The notes beneath the pieces are model-generated. The model was given only the letters and a program-made list of their open reading frames with translations, was not told the DNA's origin and did not search any database. A DNA stretch of 64,000 bases, taken from assembly GCF_024623785.1 (NCBI RefSeq), contig NZ_JANKBZ010000030.1:62001-126000 (forward strand). Reading direction: 5' to 3'. The position numbers and the translations under genes were made by a program. Source of the stretch: Archangium lipolyticum. Lineage in GTDB: Bacteria > Myxococcota > Myxococcia > Myxococcales > Myxococcaceae. Shown in pieces: positions 1-64,000 of this stretch. Position 1 is the stretch's first letter; the number at the start of each line of letters is the position of its first letter.

Positions 1-939
1 CTCCTGCTCGGTGCTGGCCCCGTTCGCGTCCCAGCCGTAGCACAGCGGCACGTCCCAACTCGCATCCCCTCTCGCTTCCTTCAGCGCCGCCTCCAGGGCC
101 TCGGCCAGAACCCCGGCGGTGCGCGGGCGCGCCTCCGGCTCCTTCTCCAGCAGCCGCATGCAGAGGGCGCTGAGCGCTCGCGGCACCCGGCCGTTCATCT
201 CGTGCGGCTCCGTGGGTCTGCGCGAGACAATCTCCCCCAACATCACCTGGTCATCCCCATCAATGGGGTAGCTGGCGGTGAGCAGTGCGTAGAAGATGAC
301 GCCCAGCGCATACAGTTCGTCCGCTGGCGAGTAGAGGTAGCATTCCTCCGGCCTTCGCTCCTGGCTGAGGAAGAAGGCAACGGACTCGGGGCTGCGAAAG
401 CGCAGGTCGCCCGGAGCCAGGACGCCGCGCGTGACGCGCGGGGCGCCGGACATGGCTCCTGCGCCAAAGTCCACCAGCACCGGCTCCCCGTCCCCCTGAC
501 GCACCAGCACGTTGTCGTCCTTGAGGTCGCGGTGCAGCACCCCGGCGGCGTGCACCTTGTCGAGCACGCGGGCCAGCGTCAGCATCTTGCCGGCGATGTC
601 CCGAGCGCACGGATTCTCCTCCTGGGCCCACTGGCTCAGGGTACGGCCCGGCACGTACTCCATGACGAGCACCAGGTACTCGGTTGCTTCCTCTGGCCAC
701 TGAAAGTGGCTCAGCAGCCTCACCACGTTGGGCCAGTGGTGACGCATGAGGATGAGCAGTTCGCGCCAGCCCCATTCCCCCACGCGCTCCAGGTGGATGA
801 ACTTGAGCGCGAAGAGGCGCCCATCCCGCCGCGCCAGGTACACCTTGCCGAAGCCCCCACTGCCCAACTTGCTGTCGATGCGGTACCCGCCCACCAGCGC
901 GCCAGGTCGTACCACTTCCTTCCCGGGTCCGGACCTCAC
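1..939 (-). CDS. Serine/threonine protein kinase, 3' end beyond the window
   Basis: This is a Hanks-type Ser/Thr kinase; 313 codons are in the window and the C-terminal part lies beyond position 1. The glycine loop GSGGFG is near residue 28, the ATP-binding Lys is K46, the catalytic loop HRDLKDDN has its Asp at 138, and the Mg-binding DFG has its Asp at 157, so the kinase domain looks active. The start is GTG at 939, chosen because GGAGG lies six bases upstream and the glycine loop follows closely. The last visible residues (around PLCYGWDANG) resemble the juxtamembrane linker of myxobacterial kinases that carry a C-terminal sensor half, but that half is not visible. The gene is transcribed away from two palindromic operators at 1066-1130. 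The kinase call is firm. Its substrate and signal cannot be inferred. Confidence 0.9.
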   Translation of the reverse strand, partial: MRSGPGKEVVRPGALVGGYRIDSKLGSGGFGKVYLARRDGRLFALKFIHLERVGEWGWRELLILMRHHWPNVVRLLSHFQWPEEATEYLVLVMEYVPGRTLSQWAQEENPCARDIAGKMLTLARVLDKVHAAGVLHRDLKDDNVLVRQGDGEPVLVDFGAGAMSGAPRVTRGVLAPGDLRFRSPESVAFFLSQERRPEECYLYSPADELYALGVIFYALLTASYPIDGDDQVMLGEIVSRRPTEPHEMNGRVPRALSALCMRLLEKEPEARPRTAGVLAEALEAALKEARGDASWDVPLCYGWDANGASTEQE

Positions 940-1065
940 GAGGCTCCTCCAGCGACGGCGGCGGGCAGTAACGAAAGAAGTCCGGTCATGGCGTTGAACC
1001 TCCGGAGTGGGGAGGCTAACAGACCGGAGTCCACGGCTCGGCGAGATGGGTGCCCAGCAGGCCAA

Positions 1066-1087
1066 TTGATGTAGTCGACCACATCAA
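1066..1087. promoter_or_regulatory. Palindromic operator, copy 1 (one mismatch)
   Basis: This 22-bp site has the core GATGTAGTCGACCACATC, an inverted repeat with a single mismatch around a GTCGAC centre. It lies 127 bp upstream of the kinase GTG and is a weaker copy of the perfect palindrome centred 43 bp away. The surrounding 304-bp gap (940-1243) holds no other gene I can support. The palindrome type suits a dimeric repressor such as a BlaI/MecI, TetR or GntR protein, but the sequence does not identify which. Confidence 0.6.
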
Positions 1088-1108
1088 ATGTAGGTTTCAA
1101 TACCACAC

Positions 1109-1130
1109 TCGATGTAGTCGACTACATCGA
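1109..1130. promoter_or_regulatory. Palindromic operator, copy 2 (perfect)
   Basis: This is a perfect 22-bp palindrome with core GATGTAGTCGACTACATC flanked by TC and GA. Its centre is 43 bp, about four helical turns, from copy 1, so two dimers would bind on the same face of the DNA. It lies between the 3' end of the murU-like gene and the start of the kinase gene, and therefore most likely controls the kinase. The short region between the two palindromes is AT-rich compared with its surroundings, but I could not assign a convincing -35/-10 pair. Confidence 0.65.
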
Positions 1131-1243
1131 ATCCCCATGTCCTCGGCCACGAGGCCGAGGCACTCACGGGTACCGGCTGGGAATGCAGGTACCCAAGGGT
1201 GCGTGCTCAGCAGAAGCCTCGCTCTCGTAGAGGCCTGGGAGTG

Positions 1244-2272
1244 CTACGCGTTGAGCGGAGCGGGCACGCGATGTGCCCCCCAGGCCACCACGTCGACCAG
1301 CTCCTCGCCGGGAGCGATCTCTGTCCCCTCGAGCACGGCGCAGCGCTCCAACCGGGCCCCCGCGCCCACCCGGACCTGAGCGCCCACGTACACCGAAGCG
1401 CCCACGCGGACCCCATCGGCCAGGGAGCAACCCGCGTCGAAGTAGGCCGGGCCCGTCACCTGGGCGCCGCCCACCTGGGCCGAAGCATGAGCCCAGTAAT
1501 TCCCCTGCGCACGAGGAGCCGGGGCGAACGGTGAATCCGCCCCGAGCCCCTCCAGCGGCACCTGTCCGGACAACACATCCCGCACGGTCGCCAGGTAGCG
1601 CGAGGGCATGCCCAGGTCAGACCAGTACGCGCGCACCACCTCACCGCGCACGGTGAGGCCCGCCTCCATCATCCGCACGTAGACGTCGCGGTTGATGTCC
1701 TCGGGGCCCTCGGGAGTCATGAAGTCGAAGGCGCGCGGCGAGATGACGTGCACGCCGGTGAAGTGCCAGGGAGTGAGCCCCTCGCCTCCAGGCCCGAACC
1801 TGGCGATCCGGCGCACGCTCTGCCGCGAGTCCATCTCCACGGCGGCGTACTTCTCGCTCTCGGGCATGGGCATCAACACCATGGTGGCCGCCGCGCCCGA
1901 GGCCCGGTGCGCGGCCACCACGGGCCGCAGGTCCACCGGGAAGAGGATGTCGCCGTTGAAGACGATGAAGTCATCCCCCGAGAGGAAGTCCCGCAGGCCG
2001 CGGATGCCGCCGCCGGTGCCCTGGATGACGGGCTCGTGCACCACGTGCAGCGGCAGCCCCGCGCGAGCGCACTCGGCGCGAGCCGTCTCCGCCATGACCT
2101 CCGGCAGGTGGTGGGTGTTGATGCCCACCGCCTGGACGCCGGCGGCGCGCAGCACCGCCAGGTGGTAGCGGAAGAGGGGCTGCCCGAGGAACGGCATGGC
2201 TGGCTTGGGCCAGCGCTCGGTGAACGGACGCAGGCGCGTACCCAGCCCCGCGCAGAGGACCATCGCCTTCAT
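1244..2272 (-). CDS. murU: MurU-like sugar-1-phosphate nucleotidyltransferase with C-terminal left-handed beta-helix
   Basis: This 342-residue nucleotidyltransferase opens with the pyrophosphorylase signature (LCAGLGTRLRPFTERWPKP, residues 6-24) that binds the nucleotide triphosphate. The GT-A catalytic domain covers roughly residues 1-230. After it, residues 250-335 contain hexapeptide-like turns (GVRVGASVYVGAQVRVGAGA), which indicate a left-handed beta-helix that short MurU proteins usually lack. It lies 22 bp after an AmgK-type kinase gene. In Pseudomonas, AmgK phosphorylates MurNAc at C1 and MurU turns MurNAc-1-P plus UTP into UDP-MurNAc, which bypasses the fosfomycin-sensitive route. By sequence alone it could equally be a mannose-1-phosphate guanylyltransferase. 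The MurU call rests mainly on the neighbour. Confidence 0.7.
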   Translation of the reverse strand: MKAMVLCAGLGTRLRPFTERWPKPAMPFLGQPLFRYHLAVLRAAGVQAVGINTHHLPEVMAETARAECARAGLPLHVVHEPVIQGTGGGIRGLRDFLSGDDFIVFNGDILFPVDLRPVVAAHRASGAAATMVLMPMPESEKYAAVEMDSRQSVRRIARFGPGGEGLTPWHFTGVHVISPRAFDFMTPEGPEDINRDVYVRMMEAGLTVRGEVVRAYWSDLGMPSRYLATVRDVLSGQVPLEGLGADSPFAPAPRAQGNYWAHASAQVGGAQVTGPAYFDAGCSLADGVRVGASVYVGAQVRVGAGARLERCAVLEGTEIAPGEELVDVVAWGAHRVPAPLNA

Positions 2273-2294
2273 GTGCGGCCCCTCCCCTCTCCTG

Positions 2295-3332
2295 TCAGCC
2301 CAGCTCGGGCACGTACTTCGCCACCAGCTTCTGCAGCCCGCTCATCTCCGGCCGCGCCTTGAACGCATCGCGCACGTAGCGCAGTGAGGCGGGGATGGAC
2401 ACCAGGAAGCCCGGGTTGCCCTTCACGCGGTTGATGAACTCGAAGCGGCCCGCGTCCTTGAGCTTGCGCTGGATGGTGAGCAGGTCGAAGAAGGCCTTGA
2501 AGGACTTCGCGTCGATGCGCTCGCCCGTCACCTGAGAGAAGGTGGCGATGTAGCGGTCGAGCATGGTGTCCACGAAGCCGCGGTCCAGCTCCACGTAGCT
2601 GTCGCGCAGCAGGGCCACCAGGTCGTACTGGCGCGGGCCCTGGAGGGCGTCCTGGAAGTCGATGACCACCAGCTCGCCGTCCTTCACCATGATGTTGCGG
2701 CTCTGGTAGTCGCGGTGGGTGAAGCCGCGCGGGGCGGCGGCCAGCTGCTTCGCGATGTCGCGGAAGGTGCGGTCCAGTTCGGCGCGCTCGGACTCGGTGG
2801 GCTTCTTGCCGCTCCACACCTCGAGGCCCCACTCGCGGAAGTGGTGGAGCTCCCAGTCGTACAGGTCCTCGTCGAAGGCGCGGGTGAAGGCGAGACACTC
2901 CGGGTCGGGCTTGCGCTCGGCCTCGGCGCGCAGGCGGGCCAGCAGGTCCACGGCGCGGGTGTAGAGGGCCTCGTTGTTGCGGCCGCCCTCGAGCGCGGCC
3001 TCGAAGGTGACGTCGCTCAGGTCCTCCAGGACCATCATCCCCGCGGGCTCGTCGTAGCGCAGGATGCGCGGCACGCGCACGCCCAGCTTCTCGAGGTAGC
3101 GGTGGACGTTGACGAAGGGCAGCTCCTTGGGCGGCTCCCCCTTGGAGGCCTCCTCGCTCTTCTTCGAGGCGTCCAGGGGCATCTCCATGACCACCCAGCT
3201 CTCCGGGGCCGTGCCCACGCGGTAGTAGGAGCGGTTGCTGGCATCGCCCTTGAGCTTCTTGATGGGGGCCTGGGGCACGGGGCGGCCGATGGCCTTCCCC
3301 ACCTGGTCGCGCAGCGCGGCCTCGAGTTCCAT
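2295..3332 (-). CDS. amgK: AmgK-like anomeric MurNAc/GlcNAc kinase
   Basis: This 345-residue protein belongs to the aminoglycoside phosphotransferase (APH) superfamily. The Brenner-type catalytic motif HRDYQSRN is at residues 206-213 and the metal-binding IDFQDA at 224-229. The HRDY-SRN form is the one found in AmgK, which phosphorylates the anomeric hydroxyl of MurNAc or GlcNAc released from turned-over peptidoglycan. The gene is first in a two-gene operon with the murU-like gene 22 bp downstream, the same order as the recycling pair in Pseudomonas. It is not a likely drug-resistance APH, since both the pairing and the motif point to cell-wall recycling. The start at 3332 is the first ATG before the conserved block. 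Confidence 0.75.
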   Translation of the reverse strand: MELEAALRDQVGKAIGRPVPQAPIKKLKGDASNRSYYRVGTAPESWVVMEMPLDASKKSEEASKGEPPKELPFVNVHRYLEKLGVRVPRILRYDEPAGMMVLEDLSDVTFEAALEGGRNNEALYTRAVDLLARLRAEAERKPDPECLAFTRAFDEDLYDWELHHFREWGLEVWSGKKPTESERAELDRTFRDIAKQLAAAPRGFTHRDYQSRNIMVKDGELVVIDFQDALQGPRQYDLVALLRDSYVELDRGFVDTMLDRYIATFSQVTGERIDAKSFKAFFDLLTIQRKLKDAGRFEFINRVKGNPGFLVSIPASLRYVRDAFKARPEMSGLQKLVAKYVPELG

Positions 3333-3535
3333 AGGTAGACGCTTCTCCCGGAGTGGTGAGAGGGAGGCGGGAGTATGGGAGCGAGGAGGGCCGGGTCAAA
3401 GCGCCAAGTGCGCGGACGTTTCACGGCCGGTCGAATGCCCGACATGCGCGGAAGCAGGATCCGGAAGGCCACTCGCGCCTCCCGCTACGCCGCACCGTGT
3501 CGGAGGCACCCAGGAGGGCGGGCAGCCGGCCGAGG

Positions 3536-3564
3536 TCGACCGGCAGCAGCGTGGCGGATATAAG
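3536..3564 (+). promoter_or_regulatory. Sigma70-type promoter of cystathionine beta-synthase
   Basis: A -35-like hexamer TCGACC (3536-3541) is separated by 17 bp from a -10-like TATAAG (3559-3564), 35 bp before the ATG at 3600. It is the only AT-rich island in this intergenic region. I saw no SAH or SAM riboswitch fold in the leader. Confidence 0.55.
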
Positions 3565-3599
3565 TCGCGCCGGTTTCCTTACCCCCAAGAGAGAACCCG

Positions 3600-4964
3600 A
3601 TGGAAATCCACGACAACATCCTTTCCGCTATCGGCCACACACCGCTGGTCAAGCTCAACCGCCTGGTCGGGCCCAATGACGCGACCGTGCTGGTCAAGTG
3701 CGAGTTCATGAACCCGGGCGCGTCCATCAAGGACCGCATGGCCCTCTACATCATCGAGAAGGCCGAGAAGGAGGGGAAGCTCAAGCCGGGCGGCACCATC
3801 GTGGAGAACACGAGCGGCAACACGGGCATGGGCGTGGCGCTGGCGGCGGCGGTGAAGGGCTACAAGTGCATCTTCACCATGCCGGACAAGATGTCGCTGG
3901 AGAAGATCAACCGCCTCAAGGCGCTGGGCGCGCAGGTGGTGGTGACGCCGACGAACGTGCCGGCGGAGGATCCGCGCAGCTACTACGAGACGGCCAAGCG
4001 CCTGCACCGGGAGACGCCGGGGGCGTTCATGCTCAACCAGTACCACAACCCGGACAACATCGAGGCGCACTACAAGGTGACCGGTCCGGAGATCTACGAG
4101 CAGACGGACGGGAAGATCGACTACTTCGTGTCGGGCCTGGGCACCGGCGGCACGATGAGCGGCGCGGGCAAGTACCTCAAGGAGAAGATCCCCGGCCTGA
4201 AGAACGTGGGCGTGGACCCGGAGGGCTCTGTCTACGAGGGGTACTTCAAGACGGGCAAGATGACCGAGCCGCACGTGTACAAGGTCGAGGGCATCGGCGA
4301 GGACATGCTGTGCGGCGCCATGGACTTCAAGGTGGTGGACGACATCCGGCAGGTGGATGACCGTCAGAGCTTCGTGGCGGCGCGGCGGCTGGCGCGCGAG
4401 GAGGGCATCTTCGCGGGCGGCTCGGCGGGCGCGGCGGTGCACGTGGCGGTGCAGCTGGCCAAGGAGGTCGGCAAGGGCAAGACGATCGTCGTCATCCTGC
4501 CGGACACGGGCATGAGCTACATCAGCAAGTTCCACTCGGACGAGTGGATGCGCGACAACGGCTTCATGGAGGAGAAGGGCGCGGGGACGGTGCGCGACCT
4601 GCTCAACGGCAAGCGGGCGGTGGTCACGGCGCGCAAGGGCCAGAAGGTGGACCAGGTGGTGGAGACGATGCGCCAGCACGGCATCAGCCAGATGCCGGTG
4701 CTGAGCGAGGACAGCCGCGCGGTGGGGATGATCCACGAGTACGATCTGCTCAACGCGCTGGTGGCGAACAAGGTGAAGTTCGCGGACACCATCGACAGCA
4801 TCATCGCGCCGCTGCAGGGCGTGGTGGCGCCGGAGACGAGCCTCAACCGGCTGCGCGAGGTGTTCAACCAGGACAAGGTGGCGGTGGTGAAGGAGGGGGA
4901 GAAGATCCTCGCCATCGTGACGAAGATCGACCTCATCGAGTACATGCACCGCACGGCGGCCTGA
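3600..4964 (+). CDS. cbs: Cystathionine beta-synthase
   Basis: This cytosolic PLP enzyme (454 residues) condenses serine with homocysteine to cystathionine, the first step of reverse transsulfuration. The N-terminal fold-type II domain has the PLP Lys in GASIKDR (K44), the phosphate-contacting SGNTG at 72-76 and the glycine loop GLGTGGT near 187. Two CBS domains follow from about residue 335 to 450 (RKGQKVDQVVETMRQHGISQ begins the first), an architecture seen in true cystathionine synthases and absent from O-acetylserine sulfhydrylases. No haem-binding N-terminal extension is present. A promoter lies just upstream. The downstream partner, a cystathionine gamma-lyase-like gene, is 4.7 kb away at 9664-10806. 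A hairpin repeat starts ten bases after the stop. Confidence 0.9.
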   Translation: MEIHDNILSAIGHTPLVKLNRLVGPNDATVLVKCEFMNPGASIKDRMALYIIEKAEKEGKLKPGGTIVENTSGNTGMGVALAAAVKGYKCIFTMPDKMSLEKINRLKALGAQVVVTPTNVPAEDPRSYYETAKRLHRETPGAFMLNQYHNPDNIEAHYKVTGPEIYEQTDGKIDYFVSGLGTGGTMSGAGKYLKEKIPGLKNVGVDPEGSVYEGYFKTGKMTEPHVYKVEGIGEDMLCGAMDFKVVDDIRQVDDRQSFVAARRLAREEGIFAGGSAGAAVHVAVQLAKEVGKGKTIVVILPDTGMSYISKFHSDEWMRDNGFMEEKGAGTVRDLLNGKRAVVTARKGQKVDQVVETMRQHGISQMPVLSEDSRAVGMIHEYDLLNALVANKVKFADTIDSIIAPLQGVVAPETSLNRLREVFNQDKVAVVKEGEKILAIVTKIDLIEYMHRTAA

Positions 4965-4973
4965 CCCCCACCA

Positions 4974-5008
4974 CCCCTCTCCCTTCGGGAGAGGGACGGG
5001 GTGAGGGT
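4974..5008 (-). repeat. 35-bp GC-rich hairpin repeat, copy 1
   Basis: The element has CCCTCTCCC and GGGAGAGGG arms (9 bp, perfect) around a 3-nt loop, followed by an arm-proximal ACGGGGTGAGGGT tail. It lies directly after the cbs stop codon. Copies 2-4 are at 9613, 28445 and 41403 in the opposite strand orientation. With copy 2 the similarity extends well beyond the 35 bp on both sides. It may act as an RNA 3' hairpin, but there is no U-tract. Confidence 0.8.
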
Positions 5009-5220
5009 ACCGGGAACACCCGGGTTCGCATCCCCGCACCAGGACCAGGGCCTCGGGTTCTCCGGAACCCGGGGCCCTTCGTCTTCAGGGGCCCCCCGGG
5101 AATCCAGGGGGCCGGTGCTGTTAGGATGCGAAGCCAGGCCAGGGGAGCAGCTCGGTGGGTGAATAAGCAGCCCCCGAGTGCGTCCAGTGCCTCACACCCC
5201 GTTGCCCCAAGATCGTCCGC

Positions 5221-6834
5221 ATGCGTTCCCATCTCCCGCTGTCGCGCCTCTCTCCGCTCCTCGGTCTCCTGGTCCTGAGCGGCTGCAACACCGCCTACCG
5301 TGAGGCCATGTCCCGCGCCGAAGACGCGGCGGTTCGCGGGGACTTCCTGACCGCGGCCATCGCCTACCGGTCGGCCTGTGCCGCCTCTCCCGATGACGAG
5401 AAGGCCTGTAGCCGGGCCCCCATCTTCGCCCGCAAGGCGACGGACAACGCCATCGCGACCGCGCGCCCGGCGTGCGACGCGGGCGATCTCGACCAGTGCC
5501 TCCCGCCCCTGCTCGCGACCCAGGACATCATGCCCGGCGATCCCGAGGTCTCCTCGATGCTCGAGAAGGCCAGCAAGCTCCACGCGGAGCGCTGCGCCTC
5601 CCAGTGGAAGGCGGAGGGCCCGCTGAGCACGGCGCTGGCGGAGGTGGCCTGCCTCCAGTCCCGCGCCAGGCAGCTCCCCGTTCCGAGCTACGAGGCGCTC
5701 CTCACCCAGCGCGCCACCCAGCTCTCCTCGCGCTTCGCGAGCCTCGCCGCCACCGCGCAGGGCCCGGCCAACGCGGGCGCCGCCTCCGTGCTGTGGAACG
5801 CGGCGAAGTGCCTCGCGCCCGACACGAACACGACTTCGCGTTTCGAGCAGGCCCGCCAGGGCTTCCTCACCCAGAGCGCCATTCCCGTCTCCGCCCGTAT
5901 CGGCGGGAAGATGTCGCCCCAGATCTCCGAGCAGCTCTCCAACCTGTGCGAGCGCATCTCCGGGAACCTGGCTCCCGCGGCGCGGTGCGCGGAGAGCGGG
6001 GTGATGCCCGGCCAGCCGGAGCCGCTGGAGATTTACGTGAACGCGTTCATCCAGCGCGCCGTGGAGAACGTCTCCGAGGACGTGCGCCGCCTGAACTACG
6101 TCAGCGGCACGCGGCAGGTCCCCAATCCCGAATTCCGGGAAGCGCGCAAGAACCTCAGGCGCGCCGAGCAGGACTACGACCACGTCGTGCAGCAGAAGAA
6201 GAACAAGGACGCCGAGTGCGCGGAGTCCAAGCGCACGCACGATGCCTCCTGTGTCGGCTGCACCGAGCAGCAGAAGAAGTCGCCCTGCGACGAGGCCAAG
6301 GAGCTCGCCGATGTCGTCGATCGCCGCGCTCGCGAGCGCAACGACGTGCGCAATCACCTCAACAACCTCCCCGAGACGCTGACCGAGAACGTGTACGAGG
6401 ACTTCACCTACTCGGTGCTGACCCACCGCTGGGCGTCGGCCTACCGCTTCACGGTGCAGGCGAGCACCCCGGGCTCCGCGCCCTCGGCGTCGCAGGAGGG
6501 CGAGCTGCGCTTCGAGGACATGGAGCACGTGGGCTTCGGGCCCGCCGGGCTCCAGCCGGATCCCCTGGAGATTCCCACCTCGGGGAGCTACGCGAACGCC
6601 TTCCTCCAGCAGGTCACGCCCCACGTGTTCGCGGCGGTGCAGCAGGACAGCGTGGCCCGCGGAGCCGCGCGCCGGGCGCAGTGCAGTGCGCTGCCGGCGA
6701 ACTGGGGGCTGCCCTGGGTGCAGTGCTGGGCCGAGGCCTCGCTCTGGCAGAACGGACAGGAACCCCAGGTGAATGAGTTCCTCAACCTCCTGGCCACCAG
6801 CGCTGGCACCTCCGACCAGCCCCAGTGCCGCTGA
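5221..6834 (+). CDS. Secreted lipoprotein of unknown function
   Basis: This 537-residue protein carries a lipoprotein signal peptide ending in LVLSGC (Cys22), so it is probably anchored in the outer membrane or periplasmic face. The N-terminal third (residues 30-110) reads as short helical repeats, with EDAAVRGDFLTAAIAYRSAC resembling a TPR helix pair. Residues 310-370 are charged and Cys-rich (CAESKRTHDASCVGC), probably a disulfide-braced coiled coil. The C-terminal half is mixed and ends at PQCR. I recognise no enzyme motif. Two genes follow closely, a 74-residue protein 16 bp downstream and a B1-type metallo-beta-lactamase, so the three may be one transcript. The start at 5221 is fixed by the signal peptide. 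Confidence 0.75.
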   Translation: MRSHLPLSRLSPLLGLLVLSGCNTAYREAMSRAEDAAVRGDFLTAAIAYRSACAASPDDEKACSRAPIFARKATDNAIATARPACDAGDLDQCLPPLLATQDIMPGDPEVSSMLEKASKLHAERCASQWKAEGPLSTALAEVACLQSRARQLPVPSYEALLTQRATQLSSRFASLAATAQGPANAGAASVLWNAAKCLAPDTNTTSRFEQARQGFLTQSAIPVSARIGGKMSPQISEQLSNLCERISGNLAPAARCAESGVMPGQPEPLEIYVNAFIQRAVENVSEDVRRLNYVSGTRQVPNPEFREARKNLRRAEQDYDHVVQQKKNKDAECAESKRTHDASCVGCTEQQKKSPCDEAKELADVVDRRARERNDVRNHLNNLPETLTENVYEDFTYSVLTHRWASAYRFTVQASTPGSAPSASQEGELRFEDMEHVGFGPAGLQPDPLEIPTSGSYANAFLQQVTPHVFAAVQQDSVARGAARRAQCSALPANWGLPWVQCWAEASLWQNGQEPQVNEFLNLLATSAGTSDQPQCR

Positions 6835-6850
6835 GGAGAAGGTGCCGCGG

Positions 6851-7075
6851 ATGGATGACGTGGACGTGAACGACGCGACGGTGAAGGAGGCGGTGCAGCG
6901 CGCCTGCGTGGACGTGGGCCTGCCCCTGTCCTACCGGTCGGCGGTGAGCCAGATGCTGCGCACCCCGTCCTCGGAGTGGCCGGCCTGCTGCGGCGAGGGC
7001 TGCTTCCCCTGCCAACAGTCGCTGGCCGACGCGACGCTGCGCACTCTCGAGCTGCTGGGCCGGAGCCCCCGATGA
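6851..7075 (+). CDS. Small Cys-containing protein of unknown function
   Basis: This 74-residue protein starts at ATG 6851, preceded by GGAGAAGG about ten bases upstream. An earlier in-frame start inside the previous gene was rejected because it lacks such a site. The protein is acidic at its N-terminus and has a CCGEGCFPC cluster at residues 44-52, which could bind metal or form disulfides. No signal peptide is seen. Its stop overlaps the ATG of the downstream metallo-beta-lactamase (ATGA), so the two are translationally coupled. No family is recognised, and the coupling is the best evidence that it is real. Confidence 0.6.
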   Translation: MDDVDVNDATVKEAVQRACVDVGLPLSYRSAVSQMLRTPSSEWPACCGEGCFPCQQSLADATLRTLELLGRSPR

Positions 7076-7860
7076 ACCCCTCTCTCTTCTCGAAGTGCCG
7101 TGCCTGGACGCTCCTCGCGCTGAGTCTGGCCTGTACCGCCCCCACCGGAGGCACGAGGACGCCACCCGCCCCTGCGTCGGAGGAGTACCGGCTCGCGGAG
7201 GACCTGACGGTGCGGCTGATCGCCCCCGGCGTGTGGATGCACACCTCCGTGGCCGGAGAGGCCGACGGCGGCTACCCCGCCAATGGTCTCCTCGTCGAGG
7301 ACGGAGAGGCATCACTCCTCATCGACACGGCATGGGAGGACGCCCAGACCGAGCGGCTGATCTCCTGGGCACGCGACACGCTCCACCGCCCCATCCGGGC
7401 CGCGGTCGCCACGCACTTCCACAAGGACAGGCTCGGCGGGGCGCCCGTGCTCATCGAACACGACATCTCGGTGCTCGCGCTGGAGGAGACAGTCCAACTC
7501 GCCCGGACGCACGGCAAGACGCTCCCCTCGGGCACCGTCCTCCATGACGCGAAGCTCGGGCCCCTGGAGCTCTTCTACCCCGGTCCCGGTCACGCGCCCG
7601 ACAACATGGTGGTGTGGCACCCGCAGAGCGGCATCCTGTTCGGCGGCTGCTTCGTGAAGGACGCGACCGCGAAGGGGCTCGGCAACGTGTCCGACGCCAA
7701 CGTGAACGCGTGGCCGGAGAGCCTCGAACGGACACGGGCGCGCTTCCCCGCCATCCGCACGGTGGTTCCGGGTCATGGGCCCATCGGGGGCCCGGAGCTG
7801 CTCGCGCATACCCGTGACCTGCTCGACGAGGCCGCCCGCCGCGCCCAGCCGTCCCCCTGA
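7072..7860 (+). CDS. Subclass B1-type metallo-beta-lactamase, lipoprotein
   Basis: This 262-residue MBL-fold hydrolase has a lipoprotein signal (LALSLAC, Cys21). It carries the full zinc-ligand set of subclass B1 enzymes: H115-x-H117-x-D119 (HFHKD), H174 (GPGHAPDN), C193 (GGCFVKD) and H235 (PGHG). The context LGNVSDAN after the Cys is also B1-like. The family hydrolyses penicillins, cephalosporins and carbapenems in the periplasm with two zincs (3H site and DCH site). Here Lys118 stands where many B1 enzymes have Ser or Ala. The gene overlaps the stop of the preceding small gene by ATGA. No mobile element or resistance cassette is nearby, so I infer a chromosomal, resident enzyme. Activity on clinical beta-lactams is not shown by sequence. 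Confidence 0.85.
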   Translation: MNPSLFSKCRAWTLLALSLACTAPTGGTRTPPAPASEEYRLAEDLTVRLIAPGVWMHTSVAGEADGGYPANGLLVEDGEASLLIDTAWEDAQTERLISWARDTLHRPIRAAVATHFHKDRLGGAPVLIEHDISVLALEETVQLARTHGKTLPSGTVLHDAKLGPLELFYPGPGHAPDNMVVWHPQSGILFGGCFVKDATAKGLGNVSDANVNAWPESLERTRARFPAIRTVVPGHGPIGGPELLAHTRDLLDEAARRAQPSP

Positions 7861-7887
7861 GGGAGGAGTCACACGGGGGGTGAAAAA

Positions 7888-7910
7888 CCCGGGCGAGTCC
7901 GCTCGCCGGG
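7888..7910 (+). terminator. Stem-loop after the metallo-beta-lactamase
   Basis: CCCGGGCGAG pairs with CTCGCCGGG across a 4-nt loop with one bulged G. An A5 tract precedes the stem on the + strand, but no clear U-tract follows it. It is 27 bp after the stop at 7860. Confidence 0.45.
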
Positions 7911-7977
7911 CTTGGGTGGGCGGGCCAAGGTAGCGGAGAATGCCCGCCACCCGCCCCCCTGGGCGGCTCCGTCTCCC

Positions 7978-9537
7978 ATGTCTCTCTCGCGCCTCCGCTC
8001 TCTCCCCGCGCTCCTCGCGTCCCTGGCCCTCCTGTCCTGCGCCGGCTCTCGCATCGAGAAGCAGAACCTCCAGCCGCCACCTCCCGCCGCCAACGGTGGC
8101 CGCCCGGTGTCGGATCCGCCGCCCTCGCGCATCGTCATCCACGCCACCATCTTCCGCGAGGCCCTCGTCAAGAAGATGGCCGAGAGCCTGCCGCGCTCGG
8201 GCGAGGGCGATGCCCAGCTCTTCGCCGGACAGTCCGTCCACTACACCTGGCAGCGCGAGCCGGTGTCGCTCAAGTTCGATCGCGGCCGCGTCGTGGTGGG
8301 CGTCAACGTGCTCGGCCGCTTCAACATGCTCGGCGAGCGGGAGCTGCCCATCTCCATCACCATCGCCGGCGAGCCCGTCATGACCGCGGACTTCAAGGCG
8401 CTCCTGCAGTCCACCGACGTGCAGGTGGTGGCCTCCGGGCCCGTGGACGCCGTCAACCGCGCCCTCGAGGCCAAGCTGCGCGGCCTCATCGCCCAGACGC
8501 TCGAGGACTTCCGCTTCGACGTGCGTCCGCTGGTGGCCAGTGCCTTCTCCCGCCTCGCCCGCCCCATCGAGATTCCCGTGGGCGACCAGGTCGCCTGCGC
8601 CGAGCTGAAGGTGACCAACCTGGAGGCCTCTCCCACCGTGCTCGCCGACGGCCTGGAGAAGGACCTCGGCATCGTCGTGCTCCCCTCGGTGACGCTGCCC
8701 TGCACCCCGGTGGCCAGCCTCGCCGGCCCCACCTCCAACGATGGGGGCACGGGGCTCGATGGTGGCCCCCAGACGGCCAGCACCCAGTTCGCCAGCTACA
8801 CCGCCGGTGCCACGGGCACGGACGGCGGCGTGCCCCAGGCGGACGGCGGCGCGCAGTACGCCACCTATACCGTCGGCCCCACGAGCAACGACGGAGGCAC
8901 GGGTCTCGACGCGGGCACCCCGGCCGCGCAGGTGGCCATGCCGCTGCTGCAGAACGTCTCCACCCTGCCCTCCGGCCCCTTCAAGGTGGTCATTCCCGTC
9001 GCCGCCCGCTACGAGGAGCTCTCCAAGGCGCTCGAGTCCTCCATGAACGGACGCCTCCACTTCTCCTCGTCCCACCCCGAGCTCTACATGGAGAAGCCCC
9101 AGGTCTACCCGTCCGATGACACGGTGGTCATCCGGATGAACCTGGGCGGCAGCGCCAGGGTGGGTGATTACTCCGTGCCGGTGGGCGGGGAGATCTTCTT
9201 CGCCGGCCATCCCCATGTCATCGACAACCAGCTCTCCGTCCCCGACCTGGAGATCACCCCGGGCACGGCCAGCGAGCTGGTGAAGCTCAAGTTCGCCCTG
9301 GACTACCAGTCCATCCGCGAGCAGGCCCGGCAGGCGCTCCGGGTGGATGTCTCCGAGCGCCTGGCCGCGGTGAAGGACAAGATGTCCACCGAGCTGTCCT
9401 TCTCCGAGGACCTGGGCTGCGTGCGCGGCCAGGTCCTGCGCTCCGAAGTGACGGGTGTTTATCCGCACCCGAGCTTCCTGCGCATCTACGTCCAGGTGGA
9501 TGCACAGGTGGGGCTGTACCTTCCCTGCAAGAAGTAA
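7978..9537 (+). CDS. DUF4403-like lipoprotein with duplicated linker
   Basis: This 519-residue lipoprotein (signal LALLSC, Cys21) starts at ATG 7978, the methionine directly before the signal peptide. Residues 50-240 (VIHATIFREALVKK onward) and 320-519 (FKVVIPVAARYEELSKALES onward) look like two related beta-rich halves of the kind seen in DUF4403 proteins. That family assignment is from pattern memory and is moderate. The halves are joined by a low-complexity linker (residues about 246-318) in which a block beginning GPTSNDGGTGLD occurs twice, separated by ASYTAG/ATYTVG units rich in Asp-Gly-Gly. I expect an outer-membrane-anchored periplasmic protein, function unknown. A strong terminator follows. 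Confidence 0.7.
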   Translation: MSLSRLRSLPALLASLALLSCAGSRIEKQNLQPPPPAANGGRPVSDPPPSRIVIHATIFREALVKKMAESLPRSGEGDAQLFAGQSVHYTWQREPVSLKFDRGRVVVGVNVLGRFNMLGERELPISITIAGEPVMTADFKALLQSTDVQVVASGPVDAVNRALEAKLRGLIAQTLEDFRFDVRPLVASAFSRLARPIEIPVGDQVACAELKVTNLEASPTVLADGLEKDLGIVVLPSVTLPCTPVASLAGPTSNDGGTGLDGGPQTASTQFASYTAGATGTDGGVPQADGGAQYATYTVGPTSNDGGTGLDAGTPAAQVAMPLLQNVSTLPSGPFKVVIPVAARYEELSKALESSMNGRLHFSSSHPELYMEKPQVYPSDDTVVIRMNLGGSARVGDYSVPVGGEIFFAGHPHVIDNQLSVPDLEITPGTASELVKLKFALDYQSIREQARQALRVDVSERLAAVKDKMSTELSFSEDLGCVRGQVLRSEVTGVYPHPSFLRIYVQVDAQVGLYLPCKK

Positions 9538-9540
9538 CGC

Positions 9541-9580
9541 GAAGGGCCTCCTGTTCCGAAGCACGGAACGGAGGCCCTTC
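9541..9580 (+). terminator. Strong 17-bp stem-loop terminator
   Basis: GAAGGGCCTCC-GTTCCG pairs with its complement over about 17 bp with a single bulged T and a 5-nt loop, then TTGCT. It is three bases after the stop at 9537 and sits between convergent genes, so it may serve both. Confidence 0.7.
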
Positions 9581-9612
9581 TTGCTCGGGAGGCGAACCCG
9601 GTTGCTCCCGAT

Positions 9613-9647
9613 ACCCTCACCCCGTCCCTCTCCCAGAGGGAGAGGGG
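9613..9647 (+). repeat. 35-bp GC-rich hairpin repeat, copy 2
   Basis: The copy reads ACCCTCACCCCGTCCCTCTC and then CCAG with the complementary GAGGGAGAGGGG arm. It lies 16 bp beyond the stop of the gamma-lyase-like gene (minus strand), in the same orientation relative to that gene as copy 1 has to cbs. Confidence 0.8.
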
Positions 9648-9663
9648 AGGTGGTTGGTGGGGG

Positions 9664-10806
9664 TCAGGCCACGTCGAGCGCGCTCTTCAGGTCGTCGATG
9701 AGATCCTGCGCGTCCTCGATGCCCACCGACAGACGGATGAAGCCGTCCGAGATGCCCAGCATCTCGCGCGTCTCCTTCGGCACCGAGGCGTGCGTCATGA
9801 TCGCCGGGTGCTCGATGAGCGACTCCACTCCACCGAGTGACTCGGCGCAGGCGAAGATCTTCACCGTCTTGAGGAACTTGCGCGCCGACTCCAGCCCGCC
9901 CTTCATGTCGAAGGTCATCATCCCGCCGAAGCCCTTCATCTGCTTGCGCGCCAGCGCGTGCTGCGGGTGGCTCTCCAGGCCCGGATAGGTGACCTTCTGC
10001 ACCTTGGGGTGCGTGGCGAGGTACTGGGCCACCTTCATCGCGTTCTGCGCGTGGCGCTCCATGCGCACGCCCAGCGTCTTCACCCCGCGCAGCACCAGGA
10101 AGCTGTCCATGGCGCCCGGCACACCGCCCACCGCGTTCTGCAGGAAGTACATCTTCTGCGCCAGCTCGTCGTTGCTCGTGCAGACGAAGCCACCCACCAC
10201 GTCGCTGTGGCCGTTGATGTACTTGGTGGTGGAGTGAGTCACCACGTCGAACCCCAGCTCCAGCGGACGCTGGAAGTACGGGCTCATGAAGGTGTTGTCG
10301 CACACCGAGAGGATGTTCCGCTTCTTCGCCGTCTCCGCGATGCGCGCCAGGTCGATGAGCTTGAGCATCGGGTTGGTGGGCGACTCCACCCAGACCATCT
10401 TCGTCTTCGGGGTGATGGCCTTCTCGAAGCTGTCCGGATTGGACAGGTCCACCCAGGAGAAGCTCAGGCCGTGGCGCTTGAAGACCTTGTCGAAGATGCG
10501 GAAGGTGCCGCCGTACACGTCATCCGACACGACGACGTGGTCCCCGGCCTCCAGCATGTGCATCAGCATGTCCGTGCCGGCCAGACCCGAGGCGAACGCG
10601 AGGCCGTGCTTCGCGCCCTCGAGAGCCGCCAGGCACGCCTGAAGGGCGTTGCGGGTGGGGTTCTGCGTCCGGCTGTACTCGTAGCCCTTGTGCTCCCCGG
10701 GGCCCGCCTGGACGTAGGTGGAAGTCAGGTAGACCGGCGTCATGATGGCGCCGGTGGTCGGATCCGGCTCCTGGCCGGCGTGGATGGCGAGAGTGTCGAA
10801 GCGCAT
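9664..10806 (-). CDS. Cystathionine gamma-lyase/synthase family PLP enzyme
   Basis: This cytosolic enzyme of the Cys/Met metabolism PLP family has 380 residues, the usual length. The PLP-binding Lys is K195 in HSTTKYINGH. The substrate-side block GYEYSRTQNPTR (41-52) and the conserved ESPTNP (141-146) are intact. It starts at ATG 10806, just before the family's N-terminal TLAIHAGQ. A longer in-frame extension runs across the divergent methyltransferase and was rejected. With cystathionine beta-synthase at 3600-4964 it completes reverse transsulfuration from homocysteine to cysteine. Sequence alone does not separate gamma-lyase from gamma-synthase, and the nearby cbs favours lyase. A 35-bp hairpin repeat follows its stop. 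Confidence 0.85.
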   Translation of the reverse strand: MRFDTLAIHAGQEPDPTTGAIMTPVYLTSTYVQAGPGEHKGYEYSRTQNPTRNALQACLAALEGAKHGLAFASGLAGTDMLMHMLEAGDHVVVSDDVYGGTFRIFDKVFKRHGLSFSWVDLSNPDSFEKAITPKTKMVWVESPTNPMLKLIDLARIAETAKKRNILSVCDNTFMSPYFQRPLELGFDVVTHSTTKYINGHSDVVGGFVCTSNDELAQKMYFLQNAVGGVPGAMDSFLVLRGVKTLGVRMERHAQNAMKVAQYLATHPKVQKVTYPGLESHPQHALARKQMKGFGGMMTFDMKGGLESARKFLKTVKIFACAESLGGVESLIEHPAIMTHASVPKETREMLGISDGFIRLSVGIEDAQDLIDDLKSALDVA

Positions 10807-10940
10807 GGCCGGGGGCCTATCACACTCCCCTGCCCCTCGGGAGTGGTGCCCGGGCCCCACCTCGTGTCCGGAACGCTTGCCCGACGGCGGGGAGTCGGGG
10901 AAGAGGGGGCGGCGGTTGTACGGGAGAGGACAGGGCAGCC

Positions 10941-11936
10941 ATGACGACAGCGGACCAGGGCTCCGGAGCGGCGGTGGGGATGTTCGAGAACCGCCTGCGC
11001 AAGAACGCACGGCACTTCCGCAAGTGGGCGAAGGCGCGCGGCCTCACCGCCTTCCGCATGTACGACCGGGACATCCCCGAGTATCCCTACGCGGTGGACC
11101 TCTACGGGGACCGGGTGCACCTGGTGGAGTACCCGCGCCGGCAGGCGTTGAAGAAGGCCGGTGGCCTGGAGGAGCAGCGGGCGGAGGTGCTCGCGGCGGT
11201 GGCGGCCGTGCTGGAGGTGCCCCCGGACCACGTCCACGTGAAGACGCACCTGCCCCAACCCTGGGGCCGCTCGCAGTACGGCCGGGTAGGCCAGGGCAGT
11301 GAGCGCCTCGTGGTGGAGGAGCAGGGGCTGAAGTTCTGGGTCAACCTCGGGGACTACCTGGACACCGGCCTCTTCATGGACCACCGGCTGACGCGGGCCC
11401 GCGTGCGCGAGGAGGCCCGGGGAAAGAGCTTCCTCAACCTCTTCTGCTACACGGGCGCCTTCACCGTGTACGCCGCCGCGGGCGGGGCCTCGCGCACCCT
11501 CAGCGTGGACCTGTCCAACACCTATCTCGACTGGGCCGAGGAGAACCTCGCGCTCAACGGACTGTCGGACACGCGCCACACCCTGCTGCGCGCCGATGCC
11601 CTGGCCTGGGTGCTCGCCGAGAGCAAGGCGCCCGAGGAGCGGTTCGACCTGGTGGTGTGCGATCCACCCTCCTTCTCCACCTCGAAGAAGATGCAGGGCA
11701 CCTTCAACGTGCAGCGCGACCACGTGCGGCTGCTGGAGGGCATCCGGGAGCTGCTGACTCCCGGCGGTGTCCTCTACTTCTCCACCAACTTCCTGGGCTT
11801 CGAGCTGAAGGACACCGCCATCCGCGACTACGAGGGGGTGGAGGAGCTCACGCCCGGCTCCATCCCCGAGGACTTCCAGCGCAAGGAGATCCACCGCTGC
11901 TGGCGCATGGTGGCTCCTCGCGCCGGACGCCGCTGA
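10941..11936 (+). CDS. RlmK-like 23S rRNA methyltransferase
   Basis: This 331-residue class I SAM-dependent methyltransferase resembles the C-terminal half of E. coli RlmL (the RlmK part, which makes m7G2069 in 23S rRNA). The N-terminal block ENRLRKNARHFRKWAKARGL and the DRDIPEYPYAVD segment match that family. SAM motif I is FLNLFCYTGAFTVYAA near residue 163, and the catalytic-type motif is CDPPSFS near 240. The THUMP and m2G half of RlmL is missing, so it is a stand-alone RlmK. It is divergent from the gamma-lyase gene, with 134 bp between the starts. The start ATG at 10941 leaves a short N-terminal tail before the conserved part. Confidence 0.75.
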   Translation: MTTADQGSGAAVGMFENRLRKNARHFRKWAKARGLTAFRMYDRDIPEYPYAVDLYGDRVHLVEYPRRQALKKAGGLEEQRAEVLAAVAAVLEVPPDHVHVKTHLPQPWGRSQYGRVGQGSERLVVEEQGLKFWVNLGDYLDTGLFMDHRLTRARVREEARGKSFLNLFCYTGAFTVYAAAGGASRTLSVDLSNTYLDWAEENLALNGLSDTRHTLLRADALAWVLAESKAPEERFDLVVCDPPSFSTSKKMQGTFNVQRDHVRLLEGIRELLTPGGVLYFSTNFLGFELKDTAIRDYEGVEELTPGSIPEDFQRKEIHRCWRMVAPRAGRR

Positions 11937-11945
11937 GCCACCGCG

Positions 11946-12788
11946 TCAGATGCGGCAGAGGCCCTCGACGCAGCGCTCACCCGAGGGGCAGTCGCAGTTG
12001 GCCTGGCAGGCCTTGCCACTGCCCGGGTTGTCCGCCGGAGTGCAGTAGCCGATCTTGCACACGCTGCCGGAGGCGCACTGGGTGCTGGAGGTGCAGGGCG
12101 GGCGGCAGGTGCCGTCCACACAGTCGTTCCCGGTGGCGCACTGCGAGGCGCTGGTGCACGAGTCCGTCGGGCGCGGGCGGCACAGGCCGCTCGAGCACAT
12201 CTGCGTGGAGGAGCACTCCGAGTCGGAGGTGCAGCCACGGACGCAGGTGCTGTTGATGCAGTAGCTGCCCGAGCCGCAGTCGCTGTTGCGCACGCAGCTG
12301 CCCGGCGTGCCGGCGTCGACAGGAGGAGGAGGCGGCGGCGTGCCAGCATCGGGCGGAGGAGGAGGCGGCGGCGGGCAGGTGGTGCCACCGTCCGGCGGCG
12401 GCTTCGTCCCACCGTCCGGCGGCTTCGTCCCACCGTCCGTGCCCGGCTTCACGCGGCAGTAGAAACCATCGCAGTAGGAGCCCGAGGCACAGTCCGCATC
12501 ACGCGAGCACCGGTGGTTGCACAGCCCGTTGACGCAGATGTCACCCGTGCCGCAGTCCTTGGAGGTGGTGCAGGACGTCGAGTTCACGGGGACGTCCTGA
12601 CACGACCCGCGCATGCAGTACTGGTTGACGTGACAGTCGGACGAGTCGACGCAGGCGTGATGGTCGTCCTCGCACCAGTCGCCGTGGTCACGGTAGTCGC
12701 CGCTGATGATGCATCCGGAGACGAGGCCCGCCAGGAGCGCGAGCAGGGGAGGCAACAGGGAGGATTTACGGGGGAGAGGGTTCAGCAT
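11946..12788 (-). CDS. Cys-rich repeat lipoprotein
   Basis: This 280-residue lipoprotein (signal ALLAGLVSGC, Cys26) is made of eight short Cys-rich units of the form C-x(5-6)-C-x(5-6)-C-x(4-5)-C, three before and five after a Pro/Asp-Gly-Gly linker (residues about 115-156). An example unit is CVRNSDCGSGSYCINSTC. Such units resemble the Dickkopf N-terminal-like or EGF-like repeats found in many myxobacterial surface proteins, and each unit probably closes two disulfides. No catalytic motif is seen. The gene is divergent from an ECF sigma factor with 214 bp between them, and a GAATTGATCAAA site lies upstream of each. That suggests the sigma factor or its regulator controls this protein. Confidence 0.8.
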   Translation of the reverse strand: MLNPLPRKSSLLPPLLALLAGLVSGCIISGDYRDHGDWCEDDHHACVDSSDCHVNQYCMRGSCQDVPVNSTSCTTSKDCGTGDICVNGLCNHRCSRDADCASGSYCDGFYCRVKPGTDGGTKPPDGGTKPPPDGGTTCPPPPPPPPDAGTPPPPPPVDAGTPGSCVRNSDCGSGSYCINSTCVRGCTSDSECSSTQMCSSGLCRPRPTDSCTSASQCATGNDCVDGTCRPPCTSSTQCASGSVCKIGYCTPADNPGSGKACQANCDCPSGERCVEGLCRI

Positions 12789-12857
12789 GAGGGACTCCGT
12801 CGAGGCGGCCGGCCACCGGCCCGGGGGTTTCGAGGCGCTTTGACGCCGGGGCCCGGA

Positions 12858-12876
12858 GAATTGATCAAAGAATTTC
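12858..12876 (-). promoter_or_regulatory. GAATTGATCAAA site facing the Cys-rich lipoprotein gene
   Basis: The + strand reads GAATTGATCAAAGAATTTC, with the 8-bp palindrome TTGATCAA inside it. It is 70 bp upstream of the lipoprotein start and is repeated in inverted orientation at 12947-12966. AT-rich stretches are otherwise rare here, so a shared operator or paired promoters are likely. Confidence 0.55.
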
Positions 12877-12946
12877 CCGAGGCTCCCGGACGTCGGCTCC
12901 CGCGACTCCTTCTGGACGACGGACCCCCCTCTTTGTCGTTCATCGA

Positions 12947-12966
12947 GAATTCTTTTTGATCAATTC
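12947..12966 (+). promoter_or_regulatory. Inverted copy of the GAATTGATCAAA site facing the ECF sigma gene
   Basis: The + strand reads GAATTCTTTTTGATCAATTC, and its complement shares GAATTGATCAAA plus GAATT with the site at 12858. It ends 36 bp before the sigma-factor GTG. The mirrored arrangement suggests coordinated divergent transcription, possibly with autoregulation by the sigma factor. Confidence 0.55.
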
Positions 12967-13002
12967 GCGTCGCTGCGGCGACTCAGGGCACGGAGAGGTA
13001 AC

Positions 13003-13749
13003 GTGCTCACCCGAACCATCCACATGCCCGTGGCGGATTTCCTCGGAGGGGACTTCGCCCGGCTCTCGTTCCAGGGGGAGCACCCGGTGACGACGCACGG
13101 AGCACGCCCGGTGGAGACGCCGCTGGGCTCCGCCTTGTGTGTGGACGGGCCGTCCACCCCCGCGCTCCCCGCGGACGAGGCCCAGTTCCTGGCGCTCGTG
13201 CACCGCGTGCGGGAGGGAGACCTCACCGCCTTCGACCGGCTCTACCAGCTCACCCGGGCCGACGCGGCCCGGACCCTGCGCCACCTGGTGGGCAATCGCA
13301 CCGAGCTGGAGGACCTCCTTCAGGAGACCTACCTGCGGCTGCTCACCGCGGTGAAGGGCTTCCGCGGCGAGTCGCGCTTCCGCACCTTCTTCTACCGGGT
13401 GTGTGCCAATGTGGCACTGTCGCACCTGAGGTGGAAGCGGCGCCGGCCGGAGGATCCGTTCGCGGAGCCGCCCGAGTCCGCGTGTCCCGGGGAGGACCCG
13501 GAGCGAGCGGCGGCCCGGCGCCAGGCGGCCCGGCTGGTGGAGACGGCGCTGGAGCGGCTCAAGCCCAAGAAGCGCATCGTCTTCGTCTATTACGAGCTGT
13601 GTGGGATGAGCCCGGACGAGATCGCCCTGGCCGTGGGAAGCTCGCCCAACACCGTGCGCAGCCGGTTGCACCACGCACGACTGGAGTTCAACGAGGCCAT
13701 GCAGCGACTGCTCCACACCCGCGCCGGAGGCCCCCATGGCTCGCCATGA
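13003..13749 (+). CDS. ECF-type RNA polymerase sigma factor
   Basis: This 248-residue protein has sigma region 2 at about 65-135 (FDRLYQLTRADAARTLRHLV and a DLLQETYLRLL segment) and region 4 at about 175-235, with the helix-turn-helix MSPDEIALAVGSSPNTVRSR. There is no region 1.1 or 3, as in ECF sigmas. The start is GTG 13003, supported by GGAGAGG five bases upstream. This gives an unusually long N-terminal extension of about 60 residues, and the ATG at 13024 is the alternative. Its end overlaps the downstream FecR-type anti-sigma gene by 14 bp, so the pair is translationally coupled. A mirrored GAATTGATCAAA site lies upstream. Confidence 0.85.
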   Translation: MLTRTIHMPVADFLGGDFARLSFQGEHPVTTHGARPVETPLGSALCVDGPSTPALPADEAQFLALVHRVREGDLTAFDRLYQLTRADAARTLRHLVGNRTELEDLLQETYLRLLTAVKGFRGESRFRTFFYRVCANVALSHLRWKRRRPEDPFAEPPESACPGEDPERAAARRQAARLVETALERLKPKKRIVFVYYELCGMSPDEIALAVGSSPNTVRSRLHHARLEFNEAMQRLLHTRAGGPHGSP

Positions 13750-15154
13750 AGCGGAAGCACTCTGGGCGCTGGCCGCGGGAGAGCTGGACGCGGAGGCGCG
13801 CGTCCGGGTGGAGGCGCACGTGGCTGGCTGCGGCGAGTGCGCCCGGCGGCTCTCGGAGGTGCGGGAGACGCGCGCCCTGCTGCGGGTGGCGAGGGACGAA
13901 GCGCCCCCGGTGCGCTGGGCGGAGGCGGATGACCGGGTCCTGACGATGGCCACCCGGCGCTTCGCCCGGCTCGAGCACAAGCCCCGCTGGCCGTGGATGC
14001 TGGCGGCGATGGGTGTCTGCGCGGCGGCGATGCTCGTCCTGCTGGCGCCACGGCCCGGCACGGTGACGCGCGCGGTTCCAGAGGAAACGGTGGTGGCGAA
14101 GCAGGTGGAGGCCCCCTCCCCCACCGTGCAGGTCGAGGGCGAGGCGGGCGCGTGGGCGCGCGACGTGGACGGGACGGAGCAGGTGCTTCGGAAGGACGCG
14201 GGCCTGCGGGCGGGCACCACGGTGAGGACGCCGGGCCGGGGAAGCGCCCGGCTGCGGCTGCCCGACGCGAGCCGCATGCAGGTCTCGTCCGACTCGGAGG
14301 TGGTGCTGGCCCGCACCGAGGCGGACGACGTGCACCTGCGCGTGGTGCGGGGGCGCGTCTCGGTGCAGGCCTCGCACGCCGAGCGGCGTGGCTTCGTCGT
14401 GGAGGCGGACGGCCTGCGCGTCTTCGTGGTGGGCACCGTCTTCACCGTGGAGAACACGCCCCAGGGGCCCGCCGTCTCCGTGCTGGAGGGCAAGGTGCGC
14501 GTCGAGGCCGAGGGCCAATCGCCCCAGTTCGCCACCGCGGGCCAGCGCGTGGAGCTGCACGCTGGCGAGCGCGCTTGGAAGAACCGGCCGCTGTCGGCGC
14601 AGGACCGGAAGGCCTTCGAGGCGCTCGGTGTCCGGGTGAAGGCCGCGAGCACCTCGCGGCCCACGCCGGCTCCCGCCGCGCCTCCGCCCCAGGTGGCGCA
14701 GGCCCAGCCCGAGGCGACTCCGCCCTCGCCCGAGGTGGCCCAGGCCTCCGTGCCGGACACGAAGCCCGCGCTCGCCCCGGGGCCCCAGCCCGAGGCGGCG
14801 AATGACGCGAGCCCCACACCGGTAGAGCCCGAGCCTCCGGTGGCGATGAACACGCTCGCGCCCGAGGAGGAGTGGCAGCGCTTCCCGGCACCGCGCGAGG
14901 TGGAGGAGCGCTTCCTCGCCCATGCCCGCGCGGAGGTGGCCACCCGTACCTGCGAGAGCTACCTGGTGGGACTGGGGGAGATCGCCGAGCAGAGCCACGT
15001 GCGCCCGTTCCGCGAGGAGGCACGCTACCTGCGGGCGCGCTGCTACGAGGTCCGCTTCCAGCGCAACGAGGCCACGGTCGAATACCTCCGCTATTTGAGG
15101 GCATACCCCTGGGGCCGCTGGGCCGCGCAGGCGCGCGCCGCGCTCTTGAGGTAG
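13736..15154 (+). CDS. FecR-domain anti-sigma factor
   Basis: This 472-residue membrane protein begins with a zinc-finger anti-sigma domain: H28, C32 and C35 form the HxxxCxxC of the ZAS/zf-HC2 type that clamps an ECF sigma factor. One transmembrane helix (residues 85-105) follows. The periplasmic part has a FecR-like beta domain (about 150-265, GSARLRLPDASRMQVSSDSE), a Pro/Ala-rich linker (300-370), and a helical C-terminus with TPR-like character (residues 390-472). The start ATG 13736 has GGAGG six bases upstream. FecR proteins pass a signal from an outer-membrane receptor to the sigma factor, but no receptor gene is adjacent here. The TPR-like tail is an addition to standard FecR. Confidence 0.85.
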   Translation: MARHEAEALWALAAGELDAEARVRVEAHVAGCGECARRLSEVRETRALLRVARDEAPPVRWAEADDRVLTMATRRFARLEHKPRWPWMLAAMGVCAAAMLVLLAPRPGTVTRAVPEETVVAKQVEAPSPTVQVEGEAGAWARDVDGTEQVLRKDAGLRAGTTVRTPGRGSARLRLPDASRMQVSSDSEVVLARTEADDVHLRVVRGRVSVQASHAERRGFVVEADGLRVFVVGTVFTVENTPQGPAVSVLEGKVRVEAEGQSPQFATAGQRVELHAGERAWKNRPLSAQDRKAFEALGVRVKAASTSRPTPAPAAPPPQVAQAQPEATPPSPEVAQASVPDTKPALAPGPQPEAANDASPTPVEPEPPVAMNTLAPEEEWQRFPAPREVEERFLAHARAEVATRTCESYLVGLGEIAEQSHVRPFREEARYLRARCYEVRFQRNEATVEYLRYLRAYPWGRWAAQARAALLR

Positions 15155-15246
15155 AGAGCCACTCTTTCCCCTTTCAGACGCAAGGAAGCGACCACGGCAC
15201 CCGGAACTGGGGTGCCGCGCACCTCGGCCGCCAGCGAGCTTGTAGT

Positions 15247-15537
15247 GTGAACTCGCTCCGCGAGGCCCTACATGAAGCTCCCTTTGCCGAGGTGGAAAAA
15301 GCCGTGGGGCCTCCTTCCCAGCGCCTGCCTTGCCACGGTTGGCAAGGAGGTCGCCTCCGCCGCCGTGGTGGTGACACCGAGCAGGGTCTGGTGCTTCCCG
15401 CCTACCGGGAGTTGACGCGCGTGCTGGAGCCCTGGCTCTTCCACCAGAAACCCCTCAGGGACCCGAGCTTCACCCCGGAGGACATGCGGCGCTGGGAGCG
15501 CCGCTTCCTCGACGGACCGAGGGAATGCGTGGCATAG
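15247..15537 (+). CDS. Possible small protein or gene remnant
   Basis: The 392-bp gap between the anti-sigma gene and the next secreted protein has a GTG-started frame of 96 residues. Its C-terminal half (residues 48-96, LPAYRELTRVLEPWLFHQKP then SFTPEDMRRWERRFLD) looks like real protein, amphipathic and rich in Trp and Arg. Its middle is Arg/Gly-rich and unconvincing. No good ribosome binding site is present. It may be the tail of a degraded gene whose 5' part has lost frame. A 7-bp hairpin (GGCACCC/GGGTGCC) at 15196-15216, without a U-tract, precedes it and could end the anti-sigma transcript. Confidence 0.35.
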   Translation: MNSLREALHEAPFAEVEKAVGPPSQRLPCHGWQGGRLRRRGGDTEQGLVLPAYRELTRVLEPWLFHQKPLRDPSFTPEDMRRWERRFLDGPRECVA

Positions 15538-15546
15538 ACCTGGACC

Positions 15547-16266
15547 ATGCTCTCCGCTCTCACCGTGCTCGCCCTGCTGCTCGCCGCGGACGGGGCCCAG
15601 GACAAGAAGGACTCCCCCAAGGCCGCTCCCCCCGAGGTCACCGCGCTCGCGGTGGACGTGGACTTCGTCTGCCGCACCCGCGCGACCCAGAGCCTCATCC
15701 TCACCCCCAAGGCCCAGGTCCAGCTGGAGATACCCGATAGCTGTCCCGACGCCGGGGCCGACTGGCGCCTGTCCGTCGATTGTGACGCCAAGGGCTGCTC
15801 GGGCTACGTCCGCACCAAACATGGTGCCATCGCCCTCATCCAGGGCACCCGGCAGCAGCTCACCGTGAAGCCCCTCGCCGAACAGCACCCGCCCACCCTG
15901 GACTCCCTCGCCGTGAGCATCACCGGCCAACACACGTTGAAGCTGGCGAGCCCCGAGGAACACCAGCCGCCGGTGCAGCTCCTCCTCCAGGTCCCCACCG
16001 TCACCGGGGTCTACACCCTCGCGCCCTCGGAGTCAGCCGCGGCCCTGGACTTCGAGTACCGGGGCAAGCGCATCTCGCTGCGGGCCCAGGCCTCCTGGAC
16101 CGACTCCAAGCACGTCCACCTCAAGCTCTGGGACGCCCGGAACGAGCTCCTGTTGGACGAGACGCTCGAGATTGACCAGCCGCGCGAGCTCGACTGCAAG
16201 CGGCTGAAAGGCATCTGCGAGGGCGCCATGAAAGTCCTGGTCCGCGAGAACCAGCGCGTCCTCTGA
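15547..16266 (+). CDS. Secreted protein of unknown function
   Basis: This 239-residue protein has an N-terminal hydrophobic signal (SALTVLALLLAADGA) without a lipobox Cys, so it is probably periplasmic. The mature part is beta-rich, with four Cys residues in the first 100 positions (including DSCPDAG and CDAKGCSG) that may pair. I recognise no domain. It stands alone between the sigma/anti-sigma pair and the convergent fxsA operon, 21 bp from the fxsA stop. The start ATG 15547 is fixed by the signal peptide. Confidence 0.6.
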   Translation: MLSALTVLALLLAADGAQDKKDSPKAAPPEVTALAVDVDFVCRTRATQSLILTPKAQVQLEIPDSCPDAGADWRLSVDCDAKGCSGYVRTKHGAIALIQGTRQQLTVKPLAEQHPPTLDSLAVSITGQHTLKLASPEEHQPPVQLLLQVPTVTGVYTLAPSESAAALDFEYRGKRISLRAQASWTDSKHVHLKLWDARNELLLDETLEIDQPRELDCKRLKGICEGAMKVLVRENQRVL

Positions 16267-16287
16267 CGGACTGGCGGCGCCCGGCTG

Positions 16288-16827
16288 CTACCCGCGCCCG
16301 GGACCGTCGTCCTCGGAGAACTCGGCATCCACCTCGTCCCCGGGCCGGCGCTCCTTGCGCGGCCAGGAGGAGCCCCGGGCGGAGGGCGCATCCTGGGGAG
16401 GCGCTCCGAACGGGCCTCCCATGAAGGGACCCGACTGGAACGAGGTGAAGCGCACCGCGCCCGAGGCCATGCCGCGCTCGAGCTTCCGGCGCACCAGCGT
16501 GGCCACCACCTTGCGCGTCGGAGGGAACAGCAGCAGGAGGCCCACCACGTCGGTGAGCACCCCGGGCGCCACCAGCAGCACCGAGCCCACCAGCACGAGC
16601 AGCCCGCTCACCAGTCCCTCCTCGGGCATGCGGCCCTGGGCGAGCGACTGCTGCCAGCGGCGGAAGACGCGCAGGCCCTCCTTCTTGGCCAGGAAGGCGC
16701 CAACCAGGCCCGTGAGCAGTATCCCGCCCACCGTGGGCCAGAAGCCGACCTCCCGGCCGATGGCCAACAGGAGGTACAGCTCGATGAACGGAATCAGCGT
16801 GAACGCGAGCAGGAGGTACTTGAACAC
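16288..16827 (-). CDS. fxsA: FxsA family membrane protein
   Basis: This 179-residue inner-membrane protein begins FKYLLLAFTLIPFIELYLLL, the family hallmark, and has about three or four transmembrane segments (residues 3-22, 27-46, 70-100). A soluble tail rich in Gly, Pro and acidic residues follows. E. coli FxsA relieves F-plasmid exclusion of phage T7, but its cellular role is unknown. It is last in a three-gene operon with a DUF1499 protein (9 bp gap) and a C-terminally anchored protein. Confidence 0.85.
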   Translation of the reverse strand: MFKYLLLAFTLIPFIELYLLLAIGREVGFWPTVGGILLTGLVGAFLAKKEGLRVFRRWQQSLAQGRMPEEGLVSGLLVLVGSVLLVAPGVLTDVVGLLLLFPPTRKVVATLVRRKLERGMASGAVRFTSFQSGPFMGGPFGAPPQDAPSARGSSWPRKERRPGDEVDAEFSEDDGPGRG

Positions 16828-16836
16828 CTGTCCAAC

Positions 16837-17568
16837 CTAATGCGCCGAGCCCGCCAGCGCCTCCAGGAACTCGTGGATGCGCGCGGCGTTGGCGCCCATG
16901 TCACCCCGCCCCGCCCGCGACTTCGAGCGCATGTCCACCCGCGTTCCCCCTCCCTCCTCCGGCCTCACCCGCACCACGAAGTCATCCCTCAGGCGGAAGA
17001 CCCGGGACTCGGCCACGCCCTCGAAGGTTCGCGCCTGGACATCCACGTTCGTCACCGTCCACCCGGGGTGCGCCCGCGCCAGCGCGACGGCCCGCTCGAA
17101 GACCGCGTCCGGGGGCTCGGCCAGCTTCCGCGACTTCAGGTCCGGGTAGAACTTCTCCACGACGATCTTGAAATCCTCCGGGTAGCCCAGGTCCTTCCCC
17201 GCGTTCTCCGGCAGCGTCCGGGCGTGGGTGAACGCGGGCACGTCCTTCAGGTCCGTGCTGATGTCGTTGATGGGAGGCTTGCCCCCACCCGCGAAGGCCG
17301 GTGTCAGCACCACGACCAGCGCGAGGGTTCCGAGCGCCATCGCCGTGAAGCCGGGAACCACCCTGCCCCGGACCACGGTGACGATGCTGGCCACGATGCC
17401 CACCAGGCCCACCAGCGCCGCGCTCGCGAACACGAGCATGGCCTGGAACCCGGGGAGCACCCCGAGGAAGCCCAGCAGCGGACCGAGGACCAGCAACAGC
17501 ACCGCGACGAGCGAGATGCGCAATGACCAGGAGCGAAACATGCGCGAGGCATGCGTCACCCGCGCCAC
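16837..17568 (-). CDS. DUF1499 membrane protein
   Basis: This 243-residue protein has three predicted N-terminal transmembrane helices (about residues 14-35, 40-62 and 70-92). A DUF1499 domain follows at about 110-240 and ends with the family pattern RVDMRSKSRAGRGDMGANA. The function of DUF1499 is unknown. The start is taken as GTG 17568, and the ATG at 17541 is an alternative; neither has a strong ribosome binding site. It is the middle gene of an operon, 15 bp after the upstream gene and 9 bp before fxsA. Confidence 0.75.
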   Translation of the reverse strand: MARVTHASRMFRSWSLRISLVAVLLLVLGPLLGFLGVLPGFQAMLVFASAALVGLVGIVASIVTVVRGRVVPGFTAMALGTLALVVVLTPAFAGGGKPPINDISTDLKDVPAFTHARTLPENAGKDLGYPEDFKIVVEKFYPDLKSRKLAEPPDAVFERAVALARAHPGWTVTNVDVQARTFEGVAESRVFRLRDDFVVRVRPEEGGGTRVDMRSKSRAGRGDMGANAARIHEFLEALAGSAH

Positions 17569-17583
17569 GAAATCCAGCCTTTT

Positions 17584-18099
17584 TCAGCCCCAGAGCTGGC
17601 CGTTCATCCAGTCGATCAGCAGGTACAACAGGAGGAAGAAGCCGAGCACCCCGAAGAAGAACTTCGTCGTCGGTTGGAAGCCCTCGCTCTCGGAGGGGAC
17701 GTGGATGGGCATGGCCGAGGCCAGCCCAAGCATCTCCCCCGCGTAGCGCGCGGTGCGCTCGAACTGGTCCGCCACCGTCCCGTCATCGTGCGCCGTCAGC
17801 GCGCGTCCCAGCTGCGGGTCGAAGAAGCGGACCTCGGCCTCTTTGGCCAGTTCCGCCACCCGGGACACCACTTCCCGGATGAGGTCCGTCCGGTCCGACA
17901 GCGGCACACGCACCTCGGTGGCCACCCACTGCCCGCCCTCGCGCAGGGGGTGGACCTCCACCAGGCCATGTTCCAGCATCCAGGCACGCCCACCGCCCGG
18001 CAGCTCTTTCGCCCCCCGGGCTTCCAGGAGGGCTTCCACCCGGGCGCTGTCGAAAGGCGCCCCGGGGACCATGGATTGAAGGAGCAGGTCGTATCTCAC
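17584..18099 (-). CDS. C-terminally anchored membrane protein of unknown function
   Basis: This 171-residue protein has a soluble, charged N-terminal part and one C-terminal transmembrane helix (about residues 147-165, FFFGVLGFFLLLYLLIDWMN). I place the start at GTG 18099. The 12-codon longer frame from 18135 overlaps the divergent rlmI start at 18128 and is less likely. A TATACT hexamer lies 7-8 bases before this GTG, so the message may be leaderless. It is the first gene of the operon with the DUF1499 and fxsA genes. No family is recognised. Confidence 0.6.
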   Translation of the reverse strand: MRYDLLLQSMVPGAPFDSARVEALLEARGAKELPGGGRAWMLEHGLVEVHPLREGGQWVATEVRVPLSDRTDLIREVVSRVAELAKEAEVRFFDPQLGRALTAHDDGTVADQFERTARYAGEMLGLASAMPIHVPSESEGFQPTTKFFFGVLGFFLLLYLLIDWMNGQLWG

Positions 18100-18127
18100 A
18101 CGGGTTGGAGTATACGCCCGAGAAGCC

Positions 18128-19420
18128 ATGCCCAAGCCAACCCCAGGACCCCGTCACGACCGCCGCCCCGGAGCCCCCGCCGGCCGCAACAAGCGCCCCC
18201 AGCACCGCCCCGAGGTGGTCGCCCCGGACCGGACCTCTCCGGAGATCGGCCCCGATGGGCTGCCCCAGGTCCAGCTCATCCGCCGAGGCGTCGACCGCTG
18301 GCAGGCCGGCCACCCGTGGATCTACCGCGCCGACCTCAACGGCGACCCCGCCCTCCAGGGTGGCGAGGTGGTGCGCGTCATGGATGCCCGCGGCTGGTTC
18401 CTGGGCAAGGCCTTCTACTCGAAGCAGTCGAAGATCTCCCTGCGCTGGCTCTCCTACGAGGACGTGGCGGTGGACACGGACTTCTTCCGCCAGCGCCTGG
18501 CCCTCGCGGATGCGATGCGCCGCCGTGCCCTGCCCGGAGAGACCACCTACCGCGTGGTGCACGGCGAGGCGGACCTGCTGCCCGGCCTCGTGGTGGATCG
18601 CTACGGCGACTGCCTGAGCGTGCAGTTCCTCATCCCCGCCACCGAGCAGCGCAAGCAGCTCATCGTCGACCTGCTGGTGGAGCTGTTCAAGCCGCGCGCC
18701 ATCATCAACCGCTCGGACGTGGGCGTACGCGCGTTGGAGGGTCTGCCCCAGGAGAAGGGCGTGCTGTACGGCACGTCCCCTGGACCCGTGGCCTATGACG
18801 AGGGCCTGGTGCGCGTGCGCGCGGACCTGATGGAGGGCCAGAAGACGGGCGCCTTCCTGGACCAGCGCGAGAACCACGTGGTGGCGTCCCAGTACGCCTT
18901 CGGCGAGGCGCTCGACTGCTTCTCGTACGTGGGCGGCTTCGCGCTGCAGCTCGCCACGCGGGCGAAGAGCGTCACCGCCGTGGAAATCTCGGACCAGGCG
19001 GCGGCGCAGCTGCGCGAGAACGCGGCCTCCAACAAGCTCACCAACGTGGACGTGGTGGTGGCCAACGCCTTCGACTTCCTGCGCGACGCGGTGGACGAGG
19101 GCCGGAAGTTCGACACCATCGTGTTGGATCCGCCGTCGTTCGCGAAGAACAAGGACGCCATCGAGGGCGCGCTGCGCGGGTACAAGGAGATCAACCTGCG
19201 CGCCATGCAGCTGCTGCGGCCGGGCGGCTACCTCATCTCCGCGAGCTGCACGTACCACATCGACGAGCAGGGCTTCGAGGACATGCTGGCCTCGGCGGCG
19301 GCGGACGCGAAGCGGCGGGTGCAGATCATCGAGAAGCGCGGCGCGGGCAAGGACCACCCCGTGCTGCTGAACCTGCGCGAGACTCGCTACCTGAAGTGCT
19401 TCGTGCTCCGCGTGCTGTGA
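18128..19420 (+). CDS. rlmI: RlmI-like 23S rRNA (cytosine-C5) methyltransferase
   Basis: This 430-residue enzyme has an N-terminal PUA-type RNA-binding domain (about residues 45-125, QLIRRGVDRWQAGHPWIYRA onward) and a Rossmann-fold SAM domain. SAM motif I is ALDCFSYVGGFALQLA near 258. The two m5C catalytic regions are LDPPSFAKNK near 335 and SASCTYH near 374, where the Cys is the nucleophile. E. coli RlmI makes m5C1962 of 23S rRNA. The N-terminus has about 40 extra basic residues. It heads an operon with a Cys-cluster protein (1 bp after its stop), glycerate kinase and a lipoprotein. Its start region overlaps the putative promoter of the divergent membrane protein. Confidence 0.8.
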   Translation: MPKPTPGPRHDRRPGAPAGRNKRPQHRPEVVAPDRTSPEIGPDGLPQVQLIRRGVDRWQAGHPWIYRADLNGDPALQGGEVVRVMDARGWFLGKAFYSKQSKISLRWLSYEDVAVDTDFFRQRLALADAMRRRALPGETTYRVVHGEADLLPGLVVDRYGDCLSVQFLIPATEQRKQLIVDLLVELFKPRAIINRSDVGVRALEGLPQEKGVLYGTSPGPVAYDEGLVRVRADLMEGQKTGAFLDQRENHVVASQYAFGEALDCFSYVGGFALQLATRAKSVTAVEISDQAAAQLRENAASNKLTNVDVVVANAFDFLRDAVDEGRKFDTIVLDPPSFAKNKDAIEGALRGYKEINLRAMQLLRPGGYLISASCTYHIDEQGFEDMLASAAADAKRRVQIIEKRGAGKDHPVLLNLRETRYLKCFVLRVL

Positions 19421-19421
19421 C

Positions 19422-19907
19422 ATGAGCCACCGGGACTGGGACGACGACAGCGGCGAGGGCTCCCCGGTCCCGGGTGCGCGCGAGGAGGCGCGGGCCCTCC
19501 AGGAGCTGCGCGCCATCTACCGGCAGGCGGACGCGGCGTACGCGCCCTTCTCGTGCCCGGCCAGCGGCGAGTGCTGCCAGCTCGCGAAGACGAAGCGCCA
19601 GCCCTGGCTCTGGGCCCCCGAGTGGCTGCTCCTGGCGCGCCACCGCCCGCTGCCGCCCCCGAGAGAGGACGGCGGCTGCCCCTACCTGGATGCCGCGGGG
19701 AAGCGCTGCACCGTGTACGCGGACCGTCCCTTCGGCTGCCGCACCTTCTTCTGTGAGCGCATCCGGGGTCCGGCGCGTCAGCCCGCGGAGACCGTGAGCG
19801 CGCTGCTGATTCGACTGGAGCGTGTCTCCGAGCGCATCATGCCGTCACTGACCAGCCCTCGACCCATCCTCGAGTGGCACGCGGAGGCAGTCGACCGCGA
19901 GGAGTGA
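19422..19907 (+). CDS. YkgJ-type cysteine cluster protein
   Basis: This 161-residue protein carries the zinc- or iron-chelating Cys-cluster signature of the YkgJ/UPF0153 family: CPASGECC at about 45-52, GGCPYL at about 86, and RCTVYADRPFGCRTFFC at about 95-111. The family's chemistry is not established. Its ATG follows the rlmI stop by one base and its stop is two bases before the glycerate kinase ATG, so the operon is tight. It is cytosolic, with no signal peptide. Confidence 0.75.
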   Translation: MSHRDWDDDSGEGSPVPGAREEARALQELRAIYRQADAAYAPFSCPASGECCQLAKTKRQPWLWAPEWLLLARHRPLPPPREDGGCPYLDAAGKRCTVYADRPFGCRTFFCERIRGPARQPAETVSALLIRLERVSERIMPSLTSPRPILEWHAEAVDREE

Positions 19908-19909
19908 CC

Positions 19910-21025
19910 ATGAAGGTGAGCCGCTGGCTCGTGGCGCCCCAGGAGTACAAGGGCACCCTCACCGCCGCCGAGGCCGCCGCCGCACTCTCCGAGGGGCTGC
20001 GCCAGGGGGCGCCCGGGGTGGAGCTGGACGTGGCACCGCTCGCGGATGGGGGCCCGGGCACGGTGGACGCGCTGCTCACGGGCGTGGGCGGCGAGCGGGT
20101 GACGCTCACCGTCCAGGGGCCTCTCGGCGCGCCCGTGCGGGCCACCTACGGGCTGCTGGACTCGGGGCGCACGGCCGTCATCGAGATGGCCGCGGCCTCC
20201 GGGCTGTCCCTGCTCGCACCCGGACAGAGGGACCCACGTCGTGCCTCCACCTCCGGCACCGGCGAGCTGATGCGCGCGGCGCTGGATGGGGGCTGCGAAC
20301 GGCTCATCCTCGGGCTCGGGGGCAGCGCCACCAATGATGGCGGCACGGGGGCGCTCGCGGCGCTCGGGTTCCGGTTCCTCGACGCGCACGGCACTCCCCT
20401 TCCTCCGGGTGGGGCCGCGTTGAAGCGGCTCACGCGGGTGGAGACGAACGGGCGGCATCCTCGGCTCGCCCAGGTGGAGCTGCTGGTGGCCACGGATGTC
20501 ACCGCGCCACTGCTGGGGCCGGATGGGGCCTCGCACCTCTTCGGTCCCCAGAAGGGCGCGGACGCGGCGGCCGTGGCCGAGTTGGAGGCGTCCCTGGCCC
20601 ACCTCGCCGAGGTCGTTTCCCCCGGGCTCGCCCACCTTCCCGGCGCGGGCGCCGCGGGAGGCTTTGGCTACGGGCTCGCGGCGCTGGCCGGAGGGAAGCT
20701 CGTCTCCGGGTACGGCCTGGTGGCCCGGACACTCCGGCTGCCCGAGCGGCTCGCCGCCGCGGAGGCCGTGCTCACCGGCGAGGGACGCTTCGACCGGCAG
20801 ACGGCGCTCGGCAAGGGCCCGGGTGCGCTGGCCAGGGAGGCGCGAGGACTCGGCAAGCGCACGGTGATGTTCGCGGGAATCGTCGCACCCGACGTCGATG
20901 CGAGCACCTCGCCCTTCGACGCGGTGGTCGAAGTGTCCGCGATTGCCCCGTCAGGTGTCTCCCATTCCGAGGCACTGCGTCATGCTGGTAGACTCTGGGC
21001 CTCCCAACAAGGAGCGCGCACATGA
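19910..21025 (+). CDS. Glycerate kinase (GarK/GlxK family)
   Basis: This 371-residue glycerate 2-kinase of the GarK fold converts D-glycerate plus ATP to 2-phosphoglycerate. Family blocks present include PQEYKGTLTAAEAA (9-22), PLADGGPGTVDAL (43-55), GLGGSATNDGGTGALAALG (137-155) and LTGEGRFDRQTALGKGP near 288-304. The start ATG 19910 is favoured over an upstream in-frame start because GAGGAG lies five bases before it. It is translationally linked to the Cys-cluster gene before it and overlaps the lipoprotein gene after it by ATGA. No glyoxylate or glycerate pathway gene is nearby. Confidence 0.88.
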   Translation: MKVSRWLVAPQEYKGTLTAAEAAAALSEGLRQGAPGVELDVAPLADGGPGTVDALLTGVGGERVTLTVQGPLGAPVRATYGLLDSGRTAVIEMAAASGLSLLAPGQRDPRRASTSGTGELMRAALDGGCERLILGLGGSATNDGGTGALAALGFRFLDAHGTPLPPGGAALKRLTRVETNGRHPRLAQVELLVATDVTAPLLGPDGASHLFGPQKGADAAAVAELEASLAHLAEVVSPGLAHLPGAGAAGGFGYGLAALAGGKLVSGYGLVARTLRLPERLAAAEAVLTGEGRFDRQTALGKGPGALAREARGLGKRTVMFAGIVAPDVDASTSPFDAVVEVSAIAPSGVSHSEALRHAGRLWASQQGART

Positions 21026-21309
21026 ACTCCCACCTGCGCTTGTGGACCCTGATGCTCGGCTTCGTCCTGGCGGTCACCGGCTGCGGCAGCGGCGCCATGG
21101 GTGGCGTCATCTGGGGGCTCGCCATGGCCGGCGTCTCACGGTCCCAGGGTGGCTGCTACGCCTCCTGCTACCCCGGCACGACCTGCAACCGGGAGACGGG
21201 TTATTGCGATCCGCTTCCCTGCCGCGGCGAGTGCCTCCCCCACGAGCAATGCGTGGAAGAGGGGCTGAGCAGCCGTTGCGTCGCGGGCCGTCAGCCGGTG
21301 CCCAGGTAG
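21022..21309 (+). CDS. Small Cys-rich lipoprotein
   Basis: This 95-residue lipoprotein has a signal ending in LAVTGC (Cys21). Eight further Cys residues follow in the second half (in CYASCYPGTTC, YCDPLPCRGEC and later), in a spacing like the Cys-rich units of the larger lipoprotein at 11946-12788. Its ATG overlaps the glycerate kinase stop (ATGA), with AAGGAG upstream, so it is the last gene of the rlmI operon. Function is unknown, and it is probably a disulfide-stabilised outer-membrane protein. Confidence 0.7.
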   Translation: MNSHLRLWTLMLGFVLAVTGCGSGAMGGVIWGLAMAGVSRSQGGCYASCYPGTTCNRETGYCDPLPCRGECLPHEQCVEEGLSSRCVAGRQPVPR

Positions 21310-21372
21310 CGGGAAGGACGCGAATCTCCAGGAGCTCGCGCTGTCAGTGACTCCTTGAGCACCCGTCCGGGC

Positions 21373-22290
21373 TCACGGCGTGTACTTCACCGTGCGCGTC
21401 ACCCAGGACATGCCGCCACGCCCATCGCGTGCCGTCACCCAGAAGCGCACCTCCTGGGCCGGCGCATCCCTCGGCGGCGTCCACTCCACGCGGTGCTTCC
21501 CCTCTCCTCCTCCGAGGTCCGCCCCACCCGTCACCCCGGGCGAGATGTTGCCCAGCGTGCTGTGCCAGGTCAGCTCCCACGCCTCCTGGAGCTGCACCGG
21601 CTTCAGCTCGAAGGAGGGCACCACGTAGGACTCCTCCAGCTCGGAGAAGTCCGGCGCCTCCAGCTTGAAGGGACCCGGGCCGCTCAGCTCGCGCGGCACC
21701 TCCGCGTCCCACGGCTCGCCCGCCAGCAGCAGGCCCGGCAGCTCCGGCTGCACGTTGGCCTTCATCTCCGGGAAGAAGCGGCAGCCGTACACCATGATCT
21801 TCTGCGCGTACACCTGCTCGCCGCCGCCGCGCACCCAGAGCACCAGCGGCATGCGCACACCACCGAGGCCCCTGTACGTGTCCTTCTCGAGGACCTTCTG
21901 CGCGAGGAAGGTGCCGTCCGGCAGCCGCGCCGCACCCGGTCCCGGGAACAGGTTGATGACCAGCTCGCCGGCCTTGGTGATGCCGCGCGCCAGCTCCACA
22001 CGGTCCTCACGGCACGTCTCGTCGCCCAGCGAGGCACACGCCCACAGGGTGTAGTCGAGATCGCGTCCATCGCCCACGGGGTCGGGGATGAGCGCGGTGA
22101 GACGCACGGGGCGCACGAGCGTGTCGGCGAGCACCGCGGGGTCGGTGGAGCACGTGTCGGCGTACAGCTCCGGCGGGTCCGTGCGCATGCCGAGCACGCG
22201 CAGGTCCTTCACCTTCGTCGCGTTGTCCTCGGGTCCCACGCAGGCGGCGCAGAGCAGCAGGCCCAGGAGGGCGGGCAGGATGTGGCGCAT
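21373..22290 (-). CDS. Lipoprotein linked to a TonB-dependent receptor
   Basis: This 305-residue lipoprotein (signal GLLLCAAC, Cys17) shows no catalytic motif. It is beta-rich and ends with what looks like an Ig-like strand pattern (EVRFWVTARDGRGGMSWVTR, residues 278-297), and it has several paired Cys. It begins three bases after the stop of the TonB-dependent receptor gene, so I infer a surface or periplasmic partner of that receptor, as SusD-like or other lipoproteins are for some receptors, though it shows no SusD similarity. The substrate is unknown. Confidence 0.65.
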   Translation of the reverse strand: MRHILPALLGLLLCAACVGPEDNATKVKDLRVLGMRTDPPELYADTCSTDPAVLADTLVRPVRLTALIPDPVGDGRDLDYTLWACASLGDETCREDRVELARGITKAGELVINLFPGPGAARLPDGTFLAQKVLEKDTYRGLGGVRMPLVLWVRGGGEQVYAQKIMVYGCRFFPEMKANVQPELPGLLLAGEPWDAEVPRELSGPGPFKLEAPDFSELEESYVVPSFELKPVQLQEAWELTWHSTLGNISPGVTGGADLGGGEGKHRVEWTPPRDAPAQEVRFWVTARDGRGGMSWVTRTVKYTP

Positions 22291-22293
22291 GAC

Positions 22294-24960
22294 TTAGAAG
22301 CTCCCCTTGACGCCGACGACCGGGAGGATCGGGATGCCAGGCACCTCGAAGAGCTCGCGGTAACGGTAGTCGTAGAAGGTCGCCTCCACATTGGAGGCGT
22401 TGTAGACGTTCTGCACGTCGACGTAGGCGGACAGCGTCCAGCTCTGGAAGAGCCAGCTCCGCTCCAGCCTCAAGTCCAACTGGTGGAAGGGCTTGAAGCG
22501 GATGGAGTTCTCCGCGCCGAAGGTGCCGTAGAAGCGGTTGCGGTCCACGCTGTACACGTCGAAGGTGTGCTGCAGCGGCGTGGTGGGCCGGCCGGTGACG
22601 TAGCGCATGCGCGCGCCCAGCTCGAAGTTGGCCGGCAGCCGGTAGCTGGCCACCGCGGTGAGGATGTGCGTCTGGTCCCACGTGGTCAGCTCGTAGTCAT
22701 CGCCGCCCGCGCGACGCTGCTCGGAGCGGTTGAACGTGTAGGCCAGCCAGCCGAAGAAGTCGCGCGTCACCGCGTGCCGCAACATCACCTCCACGCCATA
22801 CGCGCGCCCCAGACCCAGGTTCGAGTACTGGTAGCGCGTCAGCGTGCCGTCCTCGTTCTGCACCGTGGCGCCCGGAGAGACGACCAGGTCGTAGCGCCGG
22901 TTGTAGTAGCCCGTGACGTCCACGCTGATGATGTCGGTGAGCTGCTGCTCCACACCCAGGCTCGTCTGGAAGGCGCGCTCGTGGGTGAGGGCCGGATTGC
23001 CCAGCGGCGCCGGCTCCAGGTTGAACGCCTGCGGCGGCTGGCTGTAGAGGCCCACGCTGCCCTTGAGCGCCGTCTTCTCCGACGCCTTGACGTTCACCCA
23101 CAGCCGCGGGTCGTAGACGAAGCGCTCCTGCCCGTAGATGCGGGCATAGGTGGCGCGCAGGCCCGGCGTCAGCGTCACCGGTCCGGCCTCGATGTCCAGC
23201 TCGCCGTAGAGCGCGCCATCGAAGGCGTTGACCACCCGCTTGATGGTCTGCACCTCCGCCTTGGGCTCGGCGCCGGGGAAGGCCGGGTACTGGACGCCAC
23301 CGAGGACCGGGAGCGTGCCCTCGGCCACCGTGTGCTCGAACCGGGCGTCCGCGCCAGCGCGCGCGGTGAGCCAGGGCAGCAGCTCCAGCGACAGATCCTC
23401 GCGCCCGCCGATCGACCAGACGTTCGCGTCGAGCTTCGTCTCGCCGAAGCCCAGGCCGGCCAGGTCGTAGCCCGCGTACGGGGTGAAGACGGAGGTGAAG
23501 CCACCGAGGCGGTACGTCCAGTCACCCTTGACCCGGTGGAAGAGGGTGCGCGCGTCCACGGTGACGTCACGGTTGCGGCCGCCGCCCGTGGCCACCACGC
23601 TCAGCAGGTCGTCCGAGCCGAAGGCCATCACGTAGCCGGTGCTGCGCCCTCCCGGGCCAGGCTCCGCGTTCTTCGCGCCGAAGTCCACGCGCAGCTGGTA
23701 GTCCCAGTAGCGCGGCAGCACGAGCAGCGTGCCACCCTCGGGGTCCTCGGGCAGCACCATGGGCAGCAGCACGTCCACGTACGAGCGGCGCGCCGCGGCG
23801 GCCACCGAGATGCCGGGAGCGACGGGCGCCTCCACGAAGAAGCCCGAGTCCAGCAGGTCGATCTTCACCGAGCCGTGCAGCGTGTCCTTGGCGCCCTTGC
23901 GCGTGGCCACGTCCACGATGCCGCCCACCGCCCGGCCGTAGCGCGAACCGAAGCCGCCTGGGAAGAAGTCCACCTTGTCGATGAAGTCGGCGTTGAGCAC
24001 CGAGGGCCCACCGCCCAGGTGGTAGAGGAGCGGCACCTGCACGCCATCGAAGAAGGTGAGCGTCTGGTCCGGCGCCGCGCCGCGCACGATGAGCTGCCCC
24101 AGGACGAAGGGCGCGCGCGCCACACCGGGCAGGTTCTGCAGCACGCGAATGGGGTCACCGAAGGTACCGGGCACCTTCTGCAACTCCTGACGCTCCAGGG
24201 TGCGGCGCACCACCTCCTTCTTCTCGCGCGTGCCGCGCACCACCGTCTCGTAGCCCGGGGCCTTGGGCAGCAGGTAGTAGATGACCTCCAACTTCTCGTC
24301 CTGAGCGAGCGTCTCCTTCGTCGTGAAGAGGTGGAAGTCGTTGGCCACCACGCGCACGTCACAGGCGCCGGGCGTCACCTTCAGGGTGAACTGGCCCTCC
24401 TCGTCCGAGAGCGCCTCGGGCGCCTCCGGATCATCACCGCAGCGCACCGTGGCCCCACCCACGCGCGAGCGGCTGCCACGCGCCAGCAACTGGCCCGTGA
24501 GGGTGGCCTGCGCGGGAGGCGGAGGCGGCGCGCTCTCCTCCACCTTCGGCGGCTGGAGGACGAAGTTGTAGACGTACTGGATTTGAATCGGAGCCGGCAC
24601 ACCGTCGACCTCGGCCGGGGAGAACTGGAACTGCCGCACCGCCGCGAGCGCCGCCTCGTCGAAGCCCTCGCCCACCGGCGTCGTCACCTGCGCGTCGGAC
24701 ACCTGGCCCTTCTCGTCGATGGTGATGAGCATCTCCACCGACGCTGCCCTGCCCGCCTTCGCGGCCTCGGGCGGATAGACGGCCTCCACGAAGTGGAGGA
24801 GCTCGGGTGCCTTCGTCAGCACCGGAGTATGGACACCGCCATCCACCTCCTCCCTGCGTGCACCCTCGTAGGCCTGGGCCCACGCGTTCACGGAGGAGAG
24901 GGAGAGGACGGCGAGCAACAACCAGGGGAAGGAGCGGGTTGGGGCCACGGTGGCGGGCAT
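22294..24960 (-). CDS. TonB-dependent receptor with N-terminal TonB-like domain
   Basis: This 888-residue outer-membrane protein has a signal peptide ending near SSVNAWA (residue 28). A TonB C-terminal-type domain follows (about 50-135, VEAVYPPEAAKAGRAASVEM onward), then a Pro-rich linker, a carboxypeptidase-regulatory-like beta domain (about 150-235), a plug domain (about 240-355, with GDPIRVLQNLPGV and an IVRG block) and a large beta-barrel to the C-terminus. A TonB-like domain in front of a receptor plug is unusual outside delta-proteobacteria-type lineages; it may interact with another receptor or with the energising complex. The terminal residues are GVKGSF, ending in Phe as barrels do. 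A lipoprotein gene is co-transcribed. The ligand is unknown. Confidence 0.85.
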   Translation of the reverse strand: MPATVAPTRSFPWLLLAVLSLSSVNAWAQAYEGARREEVDGGVHTPVLTKAPELLHFVEAVYPPEAAKAGRAASVEMLITIDEKGQVSDAQVTTPVGEGFDEAALAAVRQFQFSPAEVDGVPAPIQIQYVYNFVLQPPKVEESAPPPPPAQATLTGQLLARGSRSRVGGATVRCGDDPEAPEALSDEEGQFTLKVTPGACDVRVVANDFHLFTTKETLAQDEKLEVIYYLLPKAPGYETVVRGTREKKEVVRRTLERQELQKVPGTFGDPIRVLQNLPGVARAPFVLGQLIVRGAAPDQTLTFFDGVQVPLLYHLGGGPSVLNADFIDKVDFFPGGFGSRYGRAVGGIVDVATRKGAKDTLHGSVKIDLLDSGFFVEAPVAPGISVAAAARRSYVDVLLPMVLPEDPEGGTLLVLPRYWDYQLRVDFGAKNAEPGPGGRSTGYVMAFGSDDLLSVVATGGGRNRDVTVDARTLFHRVKGDWTYRLGGFTSVFTPYAGYDLAGLGFGETKLDANVWSIGGREDLSLELLPWLTARAGADARFEHTVAEGTLPVLGGVQYPAFPGAEPKAEVQTIKRVVNAFDGALYGELDIEAGPVTLTPGLRATYARIYGQERFVYDPRLWVNVKASEKTALKGSVGLYSQPPQAFNLEPAPLGNPALTHERAFQTSLGVEQQLTDIISVDVTGYYNRRYDLVVSPGATVQNEDGTLTRYQYSNLGLGRAYGVEVMLRHAVTRDFFGWLAYTFNRSEQRRAGGDDYELTTWDQTHILTAVASYRLPANFELGARMRYVTGRPTTPLQHTFDVYSVDRNRFYGTFGAENSIRFKPFHQLDLRLERSWLFQSWTLSAYVDVQNVYNASNVEATFYDYRYRELFEVPGIPILPVVGVKGSF

Positions 24961-25035
24961 TTAAGGGGGTCCTTACCGTCTGGACAAATCACAATCCTAC
25001 AGGTGTCCATAACGAATACGGATGCCTACCTGCTC

Positions 25036-25842
25036 TCACCGGAAGACGCCCCCAGGAGGCCTCCAGAGCAGGAAGCCCTCGTCGAGCAGCCACGGCTCGG
25101 TCGTGACCCCCTCGACACGTGAGGCCAGCCGGAGGACGGAGTGCCGGAAGGCCTCGGGGGGCTCCACGTGTCCCTCCTCGCGAGCCTCCTGCCACGCCGC
25201 CGTCCAATCGGCGAAGAAGGCGTGGATGGGCTCTCCGGGTTTCACCCGGCGGCGAAAATCCCGAGGCAGCCAGTCACGGAAGAGCACGGGCGCGAAGCCC
25301 CGGCTGAAGTCGGTGTGGAACAGCAACGCCTCGCGCGAGAGGCCCTCCGGGACGCGCCGGAGCAGATGCGCCACCAGCACCGCCCCGGGCGTGTCCGTGC
25401 TGCCCTCGACGAGCAGCCCGCCCTCGAGCAGCGCCTCGCCCAGCTTCCGGTGGATGCCGGGCACCTCCTCGGGGCGGTAGCCGCGCAGCAGGTTCATGGC
25501 GCGGATGAGGCGGACGGTCTCCCCGGGCCACAGGGGCAGCTCGAACCCGCCCTCCCGGAAGTCGGTGAGCGCATCGGCATGGGTCTGGGCGGACTGCACC
25601 CGTTGGGGCTCCAACTCCACCCCCACCACCGGGAGTCCCGGGTTGAGCTCGCGGAAGGCCCGGGCGCTCTCGAGCGTGGTCCACGGGTGTTCGCCGAAAC
25701 CGAGGTCCACGAAGGCGGCTCGCGCCCACGCGCCCCCATCACGGGCCAGCAGCTCACGCTCGCGGTGGACCAGGAACACATCGAGCGCCTGCAGGCGCTG
25801 ATGAGTCGTCCTTCCTCGCGTCTTCCTGTCCAGGGAGGTCAT
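25036..25842 (-). CDS. SAM-dependent methyltransferase-like protein
   Basis: This 268-residue protein has a Rossmann-like motif I (AFVDLGFGEHPWTTLE, about residues 43-58) and a following acidic strand VVGVELEPQRVQ, typical of class I methyltransferases. The C-terminal half does not match a specific family that I know, so the substrate is unassigned. It is divergent from an AraC-type regulator whose first possible ATG overlaps this gene's start; the regulator probably starts 30 bases further in. Confidence 0.55.
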   Translation of the reverse strand: MTSLDRKTRGRTTHQRLQALDVFLVHRERELLARDGGAWARAAFVDLGFGEHPWTTLESARAFRELNPGLPVVGVELEPQRVQSAQTHADALTDFREGGFELPLWPGETVRLIRAMNLLRGYRPEEVPGIHRKLGEALLEGGLLVEGSTDTPGAVLVAHLLRRVPEGLSREALLFHTDFSRGFAPVLFRDWLPRDFRRRVKPGEPIHAFFADWTAAWQEAREEGHVEPPEAFRHSVLRLASRVEGVTTEPWLLDEGFLLWRPPGGVFR

Positions 25843-25870
25843 GGCCGGCTCCGGGCACTATATTCTGGCC

Positions 25871-26629
25871 ATGCCCGCCACGACCCAGCCGATCCGGTGG
25901 ACTGAGCAGGTGTCCGCACCCGCTTCCCTGGCCGAGCGCGTGGAGTTCATGCTCTGGGTGCCGCCCGACGTCTCCATCACCTGGGAGCACGAGGTCATCC
26001 CGGACGCCAACGTGGACCTGCTCCTGGAGCTGTCGGACGAGCGCTGCCGGGCCCTCCTCTATGGTCCGCTGACGCACACCATCCATGTGCCGACCCGAGC
26101 CCATCATGGCTACCTGGTCGTGCACTTCCACCCAGGGGCCATGCCCCGGCTCGTGGATGCCAGCCCCTCGGAGCTGGTCAACGAGGCCGTGGAGCTGCGG
26201 ACGCTGGGAGGTGTCTCGCTCGACGCCATGGGGGAGCGGCTGCTGGCGGCCGGCTCGTTGGAGCGGATGAGCGAGGTGCTCGTTCCACTGTTGGAGCAGG
26301 TGCCCTACCCTTCCGGTGACAGCTTCGACCGGGCCCTGCGCCGCATGGCCGCGCGGTCGGAGCCCCTGCGTCCGGGCGTGCTGGCGGACGAGCTCCATCT
26401 CAGCACGCGAACACTGCAACGGGCCTTCAAGGAGCGCGTGGGATTCTCACCGCGCATGTACACCCGCATCGCCCGGCTCCAGGAGGCCCTGTCCGTCCTG
26501 CGTACCACCCCCGGCTGCTCCATCTCCGAGGTGGCACACCGCATCGGCTACGCCGACCACGCGCACATGACGCGGGAGTTCCGCGAGCTGACGGGCCGGA
26601 CCCCGAGCCACTTCCGCCAGCCGGCCTGA
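25871..26629 (+). CDS. AraC family transcriptional regulator
   Basis: This 252-residue regulator has an N-terminal DUF6597-type (AraC-associated) sensing region (residues 1-140) and a C-terminal pair of helix-turn-helix motifs at about 155-250. The second helix-turn-helix carries the family signature ISEVAHRIGYADHAHMTREF. I prefer ATG 25871 to the upstream 25841 because the latter overlaps the divergent gene's start. A TATATT hexamer six bases before this ATG suggests leaderless transcription. Its targets are unknown; the divergent methyltransferase is the first candidate. Confidence 0.8.
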   Translation: MPATTQPIRWTEQVSAPASLAERVEFMLWVPPDVSITWEHEVIPDANVDLLLELSDERCRALLYGPLTHTIHVPTRAHHGYLVVHFHPGAMPRLVDASPSELVNEAVELRTLGGVSLDAMGERLLAAGSLERMSEVLVPLLEQVPYPSGDSFDRALRRMAARSEPLRPGVLADELHLSTRTLQRAFKERVGFSPRMYTRIARLQEALSVLRTTPGCSISEVAHRIGYADHAHMTREFRELTGRTPSHFRQPA

Positions 26630-26659
26630 GCAGGGCCCCGCGTGTCGCATCCGTTCAAG

Positions 26660-26680
26660 CGAGGGAGCTGTCCTCCCTCG
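26660..26680. other. Perfect 8-bp stem-loop between araC-type gene and C45 gene
   Basis: CGAGGGAG pairs with CTCCCTCG around a 5-nt loop. It ends 13 bases before the ATG of the C45 gene and begins 31 bases after the regulator's stop. There is no U-tract. It could be a weak terminator or a leader structure that affects translation of the downstream gene. Confidence 0.4.
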
Positions 26681-26693
26681 TAGATTGCGCTCC

Positions 26694-27755
26694 ATGACGA
26701 CGCTTCGAGTCATCGAGTGCCGTGGGACTCCGCGACAGATTGGCCAGCAATGGGGCGAGGCGAGCCGGGAGAACCTGCGCGCCTCGGCCGAGTACCTCTT
26801 CCAGACCATGGCCCTGGGACCCTTGAAGGCGCCTCGCGAGGACGTGATGCGAGCGGCGTTGAAGCTGGAGGCCAACGTGCGAGCCTTCGACCCGGGGGCC
26901 CTCGAGCTCATCCAGGGGCAGGCCGAGGGCGCGGGCCTGCCGTACGAGGATGCCTTCGCGCTCCAGTGCACGCTGGAGCTGGCCATCAACTACGCCCAAG
27001 TAGGAGCCATGTGCACCTCGCTGGCCGTCACCGGCGAGGCCACCGCCGACGGTCAGGCGCTCATCGGGCAGACGATCGACTGGAACCCGGACGCCACGGT
27101 GGAGCTGCTCCGCATCCGCCACTCGGATGGACGCGAGCAACTCTCGCTGTGCCTGTCCGGCTCGCCGTACTACCACCTCAACAGTGATGGGGTGGGCAAC
27201 TGCGCCAACCTCACGCTCGTCGCGCCGAAGCCGTGCCCCTCGCTGGTGCCGCTGAGCGTGTACGTGCCCAAGGCGATGCGCCAACCAAGCCTCTCGGCGG
27301 CACTGGAGGTGCTCGTCACGGCGGCGCGGGGCATCGGCTACTACCACCTCGCGGACGCACACGGGCGCGTGGTGGGCATCGAGAGCACGTACGACGACCA
27401 CGTGCTGCTCCAGCCGGAGCGAGGAGTGCTCGTCCACGCCAACCACTACCAGTCCGAGCGCTTCCGCGAGCAGGACATCACCCGCCAGTTCGTTCCCTGC
27501 ACCGTCAAGCGCAAGGACCGCATCGCGGAGCGGGTGGCCGCCGAGCACGGGCGGCTCACACCCGAGTCGGTGATGCGCCTGCTCGGCGACCACGGCACGC
27601 CCGAGGGCCGTATCTGCATGCACGACACGCCGGCGGCACCAGGGACGATGCCGATGGAGACCAAGGCCACGGTGGTGATGGCCCCCGCGCGCCGCACGAT
27701 GTGGGTGGCCGTGGGGCCCGCGTGCCGCGAGCCCTTCACCGAGATTCGCCTCTGA
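26694..27755 (+). CDS. Peptidase C45 / acyl-CoA:6-APA acyltransferase-like Ntn hydrolase
   Basis: This 353-residue protein belongs to the C45 (AAT) family of N-terminal nucleophile hydrolases, which cleave themselves to expose a catalytic Cys. The likely nucleophile is C107 in VGAMCTSLAV. The following IGQTIDWNPD (about 124-133) and GVGNCANLTL blocks are typical of the family. Residues 1-106 would be the propeptide or small subunit. Fungal AAT exchanges side chains of penicillins, but bacterial homologues mostly act on N-acyl amides, so no beta-lactam role is implied. The ATG at 26694 is used; an in-frame TTG three codons earlier is possible. An 8-bp hairpin lies just upstream. Confidence 0.75.
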   Translation: MTTLRVIECRGTPRQIGQQWGEASRENLRASAEYLFQTMALGPLKAPREDVMRAALKLEANVRAFDPGALELIQGQAEGAGLPYEDAFALQCTLELAINYAQVGAMCTSLAVTGEATADGQALIGQTIDWNPDATVELLRIRHSDGREQLSLCLSGSPYYHLNSDGVGNCANLTLVAPKPCPSLVPLSVYVPKAMRQPSLSAALEVLVTAARGIGYYHLADAHGRVVGIESTYDDHVLLQPERGVLVHANHYQSERFREQDITRQFVPCTVKRKDRIAERVAAEHGRLTPESVMRLLGDHGTPEGRICMHDTPAAPGTMPMETKATVVMAPARRTMWVAVGPACREPFTEIRL

Positions 27756-27761
27756 GAGGAC

Positions 27762-28214
27762 TCAGGAGACCAGCGACACCTGGCTCCGGACCGGCGTCAG
27801 CATGAAGGGCCGCATGCCGAAGAGGGCCGCCTCCTCGTGCTCCATGTCGAGGGTGACGGCCTGGGTCATCGCCTCGATGAACTCCCCGAGCCGCCGCGTG
27901 GACTGGACGCTGTCCACGCGCGTGTCGAAGGAGGCGAGCATCTGGCGCTGATGGGCGTGGTTGTGGTGGAGGTCCGCGAGGTGCTCGGCGGACGGGGCAT
28001 GACCCGCGCGGGCGAGCTCTTCGAGGATCCGCTCCTCGTCGGCCATGTGGCGCAGGAGCTCGGTGGAGAGCTGGTGGGCGCCCTGGCGCAGCACCATCTC
28101 GCAGGAAGCGTCCCCCTCGGCCACCTTCCGGGCCACGTCCCCGAGGTTCACCAGCAACGCACGGAGGATGTGGTGCTGCGCGAGAATCTCATACTTGAGT
28201 TCATCGACCTTCAT
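27762..28214 (-). CDS. Hemerythrin-like domain protein
   Basis: This 150-residue all-helical protein has the spacing of His and Glu residues of a hemerythrin/HHE metal-binding bundle: HH at 14-15, HMADEE at 56-61, HHNHAHQ at 83-89 and DMEHEEAALF at 123-132. It probably binds a di-iron or similar site for sensing or storing O2, NO or iron. The start is ATG 28214, with GGGGAG five bases upstream; a longer frame reaching 28409 has no such support. It converges with the C45 gene with six bases between stops. An AT-rich inverted repeat at 28347 may be its operator. Confidence 0.75.
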   Translation of the reverse strand: MKVDELKYEILAQHHILRALLVNLGDVARKVAEGDASCEMVLRQGAHQLSTELLRHMADEERILEELARAGHAPSAEHLADLHHNHAHQRQMLASFDTRVDSVQSTRRLGEFIEAMTQAVTLDMEHEEAALFGMRPFMLTPVRSQVSLVS

Positions 28215-28346
28215 GGGCGCTCCCCGGGCACCGCTGTGCCCCGGCCATCTGGGTACTGATTCGAGGCCAGAGCAGTGCAAGGGATGGACCGGGACGGAGC
28301 GCCGGAGGGTTCCCTCCGAGATGGCACGCGGGGCCCTCACGGGCAC

Positions 28347-28357
28347 GCAAATTTTGC
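28347..28357. promoter_or_regulatory. AT-rich inverted repeat upstream of the hemerythrin gene
   Basis: GCAAATTTTGC is an inverted repeat of GCAAA around one base in a GC-rich 234-bp gap, 133 bp upstream of the hemerythrin start. The rest of the gap (28215-28444) shows no gene. It is a candidate regulator site only. Confidence 0.3.
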
Positions 28358-28444
28358 ACCTGCCTCCGTGTACCCCGACACGGCTTGCGCTGGCTGCGAA
28401 GGTCCACAACCCGAGAGCGCTGGTGACCCTCTCTTCAGCCCAAT

Positions 28445-28479
28445 ACCCTCACCCCGTCCCTCTCCCAGAGGGAGAGGGG
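28445..28479 (+). repeat. 35-bp GC-rich hairpin repeat, copy 3
   Basis: It is identical to copy 2 over 35 bp. It overlaps the 3' end of the nrtR-like gene: on the minus strand the last ten codons and the TGA stop of that gene lie inside the element. Confidence 0.8.
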
Positions 28480-29195
28480 TGTGAGGCTCGGAATCGGTAC
28501 AGAGCGGCGGGTTTCGAGGCCGTCCGCCGCACCCCCGGCGCCTTCTCCAGCACACCGTCCTCGATGAGCCGTGTCACCCGACGCCGGAAGTTGCCTGGAT
28601 CCTGCGGCTCGCCCTTCACCGCGGAGTACACCGCGCGCAGCTCGGGAATGGTGAAGGTCTCCGGCACCAGCGAGAACGCCAGCGCCGACGTGTCCACCTT
28701 CTCCCGCATCCGCGCCAGCGCCACCCGGAGGATGTCCTCGTGGTCGAAGGCCAGCACCCCCTCGCGCAGCTCCGCCACCGGCACCCAGCACGTCTCCGCC
28801 GCGTCTCCGCCCGCACGCACCCGCTTCGCCAGGTCCGAGCGCACCAGCGCGTAGTACGCCACCGAGAGCACCCGCATGCGCGGATCCCTCCCCGGCCGGC
28901 CGAAGGTGGAGAACTGCTCCAGCAGCACGTCCCCCACCCCGAGCCCCGTCTCCTCCTCCAGCTCGCGCGCCGCCGCCGCGTCCAGGTCCTCGCCCTGGTC
29001 CTCCACCCCGTCCCCCACCCGCAGGAAGCCACCCGGCAACGCCAGCTTCCCCTCGAACGGAGGCTCTCCCCGGCGCACCAGCAGCACGCTCAGCGCGCCG
29101 TCCAGCAGCGTCAGGATGACCAGGTCCACCGCCACCGCCGGGCGCGCGTGGGCCACCAGCGCCTCGCGGGCCCGGAGGACCCCGGGCGCTCTCAC
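28449..29195 (-). CDS. nrtR: NrtR-like Nudix transcriptional regulator of NAD salvage
   Basis: This 248-residue protein has an N-terminal Nudix domain with a complete Nudix box (G63, E69, then RELEEETGL at 77-85) and a C-terminal winged-helix region (about 160-235, PELRAVYSAVKGEPQDPGNF and RRRVTRLIEDGVLEK). This is the plan of NrtR, which binds ADP-ribose and represses NAD-salvage genes. In many NrtR proteins the Nudix box is degenerate, but here it is intact, so hydrolase activity is possible. The GTG start overlaps the pncA-like stop by four bases. The last residues, SPSGRGTG and stop, are encoded by a hairpin repeat. Context with pncB and pncA makes the NAD role likely. Confidence 0.8.
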   Translation of the reverse strand: MRAPGVLRAREALVAHARPAVAVDLVILTLLDGALSVLLVRRGEPPFEGKLALPGGFLRVGDGVEDQGEDLDAAAARELEEETGLGVGDVLLEQFSTFGRPGRDPRMRVLSVAYYALVRSDLAKRVRAGGDAAETCWVPVAELREGVLAFDHEDILRVALARMREKVDTSALAFSLVPETFTIPELRAVYSAVKGEPQDPGNFRRRVTRLIEDGVLEKAPGVRRTASKPAALYRFRASHPSPSGRGTG

Positions 29196-30163
29196 ACGTC
29201 CAACGGGTCGGTGGTCCGCACCACCTTCATCCCCGCCTCCTGGAACGTCCGCATCGCCTCGTTGGCCACGCGCGGGAAGTCCAACCCCGGCGGCAACGGG
29301 TCCAGCGGCGGCGCCGGCACCGGGCTCATCGCGTCCTCCAGGATGTGGATGCGCCCCATCTTCGAGCGGTCCGTCGCCTCGATGTGCTGCTTCAAGTCCA
29401 GCAGTGTCGACAGCACGCAGTGCGACTTCGCCTGCCCGAACACGTACACCCGGTCGAACGTCAGCAGGTGGTCGAAGAGGTCCTGGTTGAACTCGCCCAC
29501 CTTCCTCCCGGACACCTCCGTCACCTCGGGCGACAGCACCGAGTAGTTCTCCGTCAGCGGCTCCTCGCCCTTCTGCTCGAAGCGCGTCTGCGTGTCCCTC
29601 GCCACCGAGTGGAAGAGGCTCGCCTCCATCATCGCTGGCAGCAGCGCGTGGCTCAGGCCCCCGAGCAGCGCGTGGTACGGCCACACCGTCAGCACGTACC
29701 GGCCCGTGGCCTCCAGCCGCTCGCAGTAGTGCAGGCTCTCCTCCGGGTGGCGCGTGGCCCGCCACTTCCCCGCACGGATCTCCGCCGACGTAATCGGCGT
29801 CAGCGGTGCGGGCGGCCGGCCCTCCGCGTCCTGCCACCATGCCGGATGGAAGATCTGGAAGACGCGGTGCGTGTCCAGCGAGAACACCAGGCCGGTGATG
29901 CGATCCAGGTGCGAGTACAGCCACCGCAGCGTGCGCTGCGAGTCCTCCACCGCACCGGGCACGAAGAGGCTCGCCTCCGGCTGGCAGAAGGCCACCTGCA
30001 CGTCGATACCGAACGCGGCGATGCGTACACGGTCCTCTCGTGCCGGTTTCACCTTATGGGCCACGGCGTAACGCCGGGCCTCCTCGGTCACCCGCGCGGC
30101 ACGCTCCAGGTACAGCGAGCCCACGCGCTTCTCGTCATGGAACTCGGGAATGGGCAACGGCAT
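29192..30163 (-). CDS. pncA: Nicotinamidase-like cysteine hydrolase (PncA)
   Basis: This 323-residue isochorismatase-superfamily enzyme would deamidate nicotinamide to nicotinate. The catalytic triad is visible: D54 in GIDVQVAFC, K198 in FEQKGEEPL, and C249 in GQAKSHCV. The metal ligands of nicotinamidases also appear: D97 and H99 in SLDTHR and H106 in IFHPAWW. It is about 100 residues longer than E. coli PncA, mostly at the N-terminus and in a middle insert. The start ATG 30163 has GGAGG five bases upstream. It lies 25 bp after pncB and overlaps nrtR by four bases, which places it in one NAD salvage operon. Confidence 0.8.
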   Translation of the reverse strand: MPLPIPEFHDEKRVGSLYLERAARVTEEARRYAVAHKVKPAREDRVRIAAFGIDVQVAFCQPEASLFVPGAVEDSQRTLRWLYSHLDRITGLVFSLDTHRVFQIFHPAWWQDAEGRPPAPLTPITSAEIRAGKWRATRHPEESLHYCERLEATGRYVLTVWPYHALLGGLSHALLPAMMEASLFHSVARDTQTRFEQKGEEPLTENYSVLSPEVTEVSGRKVGEFNQDLFDHLLTFDRVYVFGQAKSHCVLSTLLDLKQHIEATDRSKMGRIHILEDAMSPVPAPPLDPLPPGLDFPRVANEAMRTFQEAGMKVVRTTDPLDV

Positions 30164-30188
30164 GGCGTCCTCCAGGAGAACTTCAGGA

Positions 30189-31634
30189 TTATCGTGCGCG
30201 ACCCTGAGGGAAGTGATGGTGGCGCAGCTCCTCCACCAGCTTCTGCGTGGCCGGCGTATAGGCGACACGCTGCTCCCCGGCCCCGTCCGTGGGAATCGCC
30301 GAGGCCGCCTCGGGGCTGGCTCCTGAGAGCAGCTCGTAGCCCTCGGGCACCGGCTCGCCCTCCTGGCCGATGAGCCCGATGGGCCCCGCGCCGCTCCGGC
30401 GCCGGAACACCACCGGCACGCCCGGAATGCTCTGCTTGCCCTCGGCCAGCTCGTTGCCGAACTTCATCGTCGGCACGTGGCCCGTACGCGACAGCTTGTA
30501 CACCGCCGCCACCCGGTCCCGCGTGAAGGGGCACGCCATGGTGCGCGCCACGATGAAGCCACCGTACCCGTAGAACTGCTTCGAGGGCTCCCAGCCGTAC
30601 TCGACGCGCATCGCCTCGAACTCGCGCGTGGCCTGCGCGTCCAACCCGTCCTCCAGGATGAGCACCGGCTTGATGCCCTCCGCCTGCGCCCGCGACACCG
30701 CCTGCGTGTACTGCTTCTTCTTGTCCCCCGAGTCGAAGCGGATGGAGTCCCCCGCCTCGGGCGCCTCGTGGATGATGCGGAAGGCCTTGGGTAGGCCCGA
30801 GGTGAGCGTGTCGTAGGTGTCCAGCAGGTAGCTCGAGCGCTCCGGCCGCCGCTCGCGGATGGCCCGGAAGGCCGCCTCGTCCTCCCCGTAGCGCTGCACG
30901 TGCTCGTGGCCCATGGTGCCCACCGGAATCATCCCCAGCTTCCACGCCCCGTACACGTTGCTGGTGCGCATCACCCCCGCCTCCTTGCAGGCCCGCAGGG
31001 CGATCTCGTGCTGCTCCATGCACGTGGCCGCGCGCAGCCCCACCTCGAAGATGCGGCTCGGGTCCTTCACCGCGTCCACCAGGTCGCGCACCACCGCCAT
31101 CACCCGCGCGTGGTACCCCTCGGAGTCCACCGTCATGGGCACCGGCTTCACGCCCACCGCGTCCAGCGTCTCCAGGGCGATGCGCTTCTCCTCCTCGCAC
31201 GACAGCGCCGCGAGCGCCTTCGCCAGGCCCTCGCGATCCGCCAGCGCCTGCGTGGCCACCTGGATGCGGAAGTTGAGCTGCAGCAGCAGCGGCTCCAGCC
31301 ACGACACCAGCGCCGAGGGCCCCGTCAGCGTGAACACCGGCTCTCGCGCGTAGAAGCGCGCGCCCTTCGGCAGGGCCCGGATGACCAGCTTGTCCTTCTG
31401 CTGGATGGCCGCCTTGAAGCCCGCCCCCATCTCATAGCTGTTGCGCGCCAGATAGGCGTAGTCGCTCTCGGTCGGCTCCGGGAGCAGGGCGCGCACGTAG
31501 GACTCGATGTCCAATGGCACAACCTGCTGCCCCCCCTTGCGGTGCGAGTAGTAGAACGTCTCCCGGCGCAGCGGCCAGCCGGCCTCCGCCATGCTGAACT
31601 TGTAGCCGTCCGTCGCGAGCAGCGAACTCCCCAT
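30189..31634 (-). CDS. pncB: Nicotinate phosphoribosyltransferase-like enzyme (PncB/NAMPT fold)
   Basis: This 481-residue type II phosphoribosyltransferase starts with LLATDGYKFSM, the family N-terminus, and has the conserved GSMGHEH-like segment (VGTMGHEHVQ, about 256-265) and SIRFDSGDKKK with the PRPP-site Asp near 318. It joins nicotinate (or nicotinamide) to PRPP to form NaMN (or NMN). The pncA-like gene downstream argues for nicotinate. The start is ATG 31634, with GGGAGG six bases upstream; an in-frame extension to 31682 would cross the promoter. It is the first gene of pncB-pncA-nrtR and is preceded by a promoter and a 23-bp inverted repeat. Confidence 0.8.
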   Translation of the reverse strand: MGSSLLATDGYKFSMAEAGWPLRRETFYYSHRKGGQQVVPLDIESYVRALLPEPTESDYAYLARNSYEMGAGFKAAIQQKDKLVIRALPKGARFYAREPVFTLTGPSALVSWLEPLLLQLNFRIQVATQALADREGLAKALAALSCEEEKRIALETLDAVGVKPVPMTVDSEGYHARVMAVVRDLVDAVKDPSRIFEVGLRAATCMEQHEIALRACKEAGVMRTSNVYGAWKLGMIPVGTMGHEHVQRYGEDEAAFRAIRERRPERSSYLLDTYDTLTSGLPKAFRIIHEAPEAGDSIRFDSGDKKKQYTQAVSRAQAEGIKPVLILEDGLDAQATREFEAMRVEYGWEPSKQFYGYGGFIVARTMACPFTRDRVAAVYKLSRTGHVPTMKFGNELAEGKQSIPGVPVVFRRRSGAGPIGLIGQEGEPVPEGYELLSGASPEAASAIPTDGAGEQRVAYTPATQKLVEELRHHHFPQGRAR

Positions 31635-31653
31635 GGTGTGCCTCCCGGAACGG

Positions 31654-31691
31654 AATCTAACGGGTGGGGAAAGAGTCAGCAATACTCTTTC
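31654..31691 (-). promoter_or_regulatory. Promoter and 23-bp inverted repeat (candidate NrtR operator) of the NAD salvage operon
   Basis: On the minus strand a -35-like TTGCTG (31677-31682) and a -10-like TAGATT (31654-31659) are 17 bp apart, 19 bp before the pncB ATG. An inverted repeat with perfect 8-bp arms, GAAAGAGT and ACTCTTTC, and a 7-bp centre spans 31669-31691 and covers the -35 box. A repressor bound there would block RNA polymerase. The encoded NrtR is the obvious candidate. The site is also 54 bp from the divergent TonB-like gene at 31745. Confidence 0.6.
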
Positions 31692-31744
31692 TCGCCCGAA
31701 GGGGGTCGGGAATGGGCGTGAAGGGTGCTTGAATCGGGGCCGCG

Positions 31745-32899
31745 ATGCCGGACTCCCGCCGCCGACTGCTGCTCACGCTCGCCCTCAGCCTCGGGCTGCA
31801 CGCCGTGGCGTGGCTGTGGCTGGAGTCCCGGCGGGCCCCGCCCGATGAGCAGCGGGCTCGGGCTCCCGTGCCGGCGACACTCCAGTTCGTCGAGGTGGAG
31901 GTGGCTCCGCCGCCCGAGCCGCCCAAGCCTCCGCCACCGGGTCCCCCGCCTCCGCCAAGGCCTCCCCGTCCCAAGCCGTCCGCCGTGGCGCAGGCCCCGA
32001 AGCCACCGCCCACGCGTGTCGAGACCGCGCCCCCTCCGGTCGAGCCTCCCGCCGTCGCCGGGAACCCCGCGCCCCCGAGTGGGGACATGCCTCGCGCGGA
32101 TGCTCCTCATGCGGAGGGTCCCCGCCTGGGCGCCTCACGGTTGCTGCCCTCACCGTCGCTGTCGTGGAGCCCCGAGGGAGGTGTCGCCGTACCAGACGCG
32201 GGCGTGCCGGTGCCCTCCACGCCGGAGGAGAAGGTGGCCGACATGGTGATGGAGGGCGTGCGCCGAGGGAAGGTGGACAGGGGTCTCGTGCACCCCTACT
32301 TCTCCGAGCTGGGCAAGTCCCTGCTGAAGAGCTGGGACGCCGAGCGCGCCGTCTCCGCCAAGGGGCTCCAGGGCTTCCTCGATCAGACCCGGGGCAACTC
32401 CAAGGAGTGGATACGCGTCTGGCAGGACCGCGCCTCGGCCTACGCCAACACGGGCTCACCACTCGATACCGATGCGCCCGCGGCGAACGATCGCCCTCCT
32501 CCCGGAGGAGATCCGACGCTCGGGATGCGCCGGACCCTGCGCAAGCAGATGCGTGAGGACTTCCGGGCCACCCGCCGCGCCACCGTGCGCGTGGTGCAGG
32601 ACACCCAGGGAAAGCTGCTCAGCGTGGAGCTCGTCACGCCCAGCAACGACATTCAGGTGGACCGGGAGGCCCTCGTCGACATCCGTGCCGCCGCCGAGCG
32701 TCTCCCCATCCCTCCCCCCGAGGCTCTCCAGGGCCGCACGCAACTGGTGAGCCTCTGGCAGATCGAGCTCATCATCTCCATCAGCCCGCCCGTGCCCACC
32801 GTCAGCATCGAGTTCGACGCGGAGATGAAGCTCACGGACCTGCGGCTGCCGCTCGACCGCCGCCTCTACAAACGCGTGCGGCTGCTCGAGGTGCGCTAA
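31745..32899 (+). CDS. TonB-like energy transducer family protein
   Basis: This 384-residue protein has one N-terminal transmembrane segment (residues 8-26), then a long Pro-rich stretch (53-110) able to span the periplasm, and a C-terminal domain (about 250-384) of TonB-like size. The classic TonB YP motif is not obvious, so the family match is partial. TonB proteins couple the inner-membrane proton force to outer-membrane receptors, and a receptor with its own TonB-like domain is encoded 7 kb away at 22294-24960. The gene is divergent from pncB, with 110 bp between starts that contain the NrtR-type operator. A role in NAD precursor uptake is speculative. Confidence 0.55.
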   Translation: MPDSRRRLLLTLALSLGLHAVAWLWLESRRAPPDEQRARAPVPATLQFVEVEVAPPPEPPKPPPPGPPPPPRPPRPKPSAVAQAPKPPPTRVETAPPPVEPPAVAGNPAPPSGDMPRADAPHAEGPRLGASRLLPSPSLSWSPEGGVAVPDAGVPVPSTPEEKVADMVMEGVRRGKVDRGLVHPYFSELGKSLLKSWDAERAVSAKGLQGFLDQTRGNSKEWIRVWQDRASAYANTGSPLDTDAPAANDRPPPGGDPTLGMRRTLRKQMREDFRATRRATVRVVQDTQGKLLSVELVTPSNDIQVDREALVDIRAAAERLPIPPPEALQGRTQLVSLWQIELIISISPPVPTVSIEFDAEMKLTDLRLPLDRRLYKRVRLLEVR

Positions 32900-32911
32900 C
32901 GCCAGGGGTCC

Positions 32912-34066
32912 TCAGTCGAGCTTCGTGGAAACGATGGGGTGCTGCGTGGCGGTTTCCCATGCCAGGTCCGGCCACCAGCGCTCGAAGGGCGGCGGCGCAC
33001 CCGGCTCGATGCTCTGCCCGGGCTTGGGCACGACGACGGTGTCGCCCGTCCCGGCCGCGGCGAGCACGCGCTCGATGGGCTCGGTCCAGCCGTGGAGCGC
33101 GAGGGTGAAGAGTCCCCAGTGCACGGGGAGCAGGACACGGCCCCGCACCATCCGGTGGGCGAGCACCGCCTGCTCCGGGCCGATGTGCCAGTCGGGCCAG
33201 GCCTTGTTGTACTGGCCCACCTCGATCATCGTCACGTCGAAGGGCCCCAGGCGCTCGCCGATGTCCTTCATCGCCGGGAAAAGCCCCGTATCACCCGAGT
33301 AGTACGCGCGATGATGGGCGCCGAGCAGGGCGAAGCCGGCCCACAGCGTCGCGTCCTTGTCGATGACCGTGCGCCCCGACGCGTGGCGCGACGGAGTGGC
33401 GACGATGTCGAGCCCGCGCACCCGCGTGCGGTCCCACCAGTCGAGCTCGACGATGCGCGCCTCGGGGATGCCCCACGACGCGAGGTGCGCGCCCACCCCG
33501 AGCGGCACCACGAAGGTGGTGTCCCAGTCCTTCATCGCCAGGAGGGTGGAATGGTCCAGGTGGTCATAGTGGTCGTGCGAGATGACCACCGCGTCGACCG
33601 GGGTCAGCTCTTCGAGCGCGATGGGTGGCGAGTACCAGCGCTTGGGACCCACCCAGGTCAGGGGCGAGGCCCGCTCGCTCCACACCGGGTCCATGAGGAC
33701 GCGGTGCCCGTCGATCTCGATCAGCGCCGTGGAGTGGCCGAGCCAGGTGACGCGCAGGCCCGTGGCGGGCGGTGTCGCGAAGCGGCGGCGGTCACCGGCC
33801 ACGGTGGGCGGGGGCTCGGAAGGCCCGAGGTTGGGGCTCGAGTCGAACATGCTCGTAACGGAGCCCCACACATCGTTCCAGAGCGGCTGGGGGTTCTCGA
33901 AGTGCCCGTCCTTCCACTGAGGCGAGCGCTCCATCCGCGTGCGCCGCTCCCCTTCCGCGCGCTTGCCCAGCGCGGGCCACGCGTCGGCGGCGATGGCGGC
34001 CAGGGCCACGGCCAGCAGCGCTACCCCTCCCAGTGCCGCGCGGGCCAGCCCTTTACGAACCTTCAT
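32912..34066 (-). CDS. MBL-fold hydrolase, NAPE-PLD/UlaG-like
   Basis: This 384-residue metallo-hydrolase has an N-terminal hydrophobic segment (residues 8-28), so it is membrane-anchored or secreted. The metal motif H164-x-H166-x-D168-H169 (SHDHYDHLDH) and the later YYSGDTGLF and LPVHWG are those of NAPE-PLD-type phospholipase D and related proteins, not of beta-lactamases. The LRVTWLGHSTALIEIDG block is typical. The start ATG 34066 has GGAGG eight bases upstream; a GTG three codons earlier falls in that site. It is divergent from a TetR regulator across a long inverted repeat, so it is probably the target of that regulator. Confidence 0.8.
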   Translation of the reverse strand: MKVRKGLARAALGGVALLAVALAAIAADAWPALGKRAEGERRTRMERSPQWKDGHFENPQPLWNDVWGSVTSMFDSSPNLGPSEPPPTVAGDRRRFATPPATGLRVTWLGHSTALIEIDGHRVLMDPVWSERASPLTWVGPKRWYSPPIALEELTPVDAVVISHDHYDHLDHSTLLAMKDWDTTFVVPLGVGAHLASWGIPEARIVELDWWDRTRVRGLDIVATPSRHASGRTVIDKDATLWAGFALLGAHHRAYYSGDTGLFPAMKDIGERLGPFDVTMIEVGQYNKAWPDWHIGPEQAVLAHRMVRGRVLLPVHWGLFTLALHGWTEPIERVLAAAGTGDTVVVPKPGQSIEPGAPPPFERWWPDLAWETATQHPIVSTKLD

Positions 34067-34114
34067 GCGATTCACCTCCGGACCGCCGCGTGGAGCTCGT
34101 GTCCATCGGCGGAT

Positions 34115-34150
34115 ACAAATTGACGAAATGAGTATTTTTTGTCAATTTGT
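34115..34150. promoter_or_regulatory. Inverted repeat with 10-bp perfect arms between MBL hydrolase and TetR genes
   Basis: ACAAATTGAC and GTCAATTTGT, separated by 16 bp, form a mirror-image pair. Each arm contains a TTGAC core usable as a -35 box in outward directions. It lies 48 bp from the hydrolase ATG and four bases before the TetR ATG, consistent with a TetR operator that shuts both promoters. Confidence 0.65.
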
Positions 34151-34154
34151 TCGC

Positions 34155-34694
34155 ATGTCGGATGAAAGGAACGAAGAGCGAGACACGGCTCGCCGGGTGG
34201 CGATCCTAGAGGCCGCGCAGGAGTGCTTCCTCCAGTTCGGGTTCGCGAAGACCTCGCTCGACGACATCGCCAGGCGGGCGGGCATCTCGCGGCCGCTCAT
34301 CTACCGGAAGTTCAAGAACAAGGAGGACATCTTCGCCGCGCTCTTCGAGCACATGTTCGAGGGCCGCTACCCACGTGCCGAGCAAGTCCTGCTCGGGCCG
34401 GGCAGCAAGCAGGACAAGCTGATGAAGGTCTGCGAAATCCTGCTGCTCGAGCCGTGGGACCAGCTGGTGGGGGCCCCCATGGCGGCCGAGTTCTACGAGG
34501 CCTGCGAGCGGCTACTCCCGGAGGTCGAGGCCAGGCACCAGCGGCTGTGGCTCAAGTACACGCAGGCGGTGCTGGAATCGAAGGAGCTCTCCGAGCTGTT
34601 CATGCTCGCGGTGGACGGGTTGCAGTCGGACCTGCCAGCGACGCGCGTGCTGCGCCGCCGCCTGCAGTTGCTCATCGAGCGCTTCGTGTCGTGA
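34155..34694 (+). CDS. TetR family transcriptional repressor
   Basis: This 179-residue regulator has an N-terminal helix-turn-helix at about 14-60 with the family signature SLDDIARRAGISRPLIYRKF, and a C-terminal ligand domain of unrelated sequence. The start is ATG 34155, since the upstream in-frame ATG 34128 lies inside the palindromic operator. No ribosome binding site precedes it, and a TTGACG and CAATTT pair with a 17-bp spacer ends six bases before the ATG, so leaderless transcription is possible. It is divergent from the MBL hydrolase. Confidence 0.8.
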   Translation: MSDERNEERDTARRVAILEAAQECFLQFGFAKTSLDDIARRAGISRPLIYRKFKNKEDIFAALFEHMFEGRYPRAEQVLLGPGSKQDKLMKVCEILLLEPWDQLVGAPMAAEFYEACERLLPEVEARHQRLWLKYTQAVLESKELSELFMLAVDGLQSDLPATRVLRRRLQLLIERFVS

Positions 34695-34713
34695 GGGCTC
34701 GGCCGCCCCGGCG

Positions 34714-35712
34714 TCAAGGCGCGAGGAAGGCGCGCATCTCCCGCACGACCTCGGCCCGGTTCGTGAGCCAGATGTAATGCCGCGCGTTCTCGAGCATCAC
34801 CAGCTTCCAGCCCGGCAGCTTCCGCAGCGCGGCATCCTTTTCGGCCGTGCTCCGTCGCAGCTCGGGCAGGAAAGCCCTCGCCTTCTCCCGGAAGTCGGCG
34901 GGCGTGCTCTCGAGGCCAGCAACGAACTCCAGCCACTGGGGGAATCCCTCTCCGTCGAACAGGGAGAGCGCGGGCGCGCACAGTGCGGAGAAGTCCGCCT
35001 TCGCCACCTCCCGGAGCATCTGTTCCACCACATCCGGGCGCCGGCGCGGGCGCAGGTAGCGGCCCGTGCTGGGGTCGAACTCGTGGCCCAGATCGATCTC
35101 GTGATCGGGGACGGGGCCGCCCAGGTCACGCGCGAGGGCGGCCGCGGCGGCATCGCGTGACGGCAGGCCGTCGAGGGAGACGGTGGGCATGGGCGGATTC
35201 GAGAAGCTCCTCAGGAACTCGGAGATCTCGGCCCTGTCATCCGTCGCGTCCAGGAAGACCAGCTTGTCGATGCGCTCCGGGTGTTGGCGCCCCACCCAGG
35301 TCATCTCGTCCCCCGCCATGGAGTGGCCCGCGAGCGACACCTTGCCGATTCCCAGGCCGTCGAGCGCGCGAACCACATCCCGGCCCAGCGTGGCGGTGTC
35401 ATAGCCCGTGTCGGGCCAGCTCGAAGAACCGAACCCACGACGCGTGAAGGCGTAGACGTGGTGACTCGTGGTGAACTCGGGCGCGAGCCCGTCGAACACG
35501 TGGCCGGTGTTGCCCAGGCCCGACAGGAACACGAGCGCCGGGCCCTGCCCGCCGAAGTCGAGCACCTCGAGCTCGACACCCTCGGCGACCTTCACGCGCT
35601 TCACCTGGTGCAGTGAATCGGCGCCAGCGGGGGACCCCGTCACCGGTACCGACGGGGTGGAAGCACAGCCAGGCGACAGGAGCAGACAGGAGATCAAGAG
35701 GAGCTTTCGCAT
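34714..35712 (-). CDS. Alpha/beta hydrolase lipoprotein
   Basis: This 332-residue alpha/beta-hydrolase has a lipoprotein signal (LLLSPGC, Cys16). The nucleophile elbow is GHSMAG with S131, the oxyanion region is FLSGLGNTG (about 62-70), and the late catalytic His is probably in NARHYIWLTN near residue 315. The substrate is unknown; esterases and haloperoxidase-like hydrolases share this plan. It is convergent with tetR, 20 bp apart, and 16 bp downstream of a lysR-type gene on the same strand, so it could be read from the LysR transcript. Confidence 0.75.
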   Translation of the reverse strand: MRKLLLISCLLLSPGCASTPSVPVTGSPAGADSLHQVKRVKVAEGVELEVLDFGGQGPALVFLSGLGNTGHVFDGLAPEFTTSHHVYAFTRRGFGSSSWPDTGYDTATLGRDVVRALDGLGIGKVSLAGHSMAGDEMTWVGRQHPERIDKLVFLDATDDRAEISEFLRSFSNPPMPTVSLDGLPSRDAAAAALARDLGGPVPDHEIDLGHEFDPSTGRYLRPRRRPDVVEQMLREVAKADFSALCAPALSLFDGEGFPQWLEFVAGLESTPADFREKARAFLPELRRSTAEKDAALRKLPGWKLVMLENARHYIWLTNRAEVVREMRAFLAP

Positions 35713-35727
35713 GGGCCCGCGATGTTC

Positions 35728-36660
35728 TCACACACCGCGCGGCCGGGCTTCCGTTTCGCTCACGCGGACCACCAGGTCGCGCATGAAGCGGATGGCCTCG
35801 TCGTCCTCGACCGTGCTCCGCCAGAGGAGCTCCATCGGCGCGCCCTCCAGTTTCATCTCCACCGGCAGCATCGTCATGCGGAGATTCGGGCGCAGTGAGG
35901 TGATCTCGCGTGCGACCCGCTCGGGCACCGTGGCGAGCAGGGCGCTGCCCTCCACGAGGGCACCGATGCTCTGGAACGTCGGCACCGACACCCGCACGCG
36001 CCGCTGGATGCCGAAGGTGTCCTCGACGACGCCTCGCAGGTCCCCGTTGTACGAAACGATGACGTGCTCGTGCTCGAGGTAGCGCTCCAGTGTCAGGCGC
36101 TTCCCCAACCGGGCATGCCTCGGGTCGAAGAGACAGACGAAGCCTCCGACGAACAGCGTGAGGCGCCGCATGTCGGCCGGCAGCTCGTCCGCCACCGTCA
36201 CCGCGAGGTCCACCGCCGAGGAGACCAGCGCTTCCTCGATGGTGCGGAACTGGACTGGCATCACGATGAGCTTCATGCGTGGCGCCTCCTCGGCGAGCAC
36301 CCGAAGGAGCAGCGGGAGGAGCCACGCCTCGTTCGCGTCCGAGAGACCGAGCCGCACGGTCCGCTCGCTCGTCTTCGGATCGAACGCCACCGGAGAGACG
36401 GCCGCCTCGACGAGCGCCTGAAGGTGCGGCCGCGCCGAGGCGAACAGGCGCTGCCCGCGCGTCGTGAGCGCGAGTCCACGTCCCGCGCGCACGAAGAGTG
36501 GCGCCCCCACCGTCGCCGTGAGGCGCCGGAGCGCCGCGCTCACCGCGGGTTGCGTGAGGTAGAGGCGGCTCGCGGCCTCCGTGACACTTCCCGCCTCCGC
36601 CACGACGACGAAGACTCGGATCAGGTTGAGATCGAGATCCTTCTCATAGATGCCGTGCAT
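35728..36660 (-). CDS. LysR family transcriptional regulator
   Basis: This 310-residue regulator has a winged helix-turn-helix at residues 8-67 (SVTEAASRLYLTQPAVSAAL) and a substrate-binding domain with the NodD/PBP2-type beginning RTVRLGLSDANEAWLLP. Sequence and length match NodD-like and aromatic-compound LysR regulators. It is divergent from an aldo/keto reductase with 74 bp between starts, the usual place for the LysR target. An ATCC-N8-GGAT mirrored pair lies in that gap. Confidence 0.8.
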   Translation of the reverse strand: MHGIYEKDLDLNLIRVFVVVAEAGSVTEAASRLYLTQPAVSAALRRLTATVGAPLFVRAGRGLALTTRGQRLFASARPHLQALVEAAVSPVAFDPKTSERTVRLGLSDANEAWLLPLLLRVLAEEAPRMKLIVMPVQFRTIEEALVSSAVDLAVTVADELPADMRRLTLFVGGFVCLFDPRHARLGKRLTLERYLEHEHVIVSYNGDLRGVVEDTFGIQRRVRVSVPTFQSIGALVEGSALLATVPERVAREITSLRPNLRMTMLPVEMKLEGAPMELLWRSTVEDDEAIRFMRDLVVRVSETEARPRGV

Positions 36661-36671
36661 GTTCGGGATAC

Positions 36672-36687
36672 ATCCTATTCATTGGAT
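36672..36687. promoter_or_regulatory. Possible LysR-type binding site
   Basis: ATCCTATTCATTGGAT is an inverted repeat of ATCC around eight bases in the 74-bp gap between the divergent LysR and aldo/keto reductase genes. It lies 12 bp from the LysR start. It is a weak match to the T-N11-A theme. Confidence 0.3.
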
Positions 36688-36734
36688 TTCAGGGTGTCGA
36701 AGCATGACTCTTCGCGTGGAAGGAGAGACGAACG

Positions 36735-37736
<1,002 letters not shown>

Positions 37737-37809
37737 CACCTCGACGCGGCACGCGGCGAAGGAGCGGACACGGCGATGGCTCGTCTCCGCCCCTTCCTGG
37801 GAGCGCTGA

Positions 37810-38478
37810 TCAGGCCTTGCGGCCGCGTGGCTTGCTCGCGGGCGCCGCGCCGTAGTCCTTCTGGTAGTCCTTCATGCTGCGCATGATGATCTCATGCGCC
37901 TCGCTCTGGTCGTACATCTCCACGATCTGCACCGAGCGCTTCCCCTCACTGGGGATCTGCTTGTAGGTGAGGAAGTAGTGCTTGAGGCGCTCCACGAGCG
38001 CCGTCGGCAGCTGCGCCACGTGCTGCAGGGCCCCGTAGACCAGGTCCGACTCCAGCACGGCGATGATCTTGTCGTCGGCCTCGTTGCCGTCGACCATGCG
38101 GAAGCCGCCCACCGGAATCGCGCGCACCAGCAGCGCCCCGCTCGGAATCACCTTCTCCGTCAGCACGCAGATGTCGAGCGGATCTCCATCGCCCTTGATG
38201 TCCTTGATGCCGGTACGGTCGGCGCAGCGCTTGGCCACGAGAGCCCCGCAGTACGTCTGGGGGATGAACCCGTAGAGCGTGGGGCACTGGCTGGAGAAGC
38301 GCTGCGGCCGATCCAACCGGAGGATGCCCGTCTCCTTGTCCAGCTCGTACTTCACCGTATCGGTGGGCACGATCTCGATGTAGGCGGTGACGACCTCGGG
38401 CGCATCCGCGCCAGGCGAAACGCCATGCCAGGGGTGGGCCTGCAAGGTGTGGAGCTGCGGTTGATTCTTCGTGGCCAT
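37810..38478 (-). CDS. ppa: Inorganic pyrophosphatase
   Basis: This 222-residue family I soluble pyrophosphatase hydrolyses PPi to two phosphates in the cytosol. The metal-binding signature GDGDPLDICVL is at about 105-115, and YGFIPQTYCG before it is also typical. It is slightly longer than the E. coli enzyme, with a basic C-terminal tail (KPRGRKA). The start is ATG 38478; the in-frame extension to 38550 overlaps the end of epmA. It lies 37 bp after epmA, so both may be one transcript. Confidence 0.85.
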   Translation of the reverse strand: MATKNQPQLHTLQAHPWHGVSPGADAPEVVTAYIEIVPTDTVKYELDKETGILRLDRPQRFSSQCPTLYGFIPQTYCGALVAKRCADRTGIKDIKGDGDPLDICVLTEKVIPSGALLVRAIPVGGFRMVDGNEADDKIIAVLESDLVYGALQHVAQLPTALVERLKHYFLTYKQIPSEGKRSVQIVEMYDQSEAHEIIMRSMKDYQKDYGAAPASKPRGRKA

Positions 38479-38515
38479 ATCGCTTCTTCTCGGGCGCTCG
38501 CGCGTCCGGGGTCCT

Positions 38516-39502
38516 TCATACGAATTCATGTGCTGGGAAGAGGAGGACATCCGAGATGGATTCCACTCCCAGCAACAGCATCAAGATACGATCGAGCCCC
38601 ACGGCGATGCCCGCCGAGGGCGGCATGCGCCCTACCGCGTCGAGGAAGCGCTCGTCCAGTGGATAGACGGCCCGGTCTGCTTTCCGCCGGAATTCCTGCT
38701 CCTCCAACAAGCGGGCGCGCTGCTCCACCGGATCCGTCAGCTCGGAAAAGCCATTGGCCAGCTCCAGGCCCCGCGCGTACAGCTCCGTGCGCTCGGCCAC
38801 CGAGGGGTCCCCCGGCTTGAGCCTCGCCAGCGAGGCCATGGAGGCGGGGTACTCCGTCAGGTAGGTGGGCCGCTCCCACCCCAGCGTCCCCTCCACCTTC
38901 TGCAGGAAGAGGTGGAAGAAGACGTCGTCGAAGAGCGTGGCGTCCCCCGTGCGCACCCCGGCCGCCTCCGCCGCCCGCTTCAGTGAGGCCCCGTCCGGGC
39001 ACGCCCGCAGGTCCACCCCCGTGGCCCTCAGCACCGCGTCCCGCACTGACAGTCGCTCGTAGGGTGTCTGGGAGAAGAATCCGCCGCCGCCCACCGCCCG
39101 GTCCGCCTCCGCCAGCGCCCCTTCCAGGTCCGCCATGATGGCGTGGTAGTCCGCCTGGGGCCGGTAGAACTCCAGCATCGTGAACTCGGGGTTGTGCGTC
39201 TTCGACACCTCCCCGTTCCGGAATACCTTGCAAATCTGGAAGATGGGACCGGCCCCGTCCGCCAACAGCCGCTTCATCGCGTACTCGGGGCTGGTGTGCA
39301 GGTAGAGGGTGCGGCGCTGTCCCACGTCCGTCTCGGGGACGAAGGGCACCTCGAAGGCGGTGATGTGGGGCTCCATCCCCGGAGCGGGGATGAGCAGCGG
39401 GGTGTCCACCTCGAGGTAGCCAAGCTGGAGGAAGAACCGGCGGAGGGCTCCGTAGAGCGCCTGCCTCCCGGCGGCCGAGCGCCACTGGACAGGATTGGGC
39501 AT
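38516..39502 (-). CDS. epmA: EpmA-like elongation factor P (beta-lysyl) lysyltransferase
   Basis: This 328-residue protein is a class II lysyl-tRNA-synthetase-like enzyme without the anticodon-binding domain, the size of E. coli EpmA (325). Motif 2 is in FRNGEVSKTHNPEFTMLEFY (about 108-127) and motif 3 in GIAVGLDRILMLLLG near 297-311. EpmA attaches beta-lysine to EF-P, which relieves stalling at Pro-Pro stretches. The partner EpmB (lysine 2,3-aminomutase) is not in the window. The start ATG 39502 gives the family length. The gene is divergent from an M3-like peptidase with only 30 bp between starts and is followed by ppa. Confidence 0.8.
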   Translation of the reverse strand: MPNPVQWRSAAGRQALYGALRRFFLQLGYLEVDTPLLIPAPGMEPHITAFEVPFVPETDVGQRRTLYLHTSPEYAMKRLLADGAGPIFQICKVFRNGEVSKTHNPEFTMLEFYRPQADYHAIMADLEGALAEADRAVGGGGFFSQTPYERLSVRDAVLRATGVDLRACPDGASLKRAAEAAGVRTGDATLFDDVFFHLFLQKVEGTLGWERPTYLTEYPASMASLARLKPGDPSVAERTELYARGLELANGFSELTDPVEQRARLLEEQEFRRKADRAVYPLDERFLDAVGRMPPSAGIAVGLDRILMLLLGVESISDVLLFPAHEFV

Positions 39503-39532
39503 GAGCGGCGCGGAAGTTACATTGCGCGTCCC

Positions 39533-41395
39533 ATGCGCCCAAGGCTTCCCGCACTCGTCCTCACTCTCGGTCTCAGCGCCCTCGGCGGTTGCGTCACGGC
39601 CAAGGCTCCCGCCCCACCAGCCCCCCTCACCGAGGAGCAGAAACTGGCCGCCGAGGTGGCCCGGCTCTCCTCCGAGGCGCAGACGCTGCTCAAGGCCCAG
39701 GACGAGCTGGTGTGGCGCTACTGGGCCGAGGGCGCCCGCGCGGACGTGGCCTCCACGTACGTGGGCAAGGAGGGGCTCTTCAGCCTCGACAACATCCGGA
39801 AGATCGACCGGCTGCGCCAGCGCACCACGCAACCCGCCGAGCTGCGCGCCCTCACCGCCCTCCAGTCGCACTTCGCCGGCGAGTACCTGTCGCAGCAGCT
39901 CGCCGAGGTGAACGACGCCATCGCCAACCTGGAGGCCTCGCTGAGCTTCCAGGTCGATGGGCGCGAGGTGCGGTGGCGCGATCTGGAGCGGCTGCTGGCC
40001 AACGAGAAGAGCGCGGTGAAGCGCAAGGCCCTCTACACCGCGGCCACGCCCGCGCTCGAGCGGCTCAACCAGCTCATCCGCCGCCGCGAGGAGCGCACGG
40101 AGCAGCTGGTGCGCGAGCTGGGCTATGCCTCGTACGAGGCCTTCGGCGGCGAGCTGCGGCAGGCCGACCTGGGCCGGCTGGGGCTGCTCGCCGAGGAGGT
40201 GCTCCAGTCCACCGAGGCGCCCTACAAGGAAGTCATGGAGCGGCTCTCCCAGCGCGAGCTGGGGCTGCCCTTCGCGAACCTCACCCGGGCGGATCTGCCC
40301 CGGCTGTTCCGCCCGCGTGACGTGGACGGGCTCTTCCCCAAGGACAAGCAGCTGGCGCGCGCGCACGCCACCCTGGCCGGAATGGGCCTCGACCTCTGGA
40401 CGATGAAGAACGTCACCATCGACGGCCGGGACGACGTGAAGCGCAAGAACTCGCGCCCGCTGACGCTGGGGGTCGCCGTCCCTGGTGACGTGCGCCTGTC
40501 GGTGCGGCCCGTCGAGGGCGCGCTGGAGCAGGGCCGGCTGTTGCACGAGCTCGGCCATGCGCTGCACTACGCCTTCACGAAGGAGCCTCGCTTCGAGCTG
40601 GCCAAGCTGGGCAACCCCACCGTCACCGAGTCCTACGCCGCCCTCCTCGAGGATCTGATGGAGGACCCCGTCTGGCTGGAGGAGCACGCGGGCCTGACGG
40701 GGAAGGACCGCACCGAGTACCTGGCCGCCACCAGCGCCCACAAGCTGTTCCTCATCCGCCGCGCCGCGGGCCGGCTGCTGTACCAGCTCGCCCTGCACCG
40801 CCAGGAGGGCGCGGACGCCCGGGAGCTGTACAAGGCCCTCATCGAGCGCGTCGACGAGATGCCCGCGACGGATGACGACGTCGCGCGCTACCTCGTGGAG
40901 CAGGAGGACTTCTACCAGTCAGCGGACAACTTCCGCGCCTGGTTCCTCGCGGGCCAGCTCCAGGGTCAGCTGAAGGCGCGCTTCGGCCCGTCCTGGTGGC
41001 ACAGCCCCGAGGCCGGCACGTTCCTCTCGGGCCTCTGGGCCCACGGCAACGCGCTCTCCGCGCGCGAGGTCGCCCAGCAGATGGGCGAGAACGGCATCGC
41101 TCCGGACGTGCTCCTGCTCCGGCTCGGCACCACCCTGGGTGTGCCCATCAAGCTGGACGTCCGGGGCGAGGACAAGGCTCCCGTACAGGAGCCACCGCCC
41201 CCCTCCGCTCCGGCCTCGCCCGAGAACACTCCGGCGGCTCCTCCGGCCCCCAGGACGGAAACCGCTCCCTCCGTGTCGAAGACGGCCTCGACCCGCAAGG
41301 CAAGCCGCGCCAAGGCCCGCGCCTCCAAGGTCCCCAGAAAGCACCAAGGCTCCCGCCCGGAACACGGACGGAAGCCTCGGCGTGGAACCCACTGA
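39533..41395 (+). CDS. M3-like zinc metallopeptidase lipoprotein
   Basis: This 620-residue gluzincin has a lipoprotein signal (SALGGC, Cys20). The zinc motif is H338-E-L-G-H342 (LLHELGHALHY), and E366 in VTESYAALLEDLM fits the third ligand. Residues 40-330 are helical, as in M3 or M2 oligopeptidases. The last about 90 residues are Pro/Ala-rich, then basic (RKASRAKARASK), and look disordered. I infer a peptidase on the periplasmic side of a membrane that cleaves oligopeptides. Its start is 30 bp from the divergent epmA start, so each promoter overlaps the other gene. A hairpin repeat lies just after its stop. Confidence 0.75.
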   Translation: MRPRLPALVLTLGLSALGGCVTAKAPAPPAPLTEEQKLAAEVARLSSEAQTLLKAQDELVWRYWAEGARADVASTYVGKEGLFSLDNIRKIDRLRQRTTQPAELRALTALQSHFAGEYLSQQLAEVNDAIANLEASLSFQVDGREVRWRDLERLLANEKSAVKRKALYTAATPALERLNQLIRRREERTEQLVRELGYASYEAFGGELRQADLGRLGLLAEEVLQSTEAPYKEVMERLSQRELGLPFANLTRADLPRLFRPRDVDGLFPKDKQLARAHATLAGMGLDLWTMKNVTIDGRDDVKRKNSRPLTLGVAVPGDVRLSVRPVEGALEQGRLLHELGHALHYAFTKEPRFELAKLGNPTVTESYAALLEDLMEDPVWLEEHAGLTGKDRTEYLAATSAHKLFLIRRAAGRLLYQLALHRQEGADARELYKALIERVDEMPATDDDVARYLVEQEDFYQSADNFRAWFLAGQLQGQLKARFGPSWWHSPEAGTFLSGLWAHGNALSAREVAQQMGENGIAPDVLLLRLGTTLGVPIKLDVRGEDKAPVQEPPPPSAPASPENTPAAPPAPRTETAPSVSKTASTRKASRAKARASKVPRKHQGSRPEHGRKPRRGTH

Positions 41396-41402
41396 GTCCT
41401 AG

Positions 41403-41437
41403 ACCCTCACCCCGTCCCTCTCCCAGGGGGAGAGGGG
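41403..41437 (+). repeat. 35-bp GC-rich hairpin repeat, copy 4
   Basis: It matches copies 2 and 3 with one change (an extra G where they have A in the loop-proximal arm). It lies between the convergent M3-like peptidase (stop at 41395) and the SPFH gene (stop at 41464). It has the same orientation relative to the SPFH gene as the other copies have to theirs. Confidence 0.8.
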
Positions 41438-41463
41438 TGGGGGGCGAGGTCTGAACCCCGGGA

Positions 41464-42522
41464 CTACAGCAGCTTCATCAGCTCGGCACGCTTCGCGTTG
41501 TACTCGTCGTCCGAGAGCACTCCCGCGTCCTTCAGCTCCTTCAGCTCCTTCAGCCGCTGCGCCGGGCTCCTCGTGTCCGCCGGAGCCGCCGCCGGAGCAG
41601 GCTGCTGCTGCTGCTGCTGGAACTGCTGCTGCTGATTCTGCTGCTGCTGGTTGGAGAACATCTGGGCCATTCCGAAGCCCATCCCCATCCCCATCCCCTG
41701 CAGCGCGCCATCCGCACCGCCACCACCCTTGGCCATGCCCTCGGACGCCCCCAGCATCGCCTGACCCTGCGCGTACTGCTGGAAGCCACCCGCCAGACGC
41801 GAGTACGCCACGTCCTTCGACAGCTTCTTCAGCGTCGCCTCGTCCTCCTCCTTGATGCTGACGTGGAAGTTGCCCATCCGCACCACGGTCATCCCGTAGG
41901 TGTCCACGTGCGGCTTCAGGCCGGCGATCACCTCGGTCTCGATCTCCTCGGTGTACGCACCGCTCGTCACGTCCAGCAGCGGCCACTTCTTCTTCACCAG
42001 CAGCTCGGCGATACGGTCCCGCGTCACCTTGAGCACCTGGTTCTTGAACCAGCCCAGGAACTCCGCGTTGCTCGTGCGGCCCATGCCCACCAGGCCCACC
42101 ACCAGCTTCTCCGGCTCCGTCACCCGGAGGGAGAAGTCGCCGTACACCATCGTCCCGATGCCCAGCCCCGTCTCCGGGTCGCGCACGTCACCGATGGGGC
42201 CGCCGAACTTCACGCCCGTGAACTCGCGCGTGGAGACGAAGAAGACCTCGGAGATGAACAGGTTGCCGCCGGTGAAGCCCTCCACCAGCCGCGACAGGAA
42301 CGGGATGTTGCTCGTGTCCAGCTGGTGCCGCCCTGGCCCCAGCTTGCCCTCCACCTTCCCGTCCTTCACGAAGAGGGCGACCTCGTCGGCATCGACGGTG
42401 AGCTGGGTGAGCATCCGGATGTTCTTCTCCGGATACTTGTAGACAATCTCGCCCTTCGCCTCGTCAGCGCGCGCGATGAAGTTGCGCTTCGCCTCGTCCT
42501 TGATCGTACCGAAGAATCCCAT
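41464..42522 (-). CDS. SPFH-domain protein with C-terminal SHOCT and poly-Gln linker
   Basis: This 352-residue protein has an SPFH/band 7-type domain (about 25-240, with LGPGRHQLDT and AYTEEIETEVIAGLKPHVDT), a Gly/Met-rich stretch, a Gln-rich linker (about 288-312), and a C-terminal SHOCT motif (about 318-350, LKELKELKDAGVLSDDEYN). It belongs with the virion-core-like bacterial SPFH proteins that form membrane-associated oligomers. There is no transmembrane helix. The Gln run is encoded almost only by CAG (41601-41650). The ATG at 42522 begins the family N-terminus GFFGTIKDE. Its role is unknown. Confidence 0.8.
   Translation of the reverse strand: MGFFGTIKDEAKRNFIARADEAKGEIVYKYPEKNIRMLTQLTVDADEVALFVKDGKVEGKLGPGRHQLDTSNIPFLSRLVEGFTGGNLFISEVFFVSTREFTGVKFGGPIGDVRDPETGLGIGTMVYGDFSLRVTEPEKLVVGLVGMGRTSNAEFLGWFKNQVLKVTRDRIAELLVKKKWPLLDVTSGAYTEEIETEVIAGLKPHVDTYGMTVVRMGNFHVSIKEEDEATLKKLSKDVAYSRLAGGFQQYAQGQAMLGASEGMAKGGGGADGALQGMGMGMGFGMAQMFSNQQQQNQQQQFQQQQQQPAPAAAPADTRSPAQRLKELKELKDAGVLSDDEYNAKRAELMKLL
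41601..41650 (-). repeat. CAG microsatellite in the SPFH gene
   Basis: Runs of three to six CAG codons separated by AAC, AAT or TTC encode the Gln-rich linker. Such a tract can expand or shrink by slippage in steps of one residue without loss of frame. Confidence 0.7.
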
Positions 42523-42702
42523 CGTGCTTTCGTCGCCTCCAGAGAACGCGTCGACCTACCGGGGGCCCACCTACCCCTCTAACGGATAGCGTCCGGGTCC
42601 ATTGCATGCCCGCCGATCGCACCTCCCCCGGCCTGCTCCCCCAAACATGCCAGAGGTTCCGCGTACTTGGCCAGTCAACCCGGCATGCGCATGTCCGCCC
42701 GT

Positions 42703-43503
42703 CTACCCCCAGCGGCTCAGCAGCCGCTCCCGGTCCAGCAGGCGGATGCTCGCCCAGAGCAGCCCCGCGTCCAGCAGGAGCACCACCGCCCCCTGGAGGG
42801 CGTAGTAGGCCGCCCCCGCCGTCAGGAACCCCGCCACCTGGCCCGCCACCAGCCCCACCAGGGGGAGCACCACCAGCGCTGAGAGCTGCTGCGCCGTCCG
42901 GGCGTCGGCCACCCGCGCGGAGATGAGCACCGCCACCCCGTTGCCGAAGAAGGCGAACAGCGGCGCCAGCACCAGCACCCCGAAGAGCCACAGCGCGTTG
43001 GGCATCATCAGGCCCTCCCCCAGCGGCCACGACACCACGTCCACCCCCACACACAGCAGCGCGAAGGCCACCCAGGTGATGATGACCGCCGGCACCAGCG
43101 AGGCCAGGCTCTTGCCCATCACCAGCTCCGCCGCCGTCACCGGCGAGGCCAGCAGCGGCTCCAGCGTGCGCCGCTCCTTCTCCCCCGCCACGCTCTGCGA
43201 GGAGATGAGGATGGGCACGAACACCGGCATCACCAGGAACATGCCGAACCAGTCCAGCAGCGTGCGCTCCACCAGGTAGCGCGCCGCGCTCGCCCCCAGC
43301 GGCAGGCCCGGGTTGTAGTAGAGCGCCACCACCCGCAGGCCGGGGTCATCCGGGTTGTGCACGTACGTCCACACCACCCCGATGGGCACCACCACCAGCA
43401 CCATGGGCAGTGCCGCCATGGCCAGCAGCAGCGACGGGTTCCTGCGCAGATCCAGGAAGTCCTTCCAGAAGACGGCCAGCGCGCGCCGGGGACGGAACGC
43501 CAT
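42703..43503 (-). CDS. ABC-2 type transporter permease
   Basis: This 266-residue membrane protein has about six transmembrane helices and the ABC-2/NatB-type plan: a cytosolic start (FRPRRALAVFWKDFLDLRRN), a first helix, a periplasmic loop, and the conserved VAGEKERRTLEPLLASPVTA segment (about 109-128). It starts two bases after the stop of the ATPase gene. With it, it probably exports a small molecule, lipid or ions such as Na+. The substrate is unknown. Confidence 0.8.
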   Translation of the reverse strand: MAFRPRRALAVFWKDFLDLRRNPSLLLAMAALPMVLVVVPIGVVWTYVHNPDDPGLRVVALYYNPGLPLGASAARYLVERTLLDWFGMFLVMPVFVPILISSQSVAGEKERRTLEPLLASPVTAAELVMGKSLASLVPAVIITWVAFALLCVGVDVVSWPLGEGLMMPNALWLFGVLVLAPLFAFFGNGVAVLISARVADARTAQQLSALVVLPLVGLVAGQVAGFLTAGAAYYALQGAVVLLLDAGLLWASIRLLDRERLLSRWG

Positions 43504-43505
43504 GC

Positions 43506-44423
43506 TCACACCCTCCCCTCGCGGATGAGCTCCAGGTAGACCTCCTCGAGCGGACGCTGGGCCGGCACCGCGCTGCGTACGCGAGCCCCCGCCCCCACCA
43601 GGCACGCCACCACGTCCGGGGCCTGCTCCTCGTCCTCCAGCATCACCCGCAGCCTCCCGCCCTCGGCGAGCACGTTGGGCGCGAAGGGCAGCGCCGACAG
43701 CGCGGCGACGAAGCGCCCGGCCTCGCCCTCCACCTTCACCTCCAGCGCGCTGCCCGCGCGCCGCAGCTCGCTCACCGGCGCCATCGCCAGCAGCCGCCCC
43801 TTCACCACCGCCACCCGTGTGCACAACCGCTCCACCTCGGCCAGGTTGTGCGAGCACAGCACGATGGTGCGCCCCTCCGCCGCCAGCTCCGCCACCGCGT
43901 CACGCACAGTGCGCGCGGACTCGGGGTCCAACCCGCTCGTGGGCTCGTCCAGGAAGATGACCTTGGGGTCGTGCACCAGCGTGCGCACGATGGCCAGCTT
44001 CTGCCGCATGCCCTTGGAGAAGCTCCCGCAGGGATCGTTCTCGCGGCCCGCCAGCCCGAAGCGCTCCAGGTAGGCCAGGGCCCGCGGCCAGGCCACGCGC
44101 TCGTCCAGCTCGTGCAGCTTCATGAAGAAGCGCAGGTTGTCGCGCGCGCTGAGCCGCTCATAGAGGCCGGGCTGCTCGGTGAGGAGCCCCACCACGCGGC
44201 GCAGCGCCTCGCCGTCCTCGCGCACCGAGTGGCCCCACACGCGAGCCTCCCCCTCCGACGGTCGGAGGAGGCCGGTGAGCATGCGCACCGTGGTCGTCTT
44301 CCCCGCCCCGTTGGGCCCGAGCAGGCCGAACACCTCGCCCGGATTGATGTCGAAGGTCAGCCCCTCGACCGCGGTGCGCGCGCCGAAGCGCCGGGCGAGG
44401 CCCTGGACGGAGATTCCACTCAA
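43506..44423 (-). CDS. ABC transporter ATP-binding protein
   Basis: This 305-residue ATPase has Walker A GPNGAGKT (36-43), the signature region GSFSKGMRQK near 138 and Walker B VIFLDEPTSG near 157, followed by a CcmA/NatA-type C-terminal extension. The start is inferred as TTG 44423, which overlaps the glycosyltransferase TGA by four bases and would be translationally coupled; no better ATG or GTG is in frame. It pairs with the permease two bases downstream. Confidence 0.8.
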   Translation of the reverse strand: MSGISVQGLARRFGARTAVEGLTFDINPGEVFGLLGPNGAGKTTTVRMLTGLLRPSEGEARVWGHSVREDGEALRRVVGLLTEQPGLYERLSARDNLRFFMKLHELDERVAWPRALAYLERFGLAGRENDPCGSFSKGMRQKLAIVRTLVHDPKVIFLDEPTSGLDPESARTVRDAVAELAAEGRTIVLCSHNLAEVERLCTRVAVVKGRLLAMAPVSELRRAGSALEVKVEGEAGRFVAALSALPFAPNVLAEGGRLRVMLEDEEQAPDVVACLVGAGARVRSAVPAQRPLEEVYLELIREGRV

Positions 44424-46750
44424 TCGACGGTCACCAGGACGAACTTGTTGTTGATGTCGCGGTCGATGACGGTGACGACCCTGTGGGTGCCCACGGTCTG
44501 CTTCAGCAGCCCGAGCCGGTTGTGCTCCACCAGCGCCCACTCGCGGCCGGGCTGGTCCACGAAGGGCTTGAGCTTGCCCACCTCGCGCACCTGCTTCACC
44601 TGGTTGCGCGAGTAGAACGTCTCCCCGCGCCAGTTCATCAGGAAGGCGGCGATGGGCTCGTCCGGCTTGCGCTGGGCGTAGTAGCGCCAGAAGAGATCCC
44701 TCTGCGTCCAGTGGTGGGAGAGGTCCACCCAGTGGCCCCAGTTGAACCAGAGGGCGAAGCCGGCCGCGAGCGCCCAGAAGGTGCTGTACAGCATCACCCG
44801 CGAGCGCTGCACCGCCGCCACCACCGCCAGCGCCCCGGCCACCGCGAAGGTGAAGCCCATGGCCATCTTCACGTTGACGGGCTCGGACAGGCTCCTGAGG
44901 AGCGAGTCGCTCGGCGCCGACAACCGGACCGAGCGCGCGAAGAGCACCGCGCCCACCATCAGGAAGGCGGTGGCGGAGACCCACAACCCGGTGCGCGACT
45001 CCTCGCCCGCCGCGTAGGCATTCCACGCCAGCCAGGCGCCCAGGAGGAACAGGGCCACGCCCAGCGGCCACGTGGCCCCCACCGTGCCGCGCGAGGCCAG
45101 GGGAAGCAGGAAGGCGCCGCCCACCAGCAGGCACAGCAGCGCCACCGCGCGCGCGCCCACCGAGGAGCCTCGCGCCTTGGCCGGGAACACCCCCACCGCG
45201 AGCCAGGCGCCCACGGCGATCAGCACCAGCGCCAGCATGTCGCCCATCCACAGCGGGCGCGAGGCGAACATGGCGATGGGCTTGGTGACGAGCTCGGAGG
45301 GGTAGGGCCGGTCGTAGTTGTAGACGAAGAGATCGGTGAAGTCCTTCGGGTTGTTGGCCAGGTCGTGGCCCACGAGGATGAAGAGGACGAGCCCGAAGAC
45401 GAGGCTCATCGCATGGGTGGCGATGCCCTCCTCCCACAGCCGGTCCACGAAGAGCGCGATGAGGACGGCCAGGCCCGGCAGCACCGGGAAGACGTAGTGG
45501 TGGAACTTGGTGGCCGAGGACGCCAGCAGGGTGAAGGAGAAGGCCACCCAGAGCGCGGCGATGAGGGCCAGGTGGTCCGCCTTCTTCTCCGAGCGCACCC
45601 GCAGCCGCGACACGACGGCGAAGGCCCCCGGCACCAGCGCCACCCAGGGGAAGATGGCGAAGCCACCCTGCTCGATGAAGTAGATGAAGGTGCCGCCCGG
45701 CGTCGTGGTGTGCACGCCCGCGCTCAGGCGGTTGAGGTGGTCGTGGATGAAGAAGCGGTACCAGAAGAGCTTGCCCTCGTCGTCCACGCCCTTGAAGAGG
45801 CTCAGCACGAGGTACCAGGGCACGGCCACCGCGCAGAACACGAGGATGCCGGTGCCCAGCTTCATCTTGTACATCTGCGCCCACAGCACGGGCATGGGGC
45901 GCTTGCCCTCGCGCACCTCGGCGCGGAAGGCCGGCTCCAGCAGCCAGCGCAGGTGCGCGTTGAGGCTCGGCCCGTCGTAGGGGATGACGGCGAAGAGGGC
46001 GTAGAGGATGAGGATGACGGCCGGCAGGCCCACGCCCAGCAGGCCCTTGGCCAGGGCGGACAGGCCCGCGAAGACGTAGAAGGCGTACCACCAGGCGGCG
46101 CGGTGCTTCGTGGTCTCGTCGAGCTGGCCGATGAGCGCGCACGCCATGGCGCACACCAGCGTGGTGACGAAGGGCGTGTCCGTCACCGTCTGCCGGGTGA
46201 GCAGGAAGTAGAGGGGCATGGTGGCCAGCACGAAGCCGGTGGCCAGGCCCGCGCGCCGGTTCACCACGCGCGCCACCGCCAGCGACAGCAGCGACACCGC
46301 GGTGATGCTCAGCAGGGCGAAGGGCATCCGCATGCCCCACTCGGTGTAGAGGCCCAGCGCACCCTCGGAGCGCAGCGTGCCCACCACCTGCATGCCCAGC
46401 GCCTGCATCCACATGGTGAGCGGCGGCTTGGAGAAGAACCACGCGTTCTCCCAGAAGGGGAACACATAGTCGCGGCGCTGGACCATCTCGCGCCCCACCT
46501 CGCCGTAGTGCGTCTCCCAGGGGTCCCACAGGCCCACCGCGCCCAGGTAGGGGATGAAGAGCAGCGCCGCGAAGATGGCCGTCGCCAACGCCACGCGCAG
46601 CGAGGGCTCCAGCGCCATCCAGCGCTTCGCCCATGACTCCTGGTGGATGCCCTGACCGAGGATGGCCTCGGTGAACGTCCGCGGTTCCTGCTGCTGGGGT
46701 CCGTCACTCGCCACGGGGAAACATGCCTCCGTCTGCTCGGGCCCGCGCAT
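44420..46750 (-). CDS. ArnT/PMT-like glycosyltransferase (GT83 type)
   Basis: This 776-residue integral membrane protein has about 12 transmembrane helices and a periplasmic C-terminal domain. The first loop WETHYGEVGREMVQRRDYVF (about 78-97) has the acidic residue and Arg pattern of ArnT and protein mannosyltransferases that use polyprenyl-phosphate sugars. Such enzymes modify lipid A, lipoglycans or proteins on the outer side. The acceptor here is unknown. It shares an operon with an ABC exporter whose ATPase start overlaps its stop, so export of the modified product or donor is plausible. The N-terminal 40 residues before the first helix are uncertain, and a later start is possible. Confidence 0.75.
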   Translation of the reverse strand: MRGPEQTEACFPVASDGPQQQEPRTFTEAILGQGIHQESWAKRWMALEPSLRVALATAIFAALLFIPYLGAVGLWDPWETHYGEVGREMVQRRDYVFPFWENAWFFSKPPLTMWMQALGMQVVGTLRSEGALGLYTEWGMRMPFALLSITAVSLLSLAVARVVNRRAGLATGFVLATMPLYFLLTRQTVTDTPFVTTLVCAMACALIGQLDETTKHRAAWWYAFYVFAGLSALAKGLLGVGLPAVILILYALFAVIPYDGPSLNAHLRWLLEPAFRAEVREGKRPMPVLWAQMYKMKLGTGILVFCAVAVPWYLVLSLFKGVDDEGKLFWYRFFIHDHLNRLSAGVHTTTPGGTFIYFIEQGGFAIFPWVALVPGAFAVVSRLRVRSEKKADHLALIAALWVAFSFTLLASSATKFHHYVFPVLPGLAVLIALFVDRLWEEGIATHAMSLVFGLVLFILVGHDLANNPKDFTDLFVYNYDRPYPSELVTKPIAMFASRPLWMGDMLALVLIAVGAWLAVGVFPAKARGSSVGARAVALLCLLVGGAFLLPLASRGTVGATWPLGVALFLLGAWLAWNAYAAGEESRTGLWVSATAFLMVGAVLFARSVRLSAPSDSLLRSLSEPVNVKMAMGFTFAVAGALAVVAAVQRSRVMLYSTFWALAAGFALWFNWGHWVDLSHHWTQRDLFWRYYAQRKPDEPIAAFLMNWRGETFYSRNQVKQVREVGKLKPFVDQPGREWALVEHNRLGLLKQTVGTHRVVTVIDRDINNKFVLVTVD

Positions 46751-46873
46751 CCGGCGCGGGTCGCGGCCTTATATCCCCGCCTCCCCCTCCGGTCGACCTC
46801 GGCCAGAGCCCGGGGCCCTCCATCCGTTCGCTCCCCTCCCCTCGCCGGGCCGGCCGCCAGGCGGGGGCAGGGG

Positions 46874-48340
46874 CTACAGCATCACTCGCAGCGAGGCGAG
46901 CACCTGGTCGTTGCGGCCGAAGTAGCCGAAGGGGCTGTAGGACGGGCCACCGTACACCTCGGCCGCGAGCCCCAGGTGTACCCGCTCGTCCACCCGCCAC
47001 TCGACACGCGGCGCCACGAGGAAGGAGCGCTGGATGGGCTCGAAGGCCCCGCGCAGGCCCACCTCCAGCCGTCCTCCCAGCAGCGAGTACCGGACATCGC
47101 CCACCAGCAGGTGGAGGAAGGCCGTGTGCTCCCGTCCCCGTGCCGTGCCCGGCTCCAGCAGGAAGAGCAGCTCCTGCTCGCCCACGCGCGGCACCGCGAG
47201 CCCGGTATAGGTGACGGAGTAGAAGAGTTCCGACTCCTCCGCCTGGGACACGCCCACCACCCACGTCGCCGCGGGCTTGCGCAGCGGGCGCAGCCGGTCT
47301 CCGTAGAAGGTCCGCGAGGGGCTGAAGCCCACGTCCACGTCGAGTTGCGCGGGCCCCACCAGCGTGCTCGCCTCGGCGGCCACCACGTGCTGGCGCGCAT
47401 AACGGCCGGTGACGAGCGACTCGCCCGAGCGCACCCGCTCCTGAAGGGACAGCAGCAGGGCGGTGTCCGCCGGCTCGCCGCGCTGCTGGGCACGCCACAG
47501 TGCGTCCAGCTCCGGGTCGATCGTCACCTGGGGCAGCTTCTCGTTGGCCCAGACCCAGGAGCCCCCCAGCTTCACCCGGCCCACGTCGCCGGTGACGCGC
47601 AGGCCCAGGTCTCCCGGCAGGCCGGGCCGCTCCGTCTCGAGCAGGCGCGGCTGCAACCAGTCCTCCACCGAGGGCTTCACCGACAGGGGCACCGCCACCC
47701 CGAGCGGCGGCTGCAACGCCGCCATGTCCTGGCCGAACACGTCATAGCGGTTCGGGGCGAAGAAGGGCGCCCACACGCCGGTGACGGTGAGCGGCCCCAC
47801 CGTGGCGATCGCCCGGGCGGCGAACACGGGCAGCTTCAGGTCGTCCGGCTCCAGCACCACGAAGCCCTGGCGCAGATCCCTCGGGTTGAGGAGGTCCGAG
47901 GGCGCGAAGAACGTGTTGGCGCCGAAGGCCAACGTCTGCTGCCCCACCCGCACGTCCACCCACTTCGTGTACACGTCGAGGAAGGCCTCGCCCAGGTAAG
48001 GCTCGAAGGAGGACTTCGCCCGCTCGAAACCCTTCTCGGCCCCGCCGCGCCAGAAGGCCCGTCCCTCGACCACGGCCCGCAGGGTGGGGCTCAGCTTCAC
48101 GTCCGTGACGAGCGACGCCCGCCCCCACCCGTCCACCACGTGCTCGCTCAGGCCGTCCGCGCGGCGCGGCTGGAAGCCGGTGTCCACGCCCGCCAGCAGC
48201 CGCACGTCGCCGCTCACCCGCACCTCGGGCATGGCGGCAGTCCCCGACGAGAGCTCCTCCAGCGGGGCACCCGCCTCCTGCGTGGACGCGAGCGCCAGCG
48301 CGGGCACCAGGGCCAGCAGTGTCGTCGAGCCGTGCCTCAC
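46874..48340 (-). CDS. Outer-membrane beta-barrel protein of unknown function
   Basis: This 488-residue protein has a signal peptide (ALVPALALAS) and then alternating beta-strands to the C-terminus, with many Gly, aromatic and charged residues, as in DUF1302-type or porin-like barrels. The family call is moderate. It starts at GTG 48340 with GGAG nearby and overlaps the stop of the LolA-like gene by GTGA, so they are coupled. In other bacteria such LolA-like/barrel pairs sit next to an MMPL-type transporter, which is missing here. Confidence 0.6.
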   Translation of the reverse strand: MRHGSTTLLALVPALALASTQEAGAPLEELSSGTAAMPEVRVSGDVRLLAGVDTGFQPRRADGLSEHVVDGWGRASLVTDVKLSPTLRAVVEGRAFWRGGAEKGFERAKSSFEPYLGEAFLDVYTKWVDVRVGQQTLAFGANTFFAPSDLLNPRDLRQGFVVLEPDDLKLPVFAARAIATVGPLTVTGVWAPFFAPNRYDVFGQDMAALQPPLGVAVPLSVKPSVEDWLQPRLLETERPGLPGDLGLRVTGDVGRVKLGGSWVWANEKLPQVTIDPELDALWRAQQRGEPADTALLLSLQERVRSGESLVTGRYARQHVVAAEASTLVGPAQLDVDVGFSPSRTFYGDRLRPLRKPAATWVVGVSQAEESELFYSVTYTGLAVPRVGEQELLFLLEPGTARGREHTAFLHLLVGDVRYSLLGGRLEVGLRGAFEPIQRSFLVAPRVEWRVDERVHLGLAAEVYGGPSYSPFGYFGRNDQVLASLRVML

Positions 48341-49116
48341 CCGCGCTCCAGGGCCCGCTCGGTGAAGGCCTCGTCGCCGAGCTGGACCTCCTCCAGCTTC
48401 AGCACCTCCAGCGTCGTGCTCGAGCCCGTCTGGAGGTTCTCCATCACGGAGGGCGAGGCGACGACCCGGTCCTTGAACTTCTTGAGCTGCACGGCGCGGT
48501 ACACCTTGAAGGGCTTGCCCTCGCGATCCGAGTACTCGGCCTTCAGCGGCACATCCGTCTCCTTGTCCACGTAGAGCGTCACCTCTCCGTAGGGCGAGTC
48601 CGGACCGGCCTGGCCGCGCAGCACGTGGGCGGGCCGGTCCAACACCTTCGCCTCACCCGCCAGCCGGAGCGACTCATCGCGCTCGCCGCCGGTGCCGCCC
48701 AGGTCCGCGTAGTTGAAGTCCGTGTCCATGAAGGACTGGCCCCGCTGCCCCTTCGCCACCTTCCGCACCCGCTTCAGCTTGGGCAGGTAGAGCGAGATGT
48801 CGGACGGCTCGCCCTTGGCGCCCTCGATGGAGAGCACCGCCACCCCGGCCACGCCCGCGGGCTGCGAGAAGCGCGCGAGCGAGCACAGCCGCCCCTCCAC
48901 CCGCTTCGCCGTCGAGGTGAGCACCTGCTCCTTGCGCCGACCCTCCTTCGTCACCGTGGTGAGCTTCAGCTCCGCCCGCAGGCCGAGCAGGTTGAGGGCT
49001 CCCCGCTCACGGCTCCGGCGGGCGATGTCCGCGGCGGACTCCTCGGCCCGGGCCGGAGGAGCCACCAGAAGCGCCACGGCCGCAGCGCACAGGAGGCTGC
49101 TGATGATCTTCCGCAT
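48337..49116 (-). CDS. LolA-like outer membrane lipoprotein-sorting protein
   Basis: This 259-residue periplasmic protein has a cleavable signal (ending PPARAEE). The ISLYLPKLKRVRKVAKGQRG segment (about 105-124) and the FNYADLGG motif are those of the LolA-like family PF17131, whose members often carry lipids or lipoproteins to the outer membrane. It is coupled to the barrel gene downstream. The ATG at 49116 starts the signal peptide. Its cargo is unknown. Confidence 0.75.
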   Translation of the reverse strand: MRKIISSLLCAAAVALLVAPPARAEESAADIARRSRERGALNLLGLRAELKLTTVTKEGRRKEQVLTSTAKRVEGRLCSLARFSQPAGVAGVAVLSIEGAKGEPSDISLYLPKLKRVRKVAKGQRGQSFMDTDFNYADLGGTGGERDESLRLAGEAKVLDRPAHVLRGQAGPDSPYGEVTLYVDKETDVPLKAEYSDREGKPFKVYRAVQLKKFKDRVVASPSVMENLQTGSSTTLEVLKLEEVQLGDEAFTERALERG

Positions 49117-49271
49117 GGGGGCGGACTCTATCCCACCTCCCCAGGGCCCGATTCCCTCCTTATATGCGGGAGCCCTGATCCACCCCCCGCGGCCATCTGT
49201 CCGATAGACAACCGACCGGGCGAGGCAGCTTGGTGCGGGAAAAGCCCTGTCATTTGGGGTGGATGCCCTCC

Positions 49272-49301
49272 TTGAGGTGCCGGGGGACGTTCTGCTATAG
49301 C
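49272..49301 (+). promoter_or_regulatory. Sigma70-type promoter of the FHA gene
   Basis: TTGAGG (49272-49277) and TATAGC (49296-49301) are separated by 18 bp. The -10 ends 18 bp before the GTG at 49320, with AAGGGG between them as the ribosome binding site. The rest of the 203-bp gap shows no gene. Confidence 0.5.
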
Positions 49302-49319
49302 TGTAAGGGGACCCAACCC

Positions 49320-51086
49320 GTGCTGAAGCTCATCATCGAAGACGACGAGGGGCGAAAGACTGTAGTCCCCTTCGCGCGCGACGAAATCACGATCGGCCGT
49401 CAGGAAGGAAACACCATCCGCCTGACCGAACGAAACGTGTCGCGTCGTCACGCGCGCCTGCTACGCCAGAACGGACACGTGCTGGTGGAGGACCTGGGCA
49501 GTTACAACGGGGTGCGCATCAACGGAGAGCGCATCCAGGGCCAGGTCCAGGTCGGGGATGGAGACCTCATCCAGATCGGCGACTACGATCTGGCCCTGCA
49601 GCAGGAGGGAGCACAGGCCGGCCCGGTTGCCGGCTCCGGTGCGCCCACCGTGCGCATGCCCGCGCTGGCACTACAGGCGGCCATGGCCGAGGCTCAGAGC
49701 TCGCAACCCACCACCATGACCGACGCCGAGCCGGAGGCGGAGCATTCCGCGCCGGAGGAGGAGGAAGAAGAGCAGGAGGAGGACACCTCCACCACTCCCT
49801 CCCCGGAGGATCAGCGCCGTCACTCCACCGCGGTGATCCGGTTGGATCAGGTGGAGATGAACCGGCCGCGCAAGGTCCAGGCGGTGGCCGTGAACGACGC
49901 CCCGCGCCTGCTGGTGGTGAGCGCCGAGTTCAAGGGCCAGGAGTTCGCCTGCATCCGCACGGAGATGCGGATCGGCCGCACCGAGGACAACGACATCGCG
50001 CTCGACCACCGGTCGCTGTCGCGCACGCACGCCAAGATCGTCCGCGAGGACTCCGGCGAGTGGCGCATCATCGACCTGCAGTCGGCCAACGGGATGAGCG
50101 TCAACGGCGAGAGCTACGCGCAGGCCCCGCTCGCGCATGGCGACCTCGTCGAGCTCGGCCACGTGAAGCTGCGCTTCATCGGCCCCGGGCAGAACGCCAA
50201 GGGGCTGGCCAACGAGGCCGCCGCCGCCAAGGGCTCGAAGATGCCGCTGGTGGCCATCGCGGTCGTCGCCCTGGTCGTCGTGGGCGGTGGCGCGGCCTGG
50301 TTCATGTTCGGCCAGTCCTCGGATGACGGCGGCACTCCGCAGCCCACCAAGCCCGTCGTGGCGGCCGAGCCGAAGGAGCCCACCCAGGCCCAGAATCCGG
50401 CCGATCCCGCCCAGCAGCTCGCGGAGAAGATCCAGAGCGCCCGGGCCGCCATCGACGCGCGTGACTTCGACAAGGCCGTCGACACGCTCGAGACCATCAA
50501 GGACGCCAACGGCCAGCGCCCCTCCGAGGCGGAGGAGCTGCTGACCCAGGCGCTCGCCGAGCAGCAGTCCAAGCAGAGCCTGGACCTGGCGCAGAAGGAG
50601 TTCGACGCGGGCCGCTACGAGGAGGCCCAGAAGCACCTCGAGGCCTCCGAGGGCACGCTCGCCTTCGCCCCGGAGCACGCCGAGCTGAAGGCCAAGGTGG
50701 ACGCCGCGCTCGGCTCCACGAAGCCCGCCAGCGACAAGCCCGACACGGGCACGGCGCGCCGTCCCACGGCGACGGAGACGCCCAAGGCCGACCCGGCCCG
50801 GGAGCAGGCCAAGAAGTTCTTCGAGGATGGTCGCGTCCTCAACCGCAAGCAGCAGTACCGGGAGGCGGATCGGCTCTTCAAGAAGTGCATCGACACCGAC
50901 CCCTCCTTCGCGCCCTGCTACATGCTGAAGGGCTCCACGGCGGCCCAGCTCGGCCGCTTCGATGAAGGCGCGCAGTACTACCGCGACTTCCTGCGGCTCG
51001 CGCCCGATCACGAGATGGCGCCTACCGTCAAGAAGATGGTCGAGGACTACGAGAAGAGCCGAAAACAACAGGGAGGCGGCAAGTAG
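49320..51086 (+). CDS. Double FHA domain, transmembrane, TPR protein
   Basis: This 588-residue signalling protein has two FHA domains that bind phosphothreonine: residues 20-90 (GR at 26-27, S41, H44) and about 215-285 (MRIGRTEDNDIALDHRSLSR). A single transmembrane helix follows at 308-331, and a helical region with TPR-like units runs at 360-588. An acidic linker (about residue 140-165) joins the FHA domains. Partners are probably Ser/Thr kinase substrates, in line with the kinase-rich signalling of such bacteria. It starts at GTG 49320 after a good promoter. A receiver-XRE regulator follows 82 bp downstream. Confidence 0.85.
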   Translation: MLKLIIEDDEGRKTVVPFARDEITIGRQEGNTIRLTERNVSRRHARLLRQNGHVLVEDLGSYNGVRINGERIQGQVQVGDGDLIQIGDYDLALQQEGAQAGPVAGSGAPTVRMPALALQAAMAEAQSSQPTTMTDAEPEAEHSAPEEEEEEQEEDTSTTPSPEDQRRHSTAVIRLDQVEMNRPRKVQAVAVNDAPRLLVVSAEFKGQEFACIRTEMRIGRTEDNDIALDHRSLSRTHAKIVREDSGEWRIIDLQSANGMSVNGESYAQAPLAHGDLVELGHVKLRFIGPGQNAKGLANEAAAAKGSKMPLVAIAVVALVVVGGGAAWFMFGQSSDDGGTPQPTKPVVAAEPKEPTQAQNPADPAQQLAEKIQSARAAIDARDFDKAVDTLETIKDANGQRPSEAEELLTQALAEQQSKQSLDLAQKEFDAGRYEEAQKHLEASEGTLAFAPEHAELKAKVDAALGSTKPASDKPDTGTARRPTATETPKADPAREQAKKFFEDGRVLNRKQQYREADRLFKKCIDTDPSFAPCYMLKGSTAAQLGRFDEGAQYYRDFLRLAPDHEMAPTVKKMVEDYEKSRKQQGGGK

Positions 51087-51168
51087 CCCGAGGGATCTTC
51101 CGTGCGCCGCCCCCATGGCGCACGACCCCGGGCCACGGGCTTCCACCCCACACGGGAGGAGAAGGTTC

Positions 51169-51762
51169 GTGCAGATTCGTATCCTGGTGGTCGATGATGA
51201 GCAGGACAACTGCGACTACCTCAAGCTCGTGCTGATGCGTGAGGGCTACGACGTCGTCACCACGACGGACCCCACCAAGACGGTGGAGATCCTCCGCAGT
51301 GCGGACTTCCACCTGGTCATCCTGGACATGATGATGCCCGTCATGTCCGGCACCGAGGTGCTGGAGCAGATTCGCAAGTACGACACGGACGTGGCCGTCA
51401 TCGTCGCCACCGCGTACCCCACCGTCGACACGGCCGTGGCCTCGCTGAAGAACCAGGCGAGTGACTACGTGAAGAAGCCGATGGAGCCGGACCAGTTCCT
51501 CGGCGCCGTGCGCAACGCGCTGGCCAAGAAGGGTCTGTCGCAGGACCCCGAGGCGGATCTCCACCGCGCCATCGGCCGCACCATCCGCGACGCGCGCAAG
51601 ACGCAGGATCTCACCCTCAAGCAGCTGGCGCGCCGCACCGGCCTGTCCGTGTCGCTGCTGTCGCAGATCGAGCGCGCCGAGTCCTCGGCGTCCATCTCGT
51701 CGCTGTACAAGATCGCCTCCGCGCTGCAGCTGCGGATGGGCGAGCTCTTCGGCGACACCTGA
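51169..51762 (+). CDS. Response regulator with C-terminal XRE helix-turn-helix
   Basis: This 197-residue protein has a receiver domain (1-120) with the phospho-acceptor D53 (LVILDMMMP), acidic D9-D10, T83-type residue and K104-type Lys (YVKKPMEP), followed by an XRE/Cro-type DNA-binding domain (about 137-190, LKQLARRTGLSVSLLSQIER). Receiver-XRE fusions are uncommon compared with OmpR or NtrC output domains. The start GTG 51169 has an excellent GGAGGAGAAGG. No histidine kinase is adjacent. The FHA-TPR gene upstream suggests cross-talk with Ser/Thr kinases. Confidence 0.85.
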   Translation: MQIRILVVDDEQDNCDYLKLVLMREGYDVVTTTDPTKTVEILRSADFHLVILDMMMPVMSGTEVLEQIRKYDTDVAVIVATAYPTVDTAVASLKNQASDYVKKPMEPDQFLGAVRNALAKKGLSQDPEADLHRAIGRTIRDARKTQDLTLKQLARRTGLSVSLLSQIERAESSASISSLYKIASALQLRMGELFGDT

Positions 51763-51783
51763 GCCGTCAGGGGGCGGCCAGCC

Positions 51784-52557
51784 TCACTGGCCGCGGAAGC
51801 GGGGCGTGCGCTTCTCGAGGAACGCCGCCCTGCCCTCCTTCGCGTCCTCGCTGGCGAAGGAGCGGGCCCGCACCTCGCGCAGGTGCGCCCGCTCCTCGTC
51901 GGACAGCGCCGGGCGCGTGAGCAGCCGGAAGGTCTCCTTCATTCCCGCCACCGCCAGGGGAGCCTGCGCCGCGAGCGTCCGGCACAGCTCCAGGGCCCGC
52001 GTCTCCGCGTCGGCCGCCGGGAGGCACTCATCCAGCAGTCCCCAGGCTAGCGCCTCCTTCGCGTCCAGCCGCCGTCCGGTGAGGAAGAGGTTCTTGGCGC
52101 GCGCCACGCCCACCAACCGGGCCGCGCGCGTCAGCCCGTCCGGCGAGTAGACGATGCCCAGCCGCGCCGGGGGCATGCTGAAGAGCGCATCCTCCGCGCC
52201 CACCCGGAAGTCACACGAGGCCGACAGGTCGAAGCCCGCCCCGAAGGCCGCGCCCCGCACCAGCGCGACGCTGGGCAGCGGCAGCGACTCCAGCCGCGCC
52301 AGGCACGCCATCAGCGCGTCGTCGGGCAGGCGGTCCCCGGTGGGCGCCGCCAGCAGGTTCAGGTCGTAGCCCGAGCAGAAGGCCCCGCCCTCGCCCCGGA
52401 TGAGGACGGCGCGCACGCGCCCGGGGGCCGAGGCCAGCGCCTCGTCCAACCGGGCCACCTGCTCATCATCGAGCGCGTTGCGCCGCGCCGGGTTGGACAG
52501 GGTGAGGACGCGGACGCCATCGTCCCGGTCCTCCACATGCAGGGCGGACGGCTGCAC
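51784..52557 (-). CDS. Enoyl-CoA hydratase/isomerase family protein
   Basis: This 257-residue crotonase-fold enzyme has the family blocks GGAFCSGYDLNLL (about 64-76) and VRGAAFGAGFDLSASCDFRV (about 105-124) with the oxyanion-hole Gly residues. The start is GTG 52557, 12 bp downstream of the biotin-carrier stop. Being in one operon with a biotin carrier and a biotin carboxylase suggests leucine/isovalerate breakdown (methylglutaconyl-CoA hydratase) or a similar carboxylase pathway. The active-site Glu pair is not clear, so hydratase versus other crotonase activity is open. Confidence 0.75.
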   Translation of the reverse strand: MQPSALHVEDRDDGVRVLTLSNPARRNALDDEQVARLDEALASAPGRVRAVLIRGEGGAFCSGYDLNLLAAPTGDRLPDDALMACLARLESLPLPSVALVRGAAFGAGFDLSASCDFRVGAEDALFSMPPARLGIVYSPDGLTRAARLVGVARAKNLFLTGRRLDAKEALAWGLLDECLPAADAETRALELCRTLAAQAPLAVAGMKETFRLLTRPALSDEERAHLREVRARSFASEDAKEGRAAFLEKRTPRFRGQ

Positions 52558-52568
52558 CGCGCGGCCCG

Positions 52569-52781
52569 CTAACCGAGCACCACGAGGACGTCGCCCTCGT
52601 TGACGGGCTGGGACTCCTTGCAGCGGATCTCCTTCACCGTGCCGTCCTCGGTTGCCTCCACCGGCATCTCCATCTTCATGGACTCGAGGATGACGAGCGT
52701 GTCGCCCGACTTGACCTGCTGCCCGACCGTCACCTCGATCTTCCACACCGTTCCGGTGATGTGCGCCGCCACGTCCGCCAT
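52569..52781 (-). CDS. Biotin/lipoyl carrier protein
   Basis: This 70-residue stand-alone biotinyl domain has the biotin-accepting Lys K36 in ESMKMEMP. Carriers this small occur with acyl-CoA and pyruvate-type carboxylases. GAGGAG upstream supports the ATG at 52781. It lies between the biotin carboxylase and the enoyl-CoA hydratase genes. Its partner carboxyltransferase is not in the window. Confidence 0.85.
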   Translation of the reverse strand: MADVAAHITGTVWKIEVTVGQQVKSGDTLVILESMKMEMPVEATEDGTVKEIRCKESQPVNEGDVLVVLG

Positions 52782-52854
52782 ACGCTGTGCTCCTCTGGAT
52801 CCGAAAGGGGTGCTGCGTGCTCTACGTGCTGCGTGGAAAGGGTGCCGCCCCTGG

Positions 52855-54204
52855 CTACGGCTTCGCGTGGTGCTCCAGGAAGCGCGTGTTCAGGTCGCCC
52901 GCGCGGAAGACCGGATCCTTCAGGATGCGCAGGTGCAGGGGGATGTTCGTCTTGATGCCCTCGATGCGGAAGCCCTCCAGCGCCTGGATGGAGCGCTCGA
53001 TGGCCTCGGCGCGCGTGGCGCCCGAGACGATGAGCTTGGCGATCATCGGGTCATAGTTCGGCGTGACGGTGTTGCCCTCGGCGTAGCCCGAGTCCAGGCG
53101 CACGCCCTCACCCGTGGGCGGCTGGTACACCTTGAGCGGGCCCGGCGAGGGGAAGAACTTCACCGGGTCCTCCGCGTAGATGCGGAACTCGAGCGCCGCC
53201 CCGCGCCGCTTCACGTCCTCCTGCTTCACGGTGAGCTTCTCGCCGGAGGCGATGCGCAGCTGCCAGCCGATGAGATCCAACCCCGTGGTCAGCTCCGTCA
53301 CCGGGTGCTCCACCTGGAGCCGGGCGTTCATCTCGATGAAGTAGATGTTGCCGTCCGAGTAGAGGAACTCCACCGTGCCGGCGTTGGCGTAGCCGAACGC
53401 CTTGGCCGCGGTGACGGCCGCCGTGAACAGCTTCTGGGCCAGCTCCGGGTTGCGCCCGTCCGCGAAGAGCGGCGAGGGGGCCTCCTCCACCACCTTCTGG
53501 TGCCGGCGCTGGATGGAGCACTCGCGCTCCAGGCAGTGGATGAGGTGGCCGTGGTGGTCACCCAGAATCTGCACCTCGATGTGACGAGGAGCCGGGAAGT
53601 AGCGCTCGATGTACACGCCCTCGCGGCCGAAGGCGGCCTTCGCGCGATCCGTGCACTGGCGGAAGACCTTCTCCAGCTCGGCGGGGTTGTTGGCCGCGGC
53701 CATGCCGATGCCACCGCCACCGCCCGCGGCCTTGCACAGCACCGGGTAGCCGATGCTCTCCGCGGCGGCCAGCGCGGCGCCCGCGTCCGGGAGCACGTCC
53801 TCGGTGCCGGGCACCACCGGCACGCCCGCGGCGGACACCAGCTTGCGCGCCTGGCTCTTGTCCTTCATCCGCAGCATCGCCTCGGGAGGCGGGCCCACGA
53901 AGGTGATGCCGGCGTCCTTGCACGCGTTGGCGAACTCGGCGTTCTCCGACACGAAGCCGTAGCCGGGGTGAACCGCGTCGGCGCCCGTGGACTTCGCCGC
54001 CTCGAGGATGGCGGGGATGTTCAGGTAGCTGTCCTTCGCGGGCGCGGGCCCCAGGCGCACGGCCTGATCCGCTTCGCGCACGAAGGGCAGCTCCGCGTCC
54101 GCGTCCGAATAGACGGCCACGGTGGACAACCCCATCCCCTTGGCCACGGTGTTGATGCGCCGGGAGATCTCACCCCGGTTGGCGATGAGCAGCTTCTTGA
54201 ACAT
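52855..54204 (-). CDS. Biotin carboxylase subunit of an acyl-CoA carboxylase
   Basis: This 449-residue ATP-grasp enzyme carboxylates the biotin of its carrier protein with bicarbonate and ATP. FKKLLIANRGEISRRI begins the biotin carboxylase N-terminus. The glycine loop KAAGGGGGIGM is near 159-169, ECSIQRRHQKVVEEAPSP near 231 and EMNARLQVEHPVTE near 287 to 300. The ATG at 54204 has GGAGGGG nine bases upstream. A 73-bp gap separates it from the biotin carrier gene. AccC and the methylcrotonyl-, propionyl- and geranyl-CoA carboxylase alpha subunits share these motifs, and the hydratase neighbour favours a catabolic role. Confidence 0.88.
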   Translation of the reverse strand: MFKKLLIANRGEISRRINTVAKGMGLSTVAVYSDADAELPFVREADQAVRLGPAPAKDSYLNIPAILEAAKSTGADAVHPGYGFVSENAEFANACKDAGITFVGPPPEAMLRMKDKSQARKLVSAAGVPVVPGTEDVLPDAGAALAAAESIGYPVLCKAAGGGGGIGMAAANNPAELEKVFRQCTDRAKAAFGREGVYIERYFPAPRHIEVQILGDHHGHLIHCLERECSIQRRHQKVVEEAPSPLFADGRNPELAQKLFTAAVTAAKAFGYANAGTVEFLYSDGNIYFIEMNARLQVEHPVTELTTGLDLIGWQLRIASGEKLTVKQEDVKRRGAALEFRIYAEDPVKFFPSPGPLKVYQPPTGEGVRLDSGYAEGNTVTPNYDPMIAKLIVSGATRAEAIERSIQALEGFRIEGIKTNIPLHLRILKDPVFRAGDLNTRFLEHHAKP

Positions 54205-54328
54205 GGCTGGCAACCCCTCCGTGTGAGGCGGGGCAACCTAAACCCCCACCTTCGACCTGACAAGGAGACAACGCGCCTCCCGCCGGGAAGTTGCGGGCAT
54301 GTAGGTAAATGGCGTAGCGTCCCTGGCC

Positions 54329-54706
54329 GTGAAGCCCTCCACGACAGGAACAGTGGTGGATCTCCAGGGCGCGCGCCGAGAGCGGCGGCTGGAGATGTAC
54401 CGGGCGCGAGTGGCCGAGCGCCTTCGCACCAACCGCGCGGCCGTCGAGGCCCTCTACCAAGGGGGCACGCTCTTCTCGCCCCAAGGCACTCGCGCGGGCC
54501 GGGCCCTCCTCCGGGCCCATCAACTCCTGCAGCGCGCGGACTCCCTGCTGGAGCAGCTCTCCGGCGATGGGGTGGTCCCCGCGCCGCGGCTGCCCGAGCG
54601 CGTCGACGAGCTCTACCGCGAGCTGGACACGCTGCTGTCGCGCAGTGACGCTCTCTCCGGGCGCCACCAGCGGGCGGCGAACGTGGCCCGCCTGCCCGGG
54701 CGCTAG
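54329..54706 (+). CDS. Small helical protein of unknown function
   Basis: This 125-residue basic, highly helical protein has heptad-like patterns (RRERRLEMYRARVAERLR, LLRAHQLLQRADSLLEQL). It shows no signal, transmembrane helix or known domain. The start is GTG 54329 without a clear ribosome binding site; a GTG at 54353 is an alternative. It is divergent from the biotin carboxylase gene and convergent with ftsZ, 40 bp away. Confidence 0.55.
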   Translation: MKPSTTGTVVDLQGARRERRLEMYRARVAERLRTNRAAVEALYQGGTLFSPQGTRAGRALLRAHQLLQRADSLLEQLSGDGVVPAPRLPERVDELYRELDTLLSRSDALSGRHQRAANVARLPGR

Positions 54707-54746
54707 CTCGGGAAGACCCCAGCCCTTCCGGACCGGAGCCCTCGCC

Positions 54747-55961
54747 TCACGGCATCTCCGTCTGGCCCTGGCGGCGCAGGAAGGTGGGGATGTCGAACTG
54801 GTCCTCGTCCAGGGGCAGCGCCGCGTCCTTCACCACCGCGGTGCGGCTGGCCAGCGAGCGCCCATCCACCGAGGCCATCGTCCGCACACCAGCCTTGGCG
54901 GGCACCAGGCTGGCCACCTCCTCGCGCGCCGCGGTCAGCGAGGCGGGCGTGGGGCGGGACACCACCGGCACCTGCACCACCTGGGGGACCTGGCGCACCT
55001 TCGCATCGCGCGACACGAAGCCCGTGGCGATGATGGTGATCTTCACCTCGTCGCGGATGTTGTCGTCGATGAGCGAGCCGAAGATGATCTCCGCCTCGCC
55101 ATCGGCCGCGTCGTGCACCAGCGTGAGGGCCTCGTTGACCTCCTGGAGGGTCATGTCGCGGCCGCCGGTGATGTTGATGAGCAGGCCGGTGGCGCCGTCG
55201 ATGGAGACGTCCTCCAGCAGCGGGCTGGAGATGGCCTGCTGCATGGCGTTGAGCGCGCGCTTGTCGCCGGAGGCGTGGCCGGTGCCCATGAGCGCCAGAC
55301 CCTTGTCGCTCATGATGGTCTTCACGTCGGCGAAGTCCACGTTGATGTAGCCGTGGTACTGGATGAGGTCCGAGATGCCCTGGACGGCGTTGAGGAGCAC
55401 CTCGTCGGCGCGCTTGAAGGTCTCCAGCAGCGGCATGGGCTCGTTGCTCAGGGTGAGCAGCCGCTGGTTGGGGATGGTGATGAGGGTGTCCACCGCGGCC
55501 TTGAGCTCCACCAGGCCCTGCTCCGCCTGCTTGCGGCGCTTGTTGCCCTCGAAGAGAAAGGGCTTGGTGACCACGCCCACGGTGAGGCAGCCGAGGCTCT
55601 TGGCGATGTCGGCGATGATGGGCGCCGCGCCCGTGCCGGTGCCACCGCCCATGCCGGCGGTGACGAAGACCATGTCCGCGCCCTCGAGCATGGAGGCGAT
55701 CTGATCGCGCGACTCGAGCGCGGCCTCGCGGCCCATCTCCGGGTTGGCACCCGCGCCCAGGCCCTTGGTGAGGGTCTGGCCGAGCTGCAACCGCACGGGC
55801 GCCTTGTTGGCGGCCAGCGCCTGCACGTCGGTATTCGCGGCGATGAAGTCGACCCGCTCAAGCTTCGCCAGGATCATCGTGTTGACCGCGTTACAGCCGG
55901 CGCCACCGACGCCGACGACACGAATCTTTGCGGCCTGCTTGTTCTGGTCGAACTGGTCCAT
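54747..55961 (-). CDS. ftsZ: Cell division protein FtsZ
   Basis: This 404-residue tubulin-like GTPase forms the cytokinetic Z-ring. The GTP-binding loop GMGGGTGTG is at 103-111, the first nucleotide motif [12 protein letters not shown] at 16-27, and the C-terminal conserved peptide DIPTFLRRQ, which binds FtsA and ZipA-type partners, is at about 391-399. The start ATG 55961 has AAGGAA four bases upstream. Upstream on the same strand lies the giant CARDB lipoprotein gene, not ftsA or ftsQ, so this copy is outside the usual dcw order. Two hairpins separate it from that gene. Confidence 0.95.
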
Positions 55962-56113
55962 GTGGTTCCTTCTTTCAACGCAGGTCACACGTGCCCGCGC
56001 GCGCCCCTGCAGACACCATCTTCAGCAAGTCGCGATCTTTGGCAAGTTCTCAGCTACGAACATGTAGCGCGACGTTGCCGTGCCAAGTCGTCACAGGCAC
56101 TTACGCGGAAGCT

Positions 56114-56141
56114 CCACCGCGCCGTCGGTGCGGCGCGGTGG
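56114..56141 (-). terminator. 10-bp perfect stem-loop upstream of ftsZ
   Basis: CCACCGCGCC and GGCGCGGTGG pair perfectly around an 8-nt loop, 153 bp upstream of ftsZ. There is no U-tract. It may end the CARDB transcript or act in the ftsZ leader. Confidence 0.45.
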
Positions 56142-56159
56142 GTGCATCACACCTCTTGA

Positions 56160-56195
56160 CTCGCGCGATGAGGTCTCCTCACCCGACCGCGCGAG
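56160..56195 (-). terminator. Stem-loop after the CARDB gene
   Basis: CTCGCGCG pairs with CGCGCGAG across an inner TGAGG-TCT-CCTCA hairpin, 11 bp downstream of the stop at 56207. No U-tract is present, but the position suits a terminator of the 7.1-kb gene. Confidence 0.45.
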
Positions 56196-56206
56196 CACGT
56201 CACGCA

Positions 56207-59200
56207 CTACTGAACGGTGACAGGGCCGCCCACGAGCGCGTTGTTGCTCTCCAGGAGCTCCTCATGCTGCCCGGCCGGGTCCACGATTCCGCCCAGGTAC
56301 CAGCGCCCCTTGGCCAGGGAGGGAGTCCAGTCCGAGAGCTGAATCGTCCTGCACTGCCCCGGAAACATCTGGCCCGTGGTGGCACTGGAGACGTAGACAT
56401 CCCCCGGGTACTGGGATGACGGATGGACGGAGGTGTCCGAGGAGAAGACGAGCTCCACGGTCGTGCTGGCCGCGTCGTCCCCCTGGTTGCACACGGTGAT
56501 GGAGGCGTCGAAGGACATGCCCGGACGGACGCTCGCCGGCCCCGTCACCTCGGTGACAGCGAAGTCCACCCCCGTCCCCATGCTCACCTCGCCGCTCACG
56601 AACACGTTGTTGTCCTCGAAGAACTCCGGCGTGTTGCCGTCCGGGTCCACGAAGGCGCCCATGCGCCAGGCCCCCGACAGGTAGGGCACGCTCCCGGACA
56701 CCTCCACCGGAACGCACTGCCCGGCGGGCAGCGGCCCGGTGTTTCCGCTGGCGAGCCACACGTCTCCGTATGGCTCGAAGGGCACGGAGGGAGACTCGTC
56801 CTTGAAGAGCACGAGCACCACGTGCGAGGAGGCACGCTGGAGTCCCCGGTTGCACACGGTCGCGGAGCCGCTGATTGAAGCACCCGGCTGCAGGCGCGCC
56901 GGGAGGGACACGGCCTCGATGACGAGGTCCGGCTGGTACCCCACGCCGACCCGGCCGCCCCGGTACGTGTCGTTGCTCGTGATGAGCTCCTGCTCCCTGC
57001 CTCCGGATCTGATGAGGGTCCCCACGTGGTACACGCCCTCGGGCACGGAGACAGAGACGGAGGACGTCAACGGCCGCGTCTCGCACGTTCCGGGAGACAG
57101 ATACGCGAACACGGAGCCGAGGAAGAAGTCGTCACCTCCGGACGAGTCCGGCCAGTCGATGGTGGTGTCCTTCGAGAGGACGACGTCCACGCTCGCGCTC
57201 CCGTAGCGGGTGCCCTGGTTGCACACCGTGACGGACACGGGGAGCTCCGCCCACGGTTCCACGCTCGTCGGAGCCGTCACCGCCGTGACGACGAAGTCCG
57301 TCCCGACGCCGATGCCGAACAGACCACTCGCACGCGCGTTGTTCTCCTCGGAGAGCTCCGGCTGCCGCTCATATGGATCGATGAAGGCACCCAGGTGATA
57401 GACGCCCTCGCTCAGCCCGTGGGCGACGGAGGCCTGCGCGGACACCGGCACCGTGACGCACTGACCTCCAGGCAACGGCCCGACGGACGACGTACTGCTG
57501 GGCCAGAAGTCCCCATATCCCGGGGGCGCGATGACCTCATCCGCCGAGAGCGCGAGCAGCACCTCCGTCGTGATGGACGGCACGGTGCCCTGGTTGCACA
57601 CCGTGACGAGTGCCTGGAAGGACGACCCCAGCTCCACGTTCGCTGGCCCCGTCACCGACTGGACGACGAGGTCCGGCTGGTTGCCGATGACCATCTGACC
57701 GCCCGCGTGCGCGTTGTTGTTCTCGATGAACTCCAGCTGCTCGTTGTCCGGATCCACCACCGCGCCCAGCGTGTACGTCCCTTCTGGCACGAAGTTGAGG
57801 TCGGCCCGCACCCGCACCGTGTCGCAGTGCTCCGGCGCCAGGCTGCCGAAGAAGAAGGAGTCCACCTGGATGTCATCGGACGATGGACCCTGTCCGGAGA
57901 TGACCGGGTCCGGAGACACGAAGACAGCCACTTGCGGATGACCCCATTCGGTGCCCTGGTTGCACACCGTGACGGACACGGTGAAGGAACCGTCCGTCCT
58001 CGCGCTCACCGGCCCCGTCACCGCCGTGACGATGAGGTCCGGCGCATGGCCGATCCCCATCAGGGCACCCGCGTGCGCGTTGTTGCTCTCGAGGAACTCC
58101 GGCACTCCGTCGACCGGGTCCGCGATGGCCCCCAGGTGGTACGTCCCATCGGGCAGGGAAGGGGCCTGAGCCGACACCGCGACCGGAGTGCACTGCCCCG
58201 GCTCCAGCGGACCCACGACCGCGCTCCCGGCGAGGGTGTCTCCCCCAACCTGCGGCCCCGGCAGGGAGATGACCGCATCCGAGGAGAGCAGGAGGGCCAG
58301 ATCCGTGGAACCCCGCACGGTGCCCTGGTTGCACACCGTGACGGACGCGGTGAACAAGGCTCCCGGCACCCGGCTCGCGGGACCCGTCACCGCCGTGACG
58401 GCGAAGTCCGGCAAGCTGCCGATGCCAATCGAACCTCCCGAGGACGCGTTGTTGTGCTCGAGCACTTCCAGCTGGCCGTTGGCCGGGTCGGCGATGGCAC
58501 CCAGATACCAGACCCCCTCGAACGAGGCGGAAGCCTGCGCGGACACCGGCACCGTGGAGCACTGCCCCGGCTCCAGCGAGCCCACGCCCGCGCTCGCGAG
58601 CACCACGTCCCACTCCGAGAGCGGCGTGCCCGGTGCGAGGATGACCTCGTCACGGGACAGGAGGAGGGCCACGTCCGTGGAGCCACTCGAATGACCCTGG
58701 TTGCACACCGTGGCGGACGCGGTGAAGGCGTCACCCGGCCTGACGCTGCTCGGTCCCGACACCTGGGTGACGACGAAGTCCGGCCCATCCCCGAACCCCA
58801 TCCGGACGCCCGCACGTGCGTTGTTGCTCTCGATGAACTCCCGCTGGAAGTTGGTCGGGTCGACGATGGCGCCCAGGTACCACGAACCCTGGAGCGAGGT
58901 GCTGACCTCCCACTCCACGGGAACGCACTGCCCCGGTGGCAGGTAGCCCAACGGCGTGTTCCCGAGGAACACGTCTCCCCCCGGACTCTGTGCTCCCGCG
59001 GGCAGGGAGATGTCCGGATCGGACGACAGCACGAACAGCACATCCGTGCTGCCCTCCTGGATGCCCTGGTTGCACACCGTCGCGGTCACGTGGAACGAAG
59101 CCCCCGAGCGCACGGTCGCCGGACCCGACACCTCCTGGACGGTGAAGTCCGGCCCGAAGCCCACGCCAACCTGGACCGGTCCGGACGCGTTGTTGGACTC

Positions 59201-62200
59201 GACGAGCTCGTTCTGGATGTTGGACACGTCCGCGACGGCTCCCAGGTTGTACGTCCCCGGGAACTCGTAGAGCTCTTGGGGAAGCGAGGTGGACAGCGGC
59301 ACCTGGGCGCACTGCCCCGCCCCCAGGAACACGTACGAGGACTGGCCGAGGAAGAAGTCTCCCTCGGCCTGCATCGGCCCCGGTGTGCCGGGGACCGTGT
59401 CGAACGACGCGAAGAATCCCACGTCCGTGGAGCCCTCCACGAAGCCCTGGTTGCACACCGTGGCGGACACGGAGAAGGAGTAGCCCGGAAACACGCTCGG
59501 CGGAGCGCTCACCTCCTGGATGACGAAGTCCGGCCCGGTCCCCACGCCCAGGGGCCCTCCCACCCGGAAGTTGTTGCTCTCGATGAGCTCCCCCTGGGTG
59601 AGGAGCGGGTCGGCCCCCGCGCTCAGATACCAGGAGCCCTCGGGCAGGGGGGTCCGCAGGGATACGGTGGTGCACTCCCCCACCCCCAGCGTCCTCACGG
59701 GCACGGTGCCGAGCGGGGTGGGCCACTCCCCCCGCGGATTCGTCGGAGAAGCCACGGCCGGTGAGGAGGACAGCAGCATCATCACTTCCGTGGCCCCGCT
59801 CGCGGTGCCCTGGTTGCACACCGTGGCGGACAGCGTGGCGGTGTCACCCGGCCTCACGTTCACCGGGCCCGACACCTTCGAGACAATGAAGTCCGGCCCA
59901 TCGCCGATCCCCATCACCTCTCCCACGCGGGCGTTGTTGTTCTCGAGCAGCTCCACCAGGGAGTTGTGCGGATCCACGATGGCCCCCAGGTGCCAGGCCA
60001 CGCCGGACATCGGCGCACGAACCTGCGCCGACACCGAGGCACATACCCCCGGCGCGAGCCCGTTCAGGCCCGAGCTCCCGAGCGGAAAGTCGGCCGAAGT
60101 GCCCGGCATGCCCAGGACCTCGTCCTCCGAGAGGAGGAAGAGCACGTCGGAGCCACCGGGCTGGGTGCCCTGGTTGCACACCGTGGCGGACACCGTGAAG
60201 AGGGCGTCCGGCCGCGCGTTCGCCGGCCCCACCACCTTCTTGACGATGAGGTCCGGCCCGTAGCCACTCCCCATCATGTCTCCCACTCGCGTGTTGTTGC
60301 GCTCGAAGAGCTCACGCTGGACGTCGAGCGGATCGACGATGGCGCCCAGGTACCAGGAGCCCTGGGGCAGGAAGGACTCGATGGACGAGGTCAGCCGATG
60401 CGTCACGCATTGCCCGGGAGCGAGCAAGCCCAGGGACGCCCGGCCCGCGGAGACATCCGAGCCTCCGGGAGACCGGGGGCCGGTGATGACGGTGTCGGAC
60501 GACAGCACCAGCAAGACCTCGGCATCGCCGCTCGTGGTGCCCTGGTTGCACACACTGATGAAGACCGGGAAGTTCTCGCCCGGCCGCGAAAGCGATGATC
60601 CCGTCAGCGCCTTGACGATGAAGTCCGGCGCGTCCCCCCACCCCACCCGCTTCCCCGCGAACGCATTGTTGCTCTCGAGGAGCTCCACCCTCTTCTCGCC
60701 CGGGTCGGCGATGGCGCTCAGGTGGTACTCCCCCGGCGGAAGGCCACTGGTGGCGAGGAAGGTGGCCTGCACCGGCACCTTGCCGCACTCCCCTGGCGGC
60801 AGCAGTGGCCCCATGGCCTCCCCGAGATACACGTCCCCATCCTGGGCCGGCGTCCCCGGCGGGATGACGGCCTCGTTGCTGGACAGCAGGAGCGCCACGT
60901 CGGTGTCCATCCCCACGGTGCCCTGGTTGCACACGGTGATGGACGCGGTGAAGGACTCGCCCGGCCGCACGACTTCCGGTCCCGTCACCTCCGTGACGAC
61001 GAAGTCCGGCCGGTGGCCGAGCCCCAGCTGGCCTCCCACGCGGGTGTTGTTGCTCTCGATGAGCTCCTGCCGGGAGCCGAACGGGTCCACGATCGCCGCC
61101 AGATGGAACGGGCCCTCCACCGAGGGAGCACCGCCATTCATCGAGAGCGCCTTGCAGGCGCCCGGCGCGAGCACGCCCACGGCGTTCTCCGCCACCGTGA
61201 GCATCTGCCCGGACTGAGAGGAGAGCGCCGGGTCGGACGACAGCAGGAGCCTCACCTGGGTGTCGGCCCCCGCGGTGCCCTGGTTGCACACGGTGACGGC
61301 CGCCGTGAGGGGCCCTCCTGGCCGAGCGCTCGCCGGACCCACCACCTTCGTGACGACGAAGTCCGGCCTGTCTCCCACCCCCAGGGGCCCACTGATGGAC
61401 ACGTTGTTGCTCTCGAGGAGCTCCCACGAGCTGTTGTACGGGTCGATGAGGGCACCGAGGTACCACTCCGCCCCGAAGGACTGGGCGGAGACCGACGTCG
61501 TCACCGGGACGCACTGGCCCGGCAACAGGGTACCCGTCGACAGGTAGCTCAGGGTCTGGTCCGCCTGCTCTATCTCGAACCCGGGAGGGGAGAGCCGCGC
61601 GTCGGGAGACAGCACCAGCATCACGTACGAGCTGTCCGGAACGGTTCCCTGGTTGCACATCGTGAGGGAGATGGAGAGGGGCGCCCCCTGCTTCACGCTC
61701 GGGGGCACGCTCACCTCGCGGATGGCGAAGTCCGGCCCCTGTCCCACCCTCAGGAGCCCACCTGCCCGGGAGTTGTTGCCCTCGAGGAGCTCCGGCGCAG
61801 TGTCGCGCGGATCGACGATGGCCCCCAGGCGGTACTCCCCATCCGGGAACGTGTAGGGGAAGGACACCGGGCCGGCCACCGCGAGCGTCCGGCATTGGCC
61901 CGGCTCCAGCGGATCCACGGAAGCCCGGGCGACGAAGATGTCTCCATCACCGGCCACAGGGGCCGGCGGGAGGATGACCGCGTCCTTGGACAGGTAGAGC
62001 TCCACCTCCGTGGCGCCCCCTACCTGGCCCTGATTGCAGACCGTCACGGTCGCCCCCAGGGACTCGCCCTGCATCGCGGAGACCGGCCCCGTCAACGCGG
62101 CGACGACGAAGTCCGGCCTGACTCCCACCGCCAGCGTGCCGGTCGTGAAGGCGTTGTTGCTCTCGATGAGCTCCTGAATGGAGTTGGAGGGGTCGACGAT

Positions 62201-63184
62201 GGCCCCCAGGTAGAGCTCTCCCTGCGAAGGCGGGGGCACGGTGGCGATGACATTGGCCGGCACGGAGGTGCAGGCACCGGGTGCCAGCGTGCTCACGGGG
62301 AACGAGCCCACGCGAAGATCCTGGTCCCTGGAGAGGCTCGCGTCCTTGGAGAGGAACAGCTCCACCTGGGTGCTGGCAGCGGCGGTGCCCGGGTTGCACA
62401 CGGTGATGGACGGGGTGAAGGAGTCACCCGGCGCTACCACCTTGGGAATCCCCTTCATCTCCGTGATGACGAAGTCGGGCCGGGAGCCCACCCCCAGGAG
62501 CGTGCCGCGCCCGTTGTTGGTCTCGATGAGCTCCGGCTTCACATTGCTCCGGTCCGCGTAGGCGCCCAGGTACCAGGCCCCCTGGGGAACCGATGGGACG
62601 GTGCCGGTGATGCTCACCTGAGCGCACTGACCTGGATTCACCGTCGGCGCTGACACGCTGGCGCTGATGGACTGGTCGGCCGTCGTGATGGCCTCATCCT
62701 GAGACAGCATCAGGCTCAAGGACGTGCTGTCGGGTTTGGTGCCCTGGTTGCACACCACGACACTCACCGGCATGGGCTGGCCGGGCTGCGCGCTGGCACG
62801 CCCACGCACCTCCCGGATGACGAAGTCTGGCAGGGAGCCAACCCCCACCTGGCCACCGGCCAGCGTGTTGTTGGTCTCGGAGAGCTCCGATGTCCAATTG
62901 GCCCGGTCGGCGATCGCCCCCACGAACCAGGAGCCCGAGACCACATTGGCGGTGACCAGCACCTCGCGCGCGGCGCACTCGCCCGGCACCAGGGTGGCCA
63001 ACTGGACCGACCCGACGGACAGGTCCTGCCCCGCGGTGATGATCGCGTCCTTCGACAGGACGAGCTCCACCACCCCCGGGTCGCCAGATGAACCGCCCCG
63101 GTTGCACACCGTGACGCCCACCCGCAGCGCGACTCCGCTCGACACGCTCGGCGGTGCGCTCACCTGCTGGATGAAGAAGTCCGG
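56207..63184 (-). repeat. 19 tandem coding repeats of about 367 bp
   Basis: The CARDB units recur as imperfect tandem DNA repeats, best seen in the CCCTGGTTGCACACCGTG-like segment that encodes the CNQG loop and appears about every 367 bp. The homology makes the array a likely site of recombination and copy-number change. Confidence 0.8.
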
Positions 63185-63319
63185 GCCCTCGCCCACCGCG
63201 GCCACCAGGGCCCCCGGCTCCTCGGGTCCGGCCTCCTGCTCACGCGTTTCTCCACAGCCCACCGCACCGAGCAACGTGCTCGCGACGAGGGCCCTGGCCC
63301 ATCGGATGTCCCTGCCCAT
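56207..63319 (-). CDS. Giant lipoprotein of 19 CARDB-type repeats
   Basis: This 2370-residue protein has a lipoprotein signal (LLGAVGC, Cys22) and then 19 tandem beta-sandwich units of about 122 residues, without other domains. Each unit opens like PDFVVTxVTGP, contains a CNQG (or CNRG, CNPG) and ends near GQCxxVP and LGAIxDP...ESNN. Each therefore has a conserved Cys pair that could form one disulfide. CARDB units are adhesion-type Ig-like folds, and the protein probably forms a long surface fibre. The start ATG 63319 lies before the signal peptide, with AGGGGG upstream. It is transcribed toward ftsZ, 246 bp beyond its stop. Confidence 0.85.
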   Translation of the reverse strand: MGRDIRWARALVASTLLGAVGCGETREQEAGPEEPGALVAAVGEGPDFFIQQVSAPPSVSSGVALRVGVTVCNRGGSSGDPGVVELVLSKDAIITAGQDLSVGSVQLATLVPGECAAREVLVTANVVSGSWFVGAIADRANWTSELSETNNTLAGGQVGVGSLPDFVIREVRGRASAQPGQPMPVSVVVCNQGTKPDSTSLSLMLSQDEAITTADQSISASVSAPTVNPGQCAQVSITGTVPSVPQGAWYLGAYADRSNVKPELIETNNGRGTLLGVGSRPDFVITEMKGIPKVVAPGDSFTPSITVCNPGTAAASTQVELFLSKDASLSRDQDLRVGSFPVSTLAPGACTSVPANVIATVPPPSQGELYLGAIVDPSNSIQELIESNNAFTTGTLAVGVRPDFVVAALTGPVSAMQGESLGATVTVCNQGQVGGATEVELYLSKDAVILPPAPVAGDGDIFVARASVDPLEPGQCRTLAVAGPVSFPYTFPDGEYRLGAIVDPRDTAPELLEGNNSRAGGLLRVGQGPDFAIREVSVPPSVKQGAPLSISLTMCNQGTVPDSSYVMLVLSPDARLSPPGFEIEQADQTLSYLSTGTLLPGQCVPVTTSVSAQSFGAEWYLGALIDPYNSSWELLESNNVSISGPLGVGDRPDFVVTKVVGPASARPGGPLTAAVTVCNQGTAGADTQVRLLLSSDPALSSQSGQMLTVAENAVGVLAPGACKALSMNGGAPSVEGPFHLAAIVDPFGSRQELIESNNTRVGGQLGLGHRPDFVVTEVTGPEVVRPGESFTASITVCNQGTVGMDTDVALLLSSNEAVIPPGTPAQDGDVYLGEAMGPLLPPGECGKVPVQATFLATSGLPPGEYHLSAIADPGEKRVELLESNNAFAGKRVGWGDAPDFIVKALTGSSLSRPGENFPVFISVCNQGTTSGDAEVLLVLSSDTVITGPRSPGGSDVSAGRASLGLLAPGQCVTHRLTSSIESFLPQGSWYLGAIVDPLDVQRELFERNNTRVGDMMGSGYGPDLIVKKVVGPANARPDALFTVSATVCNQGTQPGGSDVLFLLSEDEVLGMPGTSADFPLGSSGLNGLAPGVCASVSAQVRAPMSGVAWHLGAIVDPHNSLVELLENNNARVGEVMGIGDGPDFIVSKVSGPVNVRPGDTATLSATVCNQGTASGATEVMMLLSSSPAVASPTNPRGEWPTPLGTVPVRTLGVGECTTVSLRTPLPEGSWYLSAGADPLLTQGELIESNNFRVGGPLGVGTGPDFVIQEVSAPPSVFPGYSFSVSATVCNQGFVEGSTDVGFFASFDTVPGTPGPMQAEGDFFLGQSSYVFLGAGQCAQVPLSTSLPQELYEFPGTYNLGAVADVSNIQNELVESNNASGPVQVGVGFGPDFTVQEVSGPATVRSGASFHVTATVCNQGIQEGSTDVLFVLSSDPDISLPAGAQSPGGDVFLGNTPLGYLPPGQCVPVEWEVSTSLQGSWYLGAIVDPTNFQREFIESNNARAGVRMGFGDGPDFVVTQVSGPSSVRPGDAFTASATVCNQGHSSGSTDVALLLSRDEVILAPGTPLSEWDVVLASAGVGSLEPGQCSTVPVSAQASASFEGVWYLGAIADPANGQLEVLEHNNASSGGSIGIGSLPDFAVTAVTGPASRVPGALFTASVTVCNQGTVRGSTDLALLLSSDAVISLPGPQVGGDTLAGSAVVGPLEPGQCTPVAVSAQAPSLPDGTYHLGAIADPVDGVPEFLESNNAHAGALMGIGHAPDLIVTAVTGPVSARTDGSFTVSVTVCNQGTEWGHPQVAVFVSPDPVISGQGPSSDDIQVDSFFFGSLAPEHCDTVRVRADLNFVPEGTYTLGAVVDPDNEQLEFIENNNAHAGGQMVIGNQPDLVVQSVTGPANVELGSSFQALVTVCNQGTVPSITTEVLLALSADEVIAPPGYGDFWPSSTSSVGPLPGGQCVTVPVSAQASVAHGLSEGVYHLGAFIDPYERQPELSEENNARASGLFGIGVGTDFVVTAVTAPTSVEPWAELPVSVTVCNQGTRYGSASVDVVLSKDTTIDWPDSSGGDDFFLGSVFAYLSPGTCETRPLTSSVSVSVPEGVYHVGTLIRSGGREQELITSNDTYRGGRVGVGYQPDLVIEAVSLPARLQPGASISGSATVCNRGLQRASSHVVLVLFKDESPSVPFEPYGDVWLASGNTGPLPAGQCVPVEVSGSVPYLSGAWRMGAFVDPDGNTPEFFEDNNVFVSGEVSMGTGVDFAVTEVTGPASVRPGMSFDASITVCNQGDDAASTTVELVFSSDTSVHPSSQYPGDVYVSSATTGQMFPGQCRTIQLSDWTPSLAKGRWYLGGIVDPAGQHEELLESNNALVGGPVTVQ

Positions 63320-63372
63320 TCAGTCATCCCCCTCTGCAAGCGCCCACCGCGCGGTGGACGCACTCCGATGCC

Positions 63373-63401
63373 GCTCTACCGGCATGATCCGGATGCGACA
63401 A
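63373..63401 (-). promoter_or_regulatory. Possible promoter of the CARDB gene
   Basis: On the minus strand TTGTCG (63396-63401) and TAGAGC (63373-63378) are 17 bp apart, 53 bp before the start at 63319. Direct repeats of AAATCCGAG lie just upstream (about 63415-63440). The -10 is a weak match. Confidence 0.3.
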
Positions 63402-63461
63402 GACGTCCGATCTGATTTCCTCGGATTTTCTCGGATTTTTTTGCGGAGGTCCCCGACCCGG

Positions 63462-64000
63462 TCAGGGGATGCCCTTGAACTGGAAGGCGAGCGCGATCCA
63501 CGGCAGGGCCTGACTCACCTCCACGCCCGTGCGATAGCGGTGGCTGAGGAACCACTGGGAGATGAGCACCAGGGTGGGCGCGTTGAAGAGCCGGTCGGCC
63601 TCGTCATGGAAGGTATAGGCGAGGAAGGGGCCCACCCGGTGGGTGGTGGGATTGAGCCCGATGTCCATCTCTCCGGCCGGGTAGTCCTGGGGCCGGAAGA
63701 AGCTGCCAGTGGCCGAATAGCGCAGGCCCACCGTCAAGCGCCCCGCCAGGTAGAGCAGATCCGCGTCGTTGCTCGCCACCCAGCCACCATTGGGCACCAC
63801 CGCGTCCAGCACCGGCTCGTAGAAGACGCGGTCCCCGTCGCGTAGCCGCAGGTCGAAGCGGAAGAAACGCGGGTTGCTGCGCACGGCAATGGGGCCCACC
63901 TTGAACTGCAGCATCGCGGCCAGGGTCAGCAGGGTGCCACTGGAGACGTAGCTCGTCCCCGCGTCACCGAGCTCCGCCAGGCGCCGGTCGCTCGCGTCCG
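63462..64000 (-). CDS. Outer-membrane barrel-like protein, 5' end beyond the window
   Basis: The frame is open to the right edge, so the N-terminus is missing; about 178 residues are visible. They alternate hydrophobic and polar residues with Gly and aromatics (LQFKVGPIAVRSNPRFFRFD, DADLLYLAGRLTVGLRYSAT), as in a beta-barrel, and end LPWIALAFQFKGIP. An internal ATG at 63914 lies in the middle of a strand and is not the true start. It precedes the CARDB gene on the same strand with a 142-bp gap. No specific family is recognised. Confidence 0.55.
   Translation of the reverse strand, partial: DASDRRLAELGDAGTSYVSSGTLLTLAAMLQFKVGPIAVRSNPRFFRFDLRLRDGDRVFYEPVLDAVVPNGGWVASNDADLLYLAGRLTVGLRYSATGSFFRPQDYPAGEMDIGLNPTTHRVGPFLAYTFHDEADRLFNAPTLVLISQWFLSHRYRTGVEVSQALPWIALAFQFKGIP

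Follow-up and report, generated by a model that had tools for sequence, protein, structure and literature searches.

The window analysed here is a 64,000-nucleotide stretch of DNA from Archangium lipolyticum, a predatory myxobacterium of soil, and all features described below lie on its minus strand. An open reading frame at 56207..63319, for which coordinates, strand and length are exact, encodes a 2370-residue predicted lipoprotein with 19 CARDB units. Its ATG start at 63319 has an in-frame TGA immediately 5' and a purine-rich GAGGGGG a few bases 5', and it aligns with an internal Met of the ORF in another species of the genus. The promoter scan found no promoter, and the terminator scan returned terminator-like sites barely above chance. 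The next gene downstream is ftsZ (54747..55988; 218 bp from the array ORF as listed), given for context only. Upstream, the window holds the 3' part (63462..64000) of an uncharacterised gene of 323-324 residues when counted from an internal ATG, with a signal-like N-terminus and no Pfam match. A homologue of this gene is also present upstream of the copy in genome G003. The structure model of this neighbour had a pLDDT of 35.8, too poor for a fold to be called.

Residues 1-21 (MGRDIRWARALVASTLLGAVG; 63257..63319) form a predicted signal peptide, which is similar in the other-species copy and which we take to fit the lipoprotein pattern PS00013. The next residue, Cys22 (63254..63256), is the predicted lipid-attachment site within the lipobox LGAVGC and is followed by Gly; residues 23-45 (63185..63253) form a linker. 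Judged from the sequence, the protein carries a type II lipoprotein signal with lipobox, in agreement with the N-terminal lipid anchor that a preliminary description of this DNA had proposed. Under the sorting rules, a Gly after the lipidated Cys does not retain a lipoprotein in the inner membrane.

From residue 46 the protein consists of exactly 19 units of 117-127 residues each, and by profile coordinates one residue is left after the last. The units, each with two Cys, are located at 62834..63184 (unit 1), 62480..62830 (2), 62120..62479 (3), 61739..62116 (4), 61367..61735 (5), 61010..61366 (6), 60632..61009 (7), 60260..60628 (8), 59900..60256 (9), 59537..59896 (10), 59156..59533 (11), 58787..59152 (12), 58415..58783 (13), 58046..58411 (14), 57677..58042 (15), 57305..57676 (16), 56933..57301 (17), 56573..56932 (18) and 56213..56566 (19), the last at the protein end. 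The match to the Pfam CARDB family (PF07705) scored 527 bits (cut-off 22.7), with 17 stretches passing singly, and the whole-genome CARDB search likewise gave 17 rows for this gene, each above the cut-off. A profile made from the protein's own units recovered all 19 at 122-163 bits. No adhesive tip domain was found, as the other five Pfam families listed had no single passing stretch, and alpha-2-macroglobulin and the other weaker Pfam matches were rejected as separate domains for the same reason. An NCBIfam match was discarded at 17 bits against a cut-off of 666. The 39 Cys of the protein comprise Cys22, the only one outside the units, and a pair in each of the 19 units, as the preliminary description had claimed; its statement that the protein is nothing but these units holds in that no other domain was found, but a signal and a 23-residue linker are also present. 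Seven positions (D2, C27, N28, G30, C70, E100 and N105) are identical in every unit, and D93, E103 and N106 are kept in 18/19, the single exception being unit 17, where all three are missing.

To describe the fold, we used an AF2 model of units 12-14, which had a pLDDT of 94.3 and a pTM of 0.82 and showed seven strands per unit. The best solved match of the model was 3idu (Z 14.1, rmsd 2.2 over 102 residues), the CARDB domain of Pyrococcus PF1109, described as "in complex with di-metal ions". The single-sequence search of the PDB found nothing, and the unit-profile search gave weak matches to 2kl6 (E 0.0008) and 3idu (E 0.0016). The modelled units are seven-stranded beta-sandwiches like solved CARDB, which bears out the earlier description of beta-sandwich units. 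By model and profile, the fold is the same as that of PF1109 (3idu, 2kl6). The D...E..E.NN stretch of the units has an aligned counterpart in the archaeal domain. PF1109 is a single archaeal domain, whereas here 19 tandem units, each Cys-paired, are placed in a bacterial lipoprotein. Foldseek alone ranked integrins and macroglobulins on top at query TM-scores of 0.17-0.34, a ranking that for this model is one of general tandem Ig-like shape. In the structural comparison, the structures next after CARDB were RbmA (4be6), the biofilm scaffold of Vibrio cholerae, at Z 9.7, with a glycosidase module and factor XIII at an equal Z. Two tandem beta-sandwich domains of RbmA align with two CARDB units over 203 residues at an rmsd of 11.5. 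RbmA cross-links the matrix in Vibrio biofilms; it is secreted and has two domains and no anchor, unlike the anchored 19-unit array. By analogy, the array could belong to the matrix or to vesicles: released by cleavage or together with outer-membrane vesicles, it would cross-link extracellular matrix, and multivalent tipless arrays would suit a cross-linker. We consider this unlikely, since the large rmsd of the RbmA match reflects tandem Ig-like/FnIII folds generally, and an N-terminal lipobox is kept in most family members (31 of 36 fetched ORFs by a simple pattern; two more read VMGC or IMGC).

These 36 ORFs define two-Cys CARDB arrays as a myxobacterial family, with 4-23 units per array and exactly two Cys in 395/398 units. 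Five such arrays occur in this genome, namely the 19-unit array and four siblings of 19, 15, 10 and 8 units. Because purity is the rule in the family and longer members exist (L074, 2729 residues and 23 units; L091, 2760 residues and 20 units), the length and purity of the array are not unusual, contrary to what had been proposed. Myxococcus xanthus strain AM003 has a shorter relative, L100, with 11 units. In the genome that carries the 19-unit array, L069 and L076 have two profile-matching CARDB units each and lack Cys. Within the genus, the gene is found at this locus in only 3/6 genomes, and G004 had no unit match at 1e-8, so the role of the protein is dispensable. A first scan of the genome contigs with the whole protein as query gave no relative. 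Among the matches listed in our literature searches, there was no paper on the two-Cys CARDB array family.

The units within the protein share a mean identity of 42-44% (44% for adjacent units), with a highest pair of 59%. The counterpart in another species of the genus shows 78% identity over its whole length and also has 19 units, in a single-contig genome, and all 19 pair one-to-one in order. Against a paralog of 54% identity, 17/19 units are in order by alignment score and 15/19 by identity, while 10,000 permutations of this comparison reached a maximum of seven. The two genomes with 19 units are the closest to each other, and in a third, more distant species this locus holds 13; the unit numbers compared are those of different species of the genus. 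Number and order are thus kept in the other species, and order largely so with the paralog, which speaks against the expectation that the repeats should recombine. Recent recombination inside the array was rejected on the same grounds, the units being diverged and their order kept. The length of the array would be stable because its units have diverged too far for ready recombination between repeats. Whole-block changes do occur in some sibling genes: L066 and L074 differ in length by four-unit blocks. Collapse of repeats by assembly error, which the preliminary description had raised against itself, is unlikely, as the longest exact repeat within the gene measures 30-35 bp and the single-contig relative also carries 19 units. 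Between species, units 5-11 were the least conserved (permutation p 0.001, with the window length picked post hoc), and the same units gave p 0.12 in the paralog comparison, with a correlation of the two profiles of rho 0.45 (p 0.054). Lower conservation of units 5-11 is therefore suggestive only.

With the codon model, the other-species pair gave an omega of 0.34 (2dlnL 157 against omega = 1), which shows that the gene is under purifying selection. Together with the 78%-identical 19-unit copy, this argues that the array is not a product of chance. A count-based estimate gave a dN/dS of 0.82 and exceeded 1 in some units; it was set aside as an artefact of strong codon bias. Two upstream neighbours with signal-like N-termini had omegas of 0.13 and 0.15, and four downstream genes 0.01-0.04. 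The array protein evolves faster than its neighbours, as expected for an exposed protein, but such speed also fits relaxed constraint. Family pairs gave similar values (L063/L064, 0.31; L068/L079, 0.28; L099/L100, 0.32), but fast evolution is not uniform across the family, because the Myxococcus sibling pair L096/L098 gave 0.15, no faster than ordinary neighbours. It is conceivable that the protein is weakly constrained and serves passively as a spacer or shield, maintained by several paralogs and readily lost. Its variable presence within the genus, the omega of 0.34 and a paralog copy in G003 that lacks the last six units are in line with this, but an omega well under 1, a unit order largely kept since the paralog split and the invariance of both Cys, E100 and N105, together with the near-invariance of D93, E103 and N106, make it very unlikely.

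Taking the sequence and the model together, we propose, at a probability of about 50%, that the protein is an outer-membrane, probably surface-exposed rod, stabilised by disulfides and metal, for contact between cells or with matrix or substrate. The 2370-residue lipoprotein would be exported by Sec and lipidated at Cys22, and the Gly after Cys22 would not retain it in the inner membrane. Each Cys pair would be oxidised to a disulfide inside its own unit and the conserved D-P...E..E.NN loop may bind a divalent metal, so that the result would be a string of stapled Ig-like sandwiches. Since an Ig-like domain is 3.5-4 nm long, the 19-unit chain would measure roughly 65-75 nm if extended, in keeping with the tens of nanometres estimated at first; the reach away from the membrane proposed along with that estimate would require exposure on the surface. 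Such a chain is too long to stand upright in the periplasm, so that projection from the cell surface is most likely. Alternatively, a periplasm-facing outer-membrane lipoprotein could run along the membrane or thread the peptidoglycan as an envelope scaffold. We regard this as doubtful. For it, the sequence offers a lipoprotein signal only, with no surface-sorting tag among the Pfam and NCBIfam matches, and the upstream neighbour with its signal-like N-terminus is conserved nearby in G003; against it, a rod of 19 units could only be accommodated flat, its gene evolves faster than the neighbours, and no peptidoglycan-binding domain was among the Pfam matches. A search for SlipAM/T11SS had no match in the genome and none in any control genome either; lacking a positive control, it is uninformative. 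Without a tip, a surface rod would work by way of its units, making contact or keeping distance between cells, matrix, prey or substrate, and the four sibling arrays would provide rods of several lengths per cell. The lack of an adhesive domain and of a recognised surface-export partner counts against such a contact rod, as do the loss of three metal-loop residues in unit 17 and the patchy presence of the gene in the genus.

Several known systems are comparable with the proposed rod. Periscope proteins, in the available text of Whelan 2021 (PMC8201768), likewise carry a long stalk of tandem domains on an anchor at the bacterial surface, a location that for the rod is inferred; their repeats are highly identical (80% or more in the survey) and differ in number between strains. 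In contrast, no unit pair of the rod reaches 80%, and two species agree in unit number while the third differs. With some unit pair at least 80% identical, 11/36 family arrays are closer to the periscope type; L074 and L080 are examples of arrays with near-identical units. Stalk-only fibrillar adhesins, as treated for Firmicutes and Actinobacteria in the accessible portion of PMC9210967, likewise have repeated stalk domains and lack any known adhesive domain; the rod has the stalk repeats and no adhesive tip, and its anchor is a lipid. That source raises stalk-domain binding and steric regulation, and its text has no occurrence of "CARDB" or "Myxo". Among myxobacterial contact surface proteins, TraA of Myxococcus contains Cys-rich tandem repeats that have been proposed to form a stalk, and lipoproteins are exchanged between myxobacterial cells (PMC3325183, in the part available); CglB (as cited in the part of PMC12282271 available) is another. 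The proposed rod resembles both in its setting, but has no PA14, vWA or MYXO-CTERM among its Pfam and NCBIfam matches. Papers on CARDB proteins (PMC8416519 and PMC3848476, each in part) provide background only.

The life of myxobacteria is one of contact, through swarming, fruiting, predation and membrane exchange. A more speculative reading, which we hold to be quite unlikely, is that tipless disulfide-stapled CARDB rods of set lengths play in myxobacteria the part of cadherin- or contactin-like contact rods, in which positions would be functionally different and the unit numbers of paralogs would fix cell-cell spacings. If so, unit order would be kept because positions differ in function, for instance where rods of adjacent kin cells pair like a zipper. 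One genome would then contain both "frozen" and "periscope-like" arrays of a single domain, and adjacent units would stay dissimilar through amplification in blocks of four, as in L066/L074. The family offers a natural comparison, within one genome and one fold, of diverged arrays of fixed number with arrays of near-identical units, in which the trade-off that has been proposed between variable length and inter-domain misfolding would be directly testable with disulfides added.

The rod gene (56207-63319, minus strand) encodes a protein of 2370 residues, and its first ATG is preceded by an in-frame TGA, with a purine-rich stretch close by. The protein begins with a signal (residues 1-21) whose lipobox ends at Cys22, followed by a linker (residues 23-45) and 19 units of 117-127 aa at residues 46-2370, all of which were recovered by the unit profile; the CARDB match in Pfam is 527 bits. 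Its 39 cysteines comprise Cys22 and exactly two per unit in all 19 units. With residues numbered within the unit, D2, C27, N28, G30, C70, E100 and N105 are invariant in 19/19 units, and D93, E103 and N106 are identical in 18/19, the exception being unit 17. Most likely the protein would be exported, acquire its lipid and reach the outer membrane; if extended, the chain would measure about 65-75 nm. We consider a role as a periplasmic scaffold rather unlikely.

To model the fold, units 12-14 were submitted to AF2 together with an alignment of 65 other three-unit stretches from the family. The predicted structure (pLDDT 94.3, pTM 0.82) has seven strands per unit, and its best match among solved structures is 3idu, the PF1109 CARDB domain with two metal ions bound (Z 14.1, rmsd 2.2, 102 residues), followed by the NMR counterpart 2kl6 (Z 13.4), which supports a CARDB fold for the units. 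RbmA came next at Z 9.7 (rmsd 11.5), a score shared by a glycosidase module and factor XIII. Considering that the D...E..E.NN stretch of the unit aligns with that of 3idu/2kl6, we infer divalent metal binding. Each unit would be held by a disulfide of its own, probably with the metal as well.

The preliminary description had expected the repeats to recombine, and this does not hold for the rod gene across two species. When units were compared with those of the 78% identical copy in G003, another genome of the genus, the reciprocal best match was the same-position unit in 19/19 cases. Within the gene, inter-unit identity averages 42% (44% for neighbours, maximum 59%), and no exact repeat reaches 36 bp, the longest being 30 bp or more. 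According to a paper on periscope proteins (PMC8201768), adjacent domains of large multidomain proteins are usually less than 50% identical, which is proposed to limit misfolding; 13 of the 18 neighbouring pairs of rod units fall below 50%. The 54% identical paralog in the same genome, L063, gave same-place best matches for 17/19 units by score and 15/19 by percent identity, while permuted units never gave more than seven in 10,000 trials. As order is conserved between the two sequences, most of the 19-unit order probably predates the split of these paralogs. The G003 copy of L063 (L064) stops after unit 13; directly beyond its ORF (past 10231), part of unit 14 can be recognised in another frame.

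The site of the rod gene, with ftsZ directly downstream on the same strand, was compared in six genomes of the genus; the assembly containing the window is 12.6 Mb in 75 contigs. Upstream of ftsZ, 19 units are present in the window genome and in G003 and 13 in G001, and no CARDB unit was found at this site in G002, G004 or G005. The pairing of the G001 units with the rod units was weaker (7 reciprocal, 6 same-place), so unit number does change on longer time scales. At this site G005 carries a different long ORF with repeats (L073:47-4741, 1564 aa), which we take to be cadherin-like in appearance, and a short ORF adjoining the G001 gene (L065:10718-10996) resembles it; long genes of surface type may therefore have a hotspot here. 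The genes upstream of the rod gene (window 63462-64000 and L061:12462-15496) both have counterparts upstream of it in G003. The product of the immediate neighbour is uncharacterised, starts with a signal-like N-terminus and has homologues in 18/39 genomes searched, own included. The other product, lipoprotein-like and 673 aa long, matches I-set above the Pfam cut-off, but no single stretch of it passes. In G003 a DUF2378 gene (L062:5378-6019) lies between the neighbour and the rod gene, and the corresponding 142-bp gap of the window contains none.

Using a codon model, omega of the rod gene between the two species was 0.34, compared with 0.13 and 0.15 for two upstream genes; four genes downstream, ftsZ among them, lie at 0.01-0.04. 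Other pairs of the family gave 0.31, 0.28, 0.32 and 0.15. A count-based value of 0.82 was set aside, being inflated by codon bias. By segment, omega was lowest in strands B (0.18) and G (0.17) and highest in the D/E strand (0.60) and FG loop (0.61). The middle units, 5-11, appear to be the least conserved stretch, which is suggestive only.

Four more pure arrays, L063, L066, L067 and L068 (19, 15, 8 and 10 units), bring the genome to 71 units, equal to the 71 matches at 1e-8 among 76 candidates scored. In the fetched loci of this and other genomes, 36 ORFs carry 4-23 units each, two being cut off at the locus end, and 395/398 units have exactly two cysteines. Three exceed the rod protein in length: L091 at 2760 aa with 20 units, L074 at 2729 aa with 23 and, as read, L063 at 2376 aa. 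A lipobox-like motif was found by pattern in 31/36 ORFs, and VMGC or IMGC in two more; of the rest, L101 starts at the first unit, L102 lacks such a motif and one L075 ORF starts in doubtful sequence. Because the CARDB units of L069 and L076 in the same genome (two each) have no cysteine, the Cys pair marks a subfamily. Own genome included, unit matches occur at E 1e-8 in 48/58 genomes of the taxonomic family and at 1e-12 in 62 of 146 genomes across the phylum, 54 of them members of that taxonomic family. Named loci, among 22 in all, include those of Myxococcus xanthus AM003, Pyxidicoccus, Hyalangium, Citreicoccus and two Sorangium records. Among the matches listed in literature on CARDB with Myxococcus, surface and outer membrane, we found no paper on the two-Cys array family.

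Some sibling arrays do change by blocks. L066 (C27 of the window genome, 15 units) and its G003 counterpart L074 (23 units) match unit by unit except for two four-unit blocks; in these arrays all 20 unit pairs at least 70% identical, up to 100%, are spaced 4, 8 or 12 units, and neighbouring units are at most about 50% identical. Exact repeats reach at least 240 bp in L067, 720 bp in L080 and 120 bp in L079, with unit number the same in both species (L067/L080, 8 and 8; L068/L079, 10 and 10). L067 (C8) and L080 are 93-100% identical per unit, with a count-based dS of about 0.05, and have diverged less than the rest of the genes compared in this way, as if by recent transfer.

The ORFs end at most 12 residues past the last unit in 34/36 cases as read, the exceptions having 34 and 665 residues. 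Since the rod protein has no tip, any binding would reside in its units. We find a role as cross-linker of matrix or vesicles quite improbable, and a passive shield is the least probable role. Our preferred reading, at a probability of about one half, is that the protein serves as a contact or spacer rod at the cell surface.
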